Shown here: positions 1 through 64,000 of the stretch, in pieces | Numbering within the stretch: the first letter of the stretch is position 1 | How the letters are laid out: every line of letters begins with the position of its first letter | Assembly: GCF_008271745.1 (NCBI RefSeq) | Contig: NZ_VKKZ01000010.1 | Span: 62,001 to 126,000, forward strand | DNA length: 64,000 nucleotides | Source: Rufibacter glacialis | GTDB lineage: Bacteria; Bacteroidota; Bacteroidia; Cytophagales; Hymenobacteraceae | Reading direction: 5' to 3' | Notes under the pieces: model-generated | The model's database searches: none | Seen by the model: the letters and a program-made list of their open reading frames with translations, nothing else | What the model was told of the DNA's origin: nothing | Position numbers and translations under genes: made by a program

Positions 1-17
1 TAGGAGCAACAAAATAC

Positions 18-557
18 ATGGAGCAAACAGCAAGTGTAAATCAAGTACAGTTTTCGGAAGGGGCCATGGCCGAAATCCGGCGCTACTTATCCCATTACCC
101 CGCTGACCGTCAGAAGTCAGCGATTTTGCCTATCCTGCACATCGCGCAAGCGGAGTTCGGTGGTTGGGTAAGCCCCGAGGCAATGGACCTAGTAGCGGAA
201 ATCCTGAACATCCAGCCCATTGAAGTGTACGAGGTAGCCACCTTCTACACCATGTTCAACCTGAAGCCGGTAGGCAAGCACGTGTTGGAAGTTTGCCGCA
301 CGGGTCCTTGCATGCTGCGCGGCTCTGACCAACTCATTGAGCACCTGGAGAACCGTTTGGGCTGCAAAGTAGGCGAGACCTCCGCTGACGGAAACTTCAC
401 CTTAAAAACGGTGGAATGCCTGGCCTCCTGCGGCACCGGACCGATGCTGCAAGTGCGTGAACAATTCTACGAAGACCTGGACCCCGCCAGCGCCGACCAG
501 CTGCTGGAAGACCTGAAAGCCTTAACCGTAAGGAAACCATGGGAAGAAAATTATTAA
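18..557 (+). CDS. nuoE: NADH-quinone oxidoreductase subunit E (24 kDa type)
   Basis: Thioredoxin-fold subunit of the NADH-oxidising arm of complex I; it carries the [2Fe-2S] cluster N1a beside NuoF on the cytoplasmic side. The four ligands are visible as C93 and C98 (CRTGPC) and C134 and C138 (CLASC). At 179 residues it is a little longer than the usual ~165. The ATG at 18 follows a stop triplet at 1-3 that may end nuoD, and there is no Shine-Dalgarno, as is usual in Bacteroidota. Its last 19 nt overlap nuoF, so the two are probably translationally coupled. Confidence 0.96.
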   Translation: MEQTASVNQVQFSEGAMAEIRRYLSHYPADRQKSAILPILHIAQAEFGGWVSPEAMDLVAEILNIQPIEVYEVATFYTMFNLKPVGKHVLEVCRTGPCMLRGSDQLIEHLENRLGCKVGETSADGNFTLKTVECLASCGTGPMLQVREQFYEDLDPASADQLLEDLKALTVRKPWEENY

Positions 558-1882
558 CTGAACATATCAACGTTGAAGGCATCCATACCTTTGACGTCTA
601 TCGCAAGCACGGCGGGTACGCCTCCGTAGAGAAAGCTTTGAAAACCATGACCCCCGAGGAAGTGGTGGAAGAAGTGAAAGCATCAGGTTTAAGAGGCCGG
701 GGTGGTGCCGGATTCCCTACCGGGATGAAGTGGAGCTTTTTGGCCAAACCAGAAGGAAAACCCCGTTACCTGGTTTGCAACGCCGATGAGTCAGAGCCCG
801 GCACCTTCAAGGACCGGTACCTGATGGAGAAACTGCCGCACCTCTTGATTGAAGGGATGATCACGTCTTCCTTCGCGCTGGGTGCCCGCACTTCTTACAT
901 TTATATAAGAGGTGAGTTGTTGTACGTACTGCGCATCCTGGAGAAAGCCATTGCCGAGGCCTATGCGAACGGGTTCCTGGGCGAGAACATCTTAGGAAGC
1001 GGTTACTCTCTTGATTTGCACGTGCACCCAGGCGGAGGCGCGTACATCTGCGGCGAGGAAACCGCGTTGCTGGAATCGCTGGAAGGCAAGCGCGGAAACC
1101 CGCGTAACAAGCCTCCGTTCCCGGCGGTTTGGGGTCTTTATGGTTGCCCAACCGTGGTAAACAACGTGGAGTCTATTGCCACCGTGCCATGGATTATCAC
1201 CAACACGGCCGCTGAATACGCTAAAATAGGCGTAGGACGCAGCGCGGGTACCAAGCTGATCTCTGCGGGTGGTAACATCAACAAGCCAGGCGTGTACGAG
1301 ATTGATTTGGGTATCACCGTAGAGGAATTCATCTACTCAGATGAGTACTGCGGTGGTATCTGGAAAGGCCGCGACATGAAAGCAGTGATTGCCGGAGGTT
1401 CCTCTGTTCCCATTCTGCCGAAAGAGCTAATCCTGAAAACCGCAGCCGGTGAGGATAGATTGATGACCTACGAGTCGCTTTCTGACGGAGGCTTTGCTAC
1501 AGGTACCATGTTGGGTTCCGGCGGCTTCTTCGTGATGGATGACCAGACCTGCATCGTGCGCCATACCTGGACCCTGGCCCGTTTCTACCACCACGAGTCG
1601 TGCGGCCAGTGCAGCCCATGCCGTGAAGGAACCGGTTGGATGGAAAAAGTATTGCACCGCATTGAGCACGGCCACGGCCACATGCATGACATCGACTTGC
1701 TAGTGAGCGTTGCCAAGCAGATAGAAGGAAATACAATCTGTCCGTTGGGTGATGCGGCTGCCTGGCCAGTGGCAGCGGCTGTTCGTCACTTCCGTGAGGA
1801 GTTTGAGTGGCACGTGAAACACCCGCAGGCAGCTACGGCTCCGGGCGCAGTGTTCAACAAAGCTGAATCTGTATTAGCGTAA
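539..1882 (+). CDS. nuoF: NADH-quinone oxidoreductase subunit F (NADH-binding, 51 kDa type)
   Basis: Binds NADH, FMN and [4Fe-4S] cluster N3, and is the entry point of electrons into complex I. The nucleotide-binding glycine loop RGRGGAGFPTG lies near residues 52-62. The N3 ligands are C355, C358 and C361 (CGQCSPC) plus C401 (NTICPLGD). The length of 447 residues is normal. It overlaps nuoE by 19 nt. It is followed by an unusual 333-bp gap before nuoG that is filled with palindromes, although the genes remain colinear. Confidence 0.97.
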   Translation: MGRKLLTEHINVEGIHTFDVYRKHGGYASVEKALKTMTPEEVVEEVKASGLRGRGGAGFPTGMKWSFLAKPEGKPRYLVCNADESEPGTFKDRYLMEKLPHLLIEGMITSSFALGARTSYIYIRGELLYVLRILEKAIAEAYANGFLGENILGSGYSLDLHVHPGGGAYICGEETALLESLEGKRGNPRNKPPFPAVWGLYGCPTVVNNVESIATVPWIITNTAAEYAKIGVGRSAGTKLISAGGNINKPGVYEIDLGITVEEFIYSDEYCGGIWKGRDMKAVIAGGSSVPILPKELILKTAAGEDRLMTYESLSDGGFATGTMLGSGGFFVMDDQTCIVRHTWTLARFYHHESCGQCSPCREGTGWMEKVLHRIEHGHGHMHDIDLLVSVAKQIEGNTICPLGDAAAWPVAAAVRHFREEFEWHVKHPQAATAPGAVFNKAESVLA

Positions 1883-1888
1883 ATAGAA

Positions 1889-1924
1889 GTTTCTAGCCTG
1901 TTTTAGAGAAATCAGGCTAGAAAC
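1889..1924. repeat. 36-bp palindrome family, copy 1
   Basis: 36 nt with perfect 12-nt arms (GTTTCTAGCCTG and CAGGCTAGAAAC) around a 12-nt loop. It begins 7 nt after the nuoF stop codon and is the best-paired copy in the window. Confidence 0.85.
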
Positions 1925-1948
1925 AGAATAATCAACAAGCTCACTCAC

Positions 1949-2039
1949 TTGTCATCCTGAAAGGATCTTGTGGGTGAGCTAGAAAAGCCGAAGAGAACCG
2001 TCCTTGCCGTTCGCTACCAAGATCCTTTCAGGATGACAA
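1949..2039. repeat. Long inverted repeat, TCATCCTGAAAGGATCTT type
   Basis: The arms at 1949-1970 and 2018-2039 are perfect 22-nt reverse complements separated by 47 nt. A related element with the same core sits at 41050-41140, so this is a dispersed MITE- or REP-like hairpin family. No coding content is present. Confidence 0.85.
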
Positions 2040-2108
2040 AAAGGAGAAGGGTTTAACTGAAAGGAAAAGCCTTTCAAGGGGTTTCTAAGAAGCTAAAAGT
2101 GAATTGCC

Positions 2109-2144
2109 GTTTAGAGGTTGCTTTCCCCAAAAGTGGCCTTAAAC
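2109..2144. repeat. 36-bp palindrome family, copy 2
   Basis: 36 nt, from GTTTAGAGG to GGCCTTAAAC. The outer GTTTA/TAAAC pairs are kept, and the centre reads TTTCCCC, the opposite orientation to most copies. Confidence 0.65.
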
Positions 2145-2215
2145 AGAAATACAATTAAATAGCCATTTGCTAAGCGTCACCACCCGTGACAATCAGCAAT
2201 CAACAATAATTTTAG

Positions 2216-3220
2216 ATGGTAAAAATAACGTTTGATGGCATAGAGGTGGAGGTAGAGGAAGGAACTACCATCCTCAACGCTGCCCGTAAAATCGGCGGCG
2301 AGGTGGTGCCCCCGGCCATGTGCTACTATACCCCTTTAAAGGGAACCGGCGGAAAATGCCGCGCCTGTATGGTTCGGGTAGCAGCTGGCTCAGCGAAAGA
2401 CCCGCGCCCCATGCCTAAGCTGGTGGCGAGCTGCATTACTCCGGTACAAGACGGAATGGTGGTGGAAAACACGACCAACCCAGATGTATTGGCCGCTCGC
2501 AAAGGCGTAGTGGAGATGCTGTTGATAAACCACCCCCTGGATTGCCCAATCTGCGACCAGGCCGGGGAGTGTGATTTGCAGAACTTCGCCTACGAGCACG
2601 GTACCTCCGGCACCCGGTATGAGGAAGAGCGCCGCACCTTTGACAAAATCGACATTGGGCCGTTGGTGCAGCTGCACATGACGCGTTGCATTCTATGCTA
2701 CCGCTGCGTGTACACCGCTGATCAGTTAACGGAGAAGCGCGTGCACGGCGTGTTAGGCCGTGGTGATGCCGCCGAGATTGGAACCTACGTGGAGAAGGTG
2801 ATCGACAACGAGTTCTCCGGAAACATCATTGATGTGTGTCCGGTAGGAGCGTTGACGGATAAGACTTTCCGTTTCAAAAACCGGGTGTGGTTCACCAAGC
2901 CCGTTGATGCGCACCGCGATTGCCCTACTTGCTCCGGTAAAACGGTGTTGTGGATGCGCGGCAACGATGTGTTGCGTGTAACTGCCCGCAAGGATGAGTA
3001 CAACGAGGTGCAGGAGTTCATCTGTAACACCTGCCGCTTTGACAAGAAAGACCCGAACGACTGGACCATTGAAGGACCACGCAAGATTGCCCGTACATCG
3101 GTGATTTCTACGAACCATTATGAGTTGCCGGTGCTGAACGTGAACGTGATCCCGAACCTGCCAGGCTCAACAGAAGAAGATTTAGAATCCACTCCTTTTA
3201 ACCTAGGAAGACACGTATAA
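2216..3220 (+). CDS. nuoG: NADH-quinone oxidoreductase subunit G, short form
   Basis: Iron-sulfur subunit that carries electrons from the flavin arm. An N-terminal [2Fe-2S] ferredoxin domain has C36, C48, C51 and C73. It is followed by the His/Cys [4Fe-4S] site H106, C110, C113 and C119, then a third cluster site (CILCYRC with a later CPVGAL), and a C-terminal Cys-rich stretch (CPTC, CNTC). At 334 residues it lacks the large molybdopterin-oxidoreductase domain of the ~900-residue E. coli protein. The ORF is intact and ends exactly where nuoH starts (shared base 3220), so the short form is not a frameshift. Short NuoG proteins are, to my knowledge, usual in this lineage. Confidence 0.93.
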   Translation: MVKITFDGIEVEVEEGTTILNAARKIGGEVVPPAMCYYTPLKGTGGKCRACMVRVAAGSAKDPRPMPKLVASCITPVQDGMVVENTTNPDVLAARKGVVEMLLINHPLDCPICDQAGECDLQNFAYEHGTSGTRYEEERRTFDKIDIGPLVQLHMTRCILCYRCVYTADQLTEKRVHGVLGRGDAAEIGTYVEKVIDNEFSGNIIDVCPVGALTDKTFRFKNRVWFTKPVDAHRDCPTCSGKTVLWMRGNDVLRVTARKDEYNEVQEFICNTCRFDKKDPNDWTIEGPRKIARTSVISTNHYELPVLNVNVIPNLPGSTEEDLESTPFNLGRHV

Positions 3221-4275
3221 TGGAGTTAGACATCCTATTAATCAAAGGGCTCATCATCTTTGCCGTTTTCGGTATTACGTTGCTGATTGCCACTTACTCC
3301 ACCTACGCTGAGCGGAAAGTGGCAGCTTTCATCCAGGACCGCGTAGGTCCTAACCGTGCAGGTCCGTTTGGTTTAGCGCAGCCCCTGGCAGATGCGGTGA
3401 AACTATTCTTCAAAGAAGAGTTTGTGCCAGCCAATGCGAACAAGTTCCTCTTTATTGCCGGTCCTTCACTAGCCATGTTAACGGCGTGTATGTCCAGTGC
3501 GGTGATTCCGTTTGGCGGTACATTGCTGATTGGCGGTGAGTACATCCATTTGCAGGCCATTGAGGTGAACATCGGTATTCTGTACGTGTTCGGTATTGTG
3601 GCCTTAGGTGTGTACGGCATCATGATCGGCGGTTGGGCATCCAACAACAAGTTCTCTTTGTTAGGCGCCATTCGGGCGGCTTCGCAGAACATCAGCTACG
3701 AGCTGGCCATGGGTATGTCCATTATTGCGTTGTTGCTGGTAACCGGTACCCTTTCTATGCGGGACATTGCTGCGCAGCAGGGACAGGAGCTGTTTGGGGT
3801 GTCTGGTTTGAACTGGAACATCTTCTATCAGCCGGTAGGCTTTTTGATTTTCATCATCTGTGCCTTCGCCGAGACCAACCGAGTTCCTTTCGACTTACCG
3901 GAGTGCGAGACCGAGTTGGTGGGTGGGTACCACACCGAGTATAGCTCTATGGGCATGGGCTTGTACCTGTTCGCAGAGTACGTGAACATCTTCGTGGCCT
4001 CCGCGGTGATGGCTACCCTTTACTTTGGCGGGTACAACTTCCCGTTCATGCACCAGTTAGGATTACCACATAACGTAGTGACCATCCTGGGAACGGTAGT
4101 GCTGTTTGGCAAGATTTTCTTTTTTATCTTCTTCTTCATGTGGGTGCGCTGGACACTGCCGCGTTTCCGCTATGACCAGTTGATGAACCTGGGCTGGAAA
4201 ATCCTGATTCCGTTGTCTATCCTGAACGTGATCGTGACCGGCGGAGCCATTCTGTTGAAAGCGGAGTTGTTCTAA
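3220..4275 (+). CDS. nuoH: NADH-quinone oxidoreductase subunit H
   Basis: Membrane subunit at the junction of the two arms of complex I, contributing to the quinone-binding channel. About eight hydrophobic helices are visible. The family signatures AERKVAAFIQDRVGPNRAGP (residues 29-48) and the acidic loop ETNRVPFDLPECETELVGGY near residue 220 are intact. The length of 351 residues is typical. Its start overlaps the nuoG stop by one base, indicating tight coupling. Confidence 0.97.
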   Translation: MELDILLIKGLIIFAVFGITLLIATYSTYAERKVAAFIQDRVGPNRAGPFGLAQPLADAVKLFFKEEFVPANANKFLFIAGPSLAMLTACMSSAVIPFGGTLLIGGEYIHLQAIEVNIGILYVFGIVALGVYGIMIGGWASNNKFSLLGAIRAASQNISYELAMGMSIIALLLVTGTLSMRDIAAQQGQELFGVSGLNWNIFYQPVGFLIFIICAFAETNRVPFDLPECETELVGGYHTEYSSMGMGLYLFAEYVNIFVASAVMATLYFGGYNFPFMHQLGLPHNVVTILGTVVLFGKIFFFIFFFMWVRWTLPRFRYDQLMNLGWKILIPLSILNVIVTGGAILLKAELF

Positions 4276-4349
4276 GACAGTATGAGTAGGAGAGGAGCAG
4301 GTTTGAAAACTTCGTTCCTCTGCCCAATCATTTAAAGAGTATAAGAGAC

Positions 4350-4856
4350 ATGCAATCACTTAGTAATAGAGCGAAAAAGCTGGAGAAGAAACCCATGAAT
4401 TTTTCCGAGAGAATGTATCTCCCGGCCATCTTCCAGGGTTTGTCTATCACCATGCGCCACTTCTTCAAGAAGAAAGCCACCATTAAATACCCCGAGGAAA
4501 CCCGCCCCATGAGTGCGGTGTGGCGTGGTTTGCACGTGCTCAAGCGCGATGAAAAAGGAAGAGAGCGTTGCACGGCCTGCGGGCTGTGCGCCGTGGCTTG
4601 TCCGGCCGAGGCCATTACCATGGTAGCCGGTGAGCGCAAACGGGGCGAGGAGAATCTGTACCGCGAGGAGAAATATGCGATCAGCTACGAGATCAACATG
4701 CTGCGTTGCATTTTCTGCGGCCTGTGCGAAGAAGCCTGCCCTAAGGCGGCCATCTTCCTGCAGAACGACAAAGTGGCCCCGGCCCGCTACGAGCGCGATG
4801 AGTTCATCTACGGCAAAGACCGTCTGGTAGAGCCCATGCCTATTCAAAACCTATAA
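4350..4856 (+). CDS. nuoI: NADH-quinone oxidoreductase subunit I (2x[4Fe-4S])
   Basis: Ferredoxin-like subunit carrying clusters N6a and N6b, which hand electrons towards the terminal cluster N2. Two classic motifs are present: CTACGLCAVACP and CIFCGLCEEACP. At 168 residues the length is normal for the family. It lies 74 nt after nuoH and 33 nt before nuoJ, inside the same transcription unit. Confidence 0.96.
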   Translation: MQSLSNRAKKLEKKPMNFSERMYLPAIFQGLSITMRHFFKKKATIKYPEETRPMSAVWRGLHVLKRDEKGRERCTACGLCAVACPAEAITMVAGERKRGEENLYREEKYAISYEINMLRCIFCGLCEEACPKAAIFLQNDKVAPARYERDEFIYGKDRLVEPMPIQNL

Positions 4857-4889
4857 TCCGCCGCTTCGTGCGCCTTATCCTAAACCATT

Positions 4890-5405
4890 ATGACGGGTAA
4901 TTTCTTTTACTTTCTCACTTTTGTAACCTTGTTCGCGGCCATTGGGGTTGTTGCCTCTAAAAACCCGGTGTACAGCGTTCTGTTCATGATCTTGACGTTT
5001 TTCGCCTTGACTGGCCACTACATTCTGTTGAATGCCCAGTTTCTGGCGGCGGTAAACTTCATTGTGTACATGGGTGCCATCATGGTGCTGTTCCTCTTCG
5101 TGATCATGTTCCTGAACATGCGCGAAGACACGGAGAAGCACAAGCCTATGTTGAGCAAGTTTGCCGCGGCCATTGCCGGGGGAATCCTGTTTGTGGTGAT
5201 GATTGCCGCCCTGAAAGACGTGAACACCCAAATGATGCAACCTGCCGTGTTTGACTCACAGATAGGCATGGTAGAGAACCTGGGGAAAGTGCTTTTCAGA
5301 GATTACCTGTTGCCATTTGAGCTTGCCTCGGTTCTATTCCTGGCGGCAATGGCCGGTGCGGTGATGCTGGGCAAGCGCGAGCCGGGCGAGCAGAACAGAT
5401 TCTAA
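4890..5405 (+). CDS. nuoJ: NADH-quinone oxidoreductase subunit J
   Basis: Small membrane subunit of complex I with five predicted helices over 171 residues. The conserved stretch LNAQFLAAVNFIVYMGAIMV in the middle identifies the family. It is followed by a terminator-like hairpin and two palindromic repeats before nuoK, an uncommon break inside a nuo operon. Confidence 0.95.
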   Translation: MTGNFFYFLTFVTLFAAIGVVASKNPVYSVLFMILTFFALTGHYILLNAQFLAAVNFIVYMGAIMVLFLFVIMFLNMREDTEKHKPMLSKFAAAIAGGILFVVMIAALKDVNTQMMQPAVFDSQIGMVENLGKVLFRDYLLPFELASVLFLAAMAGAVMLGKREPGEQNRF

Positions 5406-5423
5406 GGCTCCTTAGGGAGGCTT

Positions 5424-5454
5424 AAAAAGGACAGCTATCCATGTTGTCCTTTTT
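5424..5454 (+). terminator. Intrinsic-terminator-like hairpin inside the nuo operon
   Basis: The arms AAAAAGGACA (5424-5433) and TGTCCTTTTT (5445-5454) enclose an 11-nt loop, and the second arm ends in a run of seven T. It is 18 nt after nuoJ and reads as a partial terminator or attenuator ahead of nuoK-N. Confidence 0.6.
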
Positions 5455-5478
5455 TAATGCCACCACTGCTAAGGATCC

Positions 5479-5513
5479 GTTTTAGCCTGCTTTTCAGGAA
5501 ACAGCCTCTTAAC
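5479..5513. repeat. 36-bp palindrome family, copy 3
   Basis: 35 nt between nuoJ and nuoK. The left half is GTTTTAGCCTGCTTTTC and the centre CAGGAAA. It follows the hairpin at 5424-5454. Confidence 0.75.
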
Positions 5514-5543
5514 AGCGCCTGCGGTTCTAAAGAGAAGCCAAGT

Positions 5544-5578
5544 GTTTTAGAGGCTTTTCTTTAGAAACTGGCCAAAAC
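5544..5578. repeat. 36-bp palindrome family, copy 4
   Basis: 35 nt, second copy in the nuoJ-nuoK gap. The outer arms are GTTTT and AAAAC, with TTTTC..GAAA inside. Confidence 0.7.
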
Positions 5579-5702
5579 GTTGACATTAGAATTCAAGCTA
5601 CCCGGCAGAGGGTGGCTTTTAATATGGTTTTACCAAAAAATGGGAATAACTTTGAGCGCTGTGCCAAGCGCTTCAAACGCTTATCTCACCAACCTATTTA
5701 AC

Positions 5703-6032
5703 ATGAATGAGATTCCTGAGGTCATTAGGACCATCCCGCTGAATCATTACCTGTTCTTCAGCACCGCTCTTTTCTGTATCGGGATCATTGGGGTACTCAC
5801 CCGCCGCAACGCCATCATTATTTTCATGTGCATTGAGTTAATGTTGAACTCAGTGAACCTGTTGCTGACGGCTTTCTCGTCTTATCGTTCAGACCCCAAC
5901 GGGCAGATTTTCGTGTTCTTCATCATGGCGGTGGCGGCCGCCGAAGTAGCCGTGGGCCTGGCCATCATTGTGATGATCTACCGGAACGTACGCTCCACTG
6001 ACATCAACATCCTGAACAAACTGAAATGGTAA
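5703..6032 (+). CDS. nuoK: NADH-quinone oxidoreductase subunit K
   Basis: Antiporter-like membrane subunit (MrpC/NuoK family) with three helices. The helix-2 glutamate lies in [16 protein letters not shown]. The start is placed at ATG 5703 (109 residues, [10 protein letters not shown]), which matches the usual length of about 100. The frame is open upstream to a TTG at 5580 and an ATG at 5640, but those would add residues unlike the family and overlap the palindromic repeat region. Confidence 0.93.
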
Positions 6033-6091
6033 GGCGATTCACCGCCACGCTCATTTCCTGAAAGAATACCGTTCCATTTACGCTTTAACAA

Positions 6092-8047
6092 ATGCAAGAA
6101 TTTATTTTGCCGGCAAACAACGCTGAGATGACCTGGGTGTGTTTGCTGATTCCGCTCCTGCCGCTGATCGGGTTCCTGATTAACGGGCTGGGTAACCGGA
6201 AATTGCCCAAAGGACTGGCGGGATTGGTGGGTTGTGCCACCGTAATCGGTTCGTTCCTGTTGTCTTTGTACCTGTTCTTCGGGTTTGAAGGCTACGGCAA
6301 CCGCCCCTATACCACTGATATCTTCAACTGGATCTCCGTGGGGGCGCTTAAGATCCCGTTCTCCTTCCAGATTGACCAACTGTCGCTGATCATGTTGCTG
6401 TTGGTAACGGGCGTGGGGTCGGTGATCCATATCTACTCGGCAGGCTACATGAGCCACGACGAGAACTTCGGTAAATTCTTCTCTTTTCTGAATCTGTTCG
6501 TGTTCTCCATGCTCCTGTTGGTGATGGGGTCTAACTATGTGATGATGTTTGTGGGCTGGGAAGGCGTAGGGCTTTGCTCATACCTGCTCATCGGGTTCTG
6601 GAACAAAGTGACGCCGTATAACAACGCCGCCAAGAAAGCCTTTATCATGAACCGCGTTGGGGATCTGGGCTTTTTGTTGGGCATCTTCCTTATTTTCCAG
6701 ACCTACGGTAGCGTGGTGTATGGCGAAGTATTCAACCAGGCTTCTCAGCTGAGCGAGGTGAACGATGGCGTAGTGATTGCGATCACCTTGTTGCTATTTG
6801 TAGGGGCCATGGGTAAATCAGCGCAGTTGCCGCTCTATACCTGGTTACCAGATGCCATGGCGGGTCCAACCCCGGTTTCTGCTTTGATTCACGCGGCTAC
6901 CATGGTGACGGCTGGTATCTACATGGTCATCCGGTCAAACGTGCTGTATACCTTGGCTCCGGTTACGCTGGAGTTTGTGGCCATCATTGGTCTGGCTACG
7001 GCCTTGTTTGCGGCTACCATAGGGCTTTTCCAAAATGACATCAAAAAAGTATTGGCTTACTCTACCGTAAGTCAGTTAGGCTATATGTTCCTAGCGCTGG
7101 GTGTGATGGCGTATTCTTCTTCGCTGTTCCACGTTTTGACGCACGCGTTCTTCAAAGCCCTTCTGTTCTTAGGTGCGGGTAGCGTGATCCATGCCATGAG
7201 TGGCGAGCAGGATTTGCGGAAGATGGGCGGTTTAAAGAAAGCCCTGCCCATCACATTCCTTACCTTCTTGATCGGAACCTTAGCCATCTCCGGTATTCCG
7301 CCATTCGCCGGTTTCTTCTCTAAAGACGAGTTGCTGGCGCACGTGTTCATGCACAGCAAAGTGATGTGGGCGTTTGGTCTGTTGACCTCGTTCATGACGG
7401 CTTTCTACATGTTCCGGTTGTTGTACCTGGCCTTCTTCGGAAACTTCAGGGGCACTGAGGAGCAGCGGCAACATCTGCACGAGTCTCCGGCGGTCATGAC
7501 CATTCCGTTGATCATCCTGGCTATCCTTTCCACCATTGGCGGGTTCATGGGTTTACCGGCCGTTTTCAGCCAAAACCACCTGCTGGGCAACTTCCTGTCG
7601 CCTATCTATGAATTAGCCAGAAGAGCCGTGCCTAGCGCGTTTGAGGCCCATCATCTGTCACATGAGACGGAATATATTTTGATGGCCATTTCAGTGGCGG
7701 TAGCAGTGGTTGCCATTATCCTGGCCTACTTCATCTACGGCAAGAAAAGAACGGTTCCCGCGGAGGAAGGCGCTGCCTTGTCGCCATTGCACAAGCTGGT
7801 CTACAACAAATACTACGTGGATGAACTCTACAACGGGTTGATTGTAAAACCCGTGATGGGCTTGTCTACCGGTTTGTACCGTTTTGTGGAGAGAGGCATC
7901 ATTGACCCCATTGTGAATGGGTTTGGAAAAGGGGTATTAGGCGGCGGCCGCTCCCTGCGCTTTGTGCAGAGCGGGGCCACTGGTTCTTACCTGCTCCTGA
8001 TGGTGCTGGGCATCGCGTTAATCTTATTGCTGAACTTTATTATCTGA
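6092..8047 (+). CDS. nuoL: NADH-quinone oxidoreductase subunit L
   Basis: Distal proton-pumping antiporter-like subunit, 651 residues with about 16 helices. The family core is present, including GWEGVGLCSYLLIGFW, the charged stretch GKSAQLPLYTWLPDAMAGPT and HAATMVTAGIYM. The C-terminal amphipathic helix and last membrane helix are intact (ends ALILLLNFII). It is 13 nt upstream of nuoM. Confidence 0.97.
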   Translation: MQEFILPANNAEMTWVCLLIPLLPLIGFLINGLGNRKLPKGLAGLVGCATVIGSFLLSLYLFFGFEGYGNRPYTTDIFNWISVGALKIPFSFQIDQLSLIMLLLVTGVGSVIHIYSAGYMSHDENFGKFFSFLNLFVFSMLLLVMGSNYVMMFVGWEGVGLCSYLLIGFWNKVTPYNNAAKKAFIMNRVGDLGFLLGIFLIFQTYGSVVYGEVFNQASQLSEVNDGVVIAITLLLFVGAMGKSAQLPLYTWLPDAMAGPTPVSALIHAATMVTAGIYMVIRSNVLYTLAPVTLEFVAIIGLATALFAATIGLFQNDIKKVLAYSTVSQLGYMFLALGVMAYSSSLFHVLTHAFFKALLFLGAGSVIHAMSGEQDLRKMGGLKKALPITFLTFLIGTLAISGIPPFAGFFSKDELLAHVFMHSKVMWAFGLLTSFMTAFYMFRLLYLAFFGNFRGTEEQRQHLHESPAVMTIPLIILAILSTIGGFMGLPAVFSQNHLLGNFLSPIYELARRAVPSAFEAHHLSHETEYILMAISVAVAVVAIILAYFIYGKKRTVPAEEGAALSPLHKLVYNKYYVDELYNGLIVKPVMGLSTGLYRFVERGIIDPIVNGFGKGVLGGGRSLRFVQSGATGSYLLLMVLGIALILLLNFII

Positions 8048-8060
8048 TACTGCCAACCAC

Positions 8061-9509
8061 ATGTTAACCGCTTTATTACTCTTATGGCCCGCGTTGGCCG
8101 CACTGCTGGTACTGTTGGTAAAAGGCCAGGCCGCCAAGAAAGTCGCCTTTGGGGCGGCATTGGTGGAACTGGTGCTGGGCATCTGGACCTGGATCAACTT
8201 TGTTCCCAATGCCAGTACCCAATTCCTGCTCAATGAACCCTGGATAGCCGGAGCCGGCATCATGTTCAAGGTGGGCATTGACGGTATCAGCTTACTCATG
8301 GTGCTTTTGACCGTGTTCCTGGTGCCGTTGATCATCTTATCCACGTTCAAGCACACGTATGAGAAGCCTGCTTCTTTCTACGCGCTTATCCTGTTCATGC
8401 AAACGGGTCTGCTGGGCGTGTTCACGGCATTAGATGCGTTTGTGTTCTACTTCTTCTGGGAGGTAGCCTTGATCCCGATCTATTTCATTGCCGGTATGTG
8501 GGGTGGGGAGAACCGGGTGCGCGTCACCTTCAAATTCTTTATCTACACCGTCTTCGGCTCTTTGTTTATGCTGGCGGCGTTTGTGTATCTGTATTTCCAG
8601 ACGCCGGGCACGCACAGCTCTGAGGAAGTAGCCTTCTACCAATTGGTGCTGGATTCCGGTACCCAAAGCTGGTTGTTCTGGTTCCTGTTCATTGCCTTCG
8701 CCATTAAAATGCCTGTGTTTCCGTTCCATACCTGGCAGCCTGACACCTATACCACAGCGCCGGCCGCCGGTACCATGTTGCTGTCTGGGATCATGCTGAA
8801 AATGGGTATTTACGGAGCGTTGCGTTGGTTACTGCCGGTAGTGCCTTTGGGCGTGAGCCAATGGGCGAACGTGGTGCTCGTATTAGCCATCATCGGGATT
8901 ATCTACGGCGCGATTATCGCCATCAGACAACAGGACATGAAGCGCCTGGTGGCGTTCTCTTCTATCTCGCACGTGGGCTTGATTGCCGCTGGTTTGTTCA
9001 CCTTGAACGAGCAGGGCTTGCAGGGTGCTATGATTCAGATGCTGAGCCACGGTGTGAACGTAGTAGGCTTGTTCTTCATCATTGACATTATCCAGAGCCG
9101 TACCGGCACCCGTGATATTGCGGCGCTGGGCGGAATCACGCAGAATACTCCTTTCCTGTCGGTTTGCTTTTTGGTGCTCTTGCTGGGGGCGGTAGGCTTG
9201 CCGCTGACCAATGGGTTTATTGGGGAATTCCTGCTCTTGATGAGCGTGTACCAATACAACAACTGGATGGGGGCTATTGCCGGTCTGACCATTATTCTGG
9301 GGGCTGTGTACATGCTGCGCATGTTCCAGCGCGTGATGTTTGGCGAGAAAAACGAGATTACCCAAGGCTTCACGGACTTAACCTTCACGGAGAAAGCGGT
9401 GCTGGTTCCCTTGGTGGTGATGGTGTTCTGGATTGGCTTGCACCCTAACACGTTCCTGAACCTTTCTGAGCCCGCCGTTCTGAAACTATTGGACGTGATC
9501 AAACGCTAA
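8061..9509 (+). CDS. nuoM: NADH-quinone oxidoreductase subunit M
   Basis: Second antiporter-like proton-pumping subunit, 482 residues. FWEVALIPIYFIAGMWGGENR, split by helices, carries the conserved Glu; AIKMPVFPFHTWQPDTYTTA and SSISHVGLIAAGL are family signatures. It sits between nuoL and nuoN with short gaps in one operon. Confidence 0.97.
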   Translation: MLTALLLLWPALAALLVLLVKGQAAKKVAFGAALVELVLGIWTWINFVPNASTQFLLNEPWIAGAGIMFKVGIDGISLLMVLLTVFLVPLIILSTFKHTYEKPASFYALILFMQTGLLGVFTALDAFVFYFFWEVALIPIYFIAGMWGGENRVRVTFKFFIYTVFGSLFMLAAFVYLYFQTPGTHSSEEVAFYQLVLDSGTQSWLFWFLFIAFAIKMPVFPFHTWQPDTYTTAPAAGTMLLSGIMLKMGIYGALRWLLPVVPLGVSQWANVVLVLAIIGIIYGAIIAIRQQDMKRLVAFSSISHVGLIAAGLFTLNEQGLQGAMIQMLSHGVNVVGLFFIIDIIQSRTGTRDIAALGGITQNTPFLSVCFLVLLLGAVGLPLTNGFIGEFLLLMSVYQYNNWMGAIAGLTIILGAVYMLRMFQRVMFGEKNEITQGFTDLTFTEKAVLVPLVVMVFWIGLHPNTFLNLSEPAVLKLLDVIKR

Positions 9510-9549
9510 CCCCAGACGCTATTTAAAACCCAGGAGAAATTACCTGCTC

Positions 9550-10926
9550 ATGACCTCAATCATTCTACTTTCCATATTCGGTATTGTGAACCTCTTTGTA
9601 GGGTTCATGAAATCTAAAAAGGTGCTCATGCCCGTGGTATTGCTGTTTCTGGCAATAGCGCTGGTAGCCACCTTGTTTGACTGGAACCAGCCGCAGAGCT
9701 ATTTCAGTAACATGCTGGCCACTGACAACTTCTCCGTAGGGTTTACCGCGGTGATGGTGCTCTCCACCTTTTTCATTCTGCCCTTTTCGCGTAGCTATGT
9801 GGACGCGGAGAACGCCAACCTGGCAGAATATTATTCGCTATTGCTGTTCGCGTTGGTAGGCGGCATCATGATGGTGACCTATGAGAACCTGCTCATCCTG
9901 TTCCTGGGCATTGAGATCATGTCCATCAGCATGTACATCATGGCAGGCTCTGACAAGCGCAACATCCTGTCTAACGAGGCCTCTATGAAGTACTTCTTGA
10001 TGGGCTCGTTCTTTACGGGTATCATCTTGTTTGGCGTAGCCTTGCTATATGGTGCTACCGGTGCCTTCTATTTGGCAGACATCGCTGCCGCGGCTGCCCG
10101 CATGGACCCTGAAACTGCGCCTATGCTGTTAATGGGCTTGCTGCTGGTGTTGGTAGGCGTTAGCTTTAAGATTGGGGCCGCCCCTTTCCATTTCTGGACC
10201 CCAGACGTGTATGATGGTACTCCTACGGTTTTCACCAGCTACATGTCAACGGTGGTGAAGACGGCGGGTATCGCAGCTTTTTACAAGTTGATGTCGGCGG
10301 CCTTTGGCGGCGTGTATGAGCAGTGGTACCCTACGGTGGTGGCCATTACCGTACTTACCTTGTTGATTGGCAATATTGGAGCCGTAGCCCAATCCAGCAT
10401 GAAACGGATGCTGGCCTATTCCAGTATCTCGCACGCCGGTTACCTGTTGATTGCCCTGACTTCTTTCAATGACCGTTCAGAGAATGCCTTGCTGTTCTAT
10501 TCCCTGGCCTACGCGGTGGCTACCATCGCGGCCTTTGGCGTGCTGAAATACGTAGGTGATGCCCGTGGCTCTGACGACTATTCCTCTTTCAACGGGTTAG
10601 GAAAAACCAACCCATTGCTGGCTTTTGTCATGACCGTGGCTATGTTGTCTCTGGCGGGTATTCCTTTGACGGGCGGTTTCTTTGGGAAACTGTTCCTGTT
10701 CTCAGCAGCCTTGGAGCAAGACTTGATCTGGTTGGTGATCATTGCGGTGCTCATGTCTGCGGTGGGTATTTATTACTACTTCAGGGTGATCATTGCCATG
10801 TACATGAGAGACGCGGAAGGCGGGCGCGTGGCGGTTGATCCGTTGGCTACCTTTACCTTGATTTCCCTGGTGGTGCTGACGGTGCTGATGGGTATTCTGC
10901 CTGGTCTGTTCAGTGACCTGCTATAG
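9550..10926 (+). CDS. nuoN: NADH-quinone oxidoreductase subunit N
   Basis: Third antiporter-like subunit and last gene of the operon, 458 residues with about 14 helices. The conserved stretches LGIEIMSISMYIMAG, KIGAAPFHFWTPDVYDGTP and YSSISHAGYLLIAL are visible. A strong hairpin 17 nt downstream ends the unit. Confidence 0.97.
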   Translation: MTSIILLSIFGIVNLFVGFMKSKKVLMPVVLLFLAIALVATLFDWNQPQSYFSNMLATDNFSVGFTAVMVLSTFFILPFSRSYVDAENANLAEYYSLLLFALVGGIMMVTYENLLILFLGIEIMSISMYIMAGSDKRNILSNEASMKYFLMGSFFTGIILFGVALLYGATGAFYLADIAAAAARMDPETAPMLLMGLLLVLVGVSFKIGAAPFHFWTPDVYDGTPTVFTSYMSTVVKTAGIAAFYKLMSAAFGGVYEQWYPTVVAITVLTLLIGNIGAVAQSSMKRMLAYSSISHAGYLLIALTSFNDRSENALLFYSLAYAVATIAAFGVLKYVGDARGSDDYSSFNGLGKTNPLLAFVMTVAMLSLAGIPLTGGFFGKLFLFSAALEQDLIWLVIIAVLMSAVGIYYYFRVIIAMYMRDAEGGRVAVDPLATFTLISLVVLTVLMGILPGLFSDLL

Positions 10927-10943
10927 CATTTAGATAACTTGTC

Positions 10944-10985
10944 ATAAATCAGAAGAGGCGCCCTTGGGCGCCTCTTCTGATTTAT
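10944..10985. terminator. Bidirectional terminator after nuoN
   Basis: A perfect 20-nt inverted repeat with a 2-nt loop; the GC-rich inner stem is GAGGCGCCC/GGGCGCCTC and the flanks are AT-rich. It lies between the convergent nuoN and the minus-strand gene ending at 11084. Confidence 0.85.
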
Positions 10986-10988
10986 GCT

Positions 10989-11023
10989 GTTTTGGGGTTG
11001 TTTTCAGGAAATGTGCCCGGAAC
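10989..11023. repeat. 36-bp palindrome family, copy 5
   Basis: 35 nt directly after the nuoN terminator. Left half GTTTTGGGGTTGTTTTC, centre CAGGAAAT. Confidence 0.7.
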
Positions 11024-11083
11024 GATACCGGACTGCTACGTTAAAGAGTGGAATACGTGGTAGAGACAAGGCATGCCTTGTCT

Positions 11084-11806
11084 CTACTTTTTGCCCGCGT
11101 AAAGAAACCAGAGTTCATCCAGGGCAATCGGTTTTCTGCTCACCTTGTTGATGTCTTTTCCTTCTTTGGTCCACAGATACGGGAAAAAATGCATGGCCTG
11201 GTCTCCTTTCAGCTTCTTAACCTCTTCGCGCCAGCCTTTCCAACGCAACCCTTCATAATACGCCTCCAGGTTACCGGAGAAACAGAACTGGAGGAATTCA
11301 GAATAACCTAAGCCCGAGGCTTCCCACTGCAGATTATCCGGGGAGAAGTAGAACACCTTCCCAATCCCTTCCTGGCCTAAGCCGCCCGCGTTCAGGGCGT
11401 AGAAACCGCCCAGGGCATCATCGGCTATCAACAGGAAAGAAGGTTGTTGCCCTTCCTGCAGATAGGATTTGCCTTTGTTCCACTGCATAAGGCGGCGGGG
11501 CAGGCGGGGAGAACCGGAGCCTAATATCCGTATCCAGCCGTCGTCTACCAAAATGCCGCCAGTCTCATATACCACCGCGCCCATAGGTGAGCGGGTGGTG
11601 ACTTGGGCGCTGGCCAGGGCGGCCTTGGCCTGGGCCGGGGTTTTCGGTAATACCTCTACCTTGTTTTTGGCGGCTTTTATCCATTTCGTCACCAAAACCC
11701 AGCCGGGCTGCTGCTTGTCAATCAGTTCCTCTACCGGACGTTTTTTCGTTTGGGCGGGCAGTTCAATGGCCAGGAAGAGCAGGAAAAAGGGGAATAGGTA
11801 TTTCAT
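11084..11806 (-). CDS. Secreted DUF2625-family protein
   Basis: 240 residues starting with a signal peptide (MKYLFPFFLLFLAIELPAQ). The body matches my memory of the DUF2625 family: TTRSPMGAVVYETGGILVDD, the run RILGSGSPRLPRRLMQWN, and LLIADDALGGFYALNAGG are its hallmarks. The function is unknown; the family resembles the SMI1/KNR4-like immunity proteins only in general style. It stands alone between the nuo operon (convergent) and a two-component pair on the same strand. Confidence 0.75.
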   Translation of the reverse strand: MKYLFPFFLLFLAIELPAQTKKRPVEELIDKQQPGWVLVTKWIKAAKNKVEVLPKTPAQAKAALASAQVTTRSPMGAVVYETGGILVDDGWIRILGSGSPRLPRRLMQWNKGKSYLQEGQQPSFLLIADDALGGFYALNAGGLGQEGIGKVFYFSPDNLQWEASGLGYSEFLQFCFSGNLEAYYEGLRWKGWREEVKKLKGDQAMHFFPYLWTKEGKDINKVSRKPIALDELWFLYAGKK

Positions 11807-11891
11807 AGGTGAGGTAGTAGAGAAAAAGGGAAGATACGGAAATAACCGTTTAACGGCCTGATTCCGGAAATCGGCACCTAAACACAGTTCG

Positions 11892-12608
11892 CTACAGACT
11901 CATCAAGTCCTTGAATACCTGAGTTTGCCTTCTGGAAACCTCCACCTCCTCGCCGCCTTTCAGCTGGATTTTGATGCTGCCGCTGAACCACGGGTTGATT
12001 TGCTCTATGTAGTTCACGTTGATGAGTTGCTGCCGGTTGGCCCGGAAGAAGACTTTGGGGTCCAGGCGGTTTTCCAGGTAGTTCAGGGATTTCAGGATGC
12101 AGGGCCGTTCCCGGTCAAAGTACAGGAAGGCGTAGTTGCCGTTGGATTCAATCAGGCGCACCTGCTTGAGGGCCACAAACCAGCAGCGCTCGCCGTCTTT
12201 CACAAAGACCCGGCCTTCTTCGCTCAGTTGCGCTGGGGCCAGGGCAGGTTTGGCTGTCTCTTGTTTGGCGAGGGCTTTCTCCACGGCCTGCCGCAGGCGG
12301 TTCTCCTCAATGGGCTTCATGAGGTAATCCAGCGCGTTGCGCTCAAAGGCCTGCAGGGCGTACTGGTCATACGCGGTGGTGAAGATGACCTGTGGGGTGT
12401 ATTCCAGGGCTTCCAGCAGCTCAAAGCCGTTCTTCTGGGGCAGGTGGATGTCCAGGAAGAGCAAATCAGGCCGCAGGTCTTCTACGAGGGAAATTCCCTC
12501 CTCCGCGTTTTCGGCTTCGCCGATGAGTTCCAGTTCCGGGAACTTGGCCAGCAGGTGCTTCAGTTCCAGCCGGGCCAGACGGGAGTCTTCAATGATGCAG
12601 ATTTTCAT
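11892..12608 (-). CDS. LytTR-type response regulator
   Basis: Two-component DNA-binding regulator of 238 residues. The receiver domain (1-115) has the acidic pocket at D8, the phospho-acceptor D53 in LFLDIHLP and K98 in LMKPI. The LytTR DNA-binding domain (about 135-238) includes VRLIESNGNYAFLYF and FFRANRQQLINVNYI. Its start overlaps the end of the kinase gene by 20 nt, so the two form a coupled pair. The target genes are not evident; the neighbouring hydrolase is a candidate. Confidence 0.93.
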   Translation of the reverse strand: MKICIIEDSRLARLELKHLLAKFPELELIGEAENAEEGISLVEDLRPDLLFLDIHLPQKNGFELLEALEYTPQVIFTTAYDQYALQAFERNALDYLMKPIEENRLRQAVEKALAKQETAKPALAPAQLSEEGRVFVKDGERCWFVALKQVRLIESNGNYAFLYFDRERPCILKSLNYLENRLDPKVFFRANRQQLINVNYIEQINPWFSGSIKIQLKGGEEVEVSRRQTQVFKDLMSL

Positions 12609-13650
12609 GTTCTTTCCAGGGAAGGGTAAGGGTGGCGGTCACGCCGTGGTCGGTGGTTTGGGCCAAGGAAAAAGTGCCGGTCTGGTCTAAGGAGTGGGCC
12701 ACCCGCTCCAGGAGCCGTTGGATGCCGATGCCCCCGGGACCGGAGGCGGGGTTTCCCAACAGGCCCGTGTTCTCCACCTGCACCTGCAGGTGCCCGTTCT
12801 GCCGGTGCAGAGACAGATGAATCTGCCCGCCTTTAACCTGCGTACCGATGCCGTGCTTGATGGCGTTCTCCACCAACAGCTGGATGCCCAGCGGCGGAAT
12901 GGCCGCCGCCATCACCCCGGGGCCCAGCTCAGACGTGAAAGCCAGCTTTTCCTCGAAATGGATTTTCTCCAGGGCCACGTAATGCTCCAGGAACTCCAGC
13001 TCCTGGGCCACGGGCACCAGGTGGTTCCGGTTGTAGCCAATCACGTAGCGCAGCATCGCCGAGAGGCGGGTAATCATCTCCCGCGCCTTGGCCGGGTCTT
13101 CCAGCACCAATGACCGGATGTTGTTGAGGCTGTTGAACAGGAAGTGCGGGTTGAGCTGCGACCGGATGGCTTCCAGTTCGGCCTCCTTCAAAGACAGCTG
13201 CAGTTTCAGGGTTTCCACTTCTTTCACTTTCCAGCGTTGGATGGCCTGAAAAGCGAAATAGAAAGCAGACCACGCCGAGAGCACCATGATGCCGTTGACC
13301 GAATACAGCAGCAGAATAGAGAACTCCATCTGCTTCCAGGTGTAAGACCCGGTGAAAACCATCTGGGCATAGGTGATAAACTGCACCAGCACCGAGCAAA
13401 CCGCATTGTAGAGCAGTACCACCCTCGCCAGCCGGCCAATGGGAAGTTCCTGCCAATGGTATTTTCTGGAAAGGAAGCGCTGCCCGTGCGTGACCACCAG
13501 AAACAGGAAAGCGCCCGTGAACTGGATGCCGTACATGGTAGAGGAACCCTTGTAAAACCTGAAACTGATGAAGAGGCCCATTAAAAAGTAAAGGGCCCAG
13601 CCAGTTAGCTGGCAGACCCAATACCATTTTTGTTGACGTGTGCTTGGCAT
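12589..13650 (-). CDS. LytS/YehU-type sensor histidine kinase
   Basis: Membrane histidine kinase of 353 residues. Four hydrophobic helices fill about 10-140, followed by a short coiled linker (143-162). The His_kinase box NPHFLFNSLNNI has the phospho-acceptor H169. The ATP-binding domain has the N-box LVENAIKHGIG (N262) and a glycine-rich G-box (PASGPGGIGIQRL). There is no separate sensor domain, so the signal is probably sensed in or at the membrane. It is the partner of the LytTR regulator that follows. Confidence 0.93.
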   Translation of the reverse strand: MPSTRQQKWYWVCQLTGWALYFLMGLFISFRFYKGSSTMYGIQFTGAFLFLVVTHGQRFLSRKYHWQELPIGRLARVVLLYNAVCSVLVQFITYAQMVFTGSYTWKQMEFSILLLYSVNGIMVLSAWSAFYFAFQAIQRWKVKEVETLKLQLSLKEAELEAIRSQLNPHFLFNSLNNIRSLVLEDPAKAREMITRLSAMLRYVIGYNRNHLVPVAQELEFLEHYVALEKIHFEEKLAFTSELGPGVMAAAIPPLGIQLLVENAIKHGIGTQVKGGQIHLSLHRQNGHLQVQVENTGLLGNPASGPGGIGIQRLLERVAHSLDQTGTFSLAQTTDHGVTATLTLPWKEHENLHH

Positions 13651-13665
13651 GAACCGTTTATTGGT

Positions 13666-14532
13666 TTATTTCTTCAAGAAGGCGTCCATCTGCGTAAACA
13701 TCCAGGAAGGCTCATCATACATGATGAAGTGGCGGGCGGTGTCGGCTATTTTGACTTCGGCGGAAGGCAAGTTAGCAAATTGCCCTTTATACATGTTGGT
13801 GGTTATCTCCTTGGTCACGCCATAGTTTTTGTACCCGTACCAGGCACCCAATACCAGCACCGGTGATTTGATGGCGGCGATGTCTTTGCGCAGGTCGGTG
13901 GTATACATTTCATACATGGCCTGGCCGGTAGTGAGGTAGTCAGATTTTCTGCCCCAGTCAATGACTTTCCTGATGTGCGCAGAGTCCGTGGCCATGGTCA
14001 CACCGTAGCTGGCTTCCTGCTGTTTCTGCATCTCAGGGCTCATCTTGGTCATGGAGTTCTTCATCTGGTCGGCCATGGGTTTGATGCTTTCCACGGTGGC
14101 ACCCGGGTTTTGGGCGGCGCCAATATACGGCAGACCGTCTACCACCACCGCTTTCCCGAATACCTCAGGCGCTTTGACGCTCAGGGAAAGCACCATGTAC
14201 CCGCCCAGGCTATGGCCCACTAACACCGGCTTCTTGAGCTTGTTCTCCTGCACGTAAGTGATAATCTCGTCACGCACGGTATTCAGGAAATGGTCTGCTT
14301 TGATGGCCGGCTGTCCCGCGAAGCCCGGTAAGGTCAGCACGAAGCAGGTGTAGTTTTTCTGGTAGTGCTTCACGGTCTCGTCCCAGACCTCGCCCGCCGA
14401 GTTCAACCCCGGAATGAGAATCATGGCCGGGCCCTTGCCGGTCTTCACTACTTTAAAGGAGGGGGCTTTGGCCTGGGCGCTGAACACGGAAAGGACCAGC
14501 AGAAGGAGGAGAGAGGTAATTTTTGCTTTCAT
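13666..14532 (-). CDS. Secreted alpha/beta hydrolase
   Basis: Exported alpha/beta-fold hydrolase of 288 residues. The start is set at the ATG at 14532, which gives a clean signal peptide (residues 1-22); the frame is open 14 codons further but that adds a polar, non-signal stretch. The nucleophile elbow GHSLGGYM holds S108 and the oxyanion loop is near PGLNSAG; H268 (ARHF) is the likely catalytic His. The substrate is unknown; esterase or peptidase-like. It is 15 nt upstream of the histidine kinase on the same strand and may be co-transcribed. Confidence 0.85.
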   Translation of the reverse strand: MKAKITSLLLLLVLSVFSAQAKAPSFKVVKTGKGPAMILIPGLNSAGEVWDETVKHYQKNYTCFVLTLPGFAGQPAIKADHFLNTVRDEIITYVQENKLKKPVLVGHSLGGYMVLSLSVKAPEVFGKAVVVDGLPYIGAAQNPGATVESIKPMADQMKNSMTKMSPEMQKQQEASYGVTMATDSAHIRKVIDWGRKSDYLTTGQAMYEMYTTDLRKDIAAIKSPVLVLGAWYGYKNYGVTKEITTNMYKGQFANLPSAEVKIADTARHFIMYDEPSWMFTQMDAFLKK

Positions 14533-14674
14533 GGCAGTATATGTTTTGGTAGTTTTTGTGATTGATTGAGACAAAGGTGCTACCCGAAAGCAGGATTGTG
14601 AAGGGAAATATGATGAGCGGTTGCAGGGGAAGGATGAACGGCAGAGGCTACTGCTTTGCTTGATGGGTGAAGCC

Positions 14675-14710
14675 GCTTTTAACTTGTTTTTTGGGAAATA
14701 GGGGTAAAAC
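14675..14710. repeat. 36-bp palindrome family, copy 6
   Basis: 36 nt. Left half GCTTTTAACTTGTTTTTT, centre GGGAAATA, right end GGGGTAAAAC. Upstream of the hydrolase gene. Confidence 0.65.
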
Positions 14711-14776
14711 GGAGGGTGCCGATTATTAATTGACGATTGCTACGGATTGTTCTAGCTTACTGTAATGTCGCTTTCC

Positions 14777-14955
14777 AAGCGCAGACTCTCCCCTTGAGAG
14801 GAGCGTAGAGGGGTGTCCTCTTTTGCTAGGAATTGCATTCCTAACCATGATAGATAAACCACTTGGACACTATAGAAATCAAATAAGATTTCAAGAAGTG
14901 TACTCTCCTGTGTAAACACCCCTCTTCGCTCCCCTCAAGGGGAGAATCTGCGCTT
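14777..14955. repeat. MITE-like element with 40-nt inverted ends
   Basis: The arms 14777-14816 and 14916-14955 are reverse complements with about three mismatches and enclose 99 nt of AT-richer DNA. Each arm carries CTCCCCTTGAG and GAGGGGTGT blocks. No ORF inside and no flanking duplication that I can be sure of. Confidence 0.8.
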
Positions 14956-14969
14956 AGTTACAAGATGTC

Positions 14970-15006
14970 GTTTTTGCCCTCATTTTTCAGAAAACGGCCC
15001 AGAAGC
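14970..15006. repeat. 36-bp palindrome family, copy 7
   Basis: 37 nt, diverged. GTTTTTGCCCTC on the left, CAGAAAACGGCCC on the right. It lies just before the terminator at 15011. Confidence 0.55.
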
Positions 15007-15010
15007 AAAA

Positions 15011-15043
15011 AAACCTGTGAGGTCTTTAAGACCTCACAGGTTT
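15011..15043 (-). terminator. Terminator hairpin downstream of aspS
   Basis: A perfect 16-nt inverted repeat with a single-base loop (AAACCTGTGAGGTCTT and its complement), rich in A and T at the ends. It lies 35 nt past the aspS stop on the minus strand. Similar hairpins are common in this lineage to my knowledge. Confidence 0.75.
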
Positions 15044-15077
15044 CAATTACTAAACTCGGATAACTAATTACGAACAA

Positions 15078-16832
15078 CTATCCGCGCAAGCGGGTGTCAA
15101 TTTGCAACTCGTCTAACTGTGCTTGCGCGATGGGCGAAGGCGCATCAATCATCACGTCACGGCCTGAGTTGTTTTTAGGGAAGGCGATGAAGTCCCGGAT
15201 GGAATCGGCGCCTCCGAAAAGGGAGCACAGGCGGTCAAACCCGAAGGCGATGCCGCCGTGCGGAGGCGCGCCGTATTCAAAGGCGTCCAGCAGGAACCCG
15301 AACTGCGCCTGCGCTTCGGCGGGCGTAAAGCCCAGCAAGTCAAACATGCGGCTCTGCACGCCGCGGTCATGGATACGAATAGAGCCGCCGCCCACTTCCA
15401 CGCCGTTGATGACCATGTCATAGGCGTTGGCGCGCACAGCACCGGGGTTCGTGTCAATCAGGTCCATGTCCTCAGGCTTGGGTGAGGTGAAGGGGTGGTG
15501 CATGGCGTGGTAGCGGCCTGCTTCCTCGTCCCACTCCAGAAGCGGGAAATCCAATACCCACAGCGTAGAGAATGTGTCTTTGTCGCGCATGCCTAAGCGG
15601 GTTCCCATTTCCAGACGAAGCTCGTTCAAGGCTTTGCGGGTTTTATCGGCACCGCCGGCTAACACCAGCAGCAAGTCGCCGGGTTGGGCGTTGAAGGCTT
15701 GAGCCCATTGCTGTAAATCTTCTGGCGAGTAGAATTTGTCAACAGATGATTTCACGCTGCCGTCTTCCTGCACGCGGGCGTACACCAAACCAGTGGCGCC
15801 TACCTGCGGGCGCTTCACGAAGTCGGTGAGTTCGTCCAGCTGCTTGCGGGTGAAATGGGCGCTGCCGCTGGCGTTGATGCCTACTACCAGCTCGGCATCG
15901 TCAAATACCTTGAAGCCTTTGTTTTTCACCACCTCGTTCAACTCCACAAACTGCATCCCGAAACGAGTGTCCGGTTTGTCTGAGCCGTAGAGGCGCATGG
16001 CCTCGGCGTAGGTCATGCGGGGGAAGTCAGTCAGCTCAATGCCTTTCACGGCCTTGAACAGGTGCTTCACCAGGCCTTCAAAGGTGTTCAGGATATCTTC
16101 CTGCGTCACGAAGGACATTTCGCAGTCTATCTGGGTGAACTCGGGCTGGCGGTCGGCGCGCAAGTCCTCGTCTCTGAAGCATTTCACAATCTGGAAATAC
16201 TTGTCAAAGCCCGACACCATCAACAGCTGCTTGAAGGTCTGCGGCGACTGCGGCAGGGCGTAGAACTCACCCGGGTTCATGCGGCTGGGCACCACAAAGT
16301 CGCGGGCGCCCTCGGGCGTTGATTTGATGAGCACCGGCGTTTCCACCTCAATGAAGCCCTGTCCGTCCAGATAGGCACGGGTCTGCTGGCCGATGCGGTG
16401 GCGCAGCTCCAGGCTTTTGCGCACCGGTGAGCGGCGCAAATCCAGGTAGCGGTATTTCATGCGCAGGTCATCGCCGCCGTCGGTGTCGTCCTCAATGAGG
16501 AAAGGGGGCAGCTTGGCCGGGTTCAGGATTTCCAGCGCCATCACTTTTATCTCAATGTCGCCGGTGGCGATTTTGTCGTTTTTAGACACGCGCTCAATCA
16601 CGGTGCCGGTGGCCTTTATCACGAACTCGCGGCCCAGGGTACGGGCCAGGGTCAGGGACTCCGGCTGCGAAACGCCTTCCTCCAGCATTAACTGCGTAAT
16701 GCCGTAGCGGTCACGGAGATCCACCCAAAGCATACCGCCTTTGTCGCGTGATTTCTGTACCCAACCGGTCAAGGTCACTTCCTGACCAACATTCTCGAGG
16801 CGTAATTCGCCGCAGGTGTGTGAACGAAGCAT
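15078..16832 (-). CDS. aspS: Aspartyl-tRNA synthetase
   Basis: Charges tRNA-Asp with aspartate in the cytoplasm. 584 residues, the normal length of the bacterial type. The N-terminal OB-fold anticodon-binding domain has [20 protein letters not shown]. Class II motif 2 is in [19 protein letters not shown] and motif 3 in [11 protein letters not shown] near the C-terminus. The inserted bacterial GAD domain lies around residues 300-400. It has its own -7 box (16860-16867) and a hairpin downstream. Confidence 0.97.
16711..16711. other. No separate gene antisense to the aspS start
   Basis: A 120-codon minus-strand frame overlaps the first codons of aspS in another frame; it is a shadow, not a gene. 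Confidence 0.6.
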
Positions 16833-16859
16833 TGTATCTGTTCTTTATAAAGGAAGCTG

Positions 16860-16867
16860 CAAAGGTA
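16860..16867 (-). promoter_or_regulatory. -7 box for aspS
   Basis: On the minus strand this reads TACCTTTG, the Bacteroidota -7 consensus TAnnTTTG, 28 nt upstream of the aspS ATG. The -33 element is weak. Confidence 0.5.
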
Positions 16868-16895
16868 GTGATTGTTGCGTGATCTGGGTAAAGCC

Positions 16896-16930
16896 GTTTG
16901 GCAGCTGTTTCTGGAATTTCACGCTGAAAA
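16896..16930. repeat. 36-bp palindrome family, copy 8
   Basis: 35 nt. GTTTGGCAGCTGTTTC, centre CTGGAAT, right end CGCTGAAAA. Just upstream of the aspS promoter. Confidence 0.55.
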
Positions 16931-17382
16931 TGCCCCATAAGTAAGATAGGCCTGCGTCCAGGAAAAAAGGGATCAAGGAAGGAATAGCCGGCGATGGCTT
17001 TGGCTACAAGCTGGGCATGGTCTGGAGGGTGGTTTACAAGTCCCAGAAAGTTGGAAGTCCTGTAGACAGCCAAATCAGAGAAACAGAACCGGCTACCGGG
17101 AAAGAATTTTTCACTGAAGAAGAAAAGGTAGCCCGCTGTTTAGTTAGGACCGTTTTACATTTGATTCCCTGGCTACTCTGTTCCAAAAGAAAGGTTTTAC
17201 GTTTAAAGAGGAAGTTGTTATATCTTTTGAAGAATACCTTTGAGGCTCCAGGAATATACTGTAAATAGCTTCAGGATAAGTGAAAGTCTGGATTTTAGCA
17301 AGATCAGGTTAAACCCACGTTTTAGCTAAGCTAAATCTTGACTTCTTGTACCTAAGGGCTATTAATTAATAAAGTAAGAAAA

Positions 17383-18042
17383 ATGTTAACCTCTGTCTGG
17401 AAACGGCTCATCTCAGGAAAGTCTAAAAGAAAGCTTGACTTTGTAGGGGTAGCCAAAAAGGATTATTTTGATAGAGTGAATTATGTGCGTACGGTGGTAG
17501 GCCTTCGGAACGTGCTGTCAAAACCGAAGCAGGTAGCGCCTAACACTGCACGGGAAGTGGCTTTCAGAGGACTGCCTTTTGGGGCTTCCCTTAAAGAGGC
17601 AAAGCGCCTTTTAGGCAAACCTGAATTCCAGGTGAACCATAACCAGGATGTGGTAGGGCATGAAGTCCTGTTTTATTTCTCCCCCATTGGGTCCATGAAA
17701 GTAACCCAGTGCCTGCATTTTCTGCACGGTAAATTCATCATGGGGCAAAGCCACATAAAAACCACCAAACCAGCCAAGGGCAGAGCAGTCTTGGAGGCGG
17801 AGCTTGCCAACTATGGTCTGCTGCCTGAACCCGGGGTAGCTTCATTGGAAGGCTTGTTCCCAATCTGTGATGGACAGGGGAACCGGGTAGAGATGCACCA
17901 TGCCTTTGACCTTACCCTAACCTATGTTACCGGCGACCCTGCTGTACTGCCTCTGGTAGCCAAAGCGCCGCAGGTAAAGGAGAAAAGCAAAAAGTCTTTC
18001 CTGAAACGAATTCTGCCAGTTCCCCAAGTGCGGTACGTATAG
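17383..18042 (+). CDS. Protein of unknown function (219 residues)
   Basis: I do not recognise this protein. It is basic at both ends (KRLISGKSKRKL at the start, KEKSKKSFLKR near the end) with no signal peptide or membrane helix. The centre has REVAFRGLPFGASLKEAKRLLGKPEF, split here as a phrase that recalls SmpA-like or cell-envelope proteins where a short helix precedes a GKP turn; this is only a resemblance. The ATG at 17383 follows an AT-rich leader. It is monocistronic, with a terminator 18 nt downstream. Confidence 0.7.
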   Translation: MLTSVWKRLISGKSKRKLDFVGVAKKDYFDRVNYVRTVVGLRNVLSKPKQVAPNTAREVAFRGLPFGASLKEAKRLLGKPEFQVNHNQDVVGHEVLFYFSPIGSMKVTQCLHFLHGKFIMGQSHIKTTKPAKGRAVLEAELANYGLLPEPGVASLEGLFPICDGQGNRVEMHHAFDLTLTYVTGDPAVLPLVAKAPQVKEKSKKSFLKRILPVPQVRYV

Positions 18043-18059
18043 GCTTCCTTTATTTCCTG

Positions 18060-18108
18060 AACGCCTCTGCCCTTCCATTTGCCGGAAGAGCAGAGGCGTT
18101 TTTTTTTA
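18060..18108 (+). terminator. Intrinsic terminator after the 219-residue gene
   Basis: The stem AACGCCTCTGC (18060-18070) and GCAGAGGCGTT (18090-18100) is followed by a run of T to 18108. Confidence 0.85.
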
Positions 18109-18781
18109 TGGGGTAGCTCTCTTGCTCAGCAGAGCGCGTTTCTTTCTGCTTTCCTGGAAGTGATTGGTATGCGTAAGGCTAAAACTGGCAAAAACGAAGG
18201 TTGATGATTCTGTAGGAAAAAGTCTAATCTTCGCCAGAGGGTTAGCAGTACGAACAGATAGGTGAAGCTGCTCTTAGACCACCTGTTTTTCTGATTAATC
18301 CATCAATCCATGTTCTAAAATCAGGCTTTGCTGTGGAATAGCGGGGTGAACCCATTAGGGGCGGATGCTGTACAGTGTTGAAACTCTGCTCAGAATCCGC
18401 TTTAGGTAATCGAGATTAATAGAGTATAGTCCTAAAAAATAGAAGATTCCTGTCAAGTGTTGGCGGCGATATGGTTTTGCTTATTATAAATTGGGGTCAA
18501 GGTGTTCCTTTATCTTACTTTTTCTTTTCTTTTTGCCTGATCGGAGCAAATCTGTTTAACCTTAAAAAGCCCATTTACAGCAATTAGGAAAGGTTTTTTA
18601 AAATTATTACAAAATAAATTCAATATTTTATATAAACACTTGCATCATATGTTTTAAAGCATTTATTTTGTCACATTCTTTTAAGCAATAGAAGTATTTC
18701 AATTCTTTGAGAACCTTTGTTGTTTGGCTGAAAAACCCCAAGGAAAACTCTATTTATAAAATATAAAATTTAAGAAGAAGG
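18109..18781. other. Long AT-rich leader region before the TPR gene
   Basis: 673 bp without a gene. The last 240 bp are strongly AT-rich, unlike the rest of the window, and contain an 11-nt perfect inverted repeat (ACAAAATAAAT at 18609-18619 with its complement at 18661-18671). It may be a long 5' leader or a promoter region; no known riboswitch is recognised. Confidence 0.5.
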
Positions 18782-19423
18782 ATGCAACGTTTTAAAGTTG
18801 TAAAGTGCATGCTTGTCGTTTTGCTTTTGGCGGTAAGTCAAGCGTTTGCGCATTCTGATACTCCTTCTTCTGGTGTTTCGTCTAAAGAAAAGCTCAAAGC
18901 CCTGTCTCAGCGCATAAAGCAGGAACCTGGCAACGCGCAGGCGTATGTAGAGCGAGCCCAGGTCAAAAAAGAAGCAAGGGACTTTTATGGTGCCATCAGG
19001 GACTATTCCATTGCGCTTACCTTGACCAATGCCAGTGAGGACAAAATCCCCACCAGTCAGCCCTTGGTAGGGAGAGGTAATGTGTTCCTGGAAATTGGGG
19101 CCTACCAAGAGGCGCTCAGAGACTTTGACAAGGTGCTGTTGGAGGAAGCTTCTATGGAGGCCTTGTACGGCCGGGCGGTGGCCAGATATTACCTGGATGA
19201 TTATTTCGGAGCTATCCGGGATTTGGATGAGGTAATAGAGGCGATTCCTCTGCATTCATCGGCGCTGTGCAACCGGGGTATTGTAAAGCTGGAGCTTAAT
19301 AAGGTAGAGGAGGCCGTTACTGATCTCTCGCTCTTCCTGACCAACTATCCGGAGCACCCAGAGGCAGCGCATGCGTTGGCGGTAGCCACTGACCGGCTGC
19401 GGAAACAGAACGCCAGACGCTGA
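18782..19423 (+). CDS. Secreted tetratricopeptide repeat protein
   Basis: 213 residues with a signal peptide (MQRFKVVKCMLVVLLLAVSQAFA). Four or so TPR units fill residues 35-205, for example AYVERAQVKKEARDFYGAIR and YLDDYFGAIRDLDEVIEAIP. TPR proteins of this kind act as periplasmic scaffolds; the partner is not evident. It follows a long AT-rich leader and precedes, at 115 nt, another small secreted protein. Confidence 0.85.
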   Translation: MQRFKVVKCMLVVLLLAVSQAFAHSDTPSSGVSSKEKLKALSQRIKQEPGNAQAYVERAQVKKEARDFYGAIRDYSIALTLTNASEDKIPTSQPLVGRGNVFLEIGAYQEALRDFDKVLLEEASMEALYGRAVARYYLDDYFGAIRDLDEVIEAIPLHSSALCNRGIVKLELNKVEEAVTDLSLFLTNYPEHPEAAHALAVATDRLRKQNARR

Positions 19424-19538
19424 AAAAGCCCAGCCATTGCCGCAGATATGGTGCTCTTAGCCCATTCTGCCCTATCACAAGAACAGTCAAACAATTCAAT
19501 AAACCAGTTAACAAACAAACTAATCTATCTTAAACATC

Positions 19539-19931
19539 ATGAAAAACTTTTTCTTTACTCTTTGTTTCGTAGTTGCATTAGTGTTGAACGCCGCTGCCCA
19601 AACTGGTCCTGCAAATCCTGCAGTTGACAAAACCAGTTCCTCAGTGAGCCGCTTAATGATGCAATCCATCGGGTTAAACGAGAGTGAGTACATCCGGGTG
19701 AAAGCCTTGAACCAAGAGCGTCTGACAAAAGCTGCTGAAGTAGCCAAAATGTACGGTAGCGACGCTGAGATGCGGGATGCCAGACTAAGTGAAATTGAAA
19801 GCGGTTTTGAGGCAGAGTTGTTCAAGATCTTGAACAGCCGTCAGGTAGAAGCCTATAGCGAGTTCAAAACCAAGCCAGAAGGCAACTTCCTGTCTATGGT
19901 GCAGCAAGTAACCAAGACCGGCAAAAACTAA
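19539..19931 (+). CDS. Small secreted protein of unknown function
   Basis: 130 residues with a signal peptide ending near AAAQT (residues 1-21). The mature part is helical and charged (KALNQERLTKAAEVAKMYG, LSEIESGFEAELFKILNSRQ). The layout, with a helix ending LNSRQVEAY, resembles the Spy/LTxxQ-like small periplasmic proteins, in which residues of a growing helix hairpin read LTxxQ; this is a weak inference. A strong terminator follows. Confidence 0.75.
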   Translation: MKNFFFTLCFVVALVLNAAAQTGPANPAVDKTSSSVSRLMMQSIGLNESEYIRVKALNQERLTKAAEVAKMYGSDAEMRDARLSEIESGFEAELFKILNSRQVEAYSEFKTKPEGNFLSMVQQVTKTGKN

Positions 19932-19939
19932 TCTGCTCT

Positions 19940-19995
19940 AGCCCATAAAAAAAGGAAGCCTGCTCCAAAGAGCAGGCTTCCTTTTTTTATGGGCT
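19940..19995. terminator. Bidirectional terminator
   Basis: A perfect 26-nt inverted repeat with a 4-nt loop (CAAA). The GC stem GGAAGCCTGCTC is flanked by seven A on one side and seven T on the other. It separates the convergent 19539 gene and the methyltransferase. Confidence 0.9.
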
Positions 19996-20034
19996 TTCTT
20001 GAAAAGAAGGTGAAAACGCTTTTTATGCTTGGTG

Positions 20035-20568
20035 CTACCCATGTAAGCGCTTGCTGAGCACATCCCACACCACCACGCCCACGGTCACTGAGATGTTGAG
20101 AGAATGCTTGGTGCCGAACTGCGGGATCTCCAGCACGCCATGGGCCGCCTTGATCACTTCTTCCTCCACGCCAAACACCTCATTCCCGAACACGAAGGCA
20201 AATTTGCCTTCCGGGATTGGGGCGAAGTCTGCCAGAGAGGTGCTACCCTCGGCCTGTTCCACGGCCCAGACCTGATACCCTTGCTGCTTCAAGCCTTCCA
20301 CCGCCTCCAGCGTAGTGGCCGTATGTGACCATTCCACCGACTCCGTGGCTCCCAGGGCGGTTTTGTGGATCTCTTTGTTGGGCGGCGTGCCAGTGATGCC
20401 GCACAGGTAGATCTTCTCCACGGCAAAGGCATCGGCGGTCCTAAAGGCGGAACCCACATTATGCAGGCTGCGCACGTTGTCCAATACCAGAACCAACGGA
20501 TTTTTTTGCTTATTTTTGAAGTCCTCCACCGAATCACGCTGGAGCTCATCCATGCTTAGTTTGCGCAT
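20035..20568 (-). CDS. SpoU/TrmH-family RNA 2'-O-methyltransferase
   Basis: Transfers methyl from S-adenosylmethionine to a ribose of tRNA or rRNA using the SPOUT knot fold. 177 residues. The three family motifs are visible: DNVRSLHNVGSAFRTADAF, FVFGNEVFGVEEEVI and SLNISVTVGVVVWDVL. The start is set at the ATG at 20568 (MRKLSMDEL); the frame is open 17 codons further but those read as untranslated leader. A TACCTTTG -7 box lies at 20606-20613 on this strand. Confidence 0.9.
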   Translation of the reverse strand: MRKLSMDELQRDSVEDFKNKQKNPLVLVLDNVRSLHNVGSAFRTADAFAVEKIYLCGITGTPPNKEIHKTALGATESVEWSHTATTLEAVEGLKQQGYQVWAVEQAEGSTSLADFAPIPEGKFAFVFGNEVFGVEEEVIKAAHGVLEIPQFGTKHSLNISVTVGVVVWDVLSKRLHG

Positions 20569-20605
20569 AATTGAAAGGTAATCGGCCGCAGGCCGGATTG
20601 TCTGG

Positions 20606-20613
20606 CAAAGGTA
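20606..20613 (-). promoter_or_regulatory. -7 box for the RNA methyltransferase
   Basis: Reads TACCTTTG on the minus strand, 37 nt upstream of the ATG, in agreement with TAnnTTTG. No clear -33 element. Confidence 0.45.
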
Positions 20614-20708
20614 ACACAAAGCGGGAATAGGAGCGTTTTGAGCCTTCTTTTACAAATCTCAGGCCAACAACCTGGATCAGGAAGAAAACGCAGGATGAAG
20701 GAACCGCT

Positions 20709-20746
20709 GTTTTAGATCCGTTTTTTAGGAAACAGGCCAGAAAAAC
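20709..20746. repeat. 36-bp palindrome family, copy 9
   Basis: 38 nt. GTTTTAGATCCGTTTTTT, centre AGGAAACAGGCC, then AGAAAAAC. It lies upstream of both the methyltransferase and mutS. Confidence 0.7.
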
Positions 20747-20782
20747 ATGGTTACCAAAAGGAAAGATGCTGATACTATTTTC

Positions 20783-20817
20783 AAATTAGCACATCAGCCC
20801 ATTAAAAATTAGCACAT
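20783..20817. repeat. Direct repeat before mutS
   Basis: The 12-mer AAATTAGCACAT occurs at 20783-20794 and 20806-20817, a period of 23 nt, ending 9 nt before the mutS start. Function unknown. Confidence 0.6.
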
Positions 20818-20826
20818 TATACCGCT

Positions 20827-23463
20827 TTGGCTAAGACTACCGCAGAATTCAGCGCCACGCCGCTGATGAAACAATACAACGCTATCAAGGCGAAACACCC
20901 CGGGGCGCTGTTGCTCTTCCGGGTGGGGGATTTTTATGAGACCTTCGGGGAAGATGCCATCAAGGCCAGCAAGATTTTGGGCATCATGCTCACCAAGCGG
21001 GGCAACGGCTCAGCTTCTGAGACGGCGCTGGCGGGTTTTCCCCATCATTCCTTAGACACGTACCTGCCCAAGCTGGTGCGGGCCGGGGAGCGGGTGGCCA
21101 TCTGCGACCAACTGGAAGACCCCAAAACCGTGAAAGGCATTGTAAAACGCGGGGTGACGGAACTGGTCACACCGGGCGTCTCTTTCAACGACCAGGTGCT
21201 GGAACAGAAACGCAACAACTACCTGGCCTCGCTGCATTTTGGCAAAGGGCAGATGGGGATTGCGCTGCTGGACGCCTCTACGGGGGAGTTCCTGCTGGCT
21301 CAGGGCGATGCCGGGTATGCCGCCAAGCTCCTGCAGAACTTCAGCCCCGCTGAGGTGCTTTTCTGCAAAGGCAAAAAGGAGGTGTTCTTCCAGACCTTCG
21401 GGTCCGATATCTGCCATTACGCCCTGGATGAATGGGTGTACAGCTATGATTTCGCGCAGGAAGCCCTTACCAAGCAATTCAATACGCAATCTTTGAAAGG
21501 CTTCGGGGTAGAGGCCCTGACCGAAGGCATTACCGCCGCCGGCGCTATCCTCCATTACCTGGCAGAGACCCAGCACCACGACCTGCGCCACATCACGGCC
21601 CTGGGCCGCCTGGAAGAAGACAAGTATGTATGGCTGGATAGGTTCACGGTGCGTAACCTAGAGCTTATTTATCCCCAGCACCCTGAGGGCGTGCCTTTGA
21701 TTGATATCCTGGATTCCACCGTGACGCCCATGGGCGGGCGTCTGCTGCGCAAGTGGCTGGTCTTGCCCCTGAAAGACGCGACCCAGATCAGGCGTCGCCT
21801 GGATACGGTGGAGGCCCTGCAGGCCCGCCCAGAATTGCTACAGGACATCCAGTATTACCTGAAGCAGATCAGTGACTTGGAACGCCTTATCTCTAAGGTA
21901 GCCGTGCGTCGGGTGAACCCGCGCGAGTTGCTGCAGTTGGCGCGGGCGCTGGAAGCTACGTTGCCTATCAAAGAACTGCTGGCGGTGAGTGGGGTACCAG
22001 CCCTGCAGAAGCTGTCAGAGCAATTGTTGCCTTGCCAGGCCATCAGAGACGAGATCCAAAGCACCCTGAAACCCGATGCCCCCATGCTCACGAACCAGGG
22101 CAACATGGTGCAGACCGGCATAGATGCCGAACTGGATGAGTTGCGGGCCATTGCTTTCTCCGGCAAAGACTACCTGCTGCAGATCCAGCAGCGGGAGATT
22201 GCCAATACAGGTATTTCTTCGTTGAAGATCGCCTTTAACAAGGTGTTCGGGTATTACCTGGAAGTGACGCACGCCCACAAAGACAAGGTGCCCAGTTCCT
22301 GGATGCGCAAGCAAACCCTGGTGAACGCCGAGCGCTACATCACTGAGGAGCTAAAGACCTACGAGGAGAAGATTCTGCACGCCGAGGATCGGCTGTACGT
22401 CATAGAGCAACGCATTTTCAATGAGTTGGTGCTGAGTACCGCTGAGTTTGTGCCGCAGATCCAGCAGAACGCCAAAGCCCTGGGCATGCTGGATTGCCTG
22501 GCTAACTTCGCGCAGCTGGCCACCCAGAACAACTATGTGAAGCCCGAGGTAAACGAAAGCACGCTCCTGAACATCGCCCAGGGGCGACACCCGGTTATTG
22601 AAAAACAATTGCCTCCCGGGGAGCGGTACGTGCCCAATGACATTCGGCTGGACAACGACGACCAGCAGGTCATCATCATCACGGGGCCAAACATGGCCGG
22701 TAAAAGCGCCCTTCTGCGGCAAACGGCCCTGATAGTGCTCATGGCGCAGATCGGTTCCTTTGTGCCCGCGGAGGCCGCGCAGATTGGAGTCATTGACAAG
22801 ATCTTCACCCGGGTGGGCGCCTCAGACAATTTGAGCCGGGGCGAAAGTACGTTCATGGTGGAGATGACCGAGACGGCCAGTATCCTGAACAACCTCTCTG
22901 ACCGCAGCCTCGTGCTCATGGACGAGATTGGCCGCGGTACCAGCACCTATGACGGCGTTTCCATTGCCTGGGCCATAGTAGAGCACCTGCACAATGCGCC
23001 CAAAGGAAGAGCCAAAACCCTTTTCGCCACCCATTACCATGAACTGAACCAACTGGCCGAGGATTTTCCGCGGGTGCGCAACTTCAACGTGAGCGTGAAG
23101 GAAAGCAACGGCAAAATCCTGTTCATGCGCAAGCTGGTGGAAGGCGGCAGCGCCCACAGCTTCGGGATACAGGTGGCCCAGATGGCCGGTATGCCCAACA
23201 GCGTGGTCATCAGGGCCAATGAGATCATGCACCACCTGGAGCAGGAGAAGATCAGCCATCCGCACCAAGACCCGCAGGAAACCCTGAAGAGCCTGCCCAA
23301 ACAGCCCTACCAGCTCAGCATGTTTGAGCTGAACGACCCGCAGTTGGTGCGCATCAAGGAAATCTTCGAGAAGCTGGACATCAACACCATTACCCCCGTA
23401 GAAGCCCTCCTGAAACTGAATGAGCTGAAAATGCTGGTAGACGGCAAGAAGGAGAAGGTGTAA
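20827..23463 (+). CDS. mutS: DNA mismatch repair protein MutS
   Basis: Recognises mismatches and small loops and starts mismatch repair. 878 residues, full length. The mismatch-binding Phe-X-Glu motif is F36-Y37-E38 in [11 protein letters not shown]. The ATPase has Walker [12 protein letters not shown] (K626) and Walker [16 protein letters not shown], and the C-terminal helix-turn-helix is present. The start is a TTG at 20827: no ATG or GTG lies between the in-frame stop at 20803 and this codon, and the next ATG (20866) would cut into the conserved domain I. Confidence 0.96.
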
Positions 23464-23467
23464 GAGG

Positions 23468-23506
23468 GGAGTCCTGAGTCTATAGTTCTGAGTCCTGAGT
23501 TGAGAT
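23468..23506. repeat. GAGTCCTGAGT short tandem words
   Basis: Three near-copies of the word AGT(C/T)CTGAGT follow the mutS stop. The same words form the large hairpin at 53978-54120. Confidence 0.6.
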
Positions 23507-23521
23507 TGAGTGAGTAAAGCC

Positions 23522-23557
23522 GTTTTGGAGCTGTTTTGTCTAAACTAGCCCCAGAAC
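23522..23557. repeat. 36-bp palindrome family, copy 10
   Basis: 36 nt. GTTTTGGAGCTGTTTTG, then CTAAACTAGCCCC and AGAAC. Confidence 0.65.
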
Positions 23558-23793
23558 AGCTTTTGATTTCGGGGTTCTACTTCCATTCTAGCACAAAAGA
23601 TTTGAAAGGCCTTAGCGGTTAGATAAAAGACCGAGCTCTCAGCAGTAGGAGAGGACTGAGGCTGGTTCCTGAACTGTTGGGGGCAGCTTGCTTGTTCCTT
23701 TTATCAGAGATTTCAGCAGGGGAGGGTGCCAGAAGAAGGGTTGAGCCTCTCCTGGTTAGGGGACGAGAGGCTTTGGTTAATCTAGAGGTGCCT

Positions 23794-23829
23794 GTTTCTA
23801 GGTGATTTTGACAGAAACAGCCTTGAAAC
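23794..23829. repeat. 36-bp palindrome family, copy 11
   Basis: 36 nt. GTTTCTAGGTGATTTTG, then CAGAAACAGCC and TTGAAAC; flanking CCT/AGG extends the pairing. Confidence 0.7.
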
Positions 23830-23916
23830 AGGCGCAGGCCCAGAAATAGATGGAAATTTTTCTGCCTGATTTTCAGAAGTATTAGCCGTTTATGAAGATT
23901 TTTTTTGGCCCAAGAC

Positions 23917-23946
23917 TTGACTTCGTGATTTTTGTGCTTACCTTTG
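23917..23946 (+). promoter_or_regulatory. Promoter of the tRNA-Gly/tRNA-Leu unit
   Basis: TTG at 23917-23919, a 19-nt spacer, then TACCTTTG at 23939-23946. This is a full match to the Bacteroidota sigma consensus (TTG / TAnnTTTG), 31 nt before the tRNA. Confidence 0.8.
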
Positions 23947-23977
23947 TATCACTAATTCGAACAACGGATTAGCAAAC

Positions 23978-24050
23978 GCGAAAGTAGCTCAGTTGGTAGA
24001 GCGCGACCTTGCCAAGGTCGAGGTCGCGGGTTCGAACCCCGTCTTTCGCT
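23978..24050 (+). tRNA. tRNA-Gly (anticodon GCC)
   Basis: 73 nt. The acceptor arms GCGAAAG (23978-23984) and CTTTCGC (24043-24049) pair fully, with discriminator T. The anticodon stem CGACC/GGTCG carries the loop TTGCCAA, anticodon GCC. The T arm CGGGTTCGAACCCCG is standard. No CCA is encoded. Confidence 0.97.
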
Positions 24051-24060
24051 CACAGATAAA

Positions 24061-24085
24061 AGACGTTACTCCGGTAACGTCTTTT
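24061..24085 (+). terminator. Hairpin between the two tRNAs
   Basis: AGACGTTAC (24061-24069) pairs with GTAACGTCT (24074-24082), followed by TTT; outer AGATAAA/TTTATCT extends the stem. Probably a partial terminator or a processing signal, since tRNA-Leu has no separate promoter that I see. Confidence 0.6.
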
Positions 24086-24124
24086 CTTTATCTGCCTATT
24101 TCGTTTTCTGATGAGAGCGAGGTT

Positions 24125-24208
24125 GCCGGGATGGTGGAACTGGTAGACACGCAAGACTTAAAATCTTGTTTCCATTAGGAAGTGCGGGTTCGATTCCCGC
24201 TCCTGGTA
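24125..24208 (+). tRNA. tRNA-Leu (anticodon UAA)
   Basis: 84 nt with a long variable arm, as expected for tRNA-Leu. Acceptor GCCGGGA (24125-24131) pairs with TCCTGGT (24201-24207) with two G-U pairs, discriminator A. The anticodon stem CAAGA/TCTTG encloses CTTAAAA, anticodon TAA. The T arm GCGGGTTCGATTCCCGC is perfect. No CCA encoded. Confidence 0.96.
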
Positions 24209-24263
24209 CAAACAGAAAGCCCTGAATACCTTTGGATATTCAGGGCTTTCTGTTTGTACCAGG
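24202..24263 (+). terminator. Terminator overlapping the tRNA-Leu 3' end
   Basis: A 27-nt perfect stem (24202-24228 with 24237-24263) and an 8-nt loop. The left arm begins inside the tRNA acceptor (CCTGGTA), so the right arm (TACCAGG) could pair with the 3' end of the unprocessed tRNA. TTTT follows the stem. Confidence 0.75.
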
Positions 24264-24567
24264 TTTTATCCTTCTAGGCCAGATACAGCTTTTAGTTCCT
24301 CTTCAGGGCTTGGACTCTACAAACTGCTCCGTTACGGACTTTTCTCTTCATTCAGTAGTATTGGGCCAATTAGATGCTTCTGCTGCTCTTCCTTGCCTGA
24401 GAATGGCCTCTGTGGGCCAGACACGATCCTTTTAGAGTATAATTGTAAAAAGCACAATATTTCTTAAGTGTGTCCTAGTTTTTCTTATATTCGTTTTATA
24501 AACCACGAGTAGTGGTCGGAATCCAAGTGCTGTTTTAGTGCAAGCAGGACTAGGTTTTCTGGGAAGC
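24264..24567. other. Gap before the acyltransferase
   Basis: 304 bp in which I see no gene, repeat copy or clear promoter. Confidence 0.5.
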
Positions 24568-25680
24568 ATGGGTGTTAATAAGATTTGTATGCCTTCAACT
24601 GACAGATGCCAGGAACTAGATGCGTTACGGGGAATAGCGGCATTGGTGGTGGTTCTTTTCCATTTCACGTTAAACAGGCCAGAAGCAGAAATAGGGTTCA
24701 AGTTAGGGGTTACGGGGGTAGACCTTTTCTTCATCATTAGCGGGTTTGTGATCTTCATGAGCGTGAACAAGCTGTCAAGAAGCTCAGACTTTGTCATCAA
24801 CCGCGTAAGTAGATTGTATCCCACGTATTGGGCGGCCGTGACGTTTACCTTTCTGCTGATTTCCTTCTACTCCATCCAGAAGAACAAGTCGCTGGGGCAG
24901 GTGCCATGGGTGGATTACCTGGGCAACATGACCATGTTCCAGCATTACCTCAAGATCCCCAACCTGGACGGACCTTACTGGACCATGATCCTGGAGATGA
25001 TCTTCTACCTGGGCATTCTGTTCCTGTTTCACTTCAAGTGGCTGAAATACATCAACCTGATCGCTATTGGGTTGTCTTTGGCCTCAGTGGTGGCGGTGAC
25101 CTTCCTGTATGAGAACGGGGTTGTGACCTTCCTCATGAATGCGGTCCCGCTTTTAAAGTTTCTTCCCCTGTTCTATGCGGGCATCTTGTTTTACAAGGTC
25201 TACACCTCTAAGGTAAAGAGAAAGAGAAACTACCTGCTTCTCGTTTTCTGTTTCATGTGCCAATTGCTTCTTTTCAAGTTAAGCACCTCCAGCAAGTTTA
25301 TAAACCAGGTAGAGTATGGGGTGATGCTCACGGTCTACTTCGGGGTGTTCGCCCTGTTTGTAAACCATCGGCTGAAATTTCTGGTCAATCGCGTAACCCT
25401 CTTTTTGGGTAAAATATCCTTCGCCTTGTACTTGACGCACCAATACATGACCGTGGAAGAGACCAACGGCATCATTCCAAGGGTTATGGAGGGTTTTGGC
25501 CTCTCTTTTTGGGTGGCCGCGCTAGGCATAGCCTTGCCAGTTGCCTTGGTGGTTGCTACCCTTATCACGTTTTATATAGAAGAGCCCATGGGCAAGAACA
25601 TGAAGCAGAACCTTCTGCAGCTGCGCGCCTCCTGGTGGAAAGAGAAAGCCGCGGGGAAGAAAGCCCAACTAAACGGCTGA
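24568..25680 (+). CDS. Membrane acyltransferase (acyltransferase 3 / OafA family)
   Basis: Integral membrane enzyme that moves an acyl group, often acetyl, onto a surface sugar or lipid. About 370 residues with roughly ten hydrophobic helices. The family signature is at the N-terminus, ELDALRGIAALVVVLFHF (the His is catalytic in the family), then GVTGVDLFFIISGFVIFMS. Start uncertain: ATG 24568 is chosen, ATG 24589 (MPSTDRCQELDALRG) is equally good, and a GTG at 24538 is also open. It is a single gene ending in a convergent hairpin; the acceptor is not evident. Confidence 0.88.
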   Translation: MGVNKICMPSTDRCQELDALRGIAALVVVLFHFTLNRPEAEIGFKLGVTGVDLFFIISGFVIFMSVNKLSRSSDFVINRVSRLYPTYWAAVTFTFLLISFYSIQKNKSLGQVPWVDYLGNMTMFQHYLKIPNLDGPYWTMILEMIFYLGILFLFHFKWLKYINLIAIGLSLASVVAVTFLYENGVVTFLMNAVPLLKFLPLFYAGILFYKVYTSKVKRKRNYLLLVFCFMCQLLLFKLSTSSKFINQVEYGVMLTVYFGVFALFVNHRLKFLVNRVTLFLGKISFALYLTHQYMTVEETNGIIPRVMEGFGLSFWVAALGIALPVALVVATLITFYIEEPMGKNMKQNLLQLRASWWKEKAAGKKAQLNG

Positions 25681-25687
25681 TCTAATA

Positions 25688-25774
25688 GCTGGAGATGAAG
25701 AAAGCCTGGCCTAAACAAAATGTTTTGACCAGGCTTCCCTACAAAGAGGCTTTGCTTTCTACTTCATCTCCAGC
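25688..25774. terminator. Nested bidirectional terminator between convergent genes
   Basis: The inner stem AAGCCTGG (25702-25709) pairs with CCAGGCTT (25729-25736). An outer stem 25688-25705 pairs with 25754-25774, with a 3-nt bulge. The outer right arm lies inside the last codons of the GH51 gene, so the coding end is part of the hairpin. Confidence 0.7.
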
Positions 25775-27300
25775 ACTACTACTGAAAAGGGAGGCAGTTC
25801 CACCTTCAGGTTGTTGCCCTTCAGGTTGGCGCCCTTGAAAGCGGCTGGGGTAATGAGGTTGGGCTTGGCGAAGGTGTTGTGGTCTTGCAGCGTTTTAGAC
25901 GTCAAGATGCGGCCGGTCACCGATTTGTAGTTGGCGCCTTCAATGGCAATGGTGACCTCCTGTTTGTTCTTGGGGTCAATATTCACCAGTGACACGTGCG
26001 TAAGGCCGTTTTTGTCACGGGAGGCAGAACCGCTCACAGCGTTCAGTTTCTCGCTGCCCAGGGTATAGGCGGCGCTTTGCAGAGAGAGCGGGAGGTAGGT
26101 GGCATCCTGGTGCACGTTGTACATCTCCATCACGTGGTAAGTGGGCGTTAGCAGCATCTTCTCCTCCTCGGTGAGAATCACGGCTTGCAGCACGTTGATG
26201 GTTTGCGCCAGGTTGGCCATGCGCACGCGGTCTGAGTGGTTGTTGAAGATGTTGAGGGTGGCACCGGCAATCATGGCATCGCGCATGGTGTTCTGCTGGT
26301 ACAAAAAGCCGGGATTGGTGCCGGGCTCCACCTCATACCAGCCGCCCCACTCGTCTACCACCAAGGCTATCTTTTTACCCGGGTCATACTTGTCCATGAT
26401 GGCGCTGTGTTTCTGCACCAGTTCTTCCATGCGCAGGGCACTTTTCATGGTCCCAAAGTAGGTCTTCTCCTCAAATTTGGTGGAAGGGCCTTTCTTGTTC
26501 CAGTCAATCACGGCGTAATGGTGCAGCGCGATTCCTTCAATCAGGTTCTTGGGCACGTTCTTCATCAGCGTCTCGGTCCAGTGGTAGTCGCCGGAGTTGG
26601 CGCCGGAGGCGATGCGGAACAATCCGCCGGAGTTGGTCCAGTCAGAGACGAAGGTGGCATATTTACGGTATTCGTTCGCGTAGTATTCAGCGGTCATGTT
26701 GCCGCCGCAGCCCCAGGCCTCGTTGCCAATTCCCCAGTAATTCACTTTCCAGGGCTTCTCGCGGCCATTTTGCTTACGCAGGCTAGACATCGGGCTCACC
26801 CCCGCGAAGTTCACGTACTGCACCCAGTCGGCCAGTTCCTGCACCGCGCCGCTGCCCATGTTGCCGGCTAGGTACGGCTCCGTGCCTAACAGTTCGCACA
26901 TGTTCAGGAAATCGTGCGTCCCGAAGCTGTTGTTCTCGGTCACGCCGCCCCACCAGGTGTTCACGATCGTGGGGCGCTGCTCTTTGGGCCCAATGCCGTC
27001 TTTCCAGTGGTAGGTATCGGCGAAGCACCCGCCCGGCCACCGCAGGTTGGGGATCTTCAGTTTCTTCAGGGCATCTACCACGTCATTCCGCACGCCGGCG
27101 GTATGCGGTATCTTGGTGTTGCTCTCGCCCACGTAAAAGCCGCCGTAGATGCAGCGGCCTAGATGCTCGGCGAAATGCCCATAGATATGCCGGCTAATGG
27201 TTTGGGTTGGTTTTTCCGGTACCCGCAGCGTGGCGGTAGTCTGACCATAAGCGCCCAGGGTGCTCAAGAGAAGGAGGAAACTCAGGATTGTGTTCTTCAT
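25759..27300 (-). CDS. Alpha-L-arabinofuranosidase, GH51
   Basis: Removes alpha-L-arabinofuranosyl units from arabinan and arabinoxylan with retention. 513 residues with a signal peptide ([19 protein letters not shown]), so it acts in the periplasm or outside. The (beta/alpha)8 barrel has the acid/base E194 in [13 protein letters not shown] and the nucleophile E317 in [11 protein letters not shown]; the C-terminal beta-sandwich ends VVVLEMK. It is divergent from the GH127 gene, with an operator-like palindrome between them. Part of the arabinan locus. Confidence 0.95.
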
Positions 27301-27377
27301 ACGTAGAGTGCGTTTTTGCGGTAGTTTTCTGCTATTCTTTAAAAGGAAGGATAAAATATTCTGAAAATCAGCAATGA

Positions 27378-27404
27378 ATATAAGTGTATTTGTTACATTT
27401 ATAT
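27378..27404. promoter_or_regulatory. Operator-like palindrome, candidate AraR site
   Basis: ATATAAGTGTA (27378-27388), 5-nt spacer TTTGT, TACATTTATAT (27394-27404): 10 of 11 positions pair. The core TGT-N7-ACA recurs directly before araB (33901-33913). AraR is the inferred binder. Confidence 0.4.
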
Positions 27405-27587
27405 GAAATTATTTTCACTTGTTTAAAAGTTGAGGCTACCGGACGGCTGTCAAGGCGGCCATTCCGGAAAGAAGGATCTTTCTCCTGTCTGGCGCGTGAG
27501 CTTCGCCGAGGGCGGAGGAAGAACCAGAGGCTTACCCTGTCCCTACGGCTGCTTTATTCTCTTGGGGACAAGCCCACCTAATGCCCC

Positions 27588-27623
27588 GTTTTGGGGCCCT
27601 TTCCAGAAAAGCGGAGCCAAAAC
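27588..27623. repeat. 36-bp palindrome family, copy 12
   Basis: 36 nt. GTTTTGGGGCCCTTTCC, then AGAAAAGCGGAGCCAAAAC. The centre is TTTCC, the minority orientation. Confidence 0.75.
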
Positions 27624-27696
27624 GGCTTCGGCAGTTCTATCCTTGCTTTGAAGTACCTAAGCTTTGATGACCAACTAGTACCTTAAAATTCTGCTG

Positions 27697-30066
27697 ATGA
27701 AGGTGAAAATTCTGTGGATGATACTTTTGGGGTTAATGCCCGCGGCCATAGTGGCCCAGCCTGGGAAACTGCACCCTTTCCCCTTGTCCTCGGTGCGGTT
27801 GTTGGAAAGCCCGTTCCTGCAGGCGCAGCAAACCGACCTTACGTACCTGCTGGCGCTGGACATGGACCGTTTACTGGCTCCTTTCCAAAAAGAGGCTGGA
27901 ATCCGGCCCAAGGCCGAAAACTACGGCAACTGGGAAAACACCGGCCTGGACGGGCACATAGGCGGGCATTACCTTTCGGCTTTGGCCTTGATGTACGCCT
28001 CCACGGGAAACCCGGAACTGAAGCGGCGGCTGGACTACCTGGTAGACGCCCTGGAAGCTTGCCAGCAGAAAAGCGGGGATGGCTACCTGGGCGGTACGCC
28101 CGGTGGCAGGCAGATGTGGCAGGAGGTGAAAGCGGGCAGGATAAACGCGGGGAGCTTTAATTTAAACCAGAAATGGGTGCCCTGGTACAACATCCACAAA
28201 ACGTATGCGGGCCTGCGTGATGCGTACCTGTTTGCCGGCAACACCAAGGCCAAAGGCATGCTCATCCAGCTCACGGATTGGGCCCTGGACCTGACCAAGA
28301 ACCTCTCAGATGCCCAGCTGCAGGACATGCTGCGCAGCGAGCACGGCGGCATGAATGAAGTCTTCGCCGATGTGGCGGAAATGACCGGTGACCCGAAATA
28401 CCTGACCCTCGCCAAGCGATTTTCCCAGATTTCTGTGCTTACCCCCTTGCTGCAGGGCAAAGACCAACTGAACGGCCTGCACGCCAATACCCAGATCCCT
28501 AAGGTGATCGGGTACCAGCGGGTGGCCGACGTGTCTGGTGATACCACCTGGACCAAGGCGGCGGATTTCTTCTGGAAAACGGTGGTGGACCACCGCACCG
28601 TGTCCATTGGCGGCAACAGCGTGAGCGAGCACTTCCACCCGGCCAAGGATTTCACCTCTATGGTGGAGAGCAAGGAAGGCCCCGAAACCTGCAATACCTA
28701 CAACATGCTCAAGCTCACCAGGCAACTGTATCTGAACCGTGGCGCAGGCGGTTACCTTGATTATTACGAACGGGCGCTCTACAACCACATCCTTTCCACC
28801 CAGCACCCCACCCGCGGCGGTTTCGTGTATTTTACCTCCATGCGGCCCAGGCACTACCGGGTGTATTCCAACCCTCAGCTGGACTTCTGGTGCTGCGTGG
28901 GCTCCGGTTTGGAAAACCACGGCAAATACGGCGAGCTGATTTACGCGCACTCAGACCAAGACCTTTACCTGAACCTGTTCTTGCCCTCAGAACTGACCTG
29001 GCAGGAAAAAGGCCTGACGGTGACCCAAACCACCACCTTCCCTCTGGAGGAAAAATCAAAGGTGACCCTGAAGCTCAGAAAGCCGCAGAAGTTCACTTTT
29101 TACATCAGGCAACCCGGGTGGGTGAAGGGAAAACAGGTGAAACTGCTGGTGAACGGCAAAGAGGCGCTGCCAACTTCTACAGAGAAGGGCTACGCCGGCA
29201 TCACGCGTAAGTGGAAATCAGGCGATGTGGTGACCATCTCGCTGCCCATGCACACCCAGGCCGAATACCTGCCCGATCAATCTCCCTGGGTTTCCTTTGT
29301 GCACGGCCCCATTGTGCTGGCCGCCGTGACGGGCCAGTCAGATATGGGAAGCCTGCAAGCCGATGGCAGCCGGATGGGCCATGTGGCCAACGGACCCCTG
29401 TATTCGCTGGAAGACGCGCCCTTGCTGGTTTCCTCGGAGAAGGATTTGGCCACCCACCTTTCGCCCGTTGTGAACAAGCACTTTACCTTCACCCTTTCTG
29501 GGGTAGTGAACCAAAACCAGGAGCAGGCGCTGGAGTTGGTACCTTTTTACCAGATCCATGATGCGCGGTACATGGTGTATTGGCCGGTGACTACGCCAGA
29601 AGGCCTGGAGGCCAGAAAAGCCGCCATCAAAGAAAAAGAAAGAGAGAAACTGGCCTTGGAGGCCCAAACCATTGACCAGGTGGCGCCCGGCGAGCAGCAA
29701 CCCGAGTCTGACCACGGCTTTGAAGGCGAGAAAACCGAAACCGGGGTGCACCGGGACCGGCACTGGCGCCTGGCCAAGGGGTGGTTCAGCTACAACCTGA
29801 AAAACAAAGGGCCAGGCCCACGTACCCTGCGGCTCACGTACTTCGGGGCAGACCGCGACCGCAATTTTGACATTTTGGTGAATGGCAAGTTGCTGCAGAC
29901 CGTGCGGCGAAATGGCGCAGACGGAAACAAATTCGTGGACGTGGACTATGAGCTCCCGGCAGCGTTTTTGGCCCAGTCTAAGGAAAACGTGCTCAAAATA
30001 ACCTTCAAGGCCCATGAGAATTCATCTACAGCAGGCATTTACCATGTCCGGCTTCTTAAGCGGTAG
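27697..30066 (+). CDS. Beta-L-arabinofuranosidase, GH127
   Basis: Zinc- and cysteine-dependent glycosidase that removes beta-L-arabinofuranose. 789 residues with a signal peptide (MKVKILWMILLGLMPAAIVAQ). By comparison with the characterised enzyme HypBA1, the Zn site is E330, C332 (GPETCNTYN), C399 and C400 (DFWCCVGSG), with C399 the nucleophile; E311 in SEHF is a candidate acid/base. The barrel of alpha helices fills about 25-450, and beta-sandwich domains with a DUF6805-like C-terminus complete it. First gene of the plus-strand arabinan group. Confidence 0.93.
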   Translation: MKVKILWMILLGLMPAAIVAQPGKLHPFPLSSVRLLESPFLQAQQTDLTYLLALDMDRLLAPFQKEAGIRPKAENYGNWENTGLDGHIGGHYLSALALMYASTGNPELKRRLDYLVDALEACQQKSGDGYLGGTPGGRQMWQEVKAGRINAGSFNLNQKWVPWYNIHKTYAGLRDAYLFAGNTKAKGMLIQLTDWALDLTKNLSDAQLQDMLRSEHGGMNEVFADVAEMTGDPKYLTLAKRFSQISVLTPLLQGKDQLNGLHANTQIPKVIGYQRVADVSGDTTWTKAADFFWKTVVDHRTVSIGGNSVSEHFHPAKDFTSMVESKEGPETCNTYNMLKLTRQLYLNRGAGGYLDYYERALYNHILSTQHPTRGGFVYFTSMRPRHYRVYSNPQLDFWCCVGSGLENHGKYGELIYAHSDQDLYLNLFLPSELTWQEKGLTVTQTTTFPLEEKSKVTLKLRKPQKFTFYIRQPGWVKGKQVKLLVNGKEALPTSTEKGYAGITRKWKSGDVVTISLPMHTQAEYLPDQSPWVSFVHGPIVLAAVTGQSDMGSLQADGSRMGHVANGPLYSLEDAPLLVSSEKDLATHLSPVVNKHFTFTLSGVVNQNQEQALELVPFYQIHDARYMVYWPVTTPEGLEARKAAIKEKEREKLALEAQTIDQVAPGEQQPESDHGFEGEKTETGVHRDRHWRLAKGWFSYNLKNKGPGPRTLRLTYFGADRDRNFDILVNGKLLQTVRRNGADGNKFVDVDYELPAAFLAQSKENVLKITFKAHENSSTAGIYHVRLLKR

Positions 30067-30133
30067 AAAGTTCAGAGGAGATGGGCAGGTTCTGCTGATC
30101 CATGAAATATGGTTCTCGCTTATTTAGAGCCAT

Positions 30134-30155
30134 TTGACAAGCAAATCCTTTGCTT
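30134..30155. repeat. Small hairpin after GH127
   Basis: ACAAGCAAA and TTTGCTTGT form a 9-nt stem with a 3-4-nt loop, 67 nt after the GH127 stop. Confidence 0.5.
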
Positions 30156-30176
30156 GTACCGTCTTGGCTGTCGGCT

Positions 30177-30213
30177 GTTTGCCGGTTATTTTTGGCTAAA
30201 ACAGCGGTAAAAC
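30177..30213. repeat. 36-bp palindrome family, copy 13
   Basis: 37 nt. GTTTGCCGGTTATTTTTGG, then CTAAAACAGCGGTAAAAC. Between GH127 and GH43. Confidence 0.6.
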
Positions 30214-30235
30214 AAAAGAAACCAGAAAAGAGAAT

Positions 30236-31249
30236 ATGGTGAGGAACTTCATCTTGAGCGTGCTTTTGCTTGCGGGTTTGGGGGCGGTGCACGCCCAGCA
30301 AACGAAGGGGCCGCAGGTAGGCGACCTCCGGACCTTGGACAACATGACGGTGCACGACCCGGTCATGGTCAGGCAGGGCAACACGTATTACCTGTTCAGC
30401 ACCGGGCAGGGCATTTCGGTGTGGTCTTCTCCTGACCTGCAGACCTGGAAGAAGGAAGCCCCGGTTTTTGCCTCGGCCCCGGAATGGGCCACCCAGGCCG
30501 TGGCCGGTTTCAAAGACAACCACATCTGGGCCCCAGACATCAGCTTTCACAAAGGCAACTACTACCTGTACTACTCTATTTCAGCCTTCGGGAAAAACAC
30601 GTCGGCCATAGGCCTGGCCACCAACACCACCTTAAACCCGCAGGACAAGAATTTTAAATGGGTAGACCACGGCAAAGTCATTGTATCTGTTCCGGGGCAA
30701 ACCAATTGGAACGCCATAGACCCTAACCTGTTCCTTGATGAGAAAGGAACCCCTTGGCTGGCCTTCGGGTCTTTCTGGGGCGGCCTGAAGCTGGTGAAGA
30801 TGCACCAAAACCGCCTGCGCGTGGCCCAGGACCTCTCTGAAATCCCGACCATTGCCAGCCGCAGAAAAAACGTGACTCAGGGCGCAAATGCGATTGAAGC
30901 CCCTTTTGTTTTCAGGAAAAACGGCTATTATTACTTGTTTGCTTCCATAGACTATTGCTGCAAAGGGGCTAAGAGCGATTACAAAATGATAGTGGGCCGC
31001 TCCAAAAACGCGCAGGGTCCTTACGTGGATAAAAATGGGCTTGCCCTGGAGGCCGGCGGTGGTACCATGCTCCTGGAAGGAAACGAGAAATGGCATGGCG
31101 TGGGCCACAACGCCGTCTACACCTTTGACAACATAGATTATCTCGTCTTTCACGGGTATGACGCCACCCAAAACGGGAGGGCTAAGCTAAGAATAGAGAA
31201 ACTGACCTGGGACCCGGAGCAGTGGCCGGTAGTAGCCGTGGCGCAGTAG
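30236..31249 (+). CDS. Arabinan endo-1,5-alpha-L-arabinosidase, GH43
   Basis: Inverting five-bladed propeller enzyme that cuts the alpha-1,5 arabinan backbone. 337 residues with a signal peptide ending near VHAQQ. The catalytic triad is visible: base D41 in VHDPVMV, the pKa-modulating D162 in WNAIDPNLF and acid E221 in AIEAPFVF. FGSFWGGL and SIDYCCKG also match endo-arabinanases of this family. It follows GH127 by 169 bp. Confidence 0.93.
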   Translation: MVRNFILSVLLLAGLGAVHAQQTKGPQVGDLRTLDNMTVHDPVMVRQGNTYYLFSTGQGISVWSSPDLQTWKKEAPVFASAPEWATQAVAGFKDNHIWAPDISFHKGNYYLYYSISAFGKNTSAIGLATNTTLNPQDKNFKWVDHGKVIVSVPGQTNWNAIDPNLFLDEKGTPWLAFGSFWGGLKLVKMHQNRLRVAQDLSEIPTIASRRKNVTQGANAIEAPFVFRKNGYYYLFASIDYCCKGAKSDYKMIVGRSKNAQGPYVDKNGLALEAGGGTMLLEGNEKWHGVGHNAVYTFDNIDYLVFHGYDATQNGRAKLRIEKLTWDPEQWPVVAVAQ

Positions 31250-31330
31250 AAAGCGCGTAAACCTACTCCTATCTACCTTCAGAAAAAGCATATATTCAAA
31301 AAAGTACTCCTAAAAACCTATGACTAGTCT

Positions 31331-32521
31331 ATGAAATACGTACTAAGACCTGTTTCTGCGTTGCTGGCCTCTGCTGTGCTGCTCATGAACGCCTGTAACC
31401 AGAAAGCCGGAAACCAGGAAACCAACAACTCCCCAACAGACACCCAAACCACAACTACTGCCAAAGACGTGAAACTACCCGCCCGCGCCAATTTCCAGAA
31501 AACCATAGACGGCAAACAGACCGATCTTTTCATGCTCAAAAACAAGAACAACCTGCAAGTGGCCATCACCAACTACGGGGGCCGGGTGGTCAGCCTGTTG
31601 GTACCGGATAAAACCGGGGAGCTCACGGATGTGTCCATTGGCTTTGATAACGTGGAAGATTATGCCGAAGGCGCCGATACCTATTTTGGGGCCACCATTG
31701 GCCGGTACGGCAACCGCATCGCCAAGGGCAAATTCACACTGGACGGCAAAGAATACACGCTGGCCACCAACAACAATGAGAACCACCTGCACGGCGGAAA
31801 CAAAGGGTTTTCCCGCGTAGTATGGGCTGCCAAGCAGGTAGACGACAAGACCCTGGAACTGACCTATCTGGCCAAAGACATGGAAGAAGGCTACCCCGGT
31901 AACCTCAACGTGAAAGTGACCTATACCCTCACGGATGAGAACGAGCTGAAGGTCAGCTACCAGGCCACCACCGACAAAGCCACCGTGGTGAACCTCACCA
32001 ACCACACGTTCTTCAACCTGAACGGCGAGGGCAGCGGCGACGTGCTGGGCCACCAACTGCAGATCAACGCCGACCGTTACAACCCCGTAGACGCCACCTT
32101 GATCCCCACCGGTATTGAGTCGGTGGCCAATACACCTTTTGATTTTCGGCAGTCTACCGCCATTGGCGCCAGAATCAAAGACCAGCACCAGCAACTTACC
32201 TACGGCAACGGGTATGACCACAACTACGTGCTTAATGGAGACGGCAAGGACATGAAACTGGCGGCTACCGTGACCGGGGATAAAAGCGGCATCACCATGG
32301 AGATCAGAACCCAGGAGCCGGGCATCCAGCTCTACAGCGGCAACTTCATGGAAAGCGGGCATACGCTCAAAACGGGCAGCAAAGATGATTTCAGGACCGC
32401 CTTCTGCTTAGAGACCCAGCATTTCCCAGATTCACCCAACCAGCCGGCTTTCCCGTCTACGGTGCTCCGTCCCGGGCAAACCTATTCTACCACCACGGTA
32501 CATACCTTCTCGGCTAAATAA
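31331..32521 (+). CDS. Aldose 1-epimerase (mutarotase), lipoprotein
   Basis: Interconverts the alpha and beta anomers of a free sugar such as arabinose or galactose. 396 residues. An N-terminal lipobox (LLMNAC, C22) and a Thr/Asn-rich linker indicate membrane anchoring in the periplasm. The galactose mutarotase fold has NHLHGGNKGF, LTNHTFFNLNGEGSGDVLGH and the C-terminal catalytic Glu in FCLETQHFPDSPNQ. It lies between GH43 and araR, and a strong terminator follows it. Confidence 0.93.
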   Translation: MKYVLRPVSALLASAVLLMNACNQKAGNQETNNSPTDTQTTTTAKDVKLPARANFQKTIDGKQTDLFMLKNKNNLQVAITNYGGRVVSLLVPDKTGELTDVSIGFDNVEDYAEGADTYFGATIGRYGNRIAKGKFTLDGKEYTLATNNNENHLHGGNKGFSRVVWAAKQVDDKTLELTYLAKDMEEGYPGNLNVKVTYTLTDENELKVSYQATTDKATVVNLTNHTFFNLNGEGSGDVLGHQLQINADRYNPVDATLIPTGIESVANTPFDFRQSTAIGARIKDQHQQLTYGNGYDHNYVLNGDGKDMKLAATVTGDKSGITMEIRTQEPGIQLYSGNFMESGHTLKTGSKDDFRTAFCLETQHFPDSPNQPAFPSTVLRPGQTYSTTTVHTFSAK

Positions 32522-32544
32522 GGCTTTTTGGCCTAAGATGAATC

Positions 32545-32586
32545 AAATCCCCGGCAACGGCCTTTGCGCCTGGTTGCCGGGGATTT
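32545..32586 (+). terminator. Intrinsic terminator after the mutarotase
   Basis: AAATCCCCGGCAAC (32545-32558) and GTTGCCGGGGATTT (32573-32586) pair perfectly over 14 nt, followed by CTTTTT. Confidence 0.85.
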
Positions 32587-32602
32587 CTTTTTGGCAAAAG
32601 GG

Positions 32603-32640
32603 GTATTTACCGGCTGTTTTAGGAAAAGTTCCCTTGAAAC
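32603..32640. repeat. 36-bp palindrome family, copy 14
   Basis: 38 nt. GTATTTACCGGCTGTTTT, then AGGAAAAGTTCCCTTGAAAC. Confidence 0.55.
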
Positions 32641-32889
32641 AGACCAGCAGAGGCGTTGCAGGTAATATAGTGCTTGATGAATATTAAGCCTGGTCCTTTG
32701 ATAGAATGCTTGAAAATCGGAGACTATTCCTTTACTTGCCTTCTGGTTAGGCACCCGGTTCCTGGGGAGCAGCCGAAATTAAAGCCGTTCCCGAGCGCCC
32801 ATGCGGCCACGGGCCGGCAAAGACGGCGTGGTCGGAGACTCAGATTTGGGTGCTCCAGACAGGCGAGTCGCGATTAAATAGAGGTAACA

Positions 32890-33597
32890 ATGATGAAGTA
32901 TTCAGGGCAGACAAGAGTTCTTGTTGCGGTTGATTGTATAATTTTCGGGTTTGACGGGGAGAACTTCAAGCTGTTGCTGATTCAGCGGGGCTTTGCCCCG
33001 GAGCAGCAGAAGTGGAGCCTCATGGGGGGCTTCGTGCAGCCCGAGGAGAGCCTGGAAGTAGGAGCCCAGCGCGTGCTGAAGCAGCTCACGGGCCTGGAGG
33101 GAGTCTACCTGGAGCAGATACCGGCGTTCAGCGAGCCCCACCGTGACCCGGTGGAACGCACTATTTCGGTACCCTATTTCGCCCTGGTGGATATCCATCA
33201 ATACGAGGCCCAGCTCAGCTCTGATTACCAGGCAGAGTGGTTCCTGCTGCATGAGATGCCCCACCTGATCTTTGACCACAACCGCATGGTAGAGGTAGCC
33301 AAGATGCGGCTCCGGTACAAAGCAGCCCTGCACCCCATTCTGTTTGAGTTGTTGCCTGAGAAATTCACGCTCCCCAAACTGCAGACCCTCTACGAGAAGC
33401 TCTACGAGACCACCTTTGACAAGCGGAACTTCAGCCGGAAGGTCTTGTCTACCGGGCTCTTGGTGCGGCAGGAAGACAAAGACAAGGAAAGCTCGCGCAA
33501 AGGTGCCTTCTACTTCAAGCTAGACAAAGAGAAATACTATGACAACTTTGAGGCGTTCCTGAAATTCATTCCCAACCCCGAGAAGTTCCTGATCTAA
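32890..33597 (+). CDS. araR: AraR-type arabinose regulator (Nudix domain + winged helix)
   Basis: 235 residues. Residues 1-145 form a Nudix hydrolase fold; 155-235 form a C-terminal winged-helix DNA-binding domain. The Nudix box (GGFVQPEESLEVGAQRVLKQ) keeps the first glycine and a Glu but has lost the catalytic REUxEE core, so it is unlikely to hydrolyse anything. This matches AraR of Bacteroides, an NrtR-family protein with a sugar-sensing Nudix domain that controls arabinose genes. Its position directly before araBDA supports this. The alternative is a NrtR-like regulator of NAD genes, which does not fit the context. Confidence 0.85.
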   Translation: MMKYSGQTRVLVAVDCIIFGFDGENFKLLLIQRGFAPEQQKWSLMGGFVQPEESLEVGAQRVLKQLTGLEGVYLEQIPAFSEPHRDPVERTISVPYFALVDIHQYEAQLSSDYQAEWFLLHEMPHLIFDHNRMVEVAKMRLRYKAALHPILFELLPEKFTLPKLQTLYEKLYETTFDKRNFSRKVLSTGLLVRQEDKDKESSRKGAFYFKLDKEKYYDNFEAFLKFIPNPEKFLI

Positions 33598-33646
33598 CGC
33601 ACAAGGCCGAGGCGATGAGCACGCGGCCGCTTTTGAAGATCCTTCA

Positions 33647-33703
33647 CCAGAACTCCCGTTTAGGGGCTAAATTTTAAAATTAGCTTCTAAACGGGAGTTC
33701 TGG
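33647..33703 (+). terminator. Hairpin after araR built on a palindrome copy
   Basis: CCAGAACTCCCGTTTA (from 33647) pairs with TAAACGGGAGTTCTGG (to 33703), a 16-nt perfect outer stem around the inner palindrome. No long T tract follows, so termination is uncertain. Confidence 0.55.
33658..33692. repeat. 36-bp palindrome family, copy 15
   Basis: 35 nt at the core of the araR-araB hairpin. GTTTAGGGGCTAAATTTT, then AAAATTAGCTTCTAAAC. Confidence 0.65.
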
Positions 33704-33900
33704 CATTTCTAAGAGAGGCTACAGGGCATAAGCTGGCCCAACAGCATTCCAGTTCTCAGATAGCCATTGGCTCCTCAAGAAAAAGAACATGTTGGCTTTA
33801 TGAGAAGGATTACTGGACTCCTAATAATACAGCGGTTTAGGCGGTGATTTTTTAAAATCAGCCAAGAAAAATAGGGGTGCTTTGTCTTTTCTAAAATAAA

Positions 33901-33913
33901 TGTTAATTTGACA
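33901..33913. promoter_or_regulatory. Operator-like site before araB
   Basis: TGTTAATTTGACA, part of ATGT-N7-ACAT, 15 nt before the araB ATG. It shares TGT-N7-ACA with the palindrome at 27378-27404. Confidence 0.35.
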
Positions 33914-33928
33914 TCAATAGAAAACGAT

Positions 33929-35722
33929 ATGGCACAAGATGTTTTTGTGATTGGGGTAGATTACGGGTCAGACTCCGTGCGGTCAGTGGTAGTCAATGCC
34001 CAAAACGGCCAGGAAGTTGCTTCTTCGGTGTTTTACTATCCGCGCTGGCGCGAAGGGGCTTATTGTGACCCCACGCAGAACCAGTTCAGGCAACACCCCC
34101 TGGACTATATAGAAGGACTGGAGTTTACCATCAAAGAGTGCCTGCAGAAAGCGGGTGCCGCGGTGGCGGAGAACGTGAAAGGCATCTCCGTGGATACCAC
34201 CGGCTCCACCCCGGTGGCGGTGAACCAGCAAGGAACGCCACTAGCCCTGCTGCCTGAGTTCGCGGAAAACCCCAACGCCATGTTCGTGCTCTGGAAAGAC
34301 CACACCGGCGTACAGGAAGCCGCTGAAATCAATGCCCACGCCGCCACGTTCAAGCCGAACTACCTGCAATTCGTGGGGGGGATCTACTCCTCAGAATGGT
34401 TCTGGGCCAAGTTGCTGCACGTGCTTCGGGCAGACGCCCAAGTGCGTGAGGCCACCTATTCCTGGGTGGAGCACTGTGATTGGATTCCATTTTTGCTCAC
34501 CGGCGGTACCCAGGTGGAGGCCATGAAGCGGGGCGTTTGTTCCGCGGGCCATAAATCCCTCTGGGCCGCTGAGTTTGGAGGGCTTCCGCCCAATGAGTTC
34601 TTTTCTTCCCTGGACCCCGTGCTGAACGGCTTCACCTCCCGCCTGTTCCAGGAAACCTATACCGCTGATCAGGCGGCTGGTCAGCTAAGTCCGGAATGGG
34701 CCAAACGCCTGGGCTTGTCTACCCAGGTAGTGGTGGGCGTGGGGGCCTTTGACGCCCACATGGGCGCCGTAGGCGGACAGATTGAGCCTTACCACCTGAG
34801 CAAAGTAATGGGCACCTCTACCTGTGACATGCTGGTAACTCCTCTAGAGGAAATAGGCGACACTTTGGTGAATGGAATCTGCGGCCAGGTGCCGGGTTCC
34901 GTGATTCCCGGCATGATGGGGCTGGAAGCGGGCCAATCTGCTTTTGGGGATACCTATGCCTGGTTCAAGAAGATCTTGCTGTGGCCCTTGCAGAATCTGC
35001 TGGCCAATTCAAAGGTGATTGACGCCGCAACCGCTCAGGCCTTGGTAGAAGAGGTTTCCGCCAGGATTATCCCAGAGTTGAGCCTTGCCGCTGATCAGAT
35101 TCCGTTGTCAGAGAACAACGAGTTTGGCATTGACTGGTTCAACGGCCGGCGTACGCCAGATGCGAACCAGGTCTTGAAAGGGGCTCTCTCGGGTCTTAGC
35201 CTGGGAAGTGATGCCCCGCGCGTGTTCAGAGCTTTGGTAGAAGCCACCTGTTTTGGCGCCAAGAAGATTGTAGACCGGTTCAATGAGCAGGGCGTGCCGG
35301 TGAAAGGCCTGATTGGGTTGGGCGGCGTGGCCCGTAAATCGCCGTTCATCATGCAGATGATGGCCGATGTCATGAACATGCCCATCCGGATCCATAAATC
35401 AGAGCAGACCTGCGCCCTGGGCGCGGCCATGTTCGCCGCCACCGCAGCTGGCCTATATGCCCGGGTAGAAGACGCCATGGCCGCCATGGGCCAAGGGTTT
35501 GATCTGGAGTATTTCCCTAACCCAGAAAAGGTAGACCTGTACGCCAAGCGCTACCAGCACTACACAGAGCTAGGCGGTTTCCTGGACCGCCACAGTACCG
35601 CCGGCAACCCTGCCTCGCTCGCTGACCTTCCTGAGGTAAGCAGTCCCGCCCAGGACGGGCAAACCAGAAGCTCAACCTCACCGCAAGCGCTACAAGGCAT
35701 TTCCCAGACCACTGCCAGATAA
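33929..35722 (+). CDS. araB: Ribulokinase
   Basis: Phosphorylates L-ribulose to L-ribulose 5-phosphate using ATP. FGGY sugar-kinase fold, 597 residues. The N-terminal phosphate loop is GVDYGSDSVRS, and GVGAFDAHMGAVGG and GLGGVARKSPFIMQMMAD, in two blocks, mark the nucleotide and sugar sites. The start is ATG 33929 rather than the upstream TTG at 33908. The last ~40 residues are a Ser/Thr/Gln-rich tail not seen in most family members. It is 6 nt before araD, a tight operon. Confidence 0.95.
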   Translation: MAQDVFVIGVDYGSDSVRSVVVNAQNGQEVASSVFYYPRWREGAYCDPTQNQFRQHPLDYIEGLEFTIKECLQKAGAAVAENVKGISVDTTGSTPVAVNQQGTPLALLPEFAENPNAMFVLWKDHTGVQEAAEINAHAATFKPNYLQFVGGIYSSEWFWAKLLHVLRADAQVREATYSWVEHCDWIPFLLTGGTQVEAMKRGVCSAGHKSLWAAEFGGLPPNEFFSSLDPVLNGFTSRLFQETYTADQAAGQLSPEWAKRLGLSTQVVVGVGAFDAHMGAVGGQIEPYHLSKVMGTSTCDMLVTPLEEIGDTLVNGICGQVPGSVIPGMMGLEAGQSAFGDTYAWFKKILLWPLQNLLANSKVIDAATAQALVEEVSARIIPELSLAADQIPLSENNEFGIDWFNGRRTPDANQVLKGALSGLSLGSDAPRVFRALVEATCFGAKKIVDRFNEQGVPVKGLIGLGGVARKSPFIMQMMADVMNMPIRIHKSEQTCALGAAMFAATAAGLYARVEDAMAAMGQGFDLEYFPNPEKVDLYAKRYQHYTELGGFLDRHSTAGNPASLADLPEVSSPAQDGQTRSSTSPQALQGISQTTAR

Positions 35723-35728
35723 GCATCC

Positions 35729-36427
35729 ATGAGTTCTTTCCAGCACATAAAAGAAGAGGCCTACCAAGCCAACATGCAATTGCCCAAACTGGGGCTGGTG
35801 TTATTCACCTTCGGGAATGTGAGCGCCGTTGACCGTTCGCGGGGCGTATTCGCCATCAAACCCAGCGGGGTGCCCTATGAAGACCTGTCGCCGGAGAAAA
35901 TGGTGGTGGTGGACTTTGACGGCAACACTGTGGAAGGATTTCTGCGGCCTTCGTCTGATACCAAAACCCACGCGGTGTTGTACAAGCATTGGGAGAAGAT
36001 AGGGGGCATTGTGCACACGCATTCCACCTACGCTACCGCCTGGGCCCAAGCCCAACGGGACATTCCCATCTACGGTACCACCCACGCGGACCACCTCACC
36101 ACAGACGTTCCCTGCGCGCCTCCTATGGATGATGTTCTGATCCAGGGGAATTACGAGCACGAGACGGGTTTCCAGATCATGAACTACCTGCGGGCAAAAG
36201 GCATGAGCTATGAAGAGGTGGAGATGGTATTGGTAGGAAACCACGCGCCCTTCACCTGGGGCAAAGACGCCCAGAAAGCGGTGTACAACAGCGCCGTGGT
36301 AGAGGAGATTGCCCGCATGGCTTTCCTCACCGAGCAGATAAGACCGCAGGTGCCGCGCCTGCAAGACTCGCTCATCAAGAAACACTTTGAAAGAAAGCAC
36401 GGCCCAGATTCCTACTACGGCCAGTAA
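35729..36427 (+). CDS. araD: L-ribulose-5-phosphate 4-epimerase
   Basis: Converts L-ribulose 5-phosphate to D-xylulose 5-phosphate through a retro-aldol step with a metal. Class II aldolase fold, 232 residues. The metal ligands match E. coli AraD offset by one: H96 and H98 (GGIVHTHST) and H172 (GNHAPF), with D77 in the phosphate/acid position. It lies between araB and araA with short gaps. Confidence 0.95.
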   Translation: MSSFQHIKEEAYQANMQLPKLGLVLFTFGNVSAVDRSRGVFAIKPSGVPYEDLSPEKMVVVDFDGNTVEGFLRPSSDTKTHAVLYKHWEKIGGIVHTHSTYATAWAQAQRDIPIYGTTHADHLTTDVPCAPPMDDVLIQGNYEHETGFQIMNYLRAKGMSYEEVEMVLVGNHAPFTWGKDAQKAVYNSAVVEEIARMAFLTEQIRPQVPRLQDSLIKKHFERKHGPDSYYGQ

Positions 36428-36490
36428 CCTATACCTAAACCAACATTTGAACCATCGGCAAGCTTCCTGCTTTGCCTTTTTTAGCATACT

Positions 36491-37990
36491 ATGATTGATC
36501 TAAAACAATTTGAGGTCTGGTTCATTACCGGTAGCCAGCACCTGTACGGCGAAGAAACCCTGAACCAGGTAGCCGCCCACTCCCAGGAGATCGTGAAAGG
36601 CTTAGACGGTGCCGCCCAGATTCCGGTGCGGGTGGTGTTCAAACCCACGGTGAAAACCACCGAAGAGATTTTTCAGGTATGTCAGGAGGCCAACGTAGCT
36701 GAAAACTGTATTGGCGTGATCACCTGGATGCACACCTTCTCGCCCGCCAAAATGTGGATCAGGGGCTTGAAAGCCCTCAAGAAACCCTTGCTGCACTTGC
36801 ACACTCAGTTCAACCAGGATATTCCCTGGAACTCCATAGACATGGATTTCATGAACCTGAACCAGAGCGCCCACGGTGACCGCGAGTTCGGGTTTATGGT
36901 GTCCCGTATGCGGATTGACCGCAAAGTGGTGGTGGGCCACTGGCAAGACCCCGAGGTGATCCAGGAGATTAACAACTGGTGCCGCGTGGCTGCCGGGTGG
37001 TTTGACTGGCAGGGCGCCAAGTTCGTGCGGTTCGGGGATAACATGCGCTACGTGGCCGTGACCGAAGGCGACAAAGTGGAGGCGGAACTGAAATTCGGCT
37101 TTGCGGTGAACACCCACGGCATCGGTGACCTGGTGCAGGTGATCAACGCCGTCTCTGAGCAAGCCATTGACCAACTGGTACAGGAGTATGAAAGCCAGTA
37201 CACCGTAGCCGAAAACCTGCTGGAAGGCGGCGCGCAGCGGGATTCGTTGCGGGAGGCGGCTAAGATAGAGATCGGTTTACGCACCTTTCTGGAAAAAGGA
37301 GGCTATAAAGGCTTCTCAGATACCTTTGAGGATTTACACGGCATAGTGCAGTTGCCGGGCATTGCCGTGCAGCGCCTCATGGCCGACGGCTACGGCTTTG
37401 CCGGCGAGGGCGACTGGAAAACCGCCGCCTTGGTGCGGGCCATGAAAGTGATGGGCAGCGGCCTGCCGGGCGCCAACGCCTTCATGGAAGACTACACCTA
37501 CCACTTTGACCCAGACAACTCCTTGGTGTTAGGGTCACACATGCTGGAGGTAGACGCAGCCCTGGCCGCAGATAAACCTTCCTGTGAGGTGCACCCTTTG
37601 GGTATTGGCGGCAAAGCTGATCCGGTGCGCCTGGTGTTCAACGTGGGTGCCGGGCCAGCCCTAAACGCCTCGGTGGTGGACATGGGCAACCGGTTCCGGT
37701 TGATCGTGAACGAAGTGGAAGCCGTGGCCCCCCAGCATGATCTGCCCAACCTACCCGTAGCCCGCGTGCTCTGGAAACCCCTGCCCGACATGAAAACCGG
37801 TTGCGCCGCCTGGATTCTGGCCGGCGGGGCCCACCACACCTGCTACAGCCAGAACATCAGCGCTGAGCAGCTGCAGGACTTCGCCGAGATGGCCGGTATT
37901 GAGTGCGTGGTCATTGGCAGAGACACCAAACTGCCCCAACTAAAGAACGAACTCCGCTGGAGCGAGATGTTTTACCAAAGAAATTTCTAA
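36491..37990 (+). CDS. araA: L-arabinose isomerase
   Basis: Isomerises L-arabinose to L-ribulose, the first intracellular step. 499 residues, as in E. coli (500). Family hallmarks are the N-terminal [16 protein letters not shown] and the manganese-site stretches [27 protein letters not shown] and GGAHHTCYS. Last gene of araBDA, with a terminator after it. The order B-D-A and the intact motifs leave little doubt. Confidence 0.96.
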
Positions 37991-38000
37991 AACACGCATT

Positions 38001-38028
38001 AAACGGCTTCCGGCAACGGGAGCCGTTT
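38001..38028 (+). terminator. Hairpin after araA
   Basis: AAACGGCT (38001-38008) pairs with AGCCGTTT (38021-38028), with a 12-nt loop that is itself partly self-complementary (TCCGGCAACGGG), followed by GGTTTT. Confidence 0.65.
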
Positions 38029-38029
38029 G

Positions 38030-38066
38030 GTTTTAAGCCTGTTTTACAGAAATGAGCCCTAAAAAC
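38030..38066. repeat. 36-bp palindrome family, copy 16
   Basis: 37 nt directly after the araA hairpin. GTTTTAAGCCTGTTTTAC, then AGAAATGAGCCCTAAAAAC. Confidence 0.75.
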
Positions 38067-38099
38067 GATAACGCGCACCACAACGGTACCGCCCACTCA

Positions 38100-38136
38100 A
38101 AAGACCTCGCAGTGTCCGAAGGTCCTGCGAGTGTCT
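38100..38136. repeat. Diverged GACCTCGCAG-type hairpin
   Basis: AGACCTCGCAG and CTGCGAGTGTCT form an imperfect stem. It recalls the hairpin at 15011-15043 in style but is not identical. Confidence 0.45.
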
Positions 38137-38289
38137 GGGCCAATACTGTAGGAATATGTAAAAGGGCAACTACAAGAGATTGCCCCTGCATTCAAGGCAT
38201 TGATTACAACTTCGCAGACGATTCCAGCGCAGAATCCGTAAGTTTAGGCGTCTGTTTCGGCAGATGGAGGTGAGAAGAAGACCTGGCAC

Positions 38290-38997
38290 GTGAAAGACTA
38301 TCTGCTGTTTATAGACATAGAAGCCTCTGGGCTGCCGCTGGAGTGGGAAGTGCCCTACGCTCAGGAAGGCAATTGGCCGCACACGGTGCAGGTGGCCTGG
38401 CTGGTCTATACCCAGGCCGGGGAGGAAGTCAAACGGGAGAACCACTACATCCGGCCCGACGATTTTGAGGTCAGCCCCGCCTCCATCCAGGTCCATTCGC
38501 TCACGCCGGAATTCCTTTTGGCCCAGGGGGAAACCCGGCTGGAGGTCATGCAGCAACTACAGGCAGATCTGCTTCACTACCAACCCATGGTGGTGGGGCA
38601 TTTCATGCAGTTTGATTACCATGTCTTGAGCGCCGATTTCTACCGGTCGGGTTTACCGGCTCCTTTTGAGAAACTGCCGGTATTCTGTACCATGATCGCT
38701 TCTTCAGAGGTGACGCACCTGCCGCGCAAGAAATACCTGCGCCTGGGCGAACTGTACAGCCTCCTGTTCCACACCTCCCTGGAAAACCAGCACAACGCCG
38801 TGGTAGATGCCCGGGCCACTGCCCAGAGTTTTTTTGAGCTTCGGCACCGCCGCATGATCACGCCCCAGTCCATTGACCGGCAACAGGAACGCCCCTACAC
38901 CACCCAGAAGCAGATGAGCCCGCCGCGCCGGTTTCCGCTTTGGCTGGTTGCCGCCCTGGGGGCTCTTTTCGTTTTCTTACTTTTCTACTGGCTATGA
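38290..38997 (+). CDS. DnaQ-like 3'-5' exonuclease with a C-terminal membrane helix
   Basis: DEDDh exonuclease fold, 235 residues. The active-site residues are visible: D9 and E11 (LFIDIEASG), D109 (GHFMQFDYHVL), H168 and D173 (QHNAVVDARAT). Residues 213-235 are a hydrophobic tail (LWLVAALGALFVFLLFYW) that should anchor the protein in the membrane with the enzyme in the cytoplasm; this is unusual for a DnaQ homologue. The start is GTG 38290. It overlaps the next gene by 4 nt (ATGA). In many bacteria a DUF294/CBS protein and an epsilon-like exonuclease are neighbours, but their joint role is not known to me. Confidence 0.9.
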   Translation: MKDYLLFIDIEASGLPLEWEVPYAQEGNWPHTVQVAWLVYTQAGEEVKRENHYIRPDDFEVSPASIQVHSLTPEFLLAQGETRLEVMQQLQADLLHYQPMVVGHFMQFDYHVLSADFYRSGLPAPFEKLPVFCTMIASSEVTHLPRKKYLRLGELYSLLFHTSLENQHNAVVDARATAQSFFELRHRRMITPQSIDRQQERPYTTQKQMSPPRRFPLWLVAALGALFVFLLFYWL

Positions 38998-40901
38998 ACG
39001 ACCGTCTGCAATTTCTGAAGAGCGTAAAGCCATTCCATTTGCTGGCGGATGATGTGTTGCTGGGTGTGCTGGACCTGCTGCAGGAAGTACGCTACAGCAA
39101 AGACACCATCATCTACCACCAACAGGCCACCAAGCTGCGGGGCGTAGACCTCATCGCCGAAGGGGAATACGAGTCTTTCTTCTATGACAGCGCCCAGAAC
39201 AAACGGGTGCTGGAGCACCACGGCAAAGGCTACTGCTTTGGGGGTATTTCCATGCTGCTCAACCGCAAGAAATCTTTGCGCACGGTCATCGCCAAGAAAG
39301 GCACGGTGGTGTTCTTCCTGCACCGCAGAGACTTCAGGGCTTTGGCGGCCTCGCATGAAGGGTTCCTGCATTATTTTACCCAGGAGTTTGGGGTGCGCAT
39401 GCTCAACGAGGAGTTTGCGCATTTCGTGAAGCGGCCTACCTCTTTTGAGGAGAACTACATTGCCACCGACCAACTTTATTCCCGCCGCATTGAGAGCGTG
39501 GAGTACCGCGATATTGTCACCTGCGCCAGTACCGCCCCCATCTATACTGCAGCCCGCATCATGGCTGAGCATAAGACCAGCTGTATCTTCGTGAAGAACG
39601 AGGTAGGGCAGATTGCTGGTTACATCACGGATATCACGCTGCGCGACAATGTGGTGGCGGCCCAGGAAGACGTGCGCGGGCAGGTGAAGGAGATCATGGA
39701 CAACCCCATTGTGTCTATCTCCAAAGACGCCTATGTGTATGAGGCCATCCTGCTCATGTTCCGCACCAAAACCCGTTACCTGCTCATTGAGGATCAGGGC
39801 CAGTACGTGGGCATGATCAGTAGAAGCAAGCTGCTGAGCGACCAGGCCCAGTCGCCGTTCGTGTTCATCCAGTCGGTGAAGCTGGCGCGTACCGTGAATG
39901 AGTTGCGGGAAAAGTGGCAACGGGTGCCCGAGATTGTGATGCAGCTGCTGCAGCGCGGCGCCCGGTCTGAGATCATCAACCAGGTGGTCACCACCGTGGC
40001 TGATACCATTGCCCAGAAGGTGATTGAGGAGGTGATCGCCATCTGCGGCCCGGCCCCGGCCAAGTTCGTGTTCATGGTGCTGGGCAGCGAGGGCCGCAAA
40101 GAGCAGACCCTGAAGACCGACCAGGACAATGCCATCATCTATGAAGACAAGGCCAACGAGCAGCGCGAACTGGTGCGGGCGTATTTTCTGAAGTTCGCTG
40201 ACATGGTTTCTGAGAAGCTGGATTATATTGGGTTTAGTTACTGCACCGGCGGGTATATGGCCAAGAACCCCGACTGGACGCATTCGCTTTCTTACTGGAA
40301 GCGCAATTACCACGGCTGGATGCAGGAGATCGTGCCCGAGACAGCCATCAAGTTCTCCACCTTCTTTGACTGCCGCTACATCTACGGAGACCCTGCCATC
40401 ATGCAGGAACTGCTCTCTTTCCTGGACGAGGAACTGCAGAAACCTATGCCGCGCCTCTTCTTCCACATGGCCAAGAACGCCCTGCAGTATGAGCCGCCCC
40501 TTACGTTCTTCAACAACATCAGAACGTTCACGGTGGGCTCGCAGCAGGTGTTTGACATTAAGAAAGCCATGACGCCCATTGTAGACCTGGTGCGGGTGCA
40601 CGCCCTGCAGAACCGCATTTTCAAAACCAATACCGGCGAGCGCATAGAGGCTTTGGCCGAGGCTGGGGTTTTCACCGAGAAGCAATGCCAGGAACTCATG
40701 CAGTCGTACTACTACCTCATGGGGCTACGGCTGCGCAAACAGGCCAGCCAGATCATGCAAGACAAAAGCGAGCCAGACAATTACCTGGACCTCCAGAGCC
40801 TTACCAAGATAGAGCAGGTGACGCTCAAGGAAATCTTCAGAACCATCAGTGACTTCCAGCTGGGCATCAAGGTGCAGTTCACCAACAGCCTGTTTGGGTA
40901 G
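38994..40901 (+). CDS. cNMP-binding / CBS / DUF294 nucleotidyltransferase-like protein
   Basis: 635 residues in four parts: cyclic-nucleotide-binding fold (about 10-135), CBS pair (about 165-285), nucleotidyltransferase domain (about 305-450) and a helical substrate-binding domain (about 480-620). The nucleotidyltransferase keeps GSEGRKEQ and the metal-binding pair in KTDQDNA (364-378; D376 and D378). This layout resembles the uridylyltransferase GlnD family but without ACT or HD domains. The start at ATG 38994 overlaps the exonuclease stop by 4 nt, so the two are translationally coupled. Substrate unknown; a nucleotide-sensing regulator is the inference. Confidence 0.92.
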   Translation: MNDRLQFLKSVKPFHLLADDVLLGVLDLLQEVRYSKDTIIYHQQATKLRGVDLIAEGEYESFFYDSAQNKRVLEHHGKGYCFGGISMLLNRKKSLRTVIAKKGTVVFFLHRRDFRALAASHEGFLHYFTQEFGVRMLNEEFAHFVKRPTSFEENYIATDQLYSRRIESVEYRDIVTCASTAPIYTAARIMAEHKTSCIFVKNEVGQIAGYITDITLRDNVVAAQEDVRGQVKEIMDNPIVSISKDAYVYEAILLMFRTKTRYLLIEDQGQYVGMISRSKLLSDQAQSPFVFIQSVKLARTVNELREKWQRVPEIVMQLLQRGARSEIINQVVTTVADTIAQKVIEEVIAICGPAPAKFVFMVLGSEGRKEQTLKTDQDNAIIYEDKANEQRELVRAYFLKFADMVSEKLDYIGFSYCTGGYMAKNPDWTHSLSYWKRNYHGWMQEIVPETAIKFSTFFDCRYIYGDPAIMQELLSFLDEELQKPMPRLFFHMAKNALQYEPPLTFFNNIRTFTVGSQQVFDIKKAMTPIVDLVRVHALQNRIFKTNTGERIEALAEAGVFTEKQCQELMQSYYYLMGLRLRKQASQIMQDKSEPDNYLDLQSLTKIEQVTLKEIFRTISDFQLGIKVQFTNSLFG

Positions 40902-40927
40902 AAGTGTTGGATAGAAGGCAGGTACTC

Positions 40928-40963
40928 GTTTAGAGGCTGTTTTCCGGGAAATAGGCTTAATGC
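40928..40963. repeat. 36-bp palindrome family, copy 17
   Basis: 36 nt. GTTTAGAGGCTGTTTTCC, then GGGAAATAGGCTTAATGC. It starts 27 nt after the DUF294 gene. Confidence 0.75.
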
Positions 40964-41049
40964 AGACCGTTTTGATGGTAGGTGAAGCGAGAATTCATGT
41001 GCTCTTTCCTTTACCATGTATCATTCTTCTACCATGTATCACCCCTCCT

Positions 41050-41140
41050 TTGTCATCTTGGAAAGATCTTGTGAGCGAACGGTAGAATCGTTTCTTAAAC
41101 GTCTTTTCAGTTTGCCCACAAGATCCTTTCAGGATGACAA
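41050..41140. repeat. Long inverted repeat, second copy of the TCATC family
   Basis: The arms 41050-41073 and 41117-41140 pair over 24 nt with three mismatches and a 43-nt spacer. The right arm contains AAGATCCTTTCAGGATGACA, identical to the nuoF-nuoG element, and the spacers differ. Confidence 0.8.
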
Positions 41141-41171
41141 GGGGGGAGGGAGGATCGGCCCATTAGAAACT

Positions 41172-41238
41172 ATGGCGCGGATTTACTTCTGTGACTTCCT
41201 TTACTATATGGTTAGTCACGGAAGTAAATCCGCGCCAT
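41172..41238. repeat. Hairpin element with GGCGCGGATTTACTTC arms
   Basis: The arms 41172-41195 and 41215-41238 pair over 24 nt with one mismatch and a 19-nt loop. Its sequence is unrelated to the other families. Confidence 0.75.
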
Positions 41239-41264
41239 GGAAAGCTAGCTCAGGAGGAAAATAG

Positions 41265-41300
41265 GTTTTAGTCCTGTTTTTGATAAATCAACCTTAAAAC
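41265..41300. repeat. 36-bp palindrome family, copy 18
   Basis: 36 nt. GTTTTAGTCCTGTTTTTG, then ATAAATCAACCTTAAAAC. It ends 9 nt before the HAD gene stop. Confidence 0.75.
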
Positions 41301-41309
41301 AATTGCTTC

Positions 41310-41990
41310 TTACTTCTGCCCTCCAGGAAAAAGCTTTTCCAGCAAAGGATCCGTGTAATCCTGCACAAACCCGATGATGTTGTCATAGGCCGCGAATTCC
41401 TCTGGGCCGTGCATGGTGGTAATGACCAAGCAATCCATGCCGGCATTCAGGGCGGCTTCCACGCCTTTGGGCGCGTCTTCAAATACCAGGCAATTCTTGG
41501 GGTCCACACCCAGTTGTTCAGCGGCTTTCAGGAAGGTCTCGGGGTGGGGCTTGCTCTTGTTTACGTCATCGGCGCTGATCAGGGCCTGGAAGTAGGGACG
41601 CAGGTGCAGGTTGTCTACTACAAAGTCAATGTTGAAGGTAATGGCGGCGGTGGCAATGGCCATCTGGATCTTGTTTTCGGCCGCTTTTTTCAAAAACACG
41701 TCTAAACCCTTGATCAGCCGCAGGTGCGAGATGTATTCTTTTTGGTAGATTTTCTCTTTTTGCACCGATAAGCGGTCGGCTTCTTCCTGGGTGAAGCGGC
41801 CCTCGCCGAAGAACCGGGCCAGCACCTCGCTGTTCTTGCCGTACATCTGGGCCTTCACCTCTTCCCGGCTGAAGGAGCCCTCCAGGTCCTGGGTCAGGAT
41901 CTGGTGCCAGGCTTCGGTGTGGAAATCCATGTCGTCAATCATGGTGCCGTTCATGTCAAACAAGAAGGCTTGGTAAGAAGGGGTAGGCAT
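41310..41990 (-). CDS. HAD-superfamily hydrolase, beta-phosphoglucomutase-like
   Basis: 226 residues, class with an alpha-helical cap, acting on a small phosphorylated sugar. Motif I reads FLFDMNGTMIDD: the nucleophile D12 is present but the usual second Asp is N14. Motif II is the Thr in AIATAAIT, and motif III/IV are KSKPHPE and FEDAPKGVEAA. The Asp-to-Asn change removes the normal acid/base, so activity may be altered; the residues are otherwise intact. It is a single gene, convergent with DUF294. Confidence 0.88.
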   Translation of the reverse strand: MPTPSYQAFLFDMNGTMIDDMDFHTEAWHQILTQDLEGSFSREEVKAQMYGKNSEVLARFFGEGRFTQEEADRLSVQKEKIYQKEYISHLRLIKGLDVFLKKAAENKIQMAIATAAITFNIDFVVDNLHLRPYFQALISADDVNKSKPHPETFLKAAEQLGVDPKNCLVFEDAPKGVEAALNAGMDCLVITTMHGPEEFAAYDNIIGFVQDYTDPLLEKLFPGGQK

Positions 41991-42265
41991 AGGAGAAAAA
42001 GAATAAGGTCAAGTAGGGAATACGGGCCTGGCCCGAAAATGGACCCGTAAGGCCCCCTCTTTTATTCCAATCTTTCTTCTAGCCTCTTGTCGCAAAGGGT
42101 CGATTTGGTATAGAATGGCCGCGGTAGTAAATGGCACCAACTTCCTGGAATGGCCAGAAAAGAGCCACCTATCGGTACTGACAGAGCGCATCTGAAAAGA
42201 AGCCGTTATGCTGGGTGGCCCAGGAAATAATTGGTGCTTTTGCGCAGATAACCTAGTTTAGCGGC

Positions 42266-42724
42266 ATGATGGAATTTACGGTTGTATCCAAGGCGTTTGC
42301 TGATTTGACTCCCCAGGAACTCTATGATGTGCTGCAGCTGCGGAGTGCGGTGTTTGTAGTGGAGCAGAACTGTGTCTTCCTGGACCCCGATGGCCTGGAC
42401 GCGCCTTGCCACCATCTGTTATTCTACCGGGGCAGCACCCTGGAAGCCTATGCCCGGTTAGTGCCTGCCGGGGTTTCTTATCCAGAACGCTCCATTGGCC
42501 GCATCATCACCAGCGCCGCCGTACGGGGTACCGGTGTGGGCCAGCAGTTGGTGCAGAAAGCCATTGAGGAAACCTACCGGTTGTTCGGCCCGGGCGACAT
42601 TAAGATTGGGGCGCAGCTCTACGCCAAGAAATTCTATGAGCGGTTCGGGTTTGCCCAGTCCAGTGATGTGTACGACGAAGACGGCATTGACCACATCAAA
42701 ATGATAAGACCAACCAACGCGTGA
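42266..42724 (+). CDS. GNAT N-acetyltransferase, ElaA family
   Basis: 152 residues of the ElaA branch of GNAT acetyltransferases. The family signatures are LYDVLQLRSAVFVVEQNC near the N-terminus, GRIITSAAVRGTGVGQQLVQ (the acetyl-CoA phosphate loop) and FYERFGFAQSSDVYDEDGI. The substrate is not known for ElaA. The first ATG of an ATGATG pair (42266) is used; a TAGTTTAG box lies 10 nt upstream. A strong terminator formed on palindrome copy 19 follows. Confidence 0.88.
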   Translation: MMEFTVVSKAFADLTPQELYDVLQLRSAVFVVEQNCVFLDPDGLDAPCHHLLFYRGSTLEAYARLVPAGVSYPERSIGRIITSAAVRGTGVGQQLVQKAIEETYRLFGPGDIKIGAQLYAKKFYERFGFAQSSDVYDEDGIDHIKMIRPTNA

Positions 42725-42744
42725 GCCCGTTGGGGAACATAAGA

Positions 42745-42799
42745 GCGTCTGTTTTAGGGTCATTTCCAATTAAATAGCCCTAAAACAGACGCTTTTTTT
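42745..42799 (+). terminator. Terminator built on a 36-bp palindrome copy
   Basis: GCGTCT (42745-42750) and AGACGC (42787-42792) extend palindrome copy 19, and seven T follow. This shows a repeat copy acting, on sequence grounds, as an intrinsic terminator. Confidence 0.8.
42751..42786. repeat. 36-bp palindrome family, copy 19
   Basis: 36 nt within the ElaA terminator. GTTTTAGGG and CCCTAAAAC pair perfectly; the centre TTTCC is the minority orientation. Confidence 0.85.
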
Positions 42800-42851
42800 G
42801 TGCCGGCTACGGTACCTTCCGCCAGATGGCAGACAAGACAAGACAAGACCA

Positions 42852-42886
42852 GTTTCAGCGGCGTTTTCTGGGAACTCGCTTAAAAC
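42852..42886. repeat. 36-bp palindrome family, copy 20
   Basis: 35 nt. GTTTCAGCGGCGTTTTCTGG, then GAACTCGCTTAAAAC. Downstream of the aldehyde dehydrogenase. Confidence 0.7.
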
Positions 42887-42927
42887 CACTGGCGCCTACC
42901 TGCTAGGCCCTCAGGGATAAACTGGTG

Positions 42928-44313
42928 CTACAGCCATTTAAACGCCCTTTTCATCCAATCTAGCTTTTTCTGGTACGGCGGGTAGCGCAGGGGTAAATCT
43001 GGGGTGGACGGTTTCATGAGCACGCTTTTCTGGTGCGAGAAGGCCTCAAAGCTGGCTTTTCCGTGGTAGTTTCCGTGGCCGCTGGTGCCTACGCCGCCAA
43101 AGGGCAGGTGCGGGTTGGCCAGGTGTGAAACGGTGTCGTTTAGGCACATGCCGCCGGAGGAAGTCTGGGTCAGCACCATTTCTTTGGCTTTCTTGTCTTC
43201 AGAGAAGAAATACAGGGCCAAGGGCTTGGGGCGGGCGTTTACCTGGGCAATGGCCTGGGGTAGGTCTTGATACGTGAGCACCGGCAGCAAAGGCCCAAAA
43301 ATCTCATCCTGCATGAGGGGGTGGTCCCAGGTGATGCCAGAAAGCAGGGTAGGAGCCATATACCGGGTGCTGGCGTCTGTTTCCCCGCCCGCATACACCC
43401 GTTCTTTGTCTATCAGGCCTTGCAGCCGCTGAAAGTGCCGATCATTGATGATGCGGGCGAAGTCGGGGCTTTGGGCGGGGTTGGCGCCGTAGAAGTCGGT
43501 GAGGGTTTGGGCCAGTTTTTCCAGCAAGGGCCCGGCTACCTGTTCCTGCACCAGGATGTAATCCGGTGCCACGCAGGTTTGGCCCGCGTTCAGGAACTTG
43601 CCCCACACAATGCGCCGGGCGGCCACGGTCAGGTTGGCGGTTTCATCTACCAGGCAAGGACTTTTACCTCCCAGTTCCAGCGTGACCGGAATCAGTTGCC
43701 TGGCTGCCGCCTGCGCCACTATCCTGCCCACCGGTACGCTTCCCGTGAAAAAGATCTTGTCAAAAGGCAGCTCCAGCAGCGCCTGGCTTACCTCGGGCCC
43801 GCCCTGTACCACGGCGAGATACTCCGCCGGAAAGTGTTCCTGAATGAGCCGGGCAATCAATTGGCTTGTGGCGGGGGTGAGCTCAGAAGGCTTCAGAATA
43901 GCGCAGCATCCCGCGGCAATGGCCCCCAGCATAGGCGACAACGTGAGTTGGAATGGGTAATTCCAGGCGCCTATCACCAGAGAAACCCCGTACGGTTCGG
44001 CGTAGATGGCGTCTGAGGAGGGGAAGTTCAGGAAGCTGGATTTCACCCGCTTCAGTTTGGTCCATTTGGCCAGGTGGCGCTCCATGAACTTGATCTCAGA
44101 GAGTAGAATGGCAATCTCCGTGGCATACGTCTCAAAGGGCGGTTTCCCGAAGTCGGCGGCCAGGGCGGCGGTGATGGCCTCTTCTTCCCGGGCAATGGCC
44201 TGCCCCAGGCGGCGCAGCATCTGGAGCCGGAAAGCGAGCGGACGCGTTTGGCCGGTGTTGAAAAAGGCTTTCTGCTGTTGAACAAGGGCGTTCAATGACT
44301 CTGAAGGTCTCAT
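42928..44313 (-). CDS. Aldehyde dehydrogenase (class 3-like)
   Basis: NAD(P)-dependent oxidation of aldehydes to acids. 461 residues, close to ALDH3 enzymes, which lack the longer N-terminus of class 1. The catalytic E213 is in TLELGGKSPC and C247 in LNAGQTCVAPDY; the Rossmann stretch GAWNYPFQLTL and the FTGSVPVG nucleotide turn are present. The C-terminus (PLRYPPYQKKLDWMKRAFKW) is of the membrane-associated or fatty-aldehyde class 3 type. The physiological aldehyde is unknown. Single gene. Confidence 0.92.
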   Translation of the reverse strand: MRPSESLNALVQQQKAFFNTGQTRPLAFRLQMLRRLGQAIAREEEAITAALAADFGKPPFETYATEIAILLSEIKFMERHLAKWTKLKRVKSSFLNFPSSDAIYAEPYGVSLVIGAWNYPFQLTLSPMLGAIAAGCCAILKPSELTPATSQLIARLIQEHFPAEYLAVVQGGPEVSQALLELPFDKIFFTGSVPVGRIVAQAAARQLIPVTLELGGKSPCLVDETANLTVAARRIVWGKFLNAGQTCVAPDYILVQEQVAGPLLEKLAQTLTDFYGANPAQSPDFARIINDRHFQRLQGLIDKERVYAGGETDASTRYMAPTLLSGITWDHPLMQDEIFGPLLPVLTYQDLPQAIAQVNARPKPLALYFFSEDKKAKEMVLTQTSSGGMCLNDTVSHLANPHLPFGGVGTSGHGNYHGKASFEAFSHQKSVLMKPSTPDLPLRYPPYQKKLDWMKRAFKWL

Positions 44314-44420
44314 GGGTAAAACGGTTAGCTGGTACTTGGGGTATACACCTGTTCTTCTTGAAATGGCTGAACCTGTTGGGCAATAAGGACATTTTTTGCG
44401 GCAGGCTCTGCTGTTTCCGC

Positions 44421-44458
44421 TAATTTTGCCGGCCCAAACCCTTTTTCGCCTATTTTTG
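44421..44458 (+). promoter_or_regulatory. Two -7-like boxes upstream of the acidic protein
   Basis: TAATTTTG (44421-44428) and TATTTTTG (44451-44458) both fit TAnnTTTG; the first has a TTG 22 nt upstream (44396-44398). The start codon is 135 nt further down. Confidence 0.4.
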
Positions 44459-44592
44459 CGAACCCGTTCCCCCAGCAGAATTCACGTAGAAAGATTTAGG
44501 TATTTGTCAGCCTCTTTTTGAAACAGATTCGTAAAAAGGAAACCGACGGGAAAAGGCAAACTCCAATTTTTGACAGCTTAACAAAGAACAGT

Positions 44593-45072
44593 ATGGCACC
44601 ACGCGGCAATTTTGATGATGAATATGGCTACGACGAGGATGATCTCAAGAACAGCCATTTTGACGATGAATTTTCTTTAGACGACGAGGACGATGATGAC
44701 CTTCTGGGTGGCAGGGGAGGCTTTGGCCCAGACGATGACGAGGAAGTGAACCTTCCGTATGAGGGGGAACTGTTCAATGAGATGCTCAGCAAGCTGCACG
44801 GCACCCTGATCATGTACGGCGAAGATGACCCAGCCCTCATGGACCTGCAGGCCGAACTCCTGCAAGTGGACGCCGACAAAGTGGGCACCGCTGCGGATGA
44901 CATGTTCTACCTGGAAGAGGCCAGCCAGATTGCCAAGGTGCTCAAGCGCCACCTGACGGCCTCGCCCAAGATCAAGGAGATCCATGACAATTTCATGAAA
45001 GACATTACCCGCTTCAGTGATGAGAAGGCAGAGGGGCACGCCGGCGACTACTACCTGGAAGACGAGGAATAA
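44593..45072 (+). CDS. Acidic protein of unknown function
   Basis: 159 residues, very acidic in its first 55 (DDEYGYDEDDLKNSHFDDEF and a following Asp run), with a more ordinary, probably helical second half (FNEMLSKLHGTLIMYGEDD). No signal peptide or membrane helix. The start is ATG 44593; the frame runs to 44518 but those residues are basic and unlike the rest. I do not recognise a domain. The acidic N-terminus suggests DNA-mimic or chaperone-like behaviour, which is speculation. Terminator after it. Confidence 0.75.
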   Translation: MAPRGNFDDEYGYDEDDLKNSHFDDEFSLDDEDDDDLLGGRGGFGPDDDEEVNLPYEGELFNEMLSKLHGTLIMYGEDDPALMDLQAELLQVDADKVGTAADDMFYLEEASQIAKVLKRHLTASPKIKEIHDNFMKDITRFSDEKAEGHAGDYYLEDEE

Positions 45073-45103
45073 GCCTGTACTCATGCGGGCGCTACCAATA
45101 GGT

Positions 45104-45151
45104 GAACAGAAAAGGAGAGGTTACCCCGCGTGACTTCTCCTTTCCTGTTTT
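45104..45151 (+). terminator. Terminator after the acidic protein gene
   Basis: AACAGAAAAGGAGA (45104-45117) and TCTCCTTTCCTGTT (45135-45148) pair with one mismatch, followed by TTT. It overlaps the start of palindrome copy 21. Confidence 0.7.
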
Positions 45152-45183
45152 TAGGCTTACTTCTATGAAAACAGGCCGTAAAC
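45147..45183. repeat. 36-bp palindrome family, copy 21
   Basis: 37 nt. GTTTTTAGGCTTACTTC, then TGAAAACAGGCCGTAAAC. Confidence 0.65.
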
Positions 45184-45258
45184 TGATTATTGCCTGTTTC
45201 ATAGCCCGACTATGAAAGCCATTGAGTGCCGCAAGACCTTTTCTGTTGTTAGATCCCT

Positions 45259-45630
45259 ATGAAAGCCTTCTACACCATTTTCCTCCTCTGCCTTTCTAAC
45301 CTCTTCATGACCTTTGCCTGGTACGGGCACCTGTATTTTAAGCGTTTCACCCTGCTGCAGAAACTGGGCCTCATGAGCGTTATACTGCTCAGCTGGGGTT
45401 TGGCGTTCTTTGAATACATTTTTCAGGTGCCGGCCAACCGGATAGGGTACCAGCAGAACGGCGGACCGTTTTCGTTGTTTGAACTGAAGACCCTGCAGGA
45501 AATCATTTCCTTGTCCGTTTTCACGCTGGTCACCGTCTATGTTTTCAGGACCGAGAAGCTGGCATGGAACCATTTGGTAGGATTCGCCCTGTTAGTACTG
45601 GCGGTTTTCTTTGTCTTCAAGAAGTGGTAG
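45259..45630 (+). CDS. DUF486 / DMT-like small membrane protein
   Basis: 123 residues with four predicted helices. The text matches the DUF486 family: LSNLFMTFAWYGHLYF at the N-terminus and EYIFQVPANRIGYQQNGGPF in the second loop are its hallmarks. The family is related to the drug/metabolite transporters; no substrate is known. It lies 56 nt upstream of moxR on the same strand, possibly co-transcribed. Confidence 0.85.
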   Translation: MKAFYTIFLLCLSNLFMTFAWYGHLYFKRFTLLQKLGLMSVILLSWGLAFFEYIFQVPANRIGYQQNGGPFSLFELKTLQEIISLSVFTLVTVYVFRTEKLAWNHLVGFALLVLAVFFVFKKW

Positions 45631-45685
45631 GCAAAGAGTATTCCCCAGAATGGTTACCTTAGCCCATTCGTAATCTTAAGAGTAC

Positions 45686-46678
45686 ATGCAGACCGAAGAA
45701 ATCTCATACGAAGAAAAAATAAGGGAACACCAGCTCAAGATAAAGCAGGTGTTCCGGGAGATGGGCAAGGTGGTGGTAGGGCAGCAGTACATGGTGAACC
45801 GCCTGCTGATCGGGCTTTTCACCAACGGGCATATTTTGCTGGAAGGCGTGCCCGGTCTGGCCAAGACCCTCACCATCAATACCCTGGCCAAAGTCTTGCA
45901 CCTTGATTTCCAGAGAATCCAGTTCACCCCAGATCTACTGCCCTCAGATTTGATTGGGACTATGATCTATAACCAGAGCTCCTCCGCGTTTGAGGTAAAG
46001 AAAGGCCCCATCTTCGCCAACCTGATCCTGGCCGATGAGGTGAACCGGTCGCCGGCCAAGGTGCAGTCTGCCCTGCTGGAAGCCATGCAGGAGAAGCAGG
46101 TCACCATTGGCGAGAAGACCTACCGGCTGGACCTGCCGTTTCTGGTGATGGCCACCCAAAACCCGGTAGAGCAGGAGGGAACCTATCCTTTGCCAGAGGC
46201 CCAGGTAGACCGTTTCATGATGAAGGTGTACGTTGACTACCTCTCCAAAGCCGATGAACTGGAGGTCATGCGCCGCATGTCTAACCTGTCTTACAGCAGC
46301 ACGGTGAACACCATTCTCACCAAGCAGGACATCTTTGACATCCGGAACGAGATCAACCAGGTGCAGATCTCCGAGACCCTGGAGCGCTACATCATTGAAC
46401 TGGTCTTTGCCACGCGCCACCCCGCGGACTATGACTTGTCTGACTTTGCCCAATACGTGCTCTATGGGGTTTCGCCCCGGGCCAGTATTGCGCTGAACCT
46501 GGCCGCCAAAGCCGTAGCCTTCTTTGATGAGCGGGACTATGTATTGCCCGAGGACATCAAGGAGATTGCCTCAGACGTGCTGAACCACCGTGTGATCCTG
46601 AACTATGAGGCCGAGGCCGACAACGTGCAGACCAAAGACTTCGTGGAAGCCATCCTGCGCAAGGTGCCCATCAGCTAG
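45686..46678 (+). CDS. MoxR-family AAA+ ATPase
   Basis: ATPase chaperone of 330 residues, of the RavA/MoxR type that matures metal-protein or surface complexes together with a von Willebrand factor A protein. Walker A is GVPGLAKT (54-61), Walker B is LILADEVNRSPAKVQ, and sensor residues follow in ATQNPVEQEGTYPLPEAQ. The usual DUF58/VWA partners are not downstream: the operon ends here at three hairpins. They may be encoded elsewhere. Confidence 0.93.
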   Translation: MQTEEISYEEKIREHQLKIKQVFREMGKVVVGQQYMVNRLLIGLFTNGHILLEGVPGLAKTLTINTLAKVLHLDFQRIQFTPDLLPSDLIGTMIYNQSSSAFEVKKGPIFANLILADEVNRSPAKVQSALLEAMQEKQVTIGEKTYRLDLPFLVMATQNPVEQEGTYPLPEAQVDRFMMKVYVDYLSKADELEVMRRMSNLSYSSTVNTILTKQDIFDIRNEINQVQISETLERYIIELVFATRHPADYDLSDFAQYVLYGVSPRASIALNLAAKAVAFFDERDYVLPEDIKEIASDVLNHRVILNYEAEADNVQTKDFVEAILRKVPIS

Positions 46679-46700
46679 CACCGGAACAAGCCCAAAGAAG

Positions 46701-46741
46701 AAAGCAGAAGAGCAGCCATGACCGGGCTGCTCTTCTGCTTT
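46701..46741 (+). terminator. Terminator after moxR
   Basis: A perfect 17-nt stem (AAAGCAGAAGAGCAGCC and its complement, 46701-46717 with 46725-46741) and a 7-nt loop. Its right end overlaps palindrome copy 22. Confidence 0.8.
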
Positions 46742-46772
46742 AAGGCGGTTCCTGGAAAAGAGGACCAGAAAC
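46737..46772. repeat. 36-bp palindrome family, copy 22
   Basis: 36 nt. GCTTTAAGGCGGTTCC, then TGGAAAAGAGGACCAGAAAC. It overlaps the moxR terminator by 5 nt. Confidence 0.6.
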
Positions 46773-46779
46773 AAAAGAA

Positions 46780-46833
46780 GCCCGCCATTGCTGGCGGGCC
46801 CTTTGCGCCCGGGAGACTAAGCCGGGCGCAAAG
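46780..46833. repeat. Two adjacent hairpins after moxR
   Basis: GCCCGCCA/TGGCGGGC (46780-46787 with 46792-46799) is followed at once by CTTTGCGCCCGG/CCGGGCGCAAAG (46801-46812 with 46822-46833). They lie 61 nt past the stop of the convergent lipoprotein gene. Confidence 0.75.
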
Positions 46834-46893
46834 TGATTGTCCATCTCTATTTCTCACCCATATTGATAGACAACCTTGCCTTTGAGAAGGAGC

Positions 46894-48261
46894 TTAATAG
46901 GCAGTGTTTTTGGGGTCAAAGTTGGCCCAGCCAGCCGTCCAGTCCTGGCCATTGGCGAAAGCGCCAAGGTAGGTGCCATTGGTGAAGAAGCTGTTCATGC
47001 CCGTGAAAGAGGCGCCCGTCTGTAGTTGGGTTCCTATGGAGAAGTCTGGGCGCGCGGTCTGGTTGAAAGAACCGGCTATGCCCAAGGTGTTGTTGTCCCC
47101 TACTACCAGGTTGTTTTTGCCGGCGGCATTGAACCAGGTAGCCACGTCATAAGTGCTGCCAGACTCCACGGTTAAGGTACCGGCAGAAGGAGTGCCAGAG
47201 ATAATGGTGTTCTGGATTTTCAAGGTACCAGCGGTGGCGTTGGCTTGTGATTTGGTGCCGTCCAGGAGCAGACCAACTGGCCAGCCGGCAAACAGGGAGT
47301 TGTATACAGAGATGCTGCTGTTCCGGCGAATGTGCATGGCTCTTTTGAAGTTTCCGTTGACAGTGGTGCTACCCGTGGCTCTGGGGCCAAACAAGCTCAC
47401 GTTAGAGAAAACCGCCGCTGTCTTAGGGGTGTTGTCGCTGCCTTGGGCATCGCCGTCAGACTCAAAGCCATTGGAACCTGAAGCGTCTGCTACGTTAGGA
47501 TCCGCAATCCCCAGGGCATACTGTACATGGCCGGAATAGCCGTTATCTGTGTCAAACATGTCATCTACAGTCTTGTAGGCGATCAGGTGTTTGGCATTCA
47601 CGGTACCCCCGAAGAACTCAAAGGAGTCATCGCCGGAGAAAGAAACCTGCACGTGGTCAAGCTTGGTGCCGCTTCCTACGCCGCCCAGGGTAAGGCCGTT
47701 GATCTCATTGTCTGGCTGGAACGCAATGCCTGGGAACTCAATCCGCACGTAGCTCAACACCCCAGAGTTGTCAGTGGCATTGGTGCCTCCGTAGGGGCGG
47801 TCCACGCCACCTTCAATCTTGGCATTGTCACTAGGCAGGTTGGTAGGGGCTGCCCCCAGGATAATGACCCCGCCCCAGTCACCGGCGGCTCTGCTGCCTA
47901 CCGCCTGGTTAGAGGTAAAGACAATTGGCTTTTGGGCAGTGCCCTGGGCCATGATCTTGGCGCCGCGCTCAATGATAAGGGTAGCCATGGAGGCTTTGTC
48001 ACCTTTGATCACCGTGCCGGGCTCAATGGTGAGCGTAGCCCCAGATTTTACATATACAAAACCCTTCAGCAGGTACTTCTTGTTTTCAGAAAAGGTCACG
48101 TTACCTGAGGTAGAACCCTGCACCGTGACTACGCCATTGGCTTCAGAAGTGGCGAAGGTTTCTTTGGGGGTTACAGATCCGCCGTCAGAATCATCCTCTC
48201 CGCAGGAGAAGGTGGCGAAAAGCACAGAAAACAGTAAGGCTAATTTTTGTAATTTTTTCAT
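46894..48261 (-). CDS. Beta-helix-like surface lipoprotein
   Basis: 455 residues with a lipoprotein signal (LFSVLFATFSC, C20) and an acidic linker. The body is rich in Gly, Asn, Ser and Asp with repeating short strands (VFTSNQAVGSRAAGDWGGVI, FSGDDSFEFFGGTVNAKHLI), as in right-handed beta-helix proteins. Homologues in Bacteroidota are often annotated loosely (as a multidrug transporter or as a T9SS C-terminal target), which the sequence does not support. It starts 38 nt after the end of the TonB-dependent receptor gene on the same strand, so the pair is a likely uptake system. The substrate is unknown. Confidence 0.8.
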   Translation of the reverse strand: MKKLQKLALLFSVLFATFSCGEDDSDGGSVTPKETFATSEANGVVTVQGSTSGNVTFSENKKYLLKGFVYVKSGATLTIEPGTVIKGDKASMATLIIERGAKIMAQGTAQKPIVFTSNQAVGSRAAGDWGGVIILGAAPTNLPSDNAKIEGGVDRPYGGTNATDNSGVLSYVRIEFPGIAFQPDNEINGLTLGGVGSGTKLDHVQVSFSGDDSFEFFGGTVNAKHLIAYKTVDDMFDTDNGYSGHVQYALGIADPNVADASGSNGFESDGDAQGSDNTPKTAAVFSNVSLFGPRATGSTTVNGNFKRAMHIRRNSSISVYNSLFAGWPVGLLLDGTKSQANATAGTLKIQNTIISGTPSAGTLTVESGSTYDVATWFNAAGKNNLVVGDNNTLGIAGSFNQTARPDFSIGTQLQTGASFTGMNSFFTNGTYLGAFANGQDWTAGWANFDPKNTAY

Positions 48262-48298
48262 CTTGTTCTATTAAAAATGGTTGTCTTTGGAGGGGTGC

Positions 48299-51103
48299 TT
48301 AAAATTTGTAAGAAAGGCCCAGGGTGGAGTAGGAGCCTCTTTGGTACGCTTGGATGGTCTCATCCATGCCGGTGATCTTGGCATCATCATTAGAATCCTG
48401 GATCAGGCGAACCTGCTGGTTGAGGATGTCCTGAATTCCGCCTTTTATTTCAAAATGACGCCCGAAACCCTTGGTGAAGGCTAGGTCCAGCACGTGGCGG
48501 GGCATTTCATAGACCATGGGGTTGGCATAAGAACCCACGGCCCAGATGCGGCTTCCTACCACGTTGTACAGCATGTTTACTTGCAATTGGCGGTCATCGT
48601 CCTGGAAATAGAGGCCGGCGTTCACCACGTAAGGCGACTGACCCATCATAGGGCGCGAGGTGTAGGAAAGTCCCGCGGCGGCATCACCGGTTAAGTCTAC
48701 CTTGCTCTTGATCAGGGAGGCATTCAGCAGCACAGATACTTTCTGCAGGATGGGCGACTGCGTGAGCTCGGCCAGTGATTTGCGGGCTTCCACCTCCACG
48801 CCGTAGGTGGTGGCGGTGGGGGTATTGGTATAGGTAAGCGAGTTCCCCATGTTGGTGATCTCAAAATACTTCTCAATAGGGTCTTTGAAGTGCTTGCCAA
48901 AGACTCCTACAGAAAGCAATTCGGTGGGGGAAGGGTAAAACTCGTAACGCAGGTCAGCGTTGTAGATGGTGGCCGTTTTGAGGGGAGCGCCTTTTTCCTC
49001 AAACAAAGTCATGAAGTTGTAGTAGCTGAACGGGGCCACTTCTCTGAACTGCGGGCGGTTCAGGCTAATGCTGGCGCCGGCCCGTAGCATAGACCGTTTG
49101 CTGAACTCATAGGTAAGGTTCGCGGAAGGAAGCACCCGGGCTACTTTGTCGTCAAACTGGTAGGTCTCGCGCAGGGCGTTCAGGCTTTCCAGGTTCTGGT
49201 GGTTGTACTCAAACCGTGCGCCGCCGGAGATAGAGAGTTTATCTGTGAAGGGAAAGGCGCCGCCCACGTACCCGGCTATCAAGGTGTTGAAGGCTGTGTA
49301 GGAGTCAGTAGGGTTGGTGCCTTCCACTATCTCCCAGCCGGTGGTGGCGTTGATGTTCTGCTCCGCGAACACCTGATCTAAGGGTAAGAACGGCAGACGG
49401 GCATCAAAAGAACCTGGGTCAGCCGGGCGGTAAGACAGGAAGCGGGCATTGAAGTCACGGTTTTTGCGCTCCACGTAGAAGCCTGCCCTGATCTTAGGCG
49501 AATTCTCTGAAAGGGAGTCAGCTATATTGAAACGGTGCTCTACTTGCCCGGCGGCGGTGTACAAGTGCTCATTCAAATCTGAATAGAACCGGCCGGCGTC
49601 ATTCAACGATGGCGTGAACTTATAAGCTACCTCAAAGGGATCTGTGGTGCCAATGGCCCGTTGTGTTCTTACCCGGCGGTAGTCAGGTTCATTGCGGTTG
49701 GTGTACGAGTAGCCGCCGGTCCAGGTGGCGGTGGTGTGCAGGTCATTGAAGTCATGGGTGCCCTGAAGTTGACCGGTGTAGATGGTGCGGCTCTCATACC
49801 GTAACGCGTAGTTCTGCTGCTCCAGGCCGTTGAAGTTTTCAGTGCCTTTTCTGAAAAGAATGGAGTTAGACCCCATTTGATTGAACAAGTTGCTGAACTC
49901 AATCTTGTTGCGGTTATTGAAGCGGGCGGTCCAGTTGTGCAGAACGCCTAGGCGGGAACTCTGGGTAGAGTTTTCATCCTGGTAATTGAAGTCCTGGGGG
50001 CTTTTGCCAGTGGAAGCGTCAAAGTCCTGGTACTTGATGCGGCTGCCGCGGGTAAACAAGCGGGTGTTGCTGTAGGAGATGGCCGTCACGTTGCTCATCT
50101 GAACATCTTTCACATCCAGCAGGCGGGTCATGCCTAGGGAAAAGCGCATATCAGGCAGGGCGTTGCCCCGGCTGCCAGTCCAGGTGTTAGGTAGCTGGCG
50201 GCCCAGGGAGGTTAACTCGCTGCCGCTTCCTATCTGCCGGATATCACTGGGGAAGGAGCTAGGCAGGCTGCGTTTGCCATTGTCAAAACCTAGAAAATCT
50301 GTTTTGGTGGTAGGAGGGGTTAAGAAGTTGCCAAAGGTGGTGTTGCCCCGGTAAGAGACAGAGGCCCCTAAGGTAGTGGTGTTCTCATCAGCGAAGTTCT
50401 TGGTGAACACTTTGATGACCCCGCCGGCAAAGTCACCGGGCAGTTCCGGGGAGCCGTTCTTGTAGATTAGAATGCGGTCAATCACGCTGGTAGGCAGAAT
50501 GTCAAAGGAGAAAGCGCGGCTGTCTGGCTCGGTGCTGGGGGTAAGGGCATCATTCAGCATCACCGAGTTGTAGCGCTCGTTCATGCCCCTGATCACAATG
50601 TATTTGTCATTCATGATGGTCACCCCCGGAATCCGTTTCACGGTCTCGGCGGCGTCACGGTCCAATGACTTGGTGATCTGCTCCCCGGAAACCCCGCTTA
50701 CCACCACTTCGCTCTGCTTTAATTCTTTGATGAGCGAAATATCTGTGTTGGTTTGGCGGGTACCCACAATGGTAACGGCATTCAGTGCCGTGCTGGCGGT
50801 TTCTTCAATCAGGAAATCCATGGTAGTGGTTTTCCCTGCCTCCACCTTGATGTTGTCATAGACAGCGGGCTTGTAAGACACGTAAGACACCGTGATTTTA
50901 TAAATGCCGGGCTGTATTTTAAGATCATAGCCCCCGTCCATGTCAGTGGAGGCCGCGGTGCCCGAACCGGTGATGAAGACCACGGCGCCAATGATGGGCT
51001 CGCCGGTTTTCTTGTCTTTCACTTTTCCGGCCAGGGTGCCTTGTTGCGCAAAGCCCGCCAGCGTGGTACAAAGAAGAGAGAGGGTGAGTAACAGCGTTTT
51101 CAT
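48299..51103 (-). CDS. TonB-dependent receptor with an N-terminal carboxypeptidase-regulatory-like domain
   Basis: Outer-membrane active transporter, 934 residues. Signal peptide (1-19); carboxypeptidase-like beta-sandwich (about 20-110, GTLAGKVKDKKTGEPIIGAV); plug domain (about 130-235, VVSGVSGEQITKSLDRDAAE and IVIRGMNERYNSVMLND); barrel to a terminal aromatic (LGLSYKF). The receptor precedes the beta-helix lipoprotein gene. It is not a SusC (no SusD next to it). Related receptors are usually annotated as outer-membrane receptors of unknown substrate; none can be assigned here. Confidence 0.93.
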   Translation of the reverse strand: MKTLLLTLSLLCTTLAGFAQQGTLAGKVKDKKTGEPIIGAVVFITGSGTAASTDMDGGYDLKIQPGIYKITVSYVSYKPAVYDNIKVEAGKTTTMDFLIEETASTALNAVTIVGTRQTNTDISLIKELKQSEVVVSGVSGEQITKSLDRDAAETVKRIPGVTIMNDKYIVIRGMNERYNSVMLNDALTPSTEPDSRAFSFDILPTSVIDRILIYKNGSPELPGDFAGGVIKVFTKNFADENTTTLGASVSYRGNTTFGNFLTPPTTKTDFLGFDNGKRSLPSSFPSDIRQIGSGSELTSLGRQLPNTWTGSRGNALPDMRFSLGMTRLLDVKDVQMSNVTAISYSNTRLFTRGSRIKYQDFDASTGKSPQDFNYQDENSTQSSRLGVLHNWTARFNNRNKIEFSNLFNQMGSNSILFRKGTENFNGLEQQNYALRYESRTIYTGQLQGTHDFNDLHTTATWTGGYSYTNRNEPDYRRVRTQRAIGTTDPFEVAYKFTPSLNDAGRFYSDLNEHLYTAAGQVEHRFNIADSLSENSPKIRAGFYVERKNRDFNARFLSYRPADPGSFDARLPFLPLDQVFAEQNINATTGWEIVEGTNPTDSYTAFNTLIAGYVGGAFPFTDKLSISGGARFEYNHQNLESLNALRETYQFDDKVARVLPSANLTYEFSKRSMLRAGASISLNRPQFREVAPFSYYNFMTLFEEKGAPLKTATIYNADLRYEFYPSPTELLSVGVFGKHFKDPIEKYFEITNMGNSLTYTNTPTATTYGVEVEARKSLAELTQSPILQKVSVLLNASLIKSKVDLTGDAAAGLSYTSRPMMGQSPYVVNAGLYFQDDDRQLQVNMLYNVVGSRIWAVGSYANPMVYEMPRHVLDLAFTKGFGRHFEIKGGIQDILNQQVRLIQDSNDDAKITGMDETIQAYQRGSYSTLGLSYKF

Positions 51104-51125
51104 AGGGTAATGATTAGTCTCGCTG

Positions 51126-51133
51126 CAAAACTA
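51126..51133 (-). promoter_or_regulatory. -7 box candidate for the TonB-dependent receptor
   Basis: Reads TAGTTTTG on the minus strand, 22 nt upstream of the receptor ATG. No clear -33 element. Confidence 0.4.
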
Positions 51134-51259
51134 GGCGGACGGCTTTACCCCATGATTAACCGGTCATTATCCTATTGTTAAGTTGAGGAAGGCTGTGTTA
51201 CCCCTGGGTTACCTGGCGCTTCACCTGACAGAAAAGGCCATGTATAATGGCGGGGAAGC

Positions 51260-51296
51260 CTTTTTTAGGGTGTTTTTTCAAAAAGAGGCTTAAAAG
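51260..51296. repeat. 36-bp palindrome family, copy 23
   Basis: 37 nt. CTTTTTTAGGGTGTTTTTTC, then AAAAAGAGGCTTAAAAG. The outermost G is lost on both ends. Confidence 0.55.
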
Positions 51297-51654
51297 AGAA
51301 GACAGGAGGCGCCGCCGAAAAAGAAGGTAAGACAAGCACCCCGGGCGCAGCTTACCTTGGCCGGGAGATACGTATCAGGAGCCTTCATCCCAGGGCGCAA
51401 CTCAATCGCCTGAAGGGGAATCTAGAAATAAGAAGAGATCACCTGGAAGGAAGAACATGAGCAAACGCCGCCGACAGATCCAATCGCCAATATGCTTGAT
51501 GTCTGCCGCTAGCATTTAGCACCTGCTTCCGTGGGCCTTGCTGCCAGGGTTGAATGCCGATGGGTAAACGCAGGAAAGGCGAAGGGAGGAGCCTTCAGAC
51601 TCTGTGGGCTTGGGGCGTTTTCAGGGGTTTAGTAGAAAACAGATACTTTCTTTT

Positions 51655-51690
51655 GTTTTTCCTGTGCTTTCCTGAAAGTAACCCTAAAAC
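51655..51690. repeat. 36-bp palindrome family, copy 24
   Basis: 36 nt. GTTTTTCCTGTGCTTTCC, then TGAAAGTAACCCTAAAAC. A shorter related palindrome (GTTTTC..GAAAAC) lies at 51617-51640. Confidence 0.65.
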
Positions 51691-51747
51691 GTGCCTGGTT
51701 TGGCAGGAATAATGATTGAAATCATCCATCAGCATTCATTTGTGTTG

Positions 51748-51755
51748 TACCTTTG
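51748..51755 (+). promoter_or_regulatory. -7 box for ccmB
   Basis: TACCTTTG, matching TAnnTTTG, 17 nt before the GTG start of ccmB. The nearest TTG upstream (51716-51718) is too distant for a good -33. Confidence 0.5.
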
Positions 51756-51772
51756 CGCAAAATAAAGAAGAA

Positions 51773-52438
51773 GTGCTGAAAGAGGTTATCTACTTGATGC
51801 AAAAGGATTTTGTGCTGGAATGGCGCCAGAAGTATGCCTTTAACGGCATGCTCCTGTACGTAGGCAGCACGGTTTTCATCTGCTACCTCAGCTTCAGTCT
51901 TCGCTTTGGGGGGTTGGAGGTGCCGGTCTGGAACGCGCTGTTTTGGGTGATCCTGCTGTTTACCTCGGTGAATGCCATTGCCAAGGGCTTTGCCCAGGAA
52001 AGCCGTGGACGGTTGCTCTATTATTATAGCATTGTGAGTCCGCAGGGCGTGATCCTGGCCAAGATGATCTACAACGCGGCGCTTATGCTGGTGCTGTCTT
52101 TGTTGTGCTTCGGGTTTTATGCGGTAGTGATTGGCAACCCGGTGCAGGACGTGGGTATGTTCTTGCTCTCCATTGTGCTGGGGGCCATAGGGTTCGCCTC
52201 TTCGCTCACCATGATCTCCGGCATTGCGGCCAAGGCGGCCAATACCGGTACCCTCATGGCGGTGCTGAGTTTCCCCGTGATGGTGCCCATGCTGCTCATG
52301 CTCATGAAGATGTCTAAGAACGCCATTGACGGGTTAGACCCCTCGGTGAGTGTAGACGAGGCCCTGGTGCTGCTGGCCATCAACATGATCGTGGTCACGG
52401 TGTCTTATATCCTGTTCCCGTACTTGTGGCGCAGTTAA
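51773..52438 (+). CDS. ccmB: Cytochrome c maturation protein CcmB
   Basis: Membrane subunit of the CcmAB ABC complex that releases heme-loaded CcmE. 221 residues with six helices. The start is GTG 51773 (MLKEVIYLMQKDFVLEWRQK), which matches homologues; a TTG at 51716 adds residues unlike the family and lies inside the promoter. The hallmark KDFVLEWRQKYAFNGMLLY is intact. No ccmA ATPase gene is next to it. First gene of ccmBCDEF. Confidence 0.92.
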   Translation: MLKEVIYLMQKDFVLEWRQKYAFNGMLLYVGSTVFICYLSFSLRFGGLEVPVWNALFWVILLFTSVNAIAKGFAQESRGRLLYYYSIVSPQGVILAKMIYNAALMLVLSLLCFGFYAVVIGNPVQDVGMFLLSIVLGAIGFASSLTMISGIAAKAANTGTLMAVLSFPVMVPMLLMLMKMSKNAIDGLDPSVSVDEALVLLAINMIVVTVSYILFPYLWRS

Positions 52439-52467
52439 TAACTATAGATTAAAATAAGCGAGAACGA

Positions 52468-53133
52468 ATGAAGCTTACTTGGTGGAAATGGCTGACGATT
52501 GCCCTGCTGCTGTACACAGTGGTGGGCGGCATGCTGACGGAGGTGCCCCGGCTGGCCATTCTAAACGAGACCATCCGGAACCTGTACTTTCACGTGCCCA
52601 TGTGGTTTGGGATGATCCTGATCCTGCTGGTTTCTGTTATCTACTCCATTAAATACCTGCGTAACCCGCTTTCCAGACATGACATCATTGCCCATGAGGC
52701 AGCCAAGGTGGGCATTCTGTTCGGGGTGCTGGGCATTATCACCGGCATGGAGTGGGCACGTTTCACGTGGGGCGAATTCTGGAGCAATGACCCCAAGCAG
52801 AACGGCTCGGCCATTGGGCTCCTGATCTACTTTGCCTACCTCATTCTGCGGGGTTCTTTCCAGGACCACCAGCAACGGGCCCGCATCAGTGCGGTGTACA
52901 ATATTTTCGCCTTCGCCGCGCTCATCCCGCTCTTGTTCATCTTGCCCCGCCTCACTGATTCCCTGCACCCAGGCAACGGCGGCAACCCGGGTTTCAACGC
53001 CTATGACCTGGATAGCCGGCTGCGGGCCGTGTTTTACCCGGCCGTGCTTGGCTGGACCCTGTTAGGGGTTTGGATGGTGCACCTGCGCACCCGTTTAGAA
53101 GTTTTAAAGCAAAGATTCTATGAAAATGCATAA
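52468..53133 (+). CDS. ccmC: Cytochrome c maturation protein CcmC
   Basis: Heme-handling membrane protein that loads heme onto CcmE; six helices, 221 residues. The two heme-ligand histidines of the family map to H42 (YFHVPMW) and H167 (SLHPGNGG). The tryptophan-rich motif is a variant, TWGEFWSNDPKQ (100-111), with NDP where proteobacteria have a W-D pair. It overlaps ccmD by 14 nt. Confidence 0.93.
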   Translation: MKLTWWKWLTIALLLYTVVGGMLTEVPRLAILNETIRNLYFHVPMWFGMILILLVSVIYSIKYLRNPLSRHDIIAHEAAKVGILFGVLGIITGMEWARFTWGEFWSNDPKQNGSAIGLLIYFAYLILRGSFQDHQQRARISAVYNIFAFAALIPLLFILPRLTDSLHPGNGGNPGFNAYDLDSRLRAVFYPAVLGWTLLGVWMVHLRTRLEVLKQRFYENA

Positions 53134-53398
53134 ATGGCTCTTGGTGCTGCTCTTGACCTGGGCAGCCGGATTCTCTGGCCCTGCGGTGGCCCAAACCACC
53201 TCAGAAGCCACCTCTACGGTGGAGTATTCTTCGCAGGCTCCGGCCTCTTCCTCCATAGAGATGGCAGATATGATGCGCCGCGACGGTAAGATCTACATTG
53301 TGGTGGCGGTCTTGGTAAGCGTGTTGCTGGGCGTGCTTTTGTACCTCATCAGCCTGGATAAAAAAATTGGCCGGTTAGAACGCGAACTTCGGCAATAA
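53120..53398 (+). CDS. ccmD: CcmD-like small membrane protein
   Basis: 92 residues with an N-terminal signal-like helix (LLVLLLTWAAGFSGPAVAQ), a Ser/Thr-rich middle and one membrane helix (about 57-76, IYIVVAVLVSVLLGVLLYLI) followed by a basic tail (KKIGRLERELRQ). It occupies the ccmD position and probably stabilises CcmC and CcmE. Sequence identity to proteobacterial CcmD is low, so the call rests on position and layout. It overlaps ccmC. Confidence 0.75.
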   Translation: MKMHKWLLVLLLTWAAGFSGPAVAQTTSEATSTVEYSSQAPASSSIEMADMMRRDGKIYIVVAVLVSVLLGVLLYLISLDKKIGRLERELRQ

Positions 53399-53402
53399 AA
53401 CC

Positions 53403-53438
53403 GTTTACGCGCTGTTTTAGAGGAAAAAGGACTGAAAC
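53403..53438. repeat. 36-bp palindrome family, copy 25
   Basis: 36 nt, 5 nt after the ccmD stop codon. GTTTACGCGCTGTTTTAG, then AGGAAAAAGGACTGAAAC. A copy inside an operon. Confidence 0.7.
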
Positions 53439-53542
53439 GGCACCTGGTTTTTCCCTTGGCAGAAAAAGAGCTGACACCGGATTTAATTTTAAATAAGTGT
53501 TGTTAAAGGGGGCAGACAAGCCCGTCTATGCTTGAGTAACCT

Positions 53543-53974
53543 ATGAAAAGAATACACATTATCGGGATTATGGTCATTGCGATGGCTATCATGATCATCA
53601 TGTCAACTGCTTCAGACGCCAGCGTTTACGTACCGTTCTCTGAAGCCCAGGCCCGGGCCAAAGATGGTGATGACACCAAAGTGCACGTGGTAGGCCGGCT
53701 CAAGAAAGACGAAAAAGGGCACATAGTAGGCATGAAGTATGACCCGGTGCTGGACCCCAACTACTTCTCTTTTGTGCTGGTAGATACCAACCGGGTAGAG
53801 CAGACCGTGGTGTATTACAGCCCCAAACCCCAAGACTTTGACCGCTCTGAGCAGGTGGTGATTACCGGCAACATGAAAGAAAACGTCTTCGTAGCCGACA
53901 AGATTCTGCTGAAATGCCCTTCTAAATACACAGAGAACGAAGTGAAGGCAGAAGGTAAAACAGCAAGCCTTTAA
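53543..53974 (+). CDS. ccmE: Cytochrome c maturation heme chaperone CcmE, Cys (CxxxY) type
   Basis: Heme chaperone of cytochrome c maturation: an N-terminal membrane anchor (about 5-22) and a periplasmic OB fold, 143 residues. In most bacteria the heme-binding residue is His in HxxxY. Here the motif reads ILLKCPSKYTENEV, with C125 and Y129, the CxxxY variant described for archaea and a few bacteria. The rest of the fold (KVHVVGRLKKDEKGHIVGMK) is normal. It is 144 nt after ccmD with a palindrome copy between. Confidence 0.92.
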   Translation: MKRIHIIGIMVIAMAIMIIMSTASDASVYVPFSEAQARAKDGDDTKVHVVGRLKKDEKGHIVGMKYDPVLDPNYFSFVLVDTNRVEQTVVYYSPKPQDFDRSEQVVITGNMKENVFVADKILLKCPSKYTENEVKAEGKTASL

Positions 53975-53977
53975 CAT

Positions 53978-54120
53978 AGTTCTGAGTCTTGAGTTCTGAG
54001 TCCTGAGTAATAAGGTTGGGGCAGAGCCAATTCTCCTTTGGTTTAAATATCTTTTAAGAGTGTACAGGTGTAGGTTTTGGGTGTTACAAACTCAAGACTC
54101 AGAACTCAAGACTCATAACT
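53978..54120. repeat. Large inverted repeat of AGTTCTGAGT words between ccmE and ccmF
   Basis: 31-nt arms (53978-54008 and 54090-54120) with two mismatches and an 81-nt loop. The arms are made of near-tandem TTCTGAGTCTTGAG words. The right arm ends 7 nt before the ccmF ATG. Confidence 0.8.
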
Positions 54121-54127
54121 AACAGAA

Positions 54128-56734
54128 ATGGTTAATACGTTAATTGGTGACTTAGGGCACTACAGTGTCATCATCGCGTTTGTGTCGGCGCTGGTTTCTT
54201 CTTTTGCCTTTTCCATTGCCTCCAATGCCAACGCACTCACCTCAGAGCAGGCGTCTTGGACCAAACTAGCCAGGGGTGCTTTCTTTGTGCACGTGCTGGC
54301 GGTTTTCAGCATTATCTTCTGCCTTTTCAATATCATTTACGAACACCGCTACGAGTACCATTACGCATGGAGCCACTCCTCTAACCACCTGGCGGTGCAT
54401 TACATGATTTCCTGCTTCTGGGAAGGCCAGGAAGGGTCGTTCCTGCTTTGGATCTTCTGGCACGCGTTGCTGGGTCTGGTCCTGATCAAGTACGCCGGTA
54501 AGAAATGGGAGACCCCGGTCATGGCGGTTTTCTCTTTCGTGCAGCTGTTCCTGACTTCCATGATCCTGGGGGTGGTGATCGGTGACCTGAAGATAGGTTC
54601 TTCGCCCTTCATCCTGATGCGGGACTTCATGACCGACGCGCCTGTGTTCCAGATGGACCCTAACTTTGTGCCCAAAGACGGTACAGGCCTGAACCCGCTC
54701 CTGCAGAACTACTGGATGGTGATTCACCCGCCGGTGTTGTTCTTAGGATTTGCCGCCACCTTGGTGCCGTTTGCCTTTGCTATTGCCGGTCTCTGGAAGA
54801 AAGATTTCTCTTCCTGGACCAAGCCTGCCTTGCCTTGGGCGCTTTTCGCGGCCGTGGTGTTGGGCATAGGGATCATGATGGGTGCCTACTGGGCCTATGA
54901 GACCCTTAACTTTGGCGGTTACTGGAACTGGGACCCGGTAGAGAACGCCGTTTACATTCCGTGGCTGGTGCTGGTAGGGGGTATCCATACCTTGCTGGCC
55001 TACCGCAAAAGCAGAACCGCTCTGCGCGCTACCTTTATCCTGTTCATTGTCTCTTTCCTGCTGGTGTTGTATGCCACCTTCCTGACCAGAAGTGGTATTT
55101 TAGGCAACGCCTCGGTACACTCTTTCACTGACCTGGGCCTGTCTGGCCAGTTGTTCACCTACCTGGCGGCCTTTGTGGTATTAGCCATTGGTTTGCTGGT
55201 GTACCGCTGGAAGAAGATCCCGGCCACAGACAAGGAGATAGCTACCTATTCCGGTGAGTTCTGGGTTTTCATTGGGGCCGCCGTGTTGTGTTTGGGCGCG
55301 TTCCAGGTTTTGGTGACCACCTCCATTCCGGTGTACAATGCTTTTATGGGCTTTATTGGCATCAAAACCAACGTAGCCCTGCCTGCTGACCAGATCGCCC
55401 ACTACACCAAGTTCCAGATGTGGATGGGGATTGCCATTGCCATGCTGTCTGGTACCGGTCAGTTGCTGTGGTGGCGCAAGAGCAACCAAGGCAACAAGTT
55501 CTCTGAGCTGTTCATGGTGCCGCTTATGCTGACTGCCCTTACCACCGCCCTTATTCTGCTGGTAAGTAAAATGGACTACATTGAGCGCATTGACAACCCA
55601 GTCTATATCATATTGCTGTTCACGTCGCTGTATGCGGTGTTCAGTAACCTGGCTATCTTGGTGGGTGTGCTCCGCAGGAACGTATCTATCGCCGGCGGCG
55701 CCGTGGCCCACATTGGGGTGGCGTTGATGCTCATCGGGATTCTGTTTTCTTCGGGTTATTCCAATATCATCTCTAAAAACATGTCTGGTATGGTGTACGC
55801 CCGCGAGTTTGGCGATGACATTAACCGTGACAACGTGCTGTTATGGCGCAACGCCGCCACTGACATGGGGCCTTACAAAGTGACTTACAAAGGCCAGTTC
55901 CTGGAAGTGGACAACATTCCGGAGTACGTGAACAAGCAGCAGCTTTTCCGGATCGCGGATGAATACAAAGCCATTGCCCGGGGCCCGCTGAAAGACGGAG
56001 ACAAAGTGCTGTACACGGCCGGTGACACCGTTGATATCTCGCCTGAGAACACCTACTATGAGGTAGAGTTCAAGAACCGCGAGTCGGGAGAGGCTTTCAC
56101 GCTGTACCCACGGGCCCAGGTGAATCCCGATATGGGCTTGCTGGCCTCGCCTGACGTGAAGATGTTCGGTACCAAAGACCTGTACACCCACGTGTCTACC
56201 ATTCCTGACCCTAATGAGGAGAAAGAGTGGGGTGAGCTGAAGGAATACCAGGTGAAAATAGGGGATACCCTTTTCCTGAACGATTACATTGCTGTGCTGC
56301 GGGGCATTGAGCCCGCCAAAGACACGCTGCTGCTGAATCTGAAACCGGGTGACCTGGCGGTGCAGGCAGACATGCAGGTGTTAGGGGAGCGCCGCACCTA
56401 CCACGCCCACCCCATCTACGCCATCAGAGACCGCCTGGTAGGCCGCGTGCCCGAAGAGATTGAAGACCTGGGCCTCCGCATCATGCTCATCAACATTGAC
56501 CCAGAGAAAGGCGAATTCACCATCGGGATCAACACCACCCAGAAAGATTACATCATTCTGAAGGCCATGGAGAAACCCTTCATCAGCCTGCTTTGGATTG
56601 GTACCCTGGTCATGAGCCTTGGCTTTGTGATGGCGATCGTGAGGCACTACAAAGATGGCAAAGGCGGCAAGACCCCTCCTGTGAAAGGGCAAGCCGGGCA
56701 AGTAGCCGTAAAACGCGAAAAGCAACTGGCATAA
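54128..56734 (+). CDS. ccmF: Cytochrome c heme lyase subunit CcmF
   Basis: Membrane protein that, with CcmH in proteobacteria, joins heme to apocytochrome c. 868 residues with about 14 helices, then a soluble domain (about 560-830) and a final helix. The heme-binding WWD motif is FGGYWNWDPVENAVYIPW (W266-D269), and PPVLFLGF and HSFTDLGLSGQ precede conserved histidines. It is longer than the ~650 of E. coli because of the extra soluble part. No CcmG or CcmH gene follows. Confidence 0.93.
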   Translation: MVNTLIGDLGHYSVIIAFVSALVSSFAFSIASNANALTSEQASWTKLARGAFFVHVLAVFSIIFCLFNIIYEHRYEYHYAWSHSSNHLAVHYMISCFWEGQEGSFLLWIFWHALLGLVLIKYAGKKWETPVMAVFSFVQLFLTSMILGVVIGDLKIGSSPFILMRDFMTDAPVFQMDPNFVPKDGTGLNPLLQNYWMVIHPPVLFLGFAATLVPFAFAIAGLWKKDFSSWTKPALPWALFAAVVLGIGIMMGAYWAYETLNFGGYWNWDPVENAVYIPWLVLVGGIHTLLAYRKSRTALRATFILFIVSFLLVLYATFLTRSGILGNASVHSFTDLGLSGQLFTYLAAFVVLAIGLLVYRWKKIPATDKEIATYSGEFWVFIGAAVLCLGAFQVLVTTSIPVYNAFMGFIGIKTNVALPADQIAHYTKFQMWMGIAIAMLSGTGQLLWWRKSNQGNKFSELFMVPLMLTALTTALILLVSKMDYIERIDNPVYIILLFTSLYAVFSNLAILVGVLRRNVSIAGGAVAHIGVALMLIGILFSSGYSNIISKNMSGMVYAREFGDDINRDNVLLWRNAATDMGPYKVTYKGQFLEVDNIPEYVNKQQLFRIADEYKAIARGPLKDGDKVLYTAGDTVDISPENTYYEVEFKNRESGEAFTLYPRAQVNPDMGLLASPDVKMFGTKDLYTHVSTIPDPNEEKEWGELKEYQVKIGDTLFLNDYIAVLRGIEPAKDTLLLNLKPGDLAVQADMQVLGERRTYHAHPIYAIRDRLVGRVPEEIEDLGLRIMLINIDPEKGEFTIGINTTQKDYIILKAMEKPFISLLWIGTLVMSLGFVMAIVRHYKDGKGGKTPPVKGQAGQVAVKREKQLA

Positions 56735-56747
56735 TCTATTACATCTG

Positions 56748-56783
56748 AAAAAGCCGCGGAAGAGATTTCTTCCGCGGCTTTTT
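56748..56783 (+). terminator. Terminator after ccmF
   Basis: A perfect 16-nt stem (AAAAAGCCGCGGAAGA and complement, 56748-56763 with 56768-56783) and a 4-nt loop, ending in T. Confidence 0.85.
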
Positions 56784-56792
56784 TTATGTCCT

Positions 56793-56829
56793 GTTTAACC
56801 GCTGTTTTTCTAGAAACGGCCCGTAAAAG
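56793..56829. repeat. 36-bp palindrome family, copy 26
   Basis: 37 nt just after the ccmF terminator. GTTTAACCGCTGTTTTTC, then TAGAAACGGCCCGTAAAAG. Confidence 0.65.
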
Positions 56830-56917
56830 CACCCATTCCCAGACCCAGCCGCCGTCCGGGAGAAGAGATCAGGAGAAAGCTGCTAACTTAGGCCCTCCAT
56901 CACCTAGCATAAAAGGA

Positions 56918-57724
56918 ATGAAAGTAGGAATAGTGGGCGCTGGCCATGTGGCCACCCATCTGGTGAAAGGCTTGACCCAGGCAGGCATAGAGGTCTCTGT
57001 CATTTATAGCAGAACCAAGGCTTCAGCCGCCGCGCTTGCCCCATACGCCCCGGCAGCCATCACAACAGATCATCCAGATTTCAGGGCCCAGGCTCCCGCA
57101 GACATCTACCTTCTGGCTGTTCCAGACCAAGCGCTTCCCCAGTTGCTCCCGCACACTCTTTTCCCCGCCAGGGCAGTGGTGGCGCATACCTCAGGAACGC
57201 AGGCTTTAGAACTGCTCTCTTCTCTGCCGGGCGTAGAAACCGGCGTCTTTTACCCCTTGCAGACCTTCAGCAAAGAAAAGGAGATAGACTGGCGCCGGAT
57301 TCCGGTGTGCATAGAGGCTTCTTCCCAAAACGCCCAGGAAACGCTGGTGCACCTGGGCGAAAAGCTGAGCGACCAGGTAGTATTGATGCCCGGGGAAGCA
57401 AGGCGACACGTACACCTGGCAGCGGTATTCGCCTGCAATTTCACGAACCACCTGTGGGGCATTGCGCAGGAAGTACTGCAGAAAGCCCAGTTGCCCGTGA
57501 ACCTGTTAGAGCCGCTGGTACAGGAGACGGTGCAGAAAGCCTTTCAGTTTCCGCCTTTCACGGTGCAGACGGGCCCAGCCCAGCGCCGGGATGAAAACAC
57601 CATAGCGGCGCACCTCCAATTGCTGGCAGCAGAGCCCCAATACCAACACCTGTACCAGGTGCTCACCCAAAGCATTCAGGCACGCCAACCGGAAAACGGG
57701 CCGGTTTCTGGGAAACAGGCGTAA
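56918..57724 (+). CDS. Rossmann-fold oxidoreductase-like protein with DUF2520
   Basis: 268 residues. An N-terminal NAD(P)-binding Rossmann fold has the glycine loop MKVGIVGAGHVATHL, as in F420/NADP and pyrroline-carboxylate reductase families, and the C-terminal half is the DUF2520 helical domain (FACNFTNHLWGIAQEVLQKA). The start is ATG 56918; the frame is open to 56786 but those residues are unlike the family and lie in palindrome copy 26. The substrate is unknown. Its last codons and stop lie in palindrome copy 27. Confidence 0.88.
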   Translation: MKVGIVGAGHVATHLVKGLTQAGIEVSVIYSRTKASAAALAPYAPAAITTDHPDFRAQAPADIYLLAVPDQALPQLLPHTLFPARAVVAHTSGTQALELLSSLPGVETGVFYPLQTFSKEKEIDWRRIPVCIEASSQNAQETLVHLGEKLSDQVVLMPGEARRHVHLAAVFACNFTNHLWGIAQEVLQKAQLPVNLLEPLVQETVQKAFQFPPFTVQTGPAQRRDENTIAAHLQLLAAEPQYQHLYQVLTQSIQARQPENGPVSGKQA

Positions 57725-57727
57725 AAC
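57691..57727. repeat. 36-bp palindrome family, copy 27, overlapping a gene end
   Basis: 37 nt. GGAAAACGGGCCGGTTTC, then TGGGAAACAGGCGTAAAAC. The stop codon (57722-57724) and the preceding ten codons of the Rossmann/DUF2520 gene lie inside it; the left end is diverged. Confidence 0.7.
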
Positions 57728-57765
57728 AAGGGTGTACTGGAGGGAACCGCTTGCCTCGGTTCCGG

Positions 57766-57797
57766 TTTTGATTAGGGCAGTTGTATGCCTACCTTTG
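57766..57797 (+). promoter_or_regulatory. Promoter of the ferredoxin gene
   Basis: TTTTG (57766-57770), a 19-nt spacer and TACCTTTG (57790-57797): a full TTG/TAnnTTTG match, 21 nt before the start codon. A small hairpin (GGAACCG/CGGTTCC, 57743-57763) precedes it. Confidence 0.75.
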
Positions 57798-57818
57798 CAC
57801 CTCTAAAGATGTATCTGA

Positions 57819-58148
57819 ATGAAAGTCGTTAATATTATATACAAGTTCATGGACGGGAAACCGGACGAAACGCATTTAGGCGCCGAGGGCGAGTCTGTGC
57901 TGGACGTTGCGTTGAACAACGGAATCCAGCTGCAGCACAACTGCGGAGGCGTTTGCGGGTGCAGTACGTGCCACGTCTATGTAGAGAGCGGGATGGATGA
58001 CCTGCCTGAAATCACCGACAAAGAGGAAGATTATATTGACCGTGCGGTGAACCCCCGTATCAACTCCCGGCTTGCCTGCCAATGCGTAGTGCAAGGAGGG
58101 CAAGACCTGGTCATTACCATTCCTAAGCAAGATTTCTTAGGCCATTAA
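57819..58148 (+). CDS. fdx: [2Fe-2S] ferredoxin of the Isc type
   Basis: Adrenodoxin-like electron carrier, 109 residues, supplying electrons to iron-sulfur cluster assembly or similar. The cluster ligands follow the family spacing: C42, C48 and C51 (NCGGVCGCSTC), then C87 (LACQC); the extra C46 and C89 resemble E. coli Fdx. It is followed 151 nt later by iscX, so the pair supports an iron-sulfur role, although no iscS or iscU is next to it. Confidence 0.9.
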   Translation: MKVVNIIYKFMDGKPDETHLGAEGESVLDVALNNGIQLQHNCGGVCGCSTCHVYVESGMDDLPEITDKEEDYIDRAVNPRINSRLACQCVVQGGQDLVITIPKQDFLGH

Positions 58149-58169
58149 TTTAAACTAGTTGTTCGTATT

Positions 58170-58285
58170 TCGTTACTAGTTGTTAGCAGTGGGAGTAACC
58201 AATAAGAAGCCTTTCCATTAGGCTCCTTTCCTGATTTACCACCAGCAGCAACCAGTAAAAACTAATCACTAACAACTAAATACTA
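58170..58285. repeat. Loose inverted repeat of ACTAGTTGTTAG words
   Basis: The words TTACTAGTTGTTAG (about 58173-58186) and CTAACAACTAAATACTAG (about 58268-58285) are imperfect reverse complements, on either side of 80 nt, just before iscX. Similar words occur at 15050-15075. Confidence 0.5.
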
Positions 58286-58299
58286 GATACTAAAAAGAG

Positions 58300-58539
58300 A
58301 TGAGCAACCTATATGAACCACCTATAAAGTGGAGCGACCATGAAGACATTGCCATGGCGCTATATGAGAAATTCGGTGACGAGTTTGGCGAAAGCAAGAT
58401 TTACCGCATCCGGTTCACCGACCTGTTGGAGTGGATCTTGACCCTGCCTAATTTTGAGGGCACCCGCGAACAGGCCACCGAAGGCCACCTGGAGCAGATT
58501 CAGGCGGCGTGGGTGTATGAGTGGCGCGACAACCAATAG
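58300..58539 (+). CDS. iscX: IscX-family iron-sulfur assembly protein
   Basis: Small acidic protein (79 residues) that binds the cysteine desulfurase IscS and iron in E. coli and tunes cluster assembly. The family text is clear: KWSDHEDIAMALYEKF, and FTDLLEWILTLPNFEGTRE near the end. The frameworks of E. coli IscX and this protein are of the same length. It follows the ferredoxin, as in isc operons. kdsC starts 50 nt downstream. Confidence 0.9.
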   Translation: MSNLYEPPIKWSDHEDIAMALYEKFGDEFGESKIYRIRFTDLLEWILTLPNFEGTREQATEGHLEQIQAAWVYEWRDNQ

Positions 58540-58589
58540 ACGCTGGTTCTCTTGAAGTTCTGAATCTTTCCGCTAAGCCTTTGACCACC

Positions 58590-59084
58590 ATGCAAGCACT
58601 TCCTGATTTCAAGAATATCACCACGTTCATTTTTGATGTGGACGGCGTTTTAACCGACGGCAGCCTGCTGTGCTTCTCTACCGGGGAGCAGGCGCGGGCC
58701 TTCAACATCAAAGACGGGTACGCTATCCGGCACGCCCTCAAGAAAGGCTACCGCGTGGCCATCATCTCCGGAAGGAACGAGCCTGGGGTGCGCAAGCGGC
58801 TGGAGTCGCTGGATGTGAAAGACATTTACCTGGGGGCAGAAAACAAGCTGGACACCTTCCAGAACTATGTCTACTATTACGGCATTGACCCAGAGACCGT
58901 GGTGTTCATGGGTGATGACATCCCAGACCTGGAGGTGATGCAGCATTGTGGTATTTCGGCTTGCCCGGCAGATGCCGCCATTGACATCTGTGACATCTCC
59001 CAGTACGTGGCCACGGCCGAAGGGGGCAAGGGCGCCGTGCGTGAATTGATTGAAATGGTCATGAAATTGCAAAAACGCTGGTAG
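58590..59084 (+). CDS. kdsC: 3-deoxy-D-manno-octulosonate 8-phosphate phosphatase (KdsC)
   Basis: HAD-family phosphatase that makes KDO for lipopolysaccharide. 164 residues, the tetrameric short form. Motif I is FIFDVDGVLTDGSL (D16, D18), motif II the Ser in AIISGRNEPGVR, motif III the Lys in GAENKLDTF, and motif IV is VVFMGDDIPDLEVM. The start is ATG 58590; the frame is open to 58521 inside iscX, which would give an odd N-terminus. Confidence 0.93.
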   Translation: MQALPDFKNITTFIFDVDGVLTDGSLLCFSTGEQARAFNIKDGYAIRHALKKGYRVAIISGRNEPGVRKRLESLDVKDIYLGAENKLDTFQNYVYYYGIDPETVVFMGDDIPDLEVMQHCGISACPADAAIDICDISQYVATAEGGKGAVRELIEMVMKLQKRW

Positions 59085-59120
59085 GCGAACGCGCCTGTTT
59101 TCAAATATTTATAAAGAAAG

Positions 59121-59150
59121 TTTGGTTTTTGTATAATAATCCTATATTTA
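59121..59150 (+). promoter_or_regulatory. Promoter of the cold-shock gene
   Basis: TTTG (59121-59124), an 18-nt spacer and TATATTTA (59143-59150), close to TAnnTTTG. An AT-rich leader of about 30 nt follows. Confidence 0.5.
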
Positions 59151-59184
59151 CAGAATCATTCATTATTTCAATTTTTAAATTTTT

Positions 59185-59379
59185 ATGAAAACAGGAACTG
59201 TTAAATTCTTCAACGAATCCAAAGGCTACGGCTTTATCACAGAAGAAGCCACCAACGAGGATTTTTTTGTACACATTACAGGCCTCAATGGTATCCAGAT
59301 CCAACAGCACGACAAAGTAGAGTTCGACACTAAAGAAGGTAAAAAAGGCATCAACGCGGTTAACGTAAAGAAAATCTAA
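59185..59379 (+). CDS. Cold-shock domain protein
   Basis: 64-residue single OB fold that binds single-stranded RNA or DNA. RNP1 is KGYGFIT (13-19) and RNP2 is FFVHI (27-31). The AT-rich leader and the own promoter fit a cold-regulated messenger. A terminator follows. Confidence 0.95.
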   Translation: MKTGTVKFFNESKGYGFITEEATNEDFFVHITGLNGIQIQQHDKVEFDTKEGKKGINAVNVKKI

Positions 59380-59415
59380 CACTTCTACGAATCATACTCA
59401 TTTTGTACATTCTTC

Positions 59416-59443
59416 AAAAAGCCCCTTCACCAGGGGCTTTTTT
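59416..59443 (+). terminator. Terminator after the cold-shock gene
   Basis: AAAAAGCCCCT (59416-59426) and AGGGGCTTTTT (59432-59442): an 11-nt perfect stem with a 5-nt loop and a T run. Confidence 0.85.
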
Positions 59444-59490
59444 CATTGGTGAGATTTTAGCCGTAACTTCCCCTATCCTTTGTTGTTCCT

Positions 59491-60336
59491 GTGAAGCAGT
59501 TTCTTACCCTTATACGGTTTCCCAATCTGGTCATTATGCTGCTGGCACAGCTGTTGGTGCGCAAGTGCCTGGTGTTTCCGGAGCGTTCCCTGCTGGGGGC
59601 GTTGTCCTGGCCTTTTGCCATTCTGGTCATGGCCACCTTATGCATTGCGGCGGCGGGGTACATCATCAATGACTATTATGATGTGAAGATAGACCGGATC
59701 AACAAACCCAACCGGGTGGTGGTGGGCAAGTTCCTGACCCGCCGAAAAGCCATGATGATCCACTTGTACCTGTCGGCTACCGGGGTATTGTTGGGCTTGC
59801 TGCTGGGCTGGCGCATTGGGGCGGTATTGCTGGGAGTCGCCTTGCTGTTATGGGGGTATTCGGCCCAGTTCAAGAAAAGGCCTTTTATTGGCAATATGAC
59901 CATAGGCTTATTGGCCGCAGTCATGGTGCTGGTGGTGCCGCTGCAAGCCGGGCAACCGTCTTTGGCGGCCTGGGCCTATGGGGTATTCGCTTTCTTCATC
60001 TCGCTGGTGCGGGAGATCATCAAAGATATGGAAGATGTGCAGGGCGATGCCTCGTTCCGGTGCCGAACCTTGCCTATCGTGTTGGGGCTTCCGCAGACCA
60101 AGTGGGTGCTGTACCTGCTCATTGGGCTGTTCCTGATTTTCACCGGCTTTGTCATGCTCAAGCGCCTGCATGAACCCTTGTTTGTGCTGTACCTGTTCAT
60201 GGGAGTGGTTTTGCCCACAGGCCTGCTGGTGCGGCAGATCCTGCGCGCCGACCGCAAGAAAGACTATGCCCAGTTAAGCTGGATCTGCAAAGGCATCATG
60301 GTGACCGGAATTTGTTCCATGCTGGTACTCCATTAA
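59491..60336 (+). CDS. UbiA-family prenyltransferase
   Basis: Membrane enzyme joining a prenyl chain to an acceptor, 281 residues with about eight helices. The two Asp-rich motifs are NDYYDVKID (N60-D68) and DMEDVQGD (D179-D186). It is close to proteins annotated as geranylgeranylglycerol-phosphate geranylgeranyltransferase in Cytophagales, but menaquinone or heme O acceptors cannot be excluded. The start is GTG 59491. The next gene downstream is PorZ-like. Confidence 0.85.
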   Translation: MKQFLTLIRFPNLVIMLLAQLLVRKCLVFPERSLLGALSWPFAILVMATLCIAAAGYIINDYYDVKIDRINKPNRVVVGKFLTRRKAMMIHLYLSATGVLLGLLLGWRIGAVLLGVALLLWGYSAQFKKRPFIGNMTIGLLAAVMVLVVPLQAGQPSLAAWAYGVFAFFISLVREIIKDMEDVQGDASFRCRTLPIVLGLPQTKWVLYLLIGLFLIFTGFVMLKRLHEPLFVLYLFMGVVLPTGLLVRQILRADRKKDYAQLSWICKGIMVTGICSMLVLH

Positions 60337-60372
60337 GTGACCGCATTGAACGAACTACGGGGAAGCACGAGT

Positions 60373-60408
60373 GCTTTACCCGTGTTTTAAGAAAAAGAGG
60401 CATAAAAC
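60373..60408. repeat. 36-bp palindrome family, copy 28
   Basis: 36 nt. GCTTTACCCGTGTTTTAAG, then AAAAAGAGGCATAAAAC. Between the UbiA gene and the PorZ-like gene. Confidence 0.6.
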
Positions 60409-60432
60409 GAGATTGAGCTGCGTAAAGTGACT

Positions 60433-62748
60433 ATGAAGCCATCACATCTTTTTAGGTACGTACTGTTGTTGTACAGCATGAGCTGGTCTATAGCGGCAAC
60501 GGCGCAGTCTTCGCGGTTGCCGCTGGGTACCTGGCAGGTGCACGTGCCCAACCACCGGGCCAAAGCCGTAGCGGAAACCCCTTCCTCAGTCTACTGCGCC
60601 ACAGAAGATGGCTTCTTTCGGTACATAAAAGCAGAAAACACCCTGCAAACGCTTTCCCGTACAGACGGCTTCAGTGACGTGAACGTGAGCACGCTCCGGT
60701 ATGACTCTGCCTCGGCTACGCTGGTAGTGGCCTATGAGAATACCAACCTTGACCTGTTGACTGACGGAAAGGTGCACAACCTCACCGAATTGCTTCGGAA
60801 GTCAATGCCGGGGGCCAAAACTATCCACCACCTTTTTACGCACAACAAGAAGGCTTACGTCTCCACTTCCTTCGGGTTGGTGGTGGTGGACCTGGTAAAG
60901 CGGGAGATCAAAGACACGTACAGCAACCTGGGGGCACAAGGGGAAGCCGTGCAGGTTTATGCCTCTGCCGTGTGGAAAGACAGTCTGTACCTGACGTCTT
61001 CCGGTGGGGTTATGGCCGCCCACCTGAACCACGCCAACCTACTTGATTTCAGGAGCTGGCGCCGGTTTGGAACTGCGCAGGGCTTGCCCTTTGGCTTGCC
61101 GGCAGATGCGGTCAAAACCATTGCGGCTTTTGAAGGAGGCATCTATATTGGGATAGACCAGCACGGCATTTACCGGTTCAACGGCAACACCTGGAGCAAA
61201 GCTTCTTTCTCCACCCGTAACCACCAGTTCAGTTCTCTGGAAACAAACGGGAAACGGTTGGCGGTCACGGGTCTTGAAGAGGTGCTGGAGGTAAGTGCCC
61301 AAGGGCAGGTTTCCCGGCTGGTGCACCCCTTGCTGCAAAATCTGCGAATGGCGCTTCCGGCAGCCGGCAGCGGCGTCTGGGCCGCAAGCTATGACAAGGG
61401 GTTGGTGCGTGCCTCGGGAACGGGGGCCGAGTCTTTTGTACCCAACGGACCCGCCTTTGTGGATGTATTTGGGGTATACGCGGAACCTGGCCTCTTCACG
61501 GTTTTGGGCGGAGGATACAGCCAGAGTTATCTCCAACGCTCTTCAGAAGCCGGCTTTTACCAGTACCAGAACGGCCAATGGACCAACTATAACTATACCA
61601 GCGGGGGGCAATTCCCAAGCAATGCCAGAGACCTGGTAATGGCCCGCCGAAACCCCGTGAACGGTAAACTGTACATTGCCAGCTATGGCGCCGGACTGCT
61701 GGAGTGGGGCGGACCAGATCAGATAAAACTGTATAACAACACCAACAGCCCCTTGCTCAGCGCCTTGGACGCGAACGACCGGAACTTCATCCGGGTACCG
61801 GGAATTGCCATTGATGCCGCCGGTAGCGTGTGGGTGACCAACCGGAACCAATTGCCCAATGCCCCCGGTCTGTTTGAGTTGAAACTAGATGGCACCTGGG
61901 TGGCGCATCCTTTTAGAGGGTACAACTTAAGCAGCGGCCTTGACAAAGTGGTGGTGGACGACAACGGGTTCAAATGGGTGACCATTAGTACCAATGGGGC
62001 AGATGCGGGCTTGATCGTGTATGATGACCTGAACCAGCGGTTCTCCTACTTGGGTGGCCCCGGGCAGGGAAACTTGCCGGGCAAGCAGGTGTTCACCCTG
62101 GCGGTAGACCTGCAGGGCGAAGTCTGGGCTGGTACGAACAACGGGGTGGCGGTATTCACCAGTACGCCGGATATTTTCACCTCAGGGTACCAAGGGGCTT
62201 ACCTCCCCATTTTTGAACGGCGGCCGCTATTGCAGGGGCAAGTGATTAGAAGCATTGCCGTAGATGGCGCCAACCAGAAATGGATAGGCACCGACACCGG
62301 ACTGTGGCTTTTCAATGAAACGGGAGAGGAAATGATCCAGCACTTCACCACCCGCAATAGCCCTTTGCCCTCCGATAAAATCAGGGATATCTCGGTGGAC
62401 CCTTCCACCGGTGAAGTGCTGATTGGGACCGAGGGGGGCATAGCCGTATACCGGGGCACCGCCACCCGCACCCAGAAAGTGGCCAAGAACTGCCTGCAGG
62501 TCTTCCCTAACCCGGTAAGGGCAGGCTTTACCGGGAGCATCGGGATTTCAGGGCTGCCTGACAATGGGTGGGTGAAGATCACAGATGCGGCCGGCTTTCT
62601 CGTTTTTGAGGGGAAAGCCACGGGAGGCACCTTTGCCTGGCACGGCCGTGATTACAACGGCCAAAAAGCAAAGGCGGGGGTGTACCTGGTGCTGGCTTCC
62701 TCCGCAGACGGCGCGCAGACCTGTATGACTAAAGTCGCCATTCAATAA
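60433..62748 (+). CDS. porZ: PorZ-like type IX secretion protein
   Basis: 771 residues: signal peptide (about 1-25, ending AATAQ), two beta-propeller modules with two-component-regulator-propeller repeats (TPSSVYCATEDGFFRYIKAE near the start, VWAGTNNGVAVFTSTPDIF and EVLIGTEGGIAVYRG late) and a C-terminal beta-sandwich like a sorting domain (LQVFPNPVRAGFTGSIGISG to the end MTKVAIQ). This is the layout of PorZ, which hands the anionic lipopolysaccharide to cargo of the type IX secretion system in Porphyromonas. The start is ATG 60433; a GTG 6 nt earlier is possible. Confidence 0.82.
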   Translation: MKPSHLFRYVLLLYSMSWSIAATAQSSRLPLGTWQVHVPNHRAKAVAETPSSVYCATEDGFFRYIKAENTLQTLSRTDGFSDVNVSTLRYDSASATLVVAYENTNLDLLTDGKVHNLTELLRKSMPGAKTIHHLFTHNKKAYVSTSFGLVVVDLVKREIKDTYSNLGAQGEAVQVYASAVWKDSLYLTSSGGVMAAHLNHANLLDFRSWRRFGTAQGLPFGLPADAVKTIAAFEGGIYIGIDQHGIYRFNGNTWSKASFSTRNHQFSSLETNGKRLAVTGLEEVLEVSAQGQVSRLVHPLLQNLRMALPAAGSGVWAASYDKGLVRASGTGAESFVPNGPAFVDVFGVYAEPGLFTVLGGGYSQSYLQRSSEAGFYQYQNGQWTNYNYTSGGQFPSNARDLVMARRNPVNGKLYIASYGAGLLEWGGPDQIKLYNNTNSPLLSALDANDRNFIRVPGIAIDAAGSVWVTNRNQLPNAPGLFELKLDGTWVAHPFRGYNLSSGLDKVVVDDNGFKWVTISTNGADAGLIVYDDLNQRFSYLGGPGQGNLPGKQVFTLAVDLQGEVWAGTNNGVAVFTSTPDIFTSGYQGAYLPIFERRPLLQGQVIRSIAVDGANQKWIGTDTGLWLFNETGEEMIQHFTTRNSPLPSDKIRDISVDPSTGEVLIGTEGGIAVYRGTATRTQKVAKNCLQVFPNPVRAGFTGSIGISGLPDNGWVKITDAAGFLVFEGKATGGTFAWHGRDYNGQKAKAGVYLVLASSADGAQTCMTKVAIQ

Positions 62749-62839
62749 GCCCTACCCTGAGACGGTTAGATTGGCGCTTCTTTCTGTAGAACCAAGAACG
62801 GGTGCCCTTGCGTAGGGTACTTTACATTACATCCAAGCC

Positions 62840-63550
62840 ATGCTGGTAAAAACCCGGGGCATTGTCCTGAGCTTCATCAAATTCAAAGAGTCCTCCATCA
62901 TTGTCCGGATCTACACGGAAGAACTGGGGCTGCAAAGCTATATCGTGAACAGCGTCCGGAAGAAGGGGACGGCTTCGCGGATTGCCTTGTTCCAGCCGTT
63001 CACTTTGCTGGACATGGTGGTGTACCCCTCGGGCAAAGGTGGCCTGACCCGTATTTCAGAGTACAAATGCAGCCATCCGTTCACCTCGGCGGCCTATGAT
63101 ATCAGGAAGAGCAGTATCCTGTTGTTCCTGTCTGAAGTGGTGTCAAGGACCGTGAGGGAAGAAGAGGAGAACCGGCCTTTGTTTGAGTTCCTCTATAACG
63201 CTATTGTGTTGTTTGATGAACTGGAAACCGGCTTTGAGAACTTCCACTTAGCGTTTCTGCTGCAATTGGCCGGGTACCTGGGGTTTGGGGTCTCCTCAGC
63301 GGAGGAGGTAATTACCCAGGTGGCGTTTGAAACCGGGGGTGCCACGGCCTTGGGCAATAGCCTGATGCAACTGCAGCAACTGGAACCGTACCTGAAAGAA
63401 GTGATCCAGCATGCCGAGGATGCTAACCTGCCCAATGGCAAGGTGCGCCGGGAATTGCTGCACCTATTGGTGCGCTATTTCCAGTTACACGTAGACCAGT
63501 TAGGCGAAATCAGGTCATTGCCCGTGCTGTCTGAGGTGTTAAGTGAGTAA
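62840..63550 (+). CDS. recO: DNA repair protein RecO
   Basis: Helps RecF and RecR load RecA at single-stranded gaps. 236 residues. The N-terminal OB fold (about 1-80) has MLVKTRGIVLSFIKFKESS and VVYPSGKGGLTRISEYKC; the C-terminal part is helical. The zinc-binding CxxC motif found in some RecO proteins is not visible, as in several Bacteroidota. A terminator follows. Confidence 0.92.
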   Translation: MLVKTRGIVLSFIKFKESSIIVRIYTEELGLQSYIVNSVRKKGTASRIALFQPFTLLDMVVYPSGKGGLTRISEYKCSHPFTSAAYDIRKSSILLFLSEVVSRTVREEEENRPLFEFLYNAIVLFDELETGFENFHLAFLLQLAGYLGFGVSSAEEVITQVAFETGGATALGNSLMQLQQLEPYLKEVIQHAEDANLPNGKVRRELLHLLVRYFQLHVDQLGEIRSLPVLSEVLSE

Positions 63551-63580
63551 TGAACTGTGAGGAGGAACGTTTATATATAA

Positions 63581-63619
63581 AAAGAAAGGCTGCTCCTGTA
63601 ACAGGGCAGCCTTTCTTTT
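63581..63619. terminator. Bidirectional terminator between recO and the FKBP gene
   Basis: AAAGAAAGGCTGC (63581-63593) and GCAGCCTTTCTTT (63606-63618) pair perfectly with a 12-nt loop, followed by T. Confidence 0.85.
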
Positions 63620-63635
63620 TTGGTAGTAGCGGGTG

Positions 63636-64000
63636 CTATAGAATCTCTAGCAAATCCACCTCAAACAGGAGCGGAGCACCGCTGGGAATGGCAGGGTAGC
63701 TTCCTACAGGGCCATATCCTAGGTGCGAGGGAATAAACAAAAGTGCCTTTTCCCCTTTTTGCATCATGGGCAGGCCTTGGTCCCAGCCTTTGATGACTTT
63801 GTTAGCCCCCACCTGGAATTCATACGGGTAGCTTCTCTTCCAGGAGGAATCAAAGATGTATTCGTTCTGCACCAGTTTTCCAATATAATGGACTTTCACC
63901 GTGCTGCCTGCTACGGGCTTAGGGCCAGTTCCTGGTTTAAGCACCTTGTAGTACAAGCCGGTAGCGGTCTTCACCGTGTCTCTGATGTTATGGGCCTTCA
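63636..64000 (-). CDS. FKBP-type peptidyl-prolyl isomerase (partial, 5' end outside the window)
   Basis: The frame enters from the right edge (KAHNIRDTVKTATGLYYKV) and runs to the stop at 63636, giving at least 120 residues. It covers one complete FKBP domain: VKVHYIGKLVQNEYIFDSSW, VIKGWDQGLPMMQKGEKALL and FIPSHLGYGPVGSYPAIPSG are the family motifs, with the rapamycin-pocket residues present. Upstream residues are open to the window edge, so an N-terminal extension or a second domain is likely. A GTG at 63974 could be taken as a start but probably is not. Confidence 0.9.
   Translation of the reverse strand, partial: KAHNIRDTVKTATGLYYKVLKPGTGPKPVAGSTVKVHYIGKLVQNEYIFDSSWKRSYPYEFQVGANKVIKGWDQGLPMMQKGEKALLFIPSHLGYGPVGSYPAIPSGAPLLFEVDLLEIL

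Follow-up and report, generated by a model that had tools for sequence, protein, structure and literature searches.

The ccmE gene at this locus raises the question of whether a CcmE with cysteine at the place of the classic heme-binding histidine is the working heme chaperone of its genome, and whether such a protein is peculiar to that genome. The gene lies in a 64,000-nt stretch of Rufibacter glacialis, which we call the window; residue numbers and coordinates below refer to the window and its CcmE and CcmF. A Cys in CcmE was first described in archaea and Desulfovibrio, and Cys-type CcmE, often without CcmH, has been published as System I* (PMC3601427). The Desulfovibrio Cys-type CcmE binds heme covalently, and the Desulfovibrio Ccm operon matures cytochrome c in Escherichia coli without CcmH and CcmG (PMC3601427). 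According to a 2011 FEBS J review, the majority motif is CPSKY (25 of the 36 Cys-type CcmE then examined), found in delta-proteobacteria, Chloroflexi and Firmicutes, and about one third of Cys-type bacteria retain CcmH (PMC3601427). In Methanosarcina acetivorans, C120 of CcmE is required for heme attachment and stability, and Cys and His were found not to be interchangeable (PMC9084895).

The window ccmE is an intact reading frame of 143 aa with an ATG start. Its product matched the PF03100 profile at 48.6 bits (E 1.1e-12; cut-off 24.6), which supports the earlier note's assignment of the gene to CcmE of the CxxxY type. The motif codons AAA TGC CCT TCT AAA TAC are read as K124, C125, P126, S127, K128 and Y129, with C125 encoded at 53915-53917 and Y129 at 53927-53929. 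In alignment A1, C125 stands opposite H130, the His of the HDENY motif, and Y129 opposite Y134 of E. coli CcmE (reference sequence taken from NC_000913). The substitution of Cys for the classic His, also claimed in that note, is thus present in the codons themselves. A profile search of the whole genome returned the window CcmE as the single PF03100 match. It found no His-type copy, whose presence the note had named as something that would refute it.

Relatives were collected by a contig scan with a pattern requiring KCPSKY. The best 80 of the 565 loci found were used for gene order, for CcmF and as structure input; the closest named relative among them was Rufibacter hautae, whose CcmE is 94% identical. 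In an alignment of 36 CcmE, that of the window and those of 35 among the 80 named loci, residues K124 to Y129 were unchanged throughout, against a mean column identity of 61%. Judged from these sequences, the conservation of KCPSKY is not chance. Because the scan pattern required KCPSKY, the scan is uninformative on how frequent the Cys type is, and the PF03100 census described below is the fairer test. Viral contigs scanned with the window CcmE yielded no relatives.

The ccmE gene sits within a cluster of ccm genes on the forward strand (Table 1). By eye, the true start of ccmB is likely the ATG at 51797. The best NCBIfam match of ccmC was TIGR01191 (ccmC), at 67.2 bits and under its cut-off of 186. 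Of 81 neighbourhoods, comprising the window and the 80 loci of named relatives, 73 have the order ccmBCDEF. Among the remaining eight, seven were without a detected ccmF and one was without ccmB; four of the eight lie at contig ends. In many Hymenobacter loci ccmF begins at least about 1 kb, and as much as 5 kb, past the end of ccmE, compared with the usual distance of about 0.1-0.2 kb, so something sits between the two genes. Loci with the long gap include L194, L196, L197, L201, L203-L205, L222-L224, L233 and L234.

Table 1. Coordinates of ccm features in the window.
Feature	Position	Strand	Evidence
ccmB	51716..52438	+	PF03379 42.3 bits, cut-off 24.9
ccmC, heme delivery to CcmE	52468..53133	+	PF01578 67.5 bits, cut-off 29.9
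ccmD-like small membrane protein (CcmD_alt)	53120..53398	+	PF20077 70.7 bits, cut-off 23.5
ccmE, very probable Cys-type membrane-anchored periplasmic heme chaperone (System I*)	53543..53974	+	PF03100, AlphaFold2, Foldseek
Putative heme-binding motif C125-P-S-K-Y129	53915..53929	+	Codons, alignment to E. coli, phylum census
ccmF, heme lyase, 868 aa	54128..56734	+	PF01578 and PF16327 above cut-off

CcmE across Bacteroidota was surveyed in a census by PF03100, which does not presuppose a Cys. In the family to which R. glacialis belongs, PF03100 matched in 149 of 150 sampled genomes, and the lone exception is a genome that is 78% complete. In the phylum sample it matched in 253 of 395 genomes (145 of 171 genera), and 142 of 395 had no match. 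The motif was read in 252 of the 253 phylum genomes, with one CcmE-bearing genome (G167) outside the count: 250 carry CPSKY, two carry CPSRY and none carries His. All 37 genes read from the 149 family genomes with a match likewise carry CPSKY; the family set and the phylum set have four genes in common. As a control, the motif script called no CPS motif on E. coli CcmE and displayed its tail with HDENY. These results indicate that the Cys type appears to be the rule among CcmE-bearing genomes of Bacteroidota, as far as their sequences tell, and is not peculiar to this genome. The note had placed the Cys type in archaea and a few bacteria; it is indeed known there, but that wording understates its spread. 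In two phylum genomes we observed a second PF03100 match (L399 in G211 and L400 in G441) whose protein stops immediately ahead of where the heme motif would lie. Because they end there, L399 and L400 represent a CcmE paralogue without the heme site.

The rest of the maturation machinery was searched for in the whole genome. PF00034 gave eight matches in seven distinct reading frames, every frame with CxxCH and one with six such motifs. These proteins indicate that the genome has c-type cytochromes to mature, contrary to the absence that the note had considered damaging to its proposal. The window's only ORF above 90 aa with CxxCH (57819-58148) resembles, by eye, a ferredoxin (GCSTCH) and not a cytochrome c. 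A DsbD/CcdA-type membrane protein is encoded in the genome. Searching the genome for CcmH with PF03918 at E<=0.001 gave no match, and the same search was positive in 4 of 14 control genomes. PF05140, for the ResB of System II, also gave no match in the genome and was positive in 5 of 14 control genomes. The CcmA profile TIGR01189 had 56 matches in the genome, the best at 107.9 bits and all under the cut-off of 131.6, and the six proteins scanned against NCBIfam, from eight loci collected, all fit other ABC families better. In that NCBIfam scan 287.6 bits were obtained for E. coli CcmA. No ccmA was found beside ccmB in the window, and no ABC ATPase of the genome scored above the CcmA cut-off. 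The lack of an ABC ATPase recognisable as CcmA speaks against a System I* here, since it leaves the release step without a recognised motor.

We conclude that heme in the periplasm is very probably chaperoned by the window CcmE alone, as part of a System I of the Cys type that lacks CcmH (System I*). This conclusion draws together the gene, its motif, the predicted fold, the cluster, the CcmF histidines, the c-type cytochromes of the genome and the lack of a CcmH or ResB match. We infer the heme attachment to C125, the bond type, the axial ligation and the heme transfer in the window system. CcmB, CcmC and CcmD would load heme onto the membrane-anchored CcmE. There C125 would bond covalently to a heme vinyl, presumably as a thioether, and Y129 would serve as an axial heme ligand. 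Holo-CcmE would dock on CcmF, which would reduce the heme via its own b-heme and pass it to the CxxCH of apocytochromes. Covalent attachment of heme to C125 is the probable centre of this scheme, and the different heme-handling chemistry that the earlier note had read into the Cys would agree with the work on Desulfovibrio and Methanosarcina (PMC3601427, PMC9084895).

We compared the window CcmF with its E. coli counterpart. It has 868 aa compared with 647 in E. coli, a difference of 221 residues, and 172 of these fall into the last periplasmic loop (residues 541-815; 275 aa compared with 103). Among relatives, 68 CcmF exceed 800 aa. They are Cytophagales-type sequences from the scan that required Cys. 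In all 68 the loop measures 272-287 aa, and the mean share of the majority residue is 0.54-0.73 per 40-residue block from position 561 to position 840. All 68 also have His at the positions of E. coli H173, H261, H303 and H491, which we take to be the heme-b and P-His histidines. The CcmF profile matched the solved CcmF 6zmq over positions 45-536 only. In the CcmF model, whose confidence is low (mean pLDDT 67.5), the loop is predicted to be rich in beta structure; a fold search with this model at E<=0.001 found nothing except CcmF itself (6zmq).

The enlarged loop bears on a reading in which System I* of this genome needs an unrecognised substitute for CcmH to handle apocytochrome and heme, either the CcmF loop or an undetected protein. 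We regard this as possible, if rather doubtful. The additional residues, the narrow length range of the loop and its conservation speak for it, and the conserved enlargement, which is possibly new, might stand in for CcmH. CcmH itself is scarce: PF03918 matched at E<=0.001 in merely 11 of 395 phylum genomes, four of them above the cut-off. The search returned 12 rows, 10 of which were inspected (the G518 row and the second G480 row fell outside the inspection), and nine proved CcmH-like with CxCGxC, eight with two domains and L063 with one. The tenth, L069, was set aside because by eye it resembles a histidine kinase. As a group, the nine (L061-L068 and L070) are membrane proteins that carry CcmH-like domains, in most cases two of them, together with CxCGxC motifs and zinc-ribbon-like N-termini. 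Such proteins are encoded in two families of the phylum, f17 (10 genomes) and f35 (2 genomes), and f20 adds a weak match containing a stop codon. Possibly they are divergent CcmH. Their profile matched 13 of 395 phylum genomes and is without a match in the R. glacialis genome; a divergent CcmH below PF03918 detection is possible in this genome. However, the Desulfovibrio and Methanosarcina systems function without CcmH (PMC3601427, PMC9084895), and a substitute is therefore not required. The low pLDDT of the CcmF model, its fold match to CcmF alone and the restriction of the 68 CcmF to Cytophagales-type sequences from a Cys-requiring scan also argue against this reading. A broader proposal is that the System I* of Bacteroidota forms a branch of its own across the phylum, with Cys-type CcmE, no CcmH, no recognisable CcmA next to CcmB, and an enlarged beta-rich CcmF loop that would bind apocytochrome or aid the release of heme from the Cys adduct. 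We think this unlikely.

The fold of CcmE was examined with AlphaFold2 and Foldseek. The model (mean pLDDT 84.3) has an N-terminal helix at residues 3-23 followed by the beta strands of an OB-like barrel. Foldseek placed the solved CcmE structures 1lm0, 1j6q, 1sr3 and 2kct at ranks 3-6, with probability 1.00 and E from 7e-4 to 6e-3. The top two matches were OB domains from other proteins, namely a Dictyostelium nucleoporin and replication protein A. A phmmer search of PDB sequences with the window CcmE recovered solely designed alphaReps (E>=0.0066), which we rejected. Because plain phmmer did not find the CcmE structures, the A1 profile was needed to reach them. This profile includes the E. 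coli row and so matches E. coli entries by construction; it also matched 2kct, the OB domain of Desulfovibrio vulgaris CcmE, where the aligned segment reads TKCP. As a separate observation, an OB-like segment of Dictyostelium Nup160 (PDB 9hcj chain R0, residues 1581-1651) matched both the CcmE profile (E 1.3e-6) and the CcmE model (E 5.3e-4).

Many proteins that are not related to each other have an OB fold, among them the replication protein A, telomere-binding and other proteins in the Foldseek results, two of which ranked above the CcmE structures. The window protein might accordingly be a CcmE-like protein with an OB fold that has ceased to carry heme, with C125 as a structural or metal-binding Cys, and the motif-less second CcmE-like protein of two phylum genomes indicates that relatives without a heme site exist. 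We judge this very improbable, given that the gene is a single copy within an intact ccmBCDEF cluster, that the motif is kept in every phylum gene read, and that the genome encodes c-type cytochromes but gave no match for ResB. That the Cys is a recent, lineage-specific change of no functional consequence is almost certainly wrong: nothing in the data besides the contrast with E. coli speaks for it, every family and phylum gene read is of Cys type, and in M. acetivorans a CcmE with Cys changed to His was itself undetectable (PMC9084895).

The reading of the window CcmE as a System I* chaperone can be set against the literature. The window ccmE is itself ordinary; it is a described variant, to which the census adds that the variant is the rule across the CcmE-bearing genomes of a phylum. 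In the available parts of PMC9084895, PMC3601427, PMC4429474, PMC12285233, PMC6204919, PMC10663686 and PMC13170271, and among the matches listed, we did not find Bacteroidota or Bacteroidetes named for Cys-type CcmE; this is a limited literature, and the founding papers (Allen 2006, Goddard 2010) may name them. The string 'Bacteroid' is absent from the text of the review PMC3601427, which is one of two papers containing CPSKY and the only one of them on the subject. PMC10117432 contains the terms CcmE and Bacteroidetes. One paper places 'bacteroides' under System II (PMC13170271), which fits the 142 of 395 phylum genomes without CcmE. The uniformity of the Cys type across the phylum is possibly new, as is the lack of a recognisable ccmA. 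A phylum in which all CcmE read are of Cys type suggests that descriptions of its carriers as 'a few bacteria' under-count it. The 2011 review also raised the puzzle of how heme, joined to CcmE by a stable thioether-like bond, would be freed during transfer (PMC3601427). Bacteroidota offer many isolated relatives (Rufibacter, Pontibacter, Hymenobacter, Spirosoma) in which this puzzle can be tested.

We compared the window system with the known routes of cytochrome c maturation. System II (CcsBA/ResBC) is distinguished by ResB, for which PF05140 had no match in this genome. The classic System I of E. coli has in common with the window the CcmE fold, a C-terminal heme motif with a conserved Tyr and the order ccmB-C-D-E-F. 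Its CcmE, however, carries HDENY with His130 where the window protein carries KCPSKY with Cys125, the two proteins are 19% identical, and the E. coli cluster also carries ccmA, ccmG and ccmH. CcmABCEF of M. acetivorans likewise has a CXXXY CcmE and no CcmH (PMC9084895). It is without ccmD and its CcmF is split in two (PMC9084895), whereas the window has CcmD_alt and a single CcmF. The presence of CcmD_alt (PF20077) thus sets the window cluster outside the archaeal streamlined CcmABCEF, which is defined by having no ccmD. The Desulfovibrio system belongs to another phylum; in the window, CcmA is unrecognised and the CcmF loop is enlarged relative to E. coli CcmF. As a CXXXY System I* with ccmD present, CPSKY as the majority motif of its type in the 2011 survey and the ability to work without CcmH (Goddard 2010, via PMC3601427 and PMC9084895), Desulfovibrio provides the described counterpart of the window cluster.
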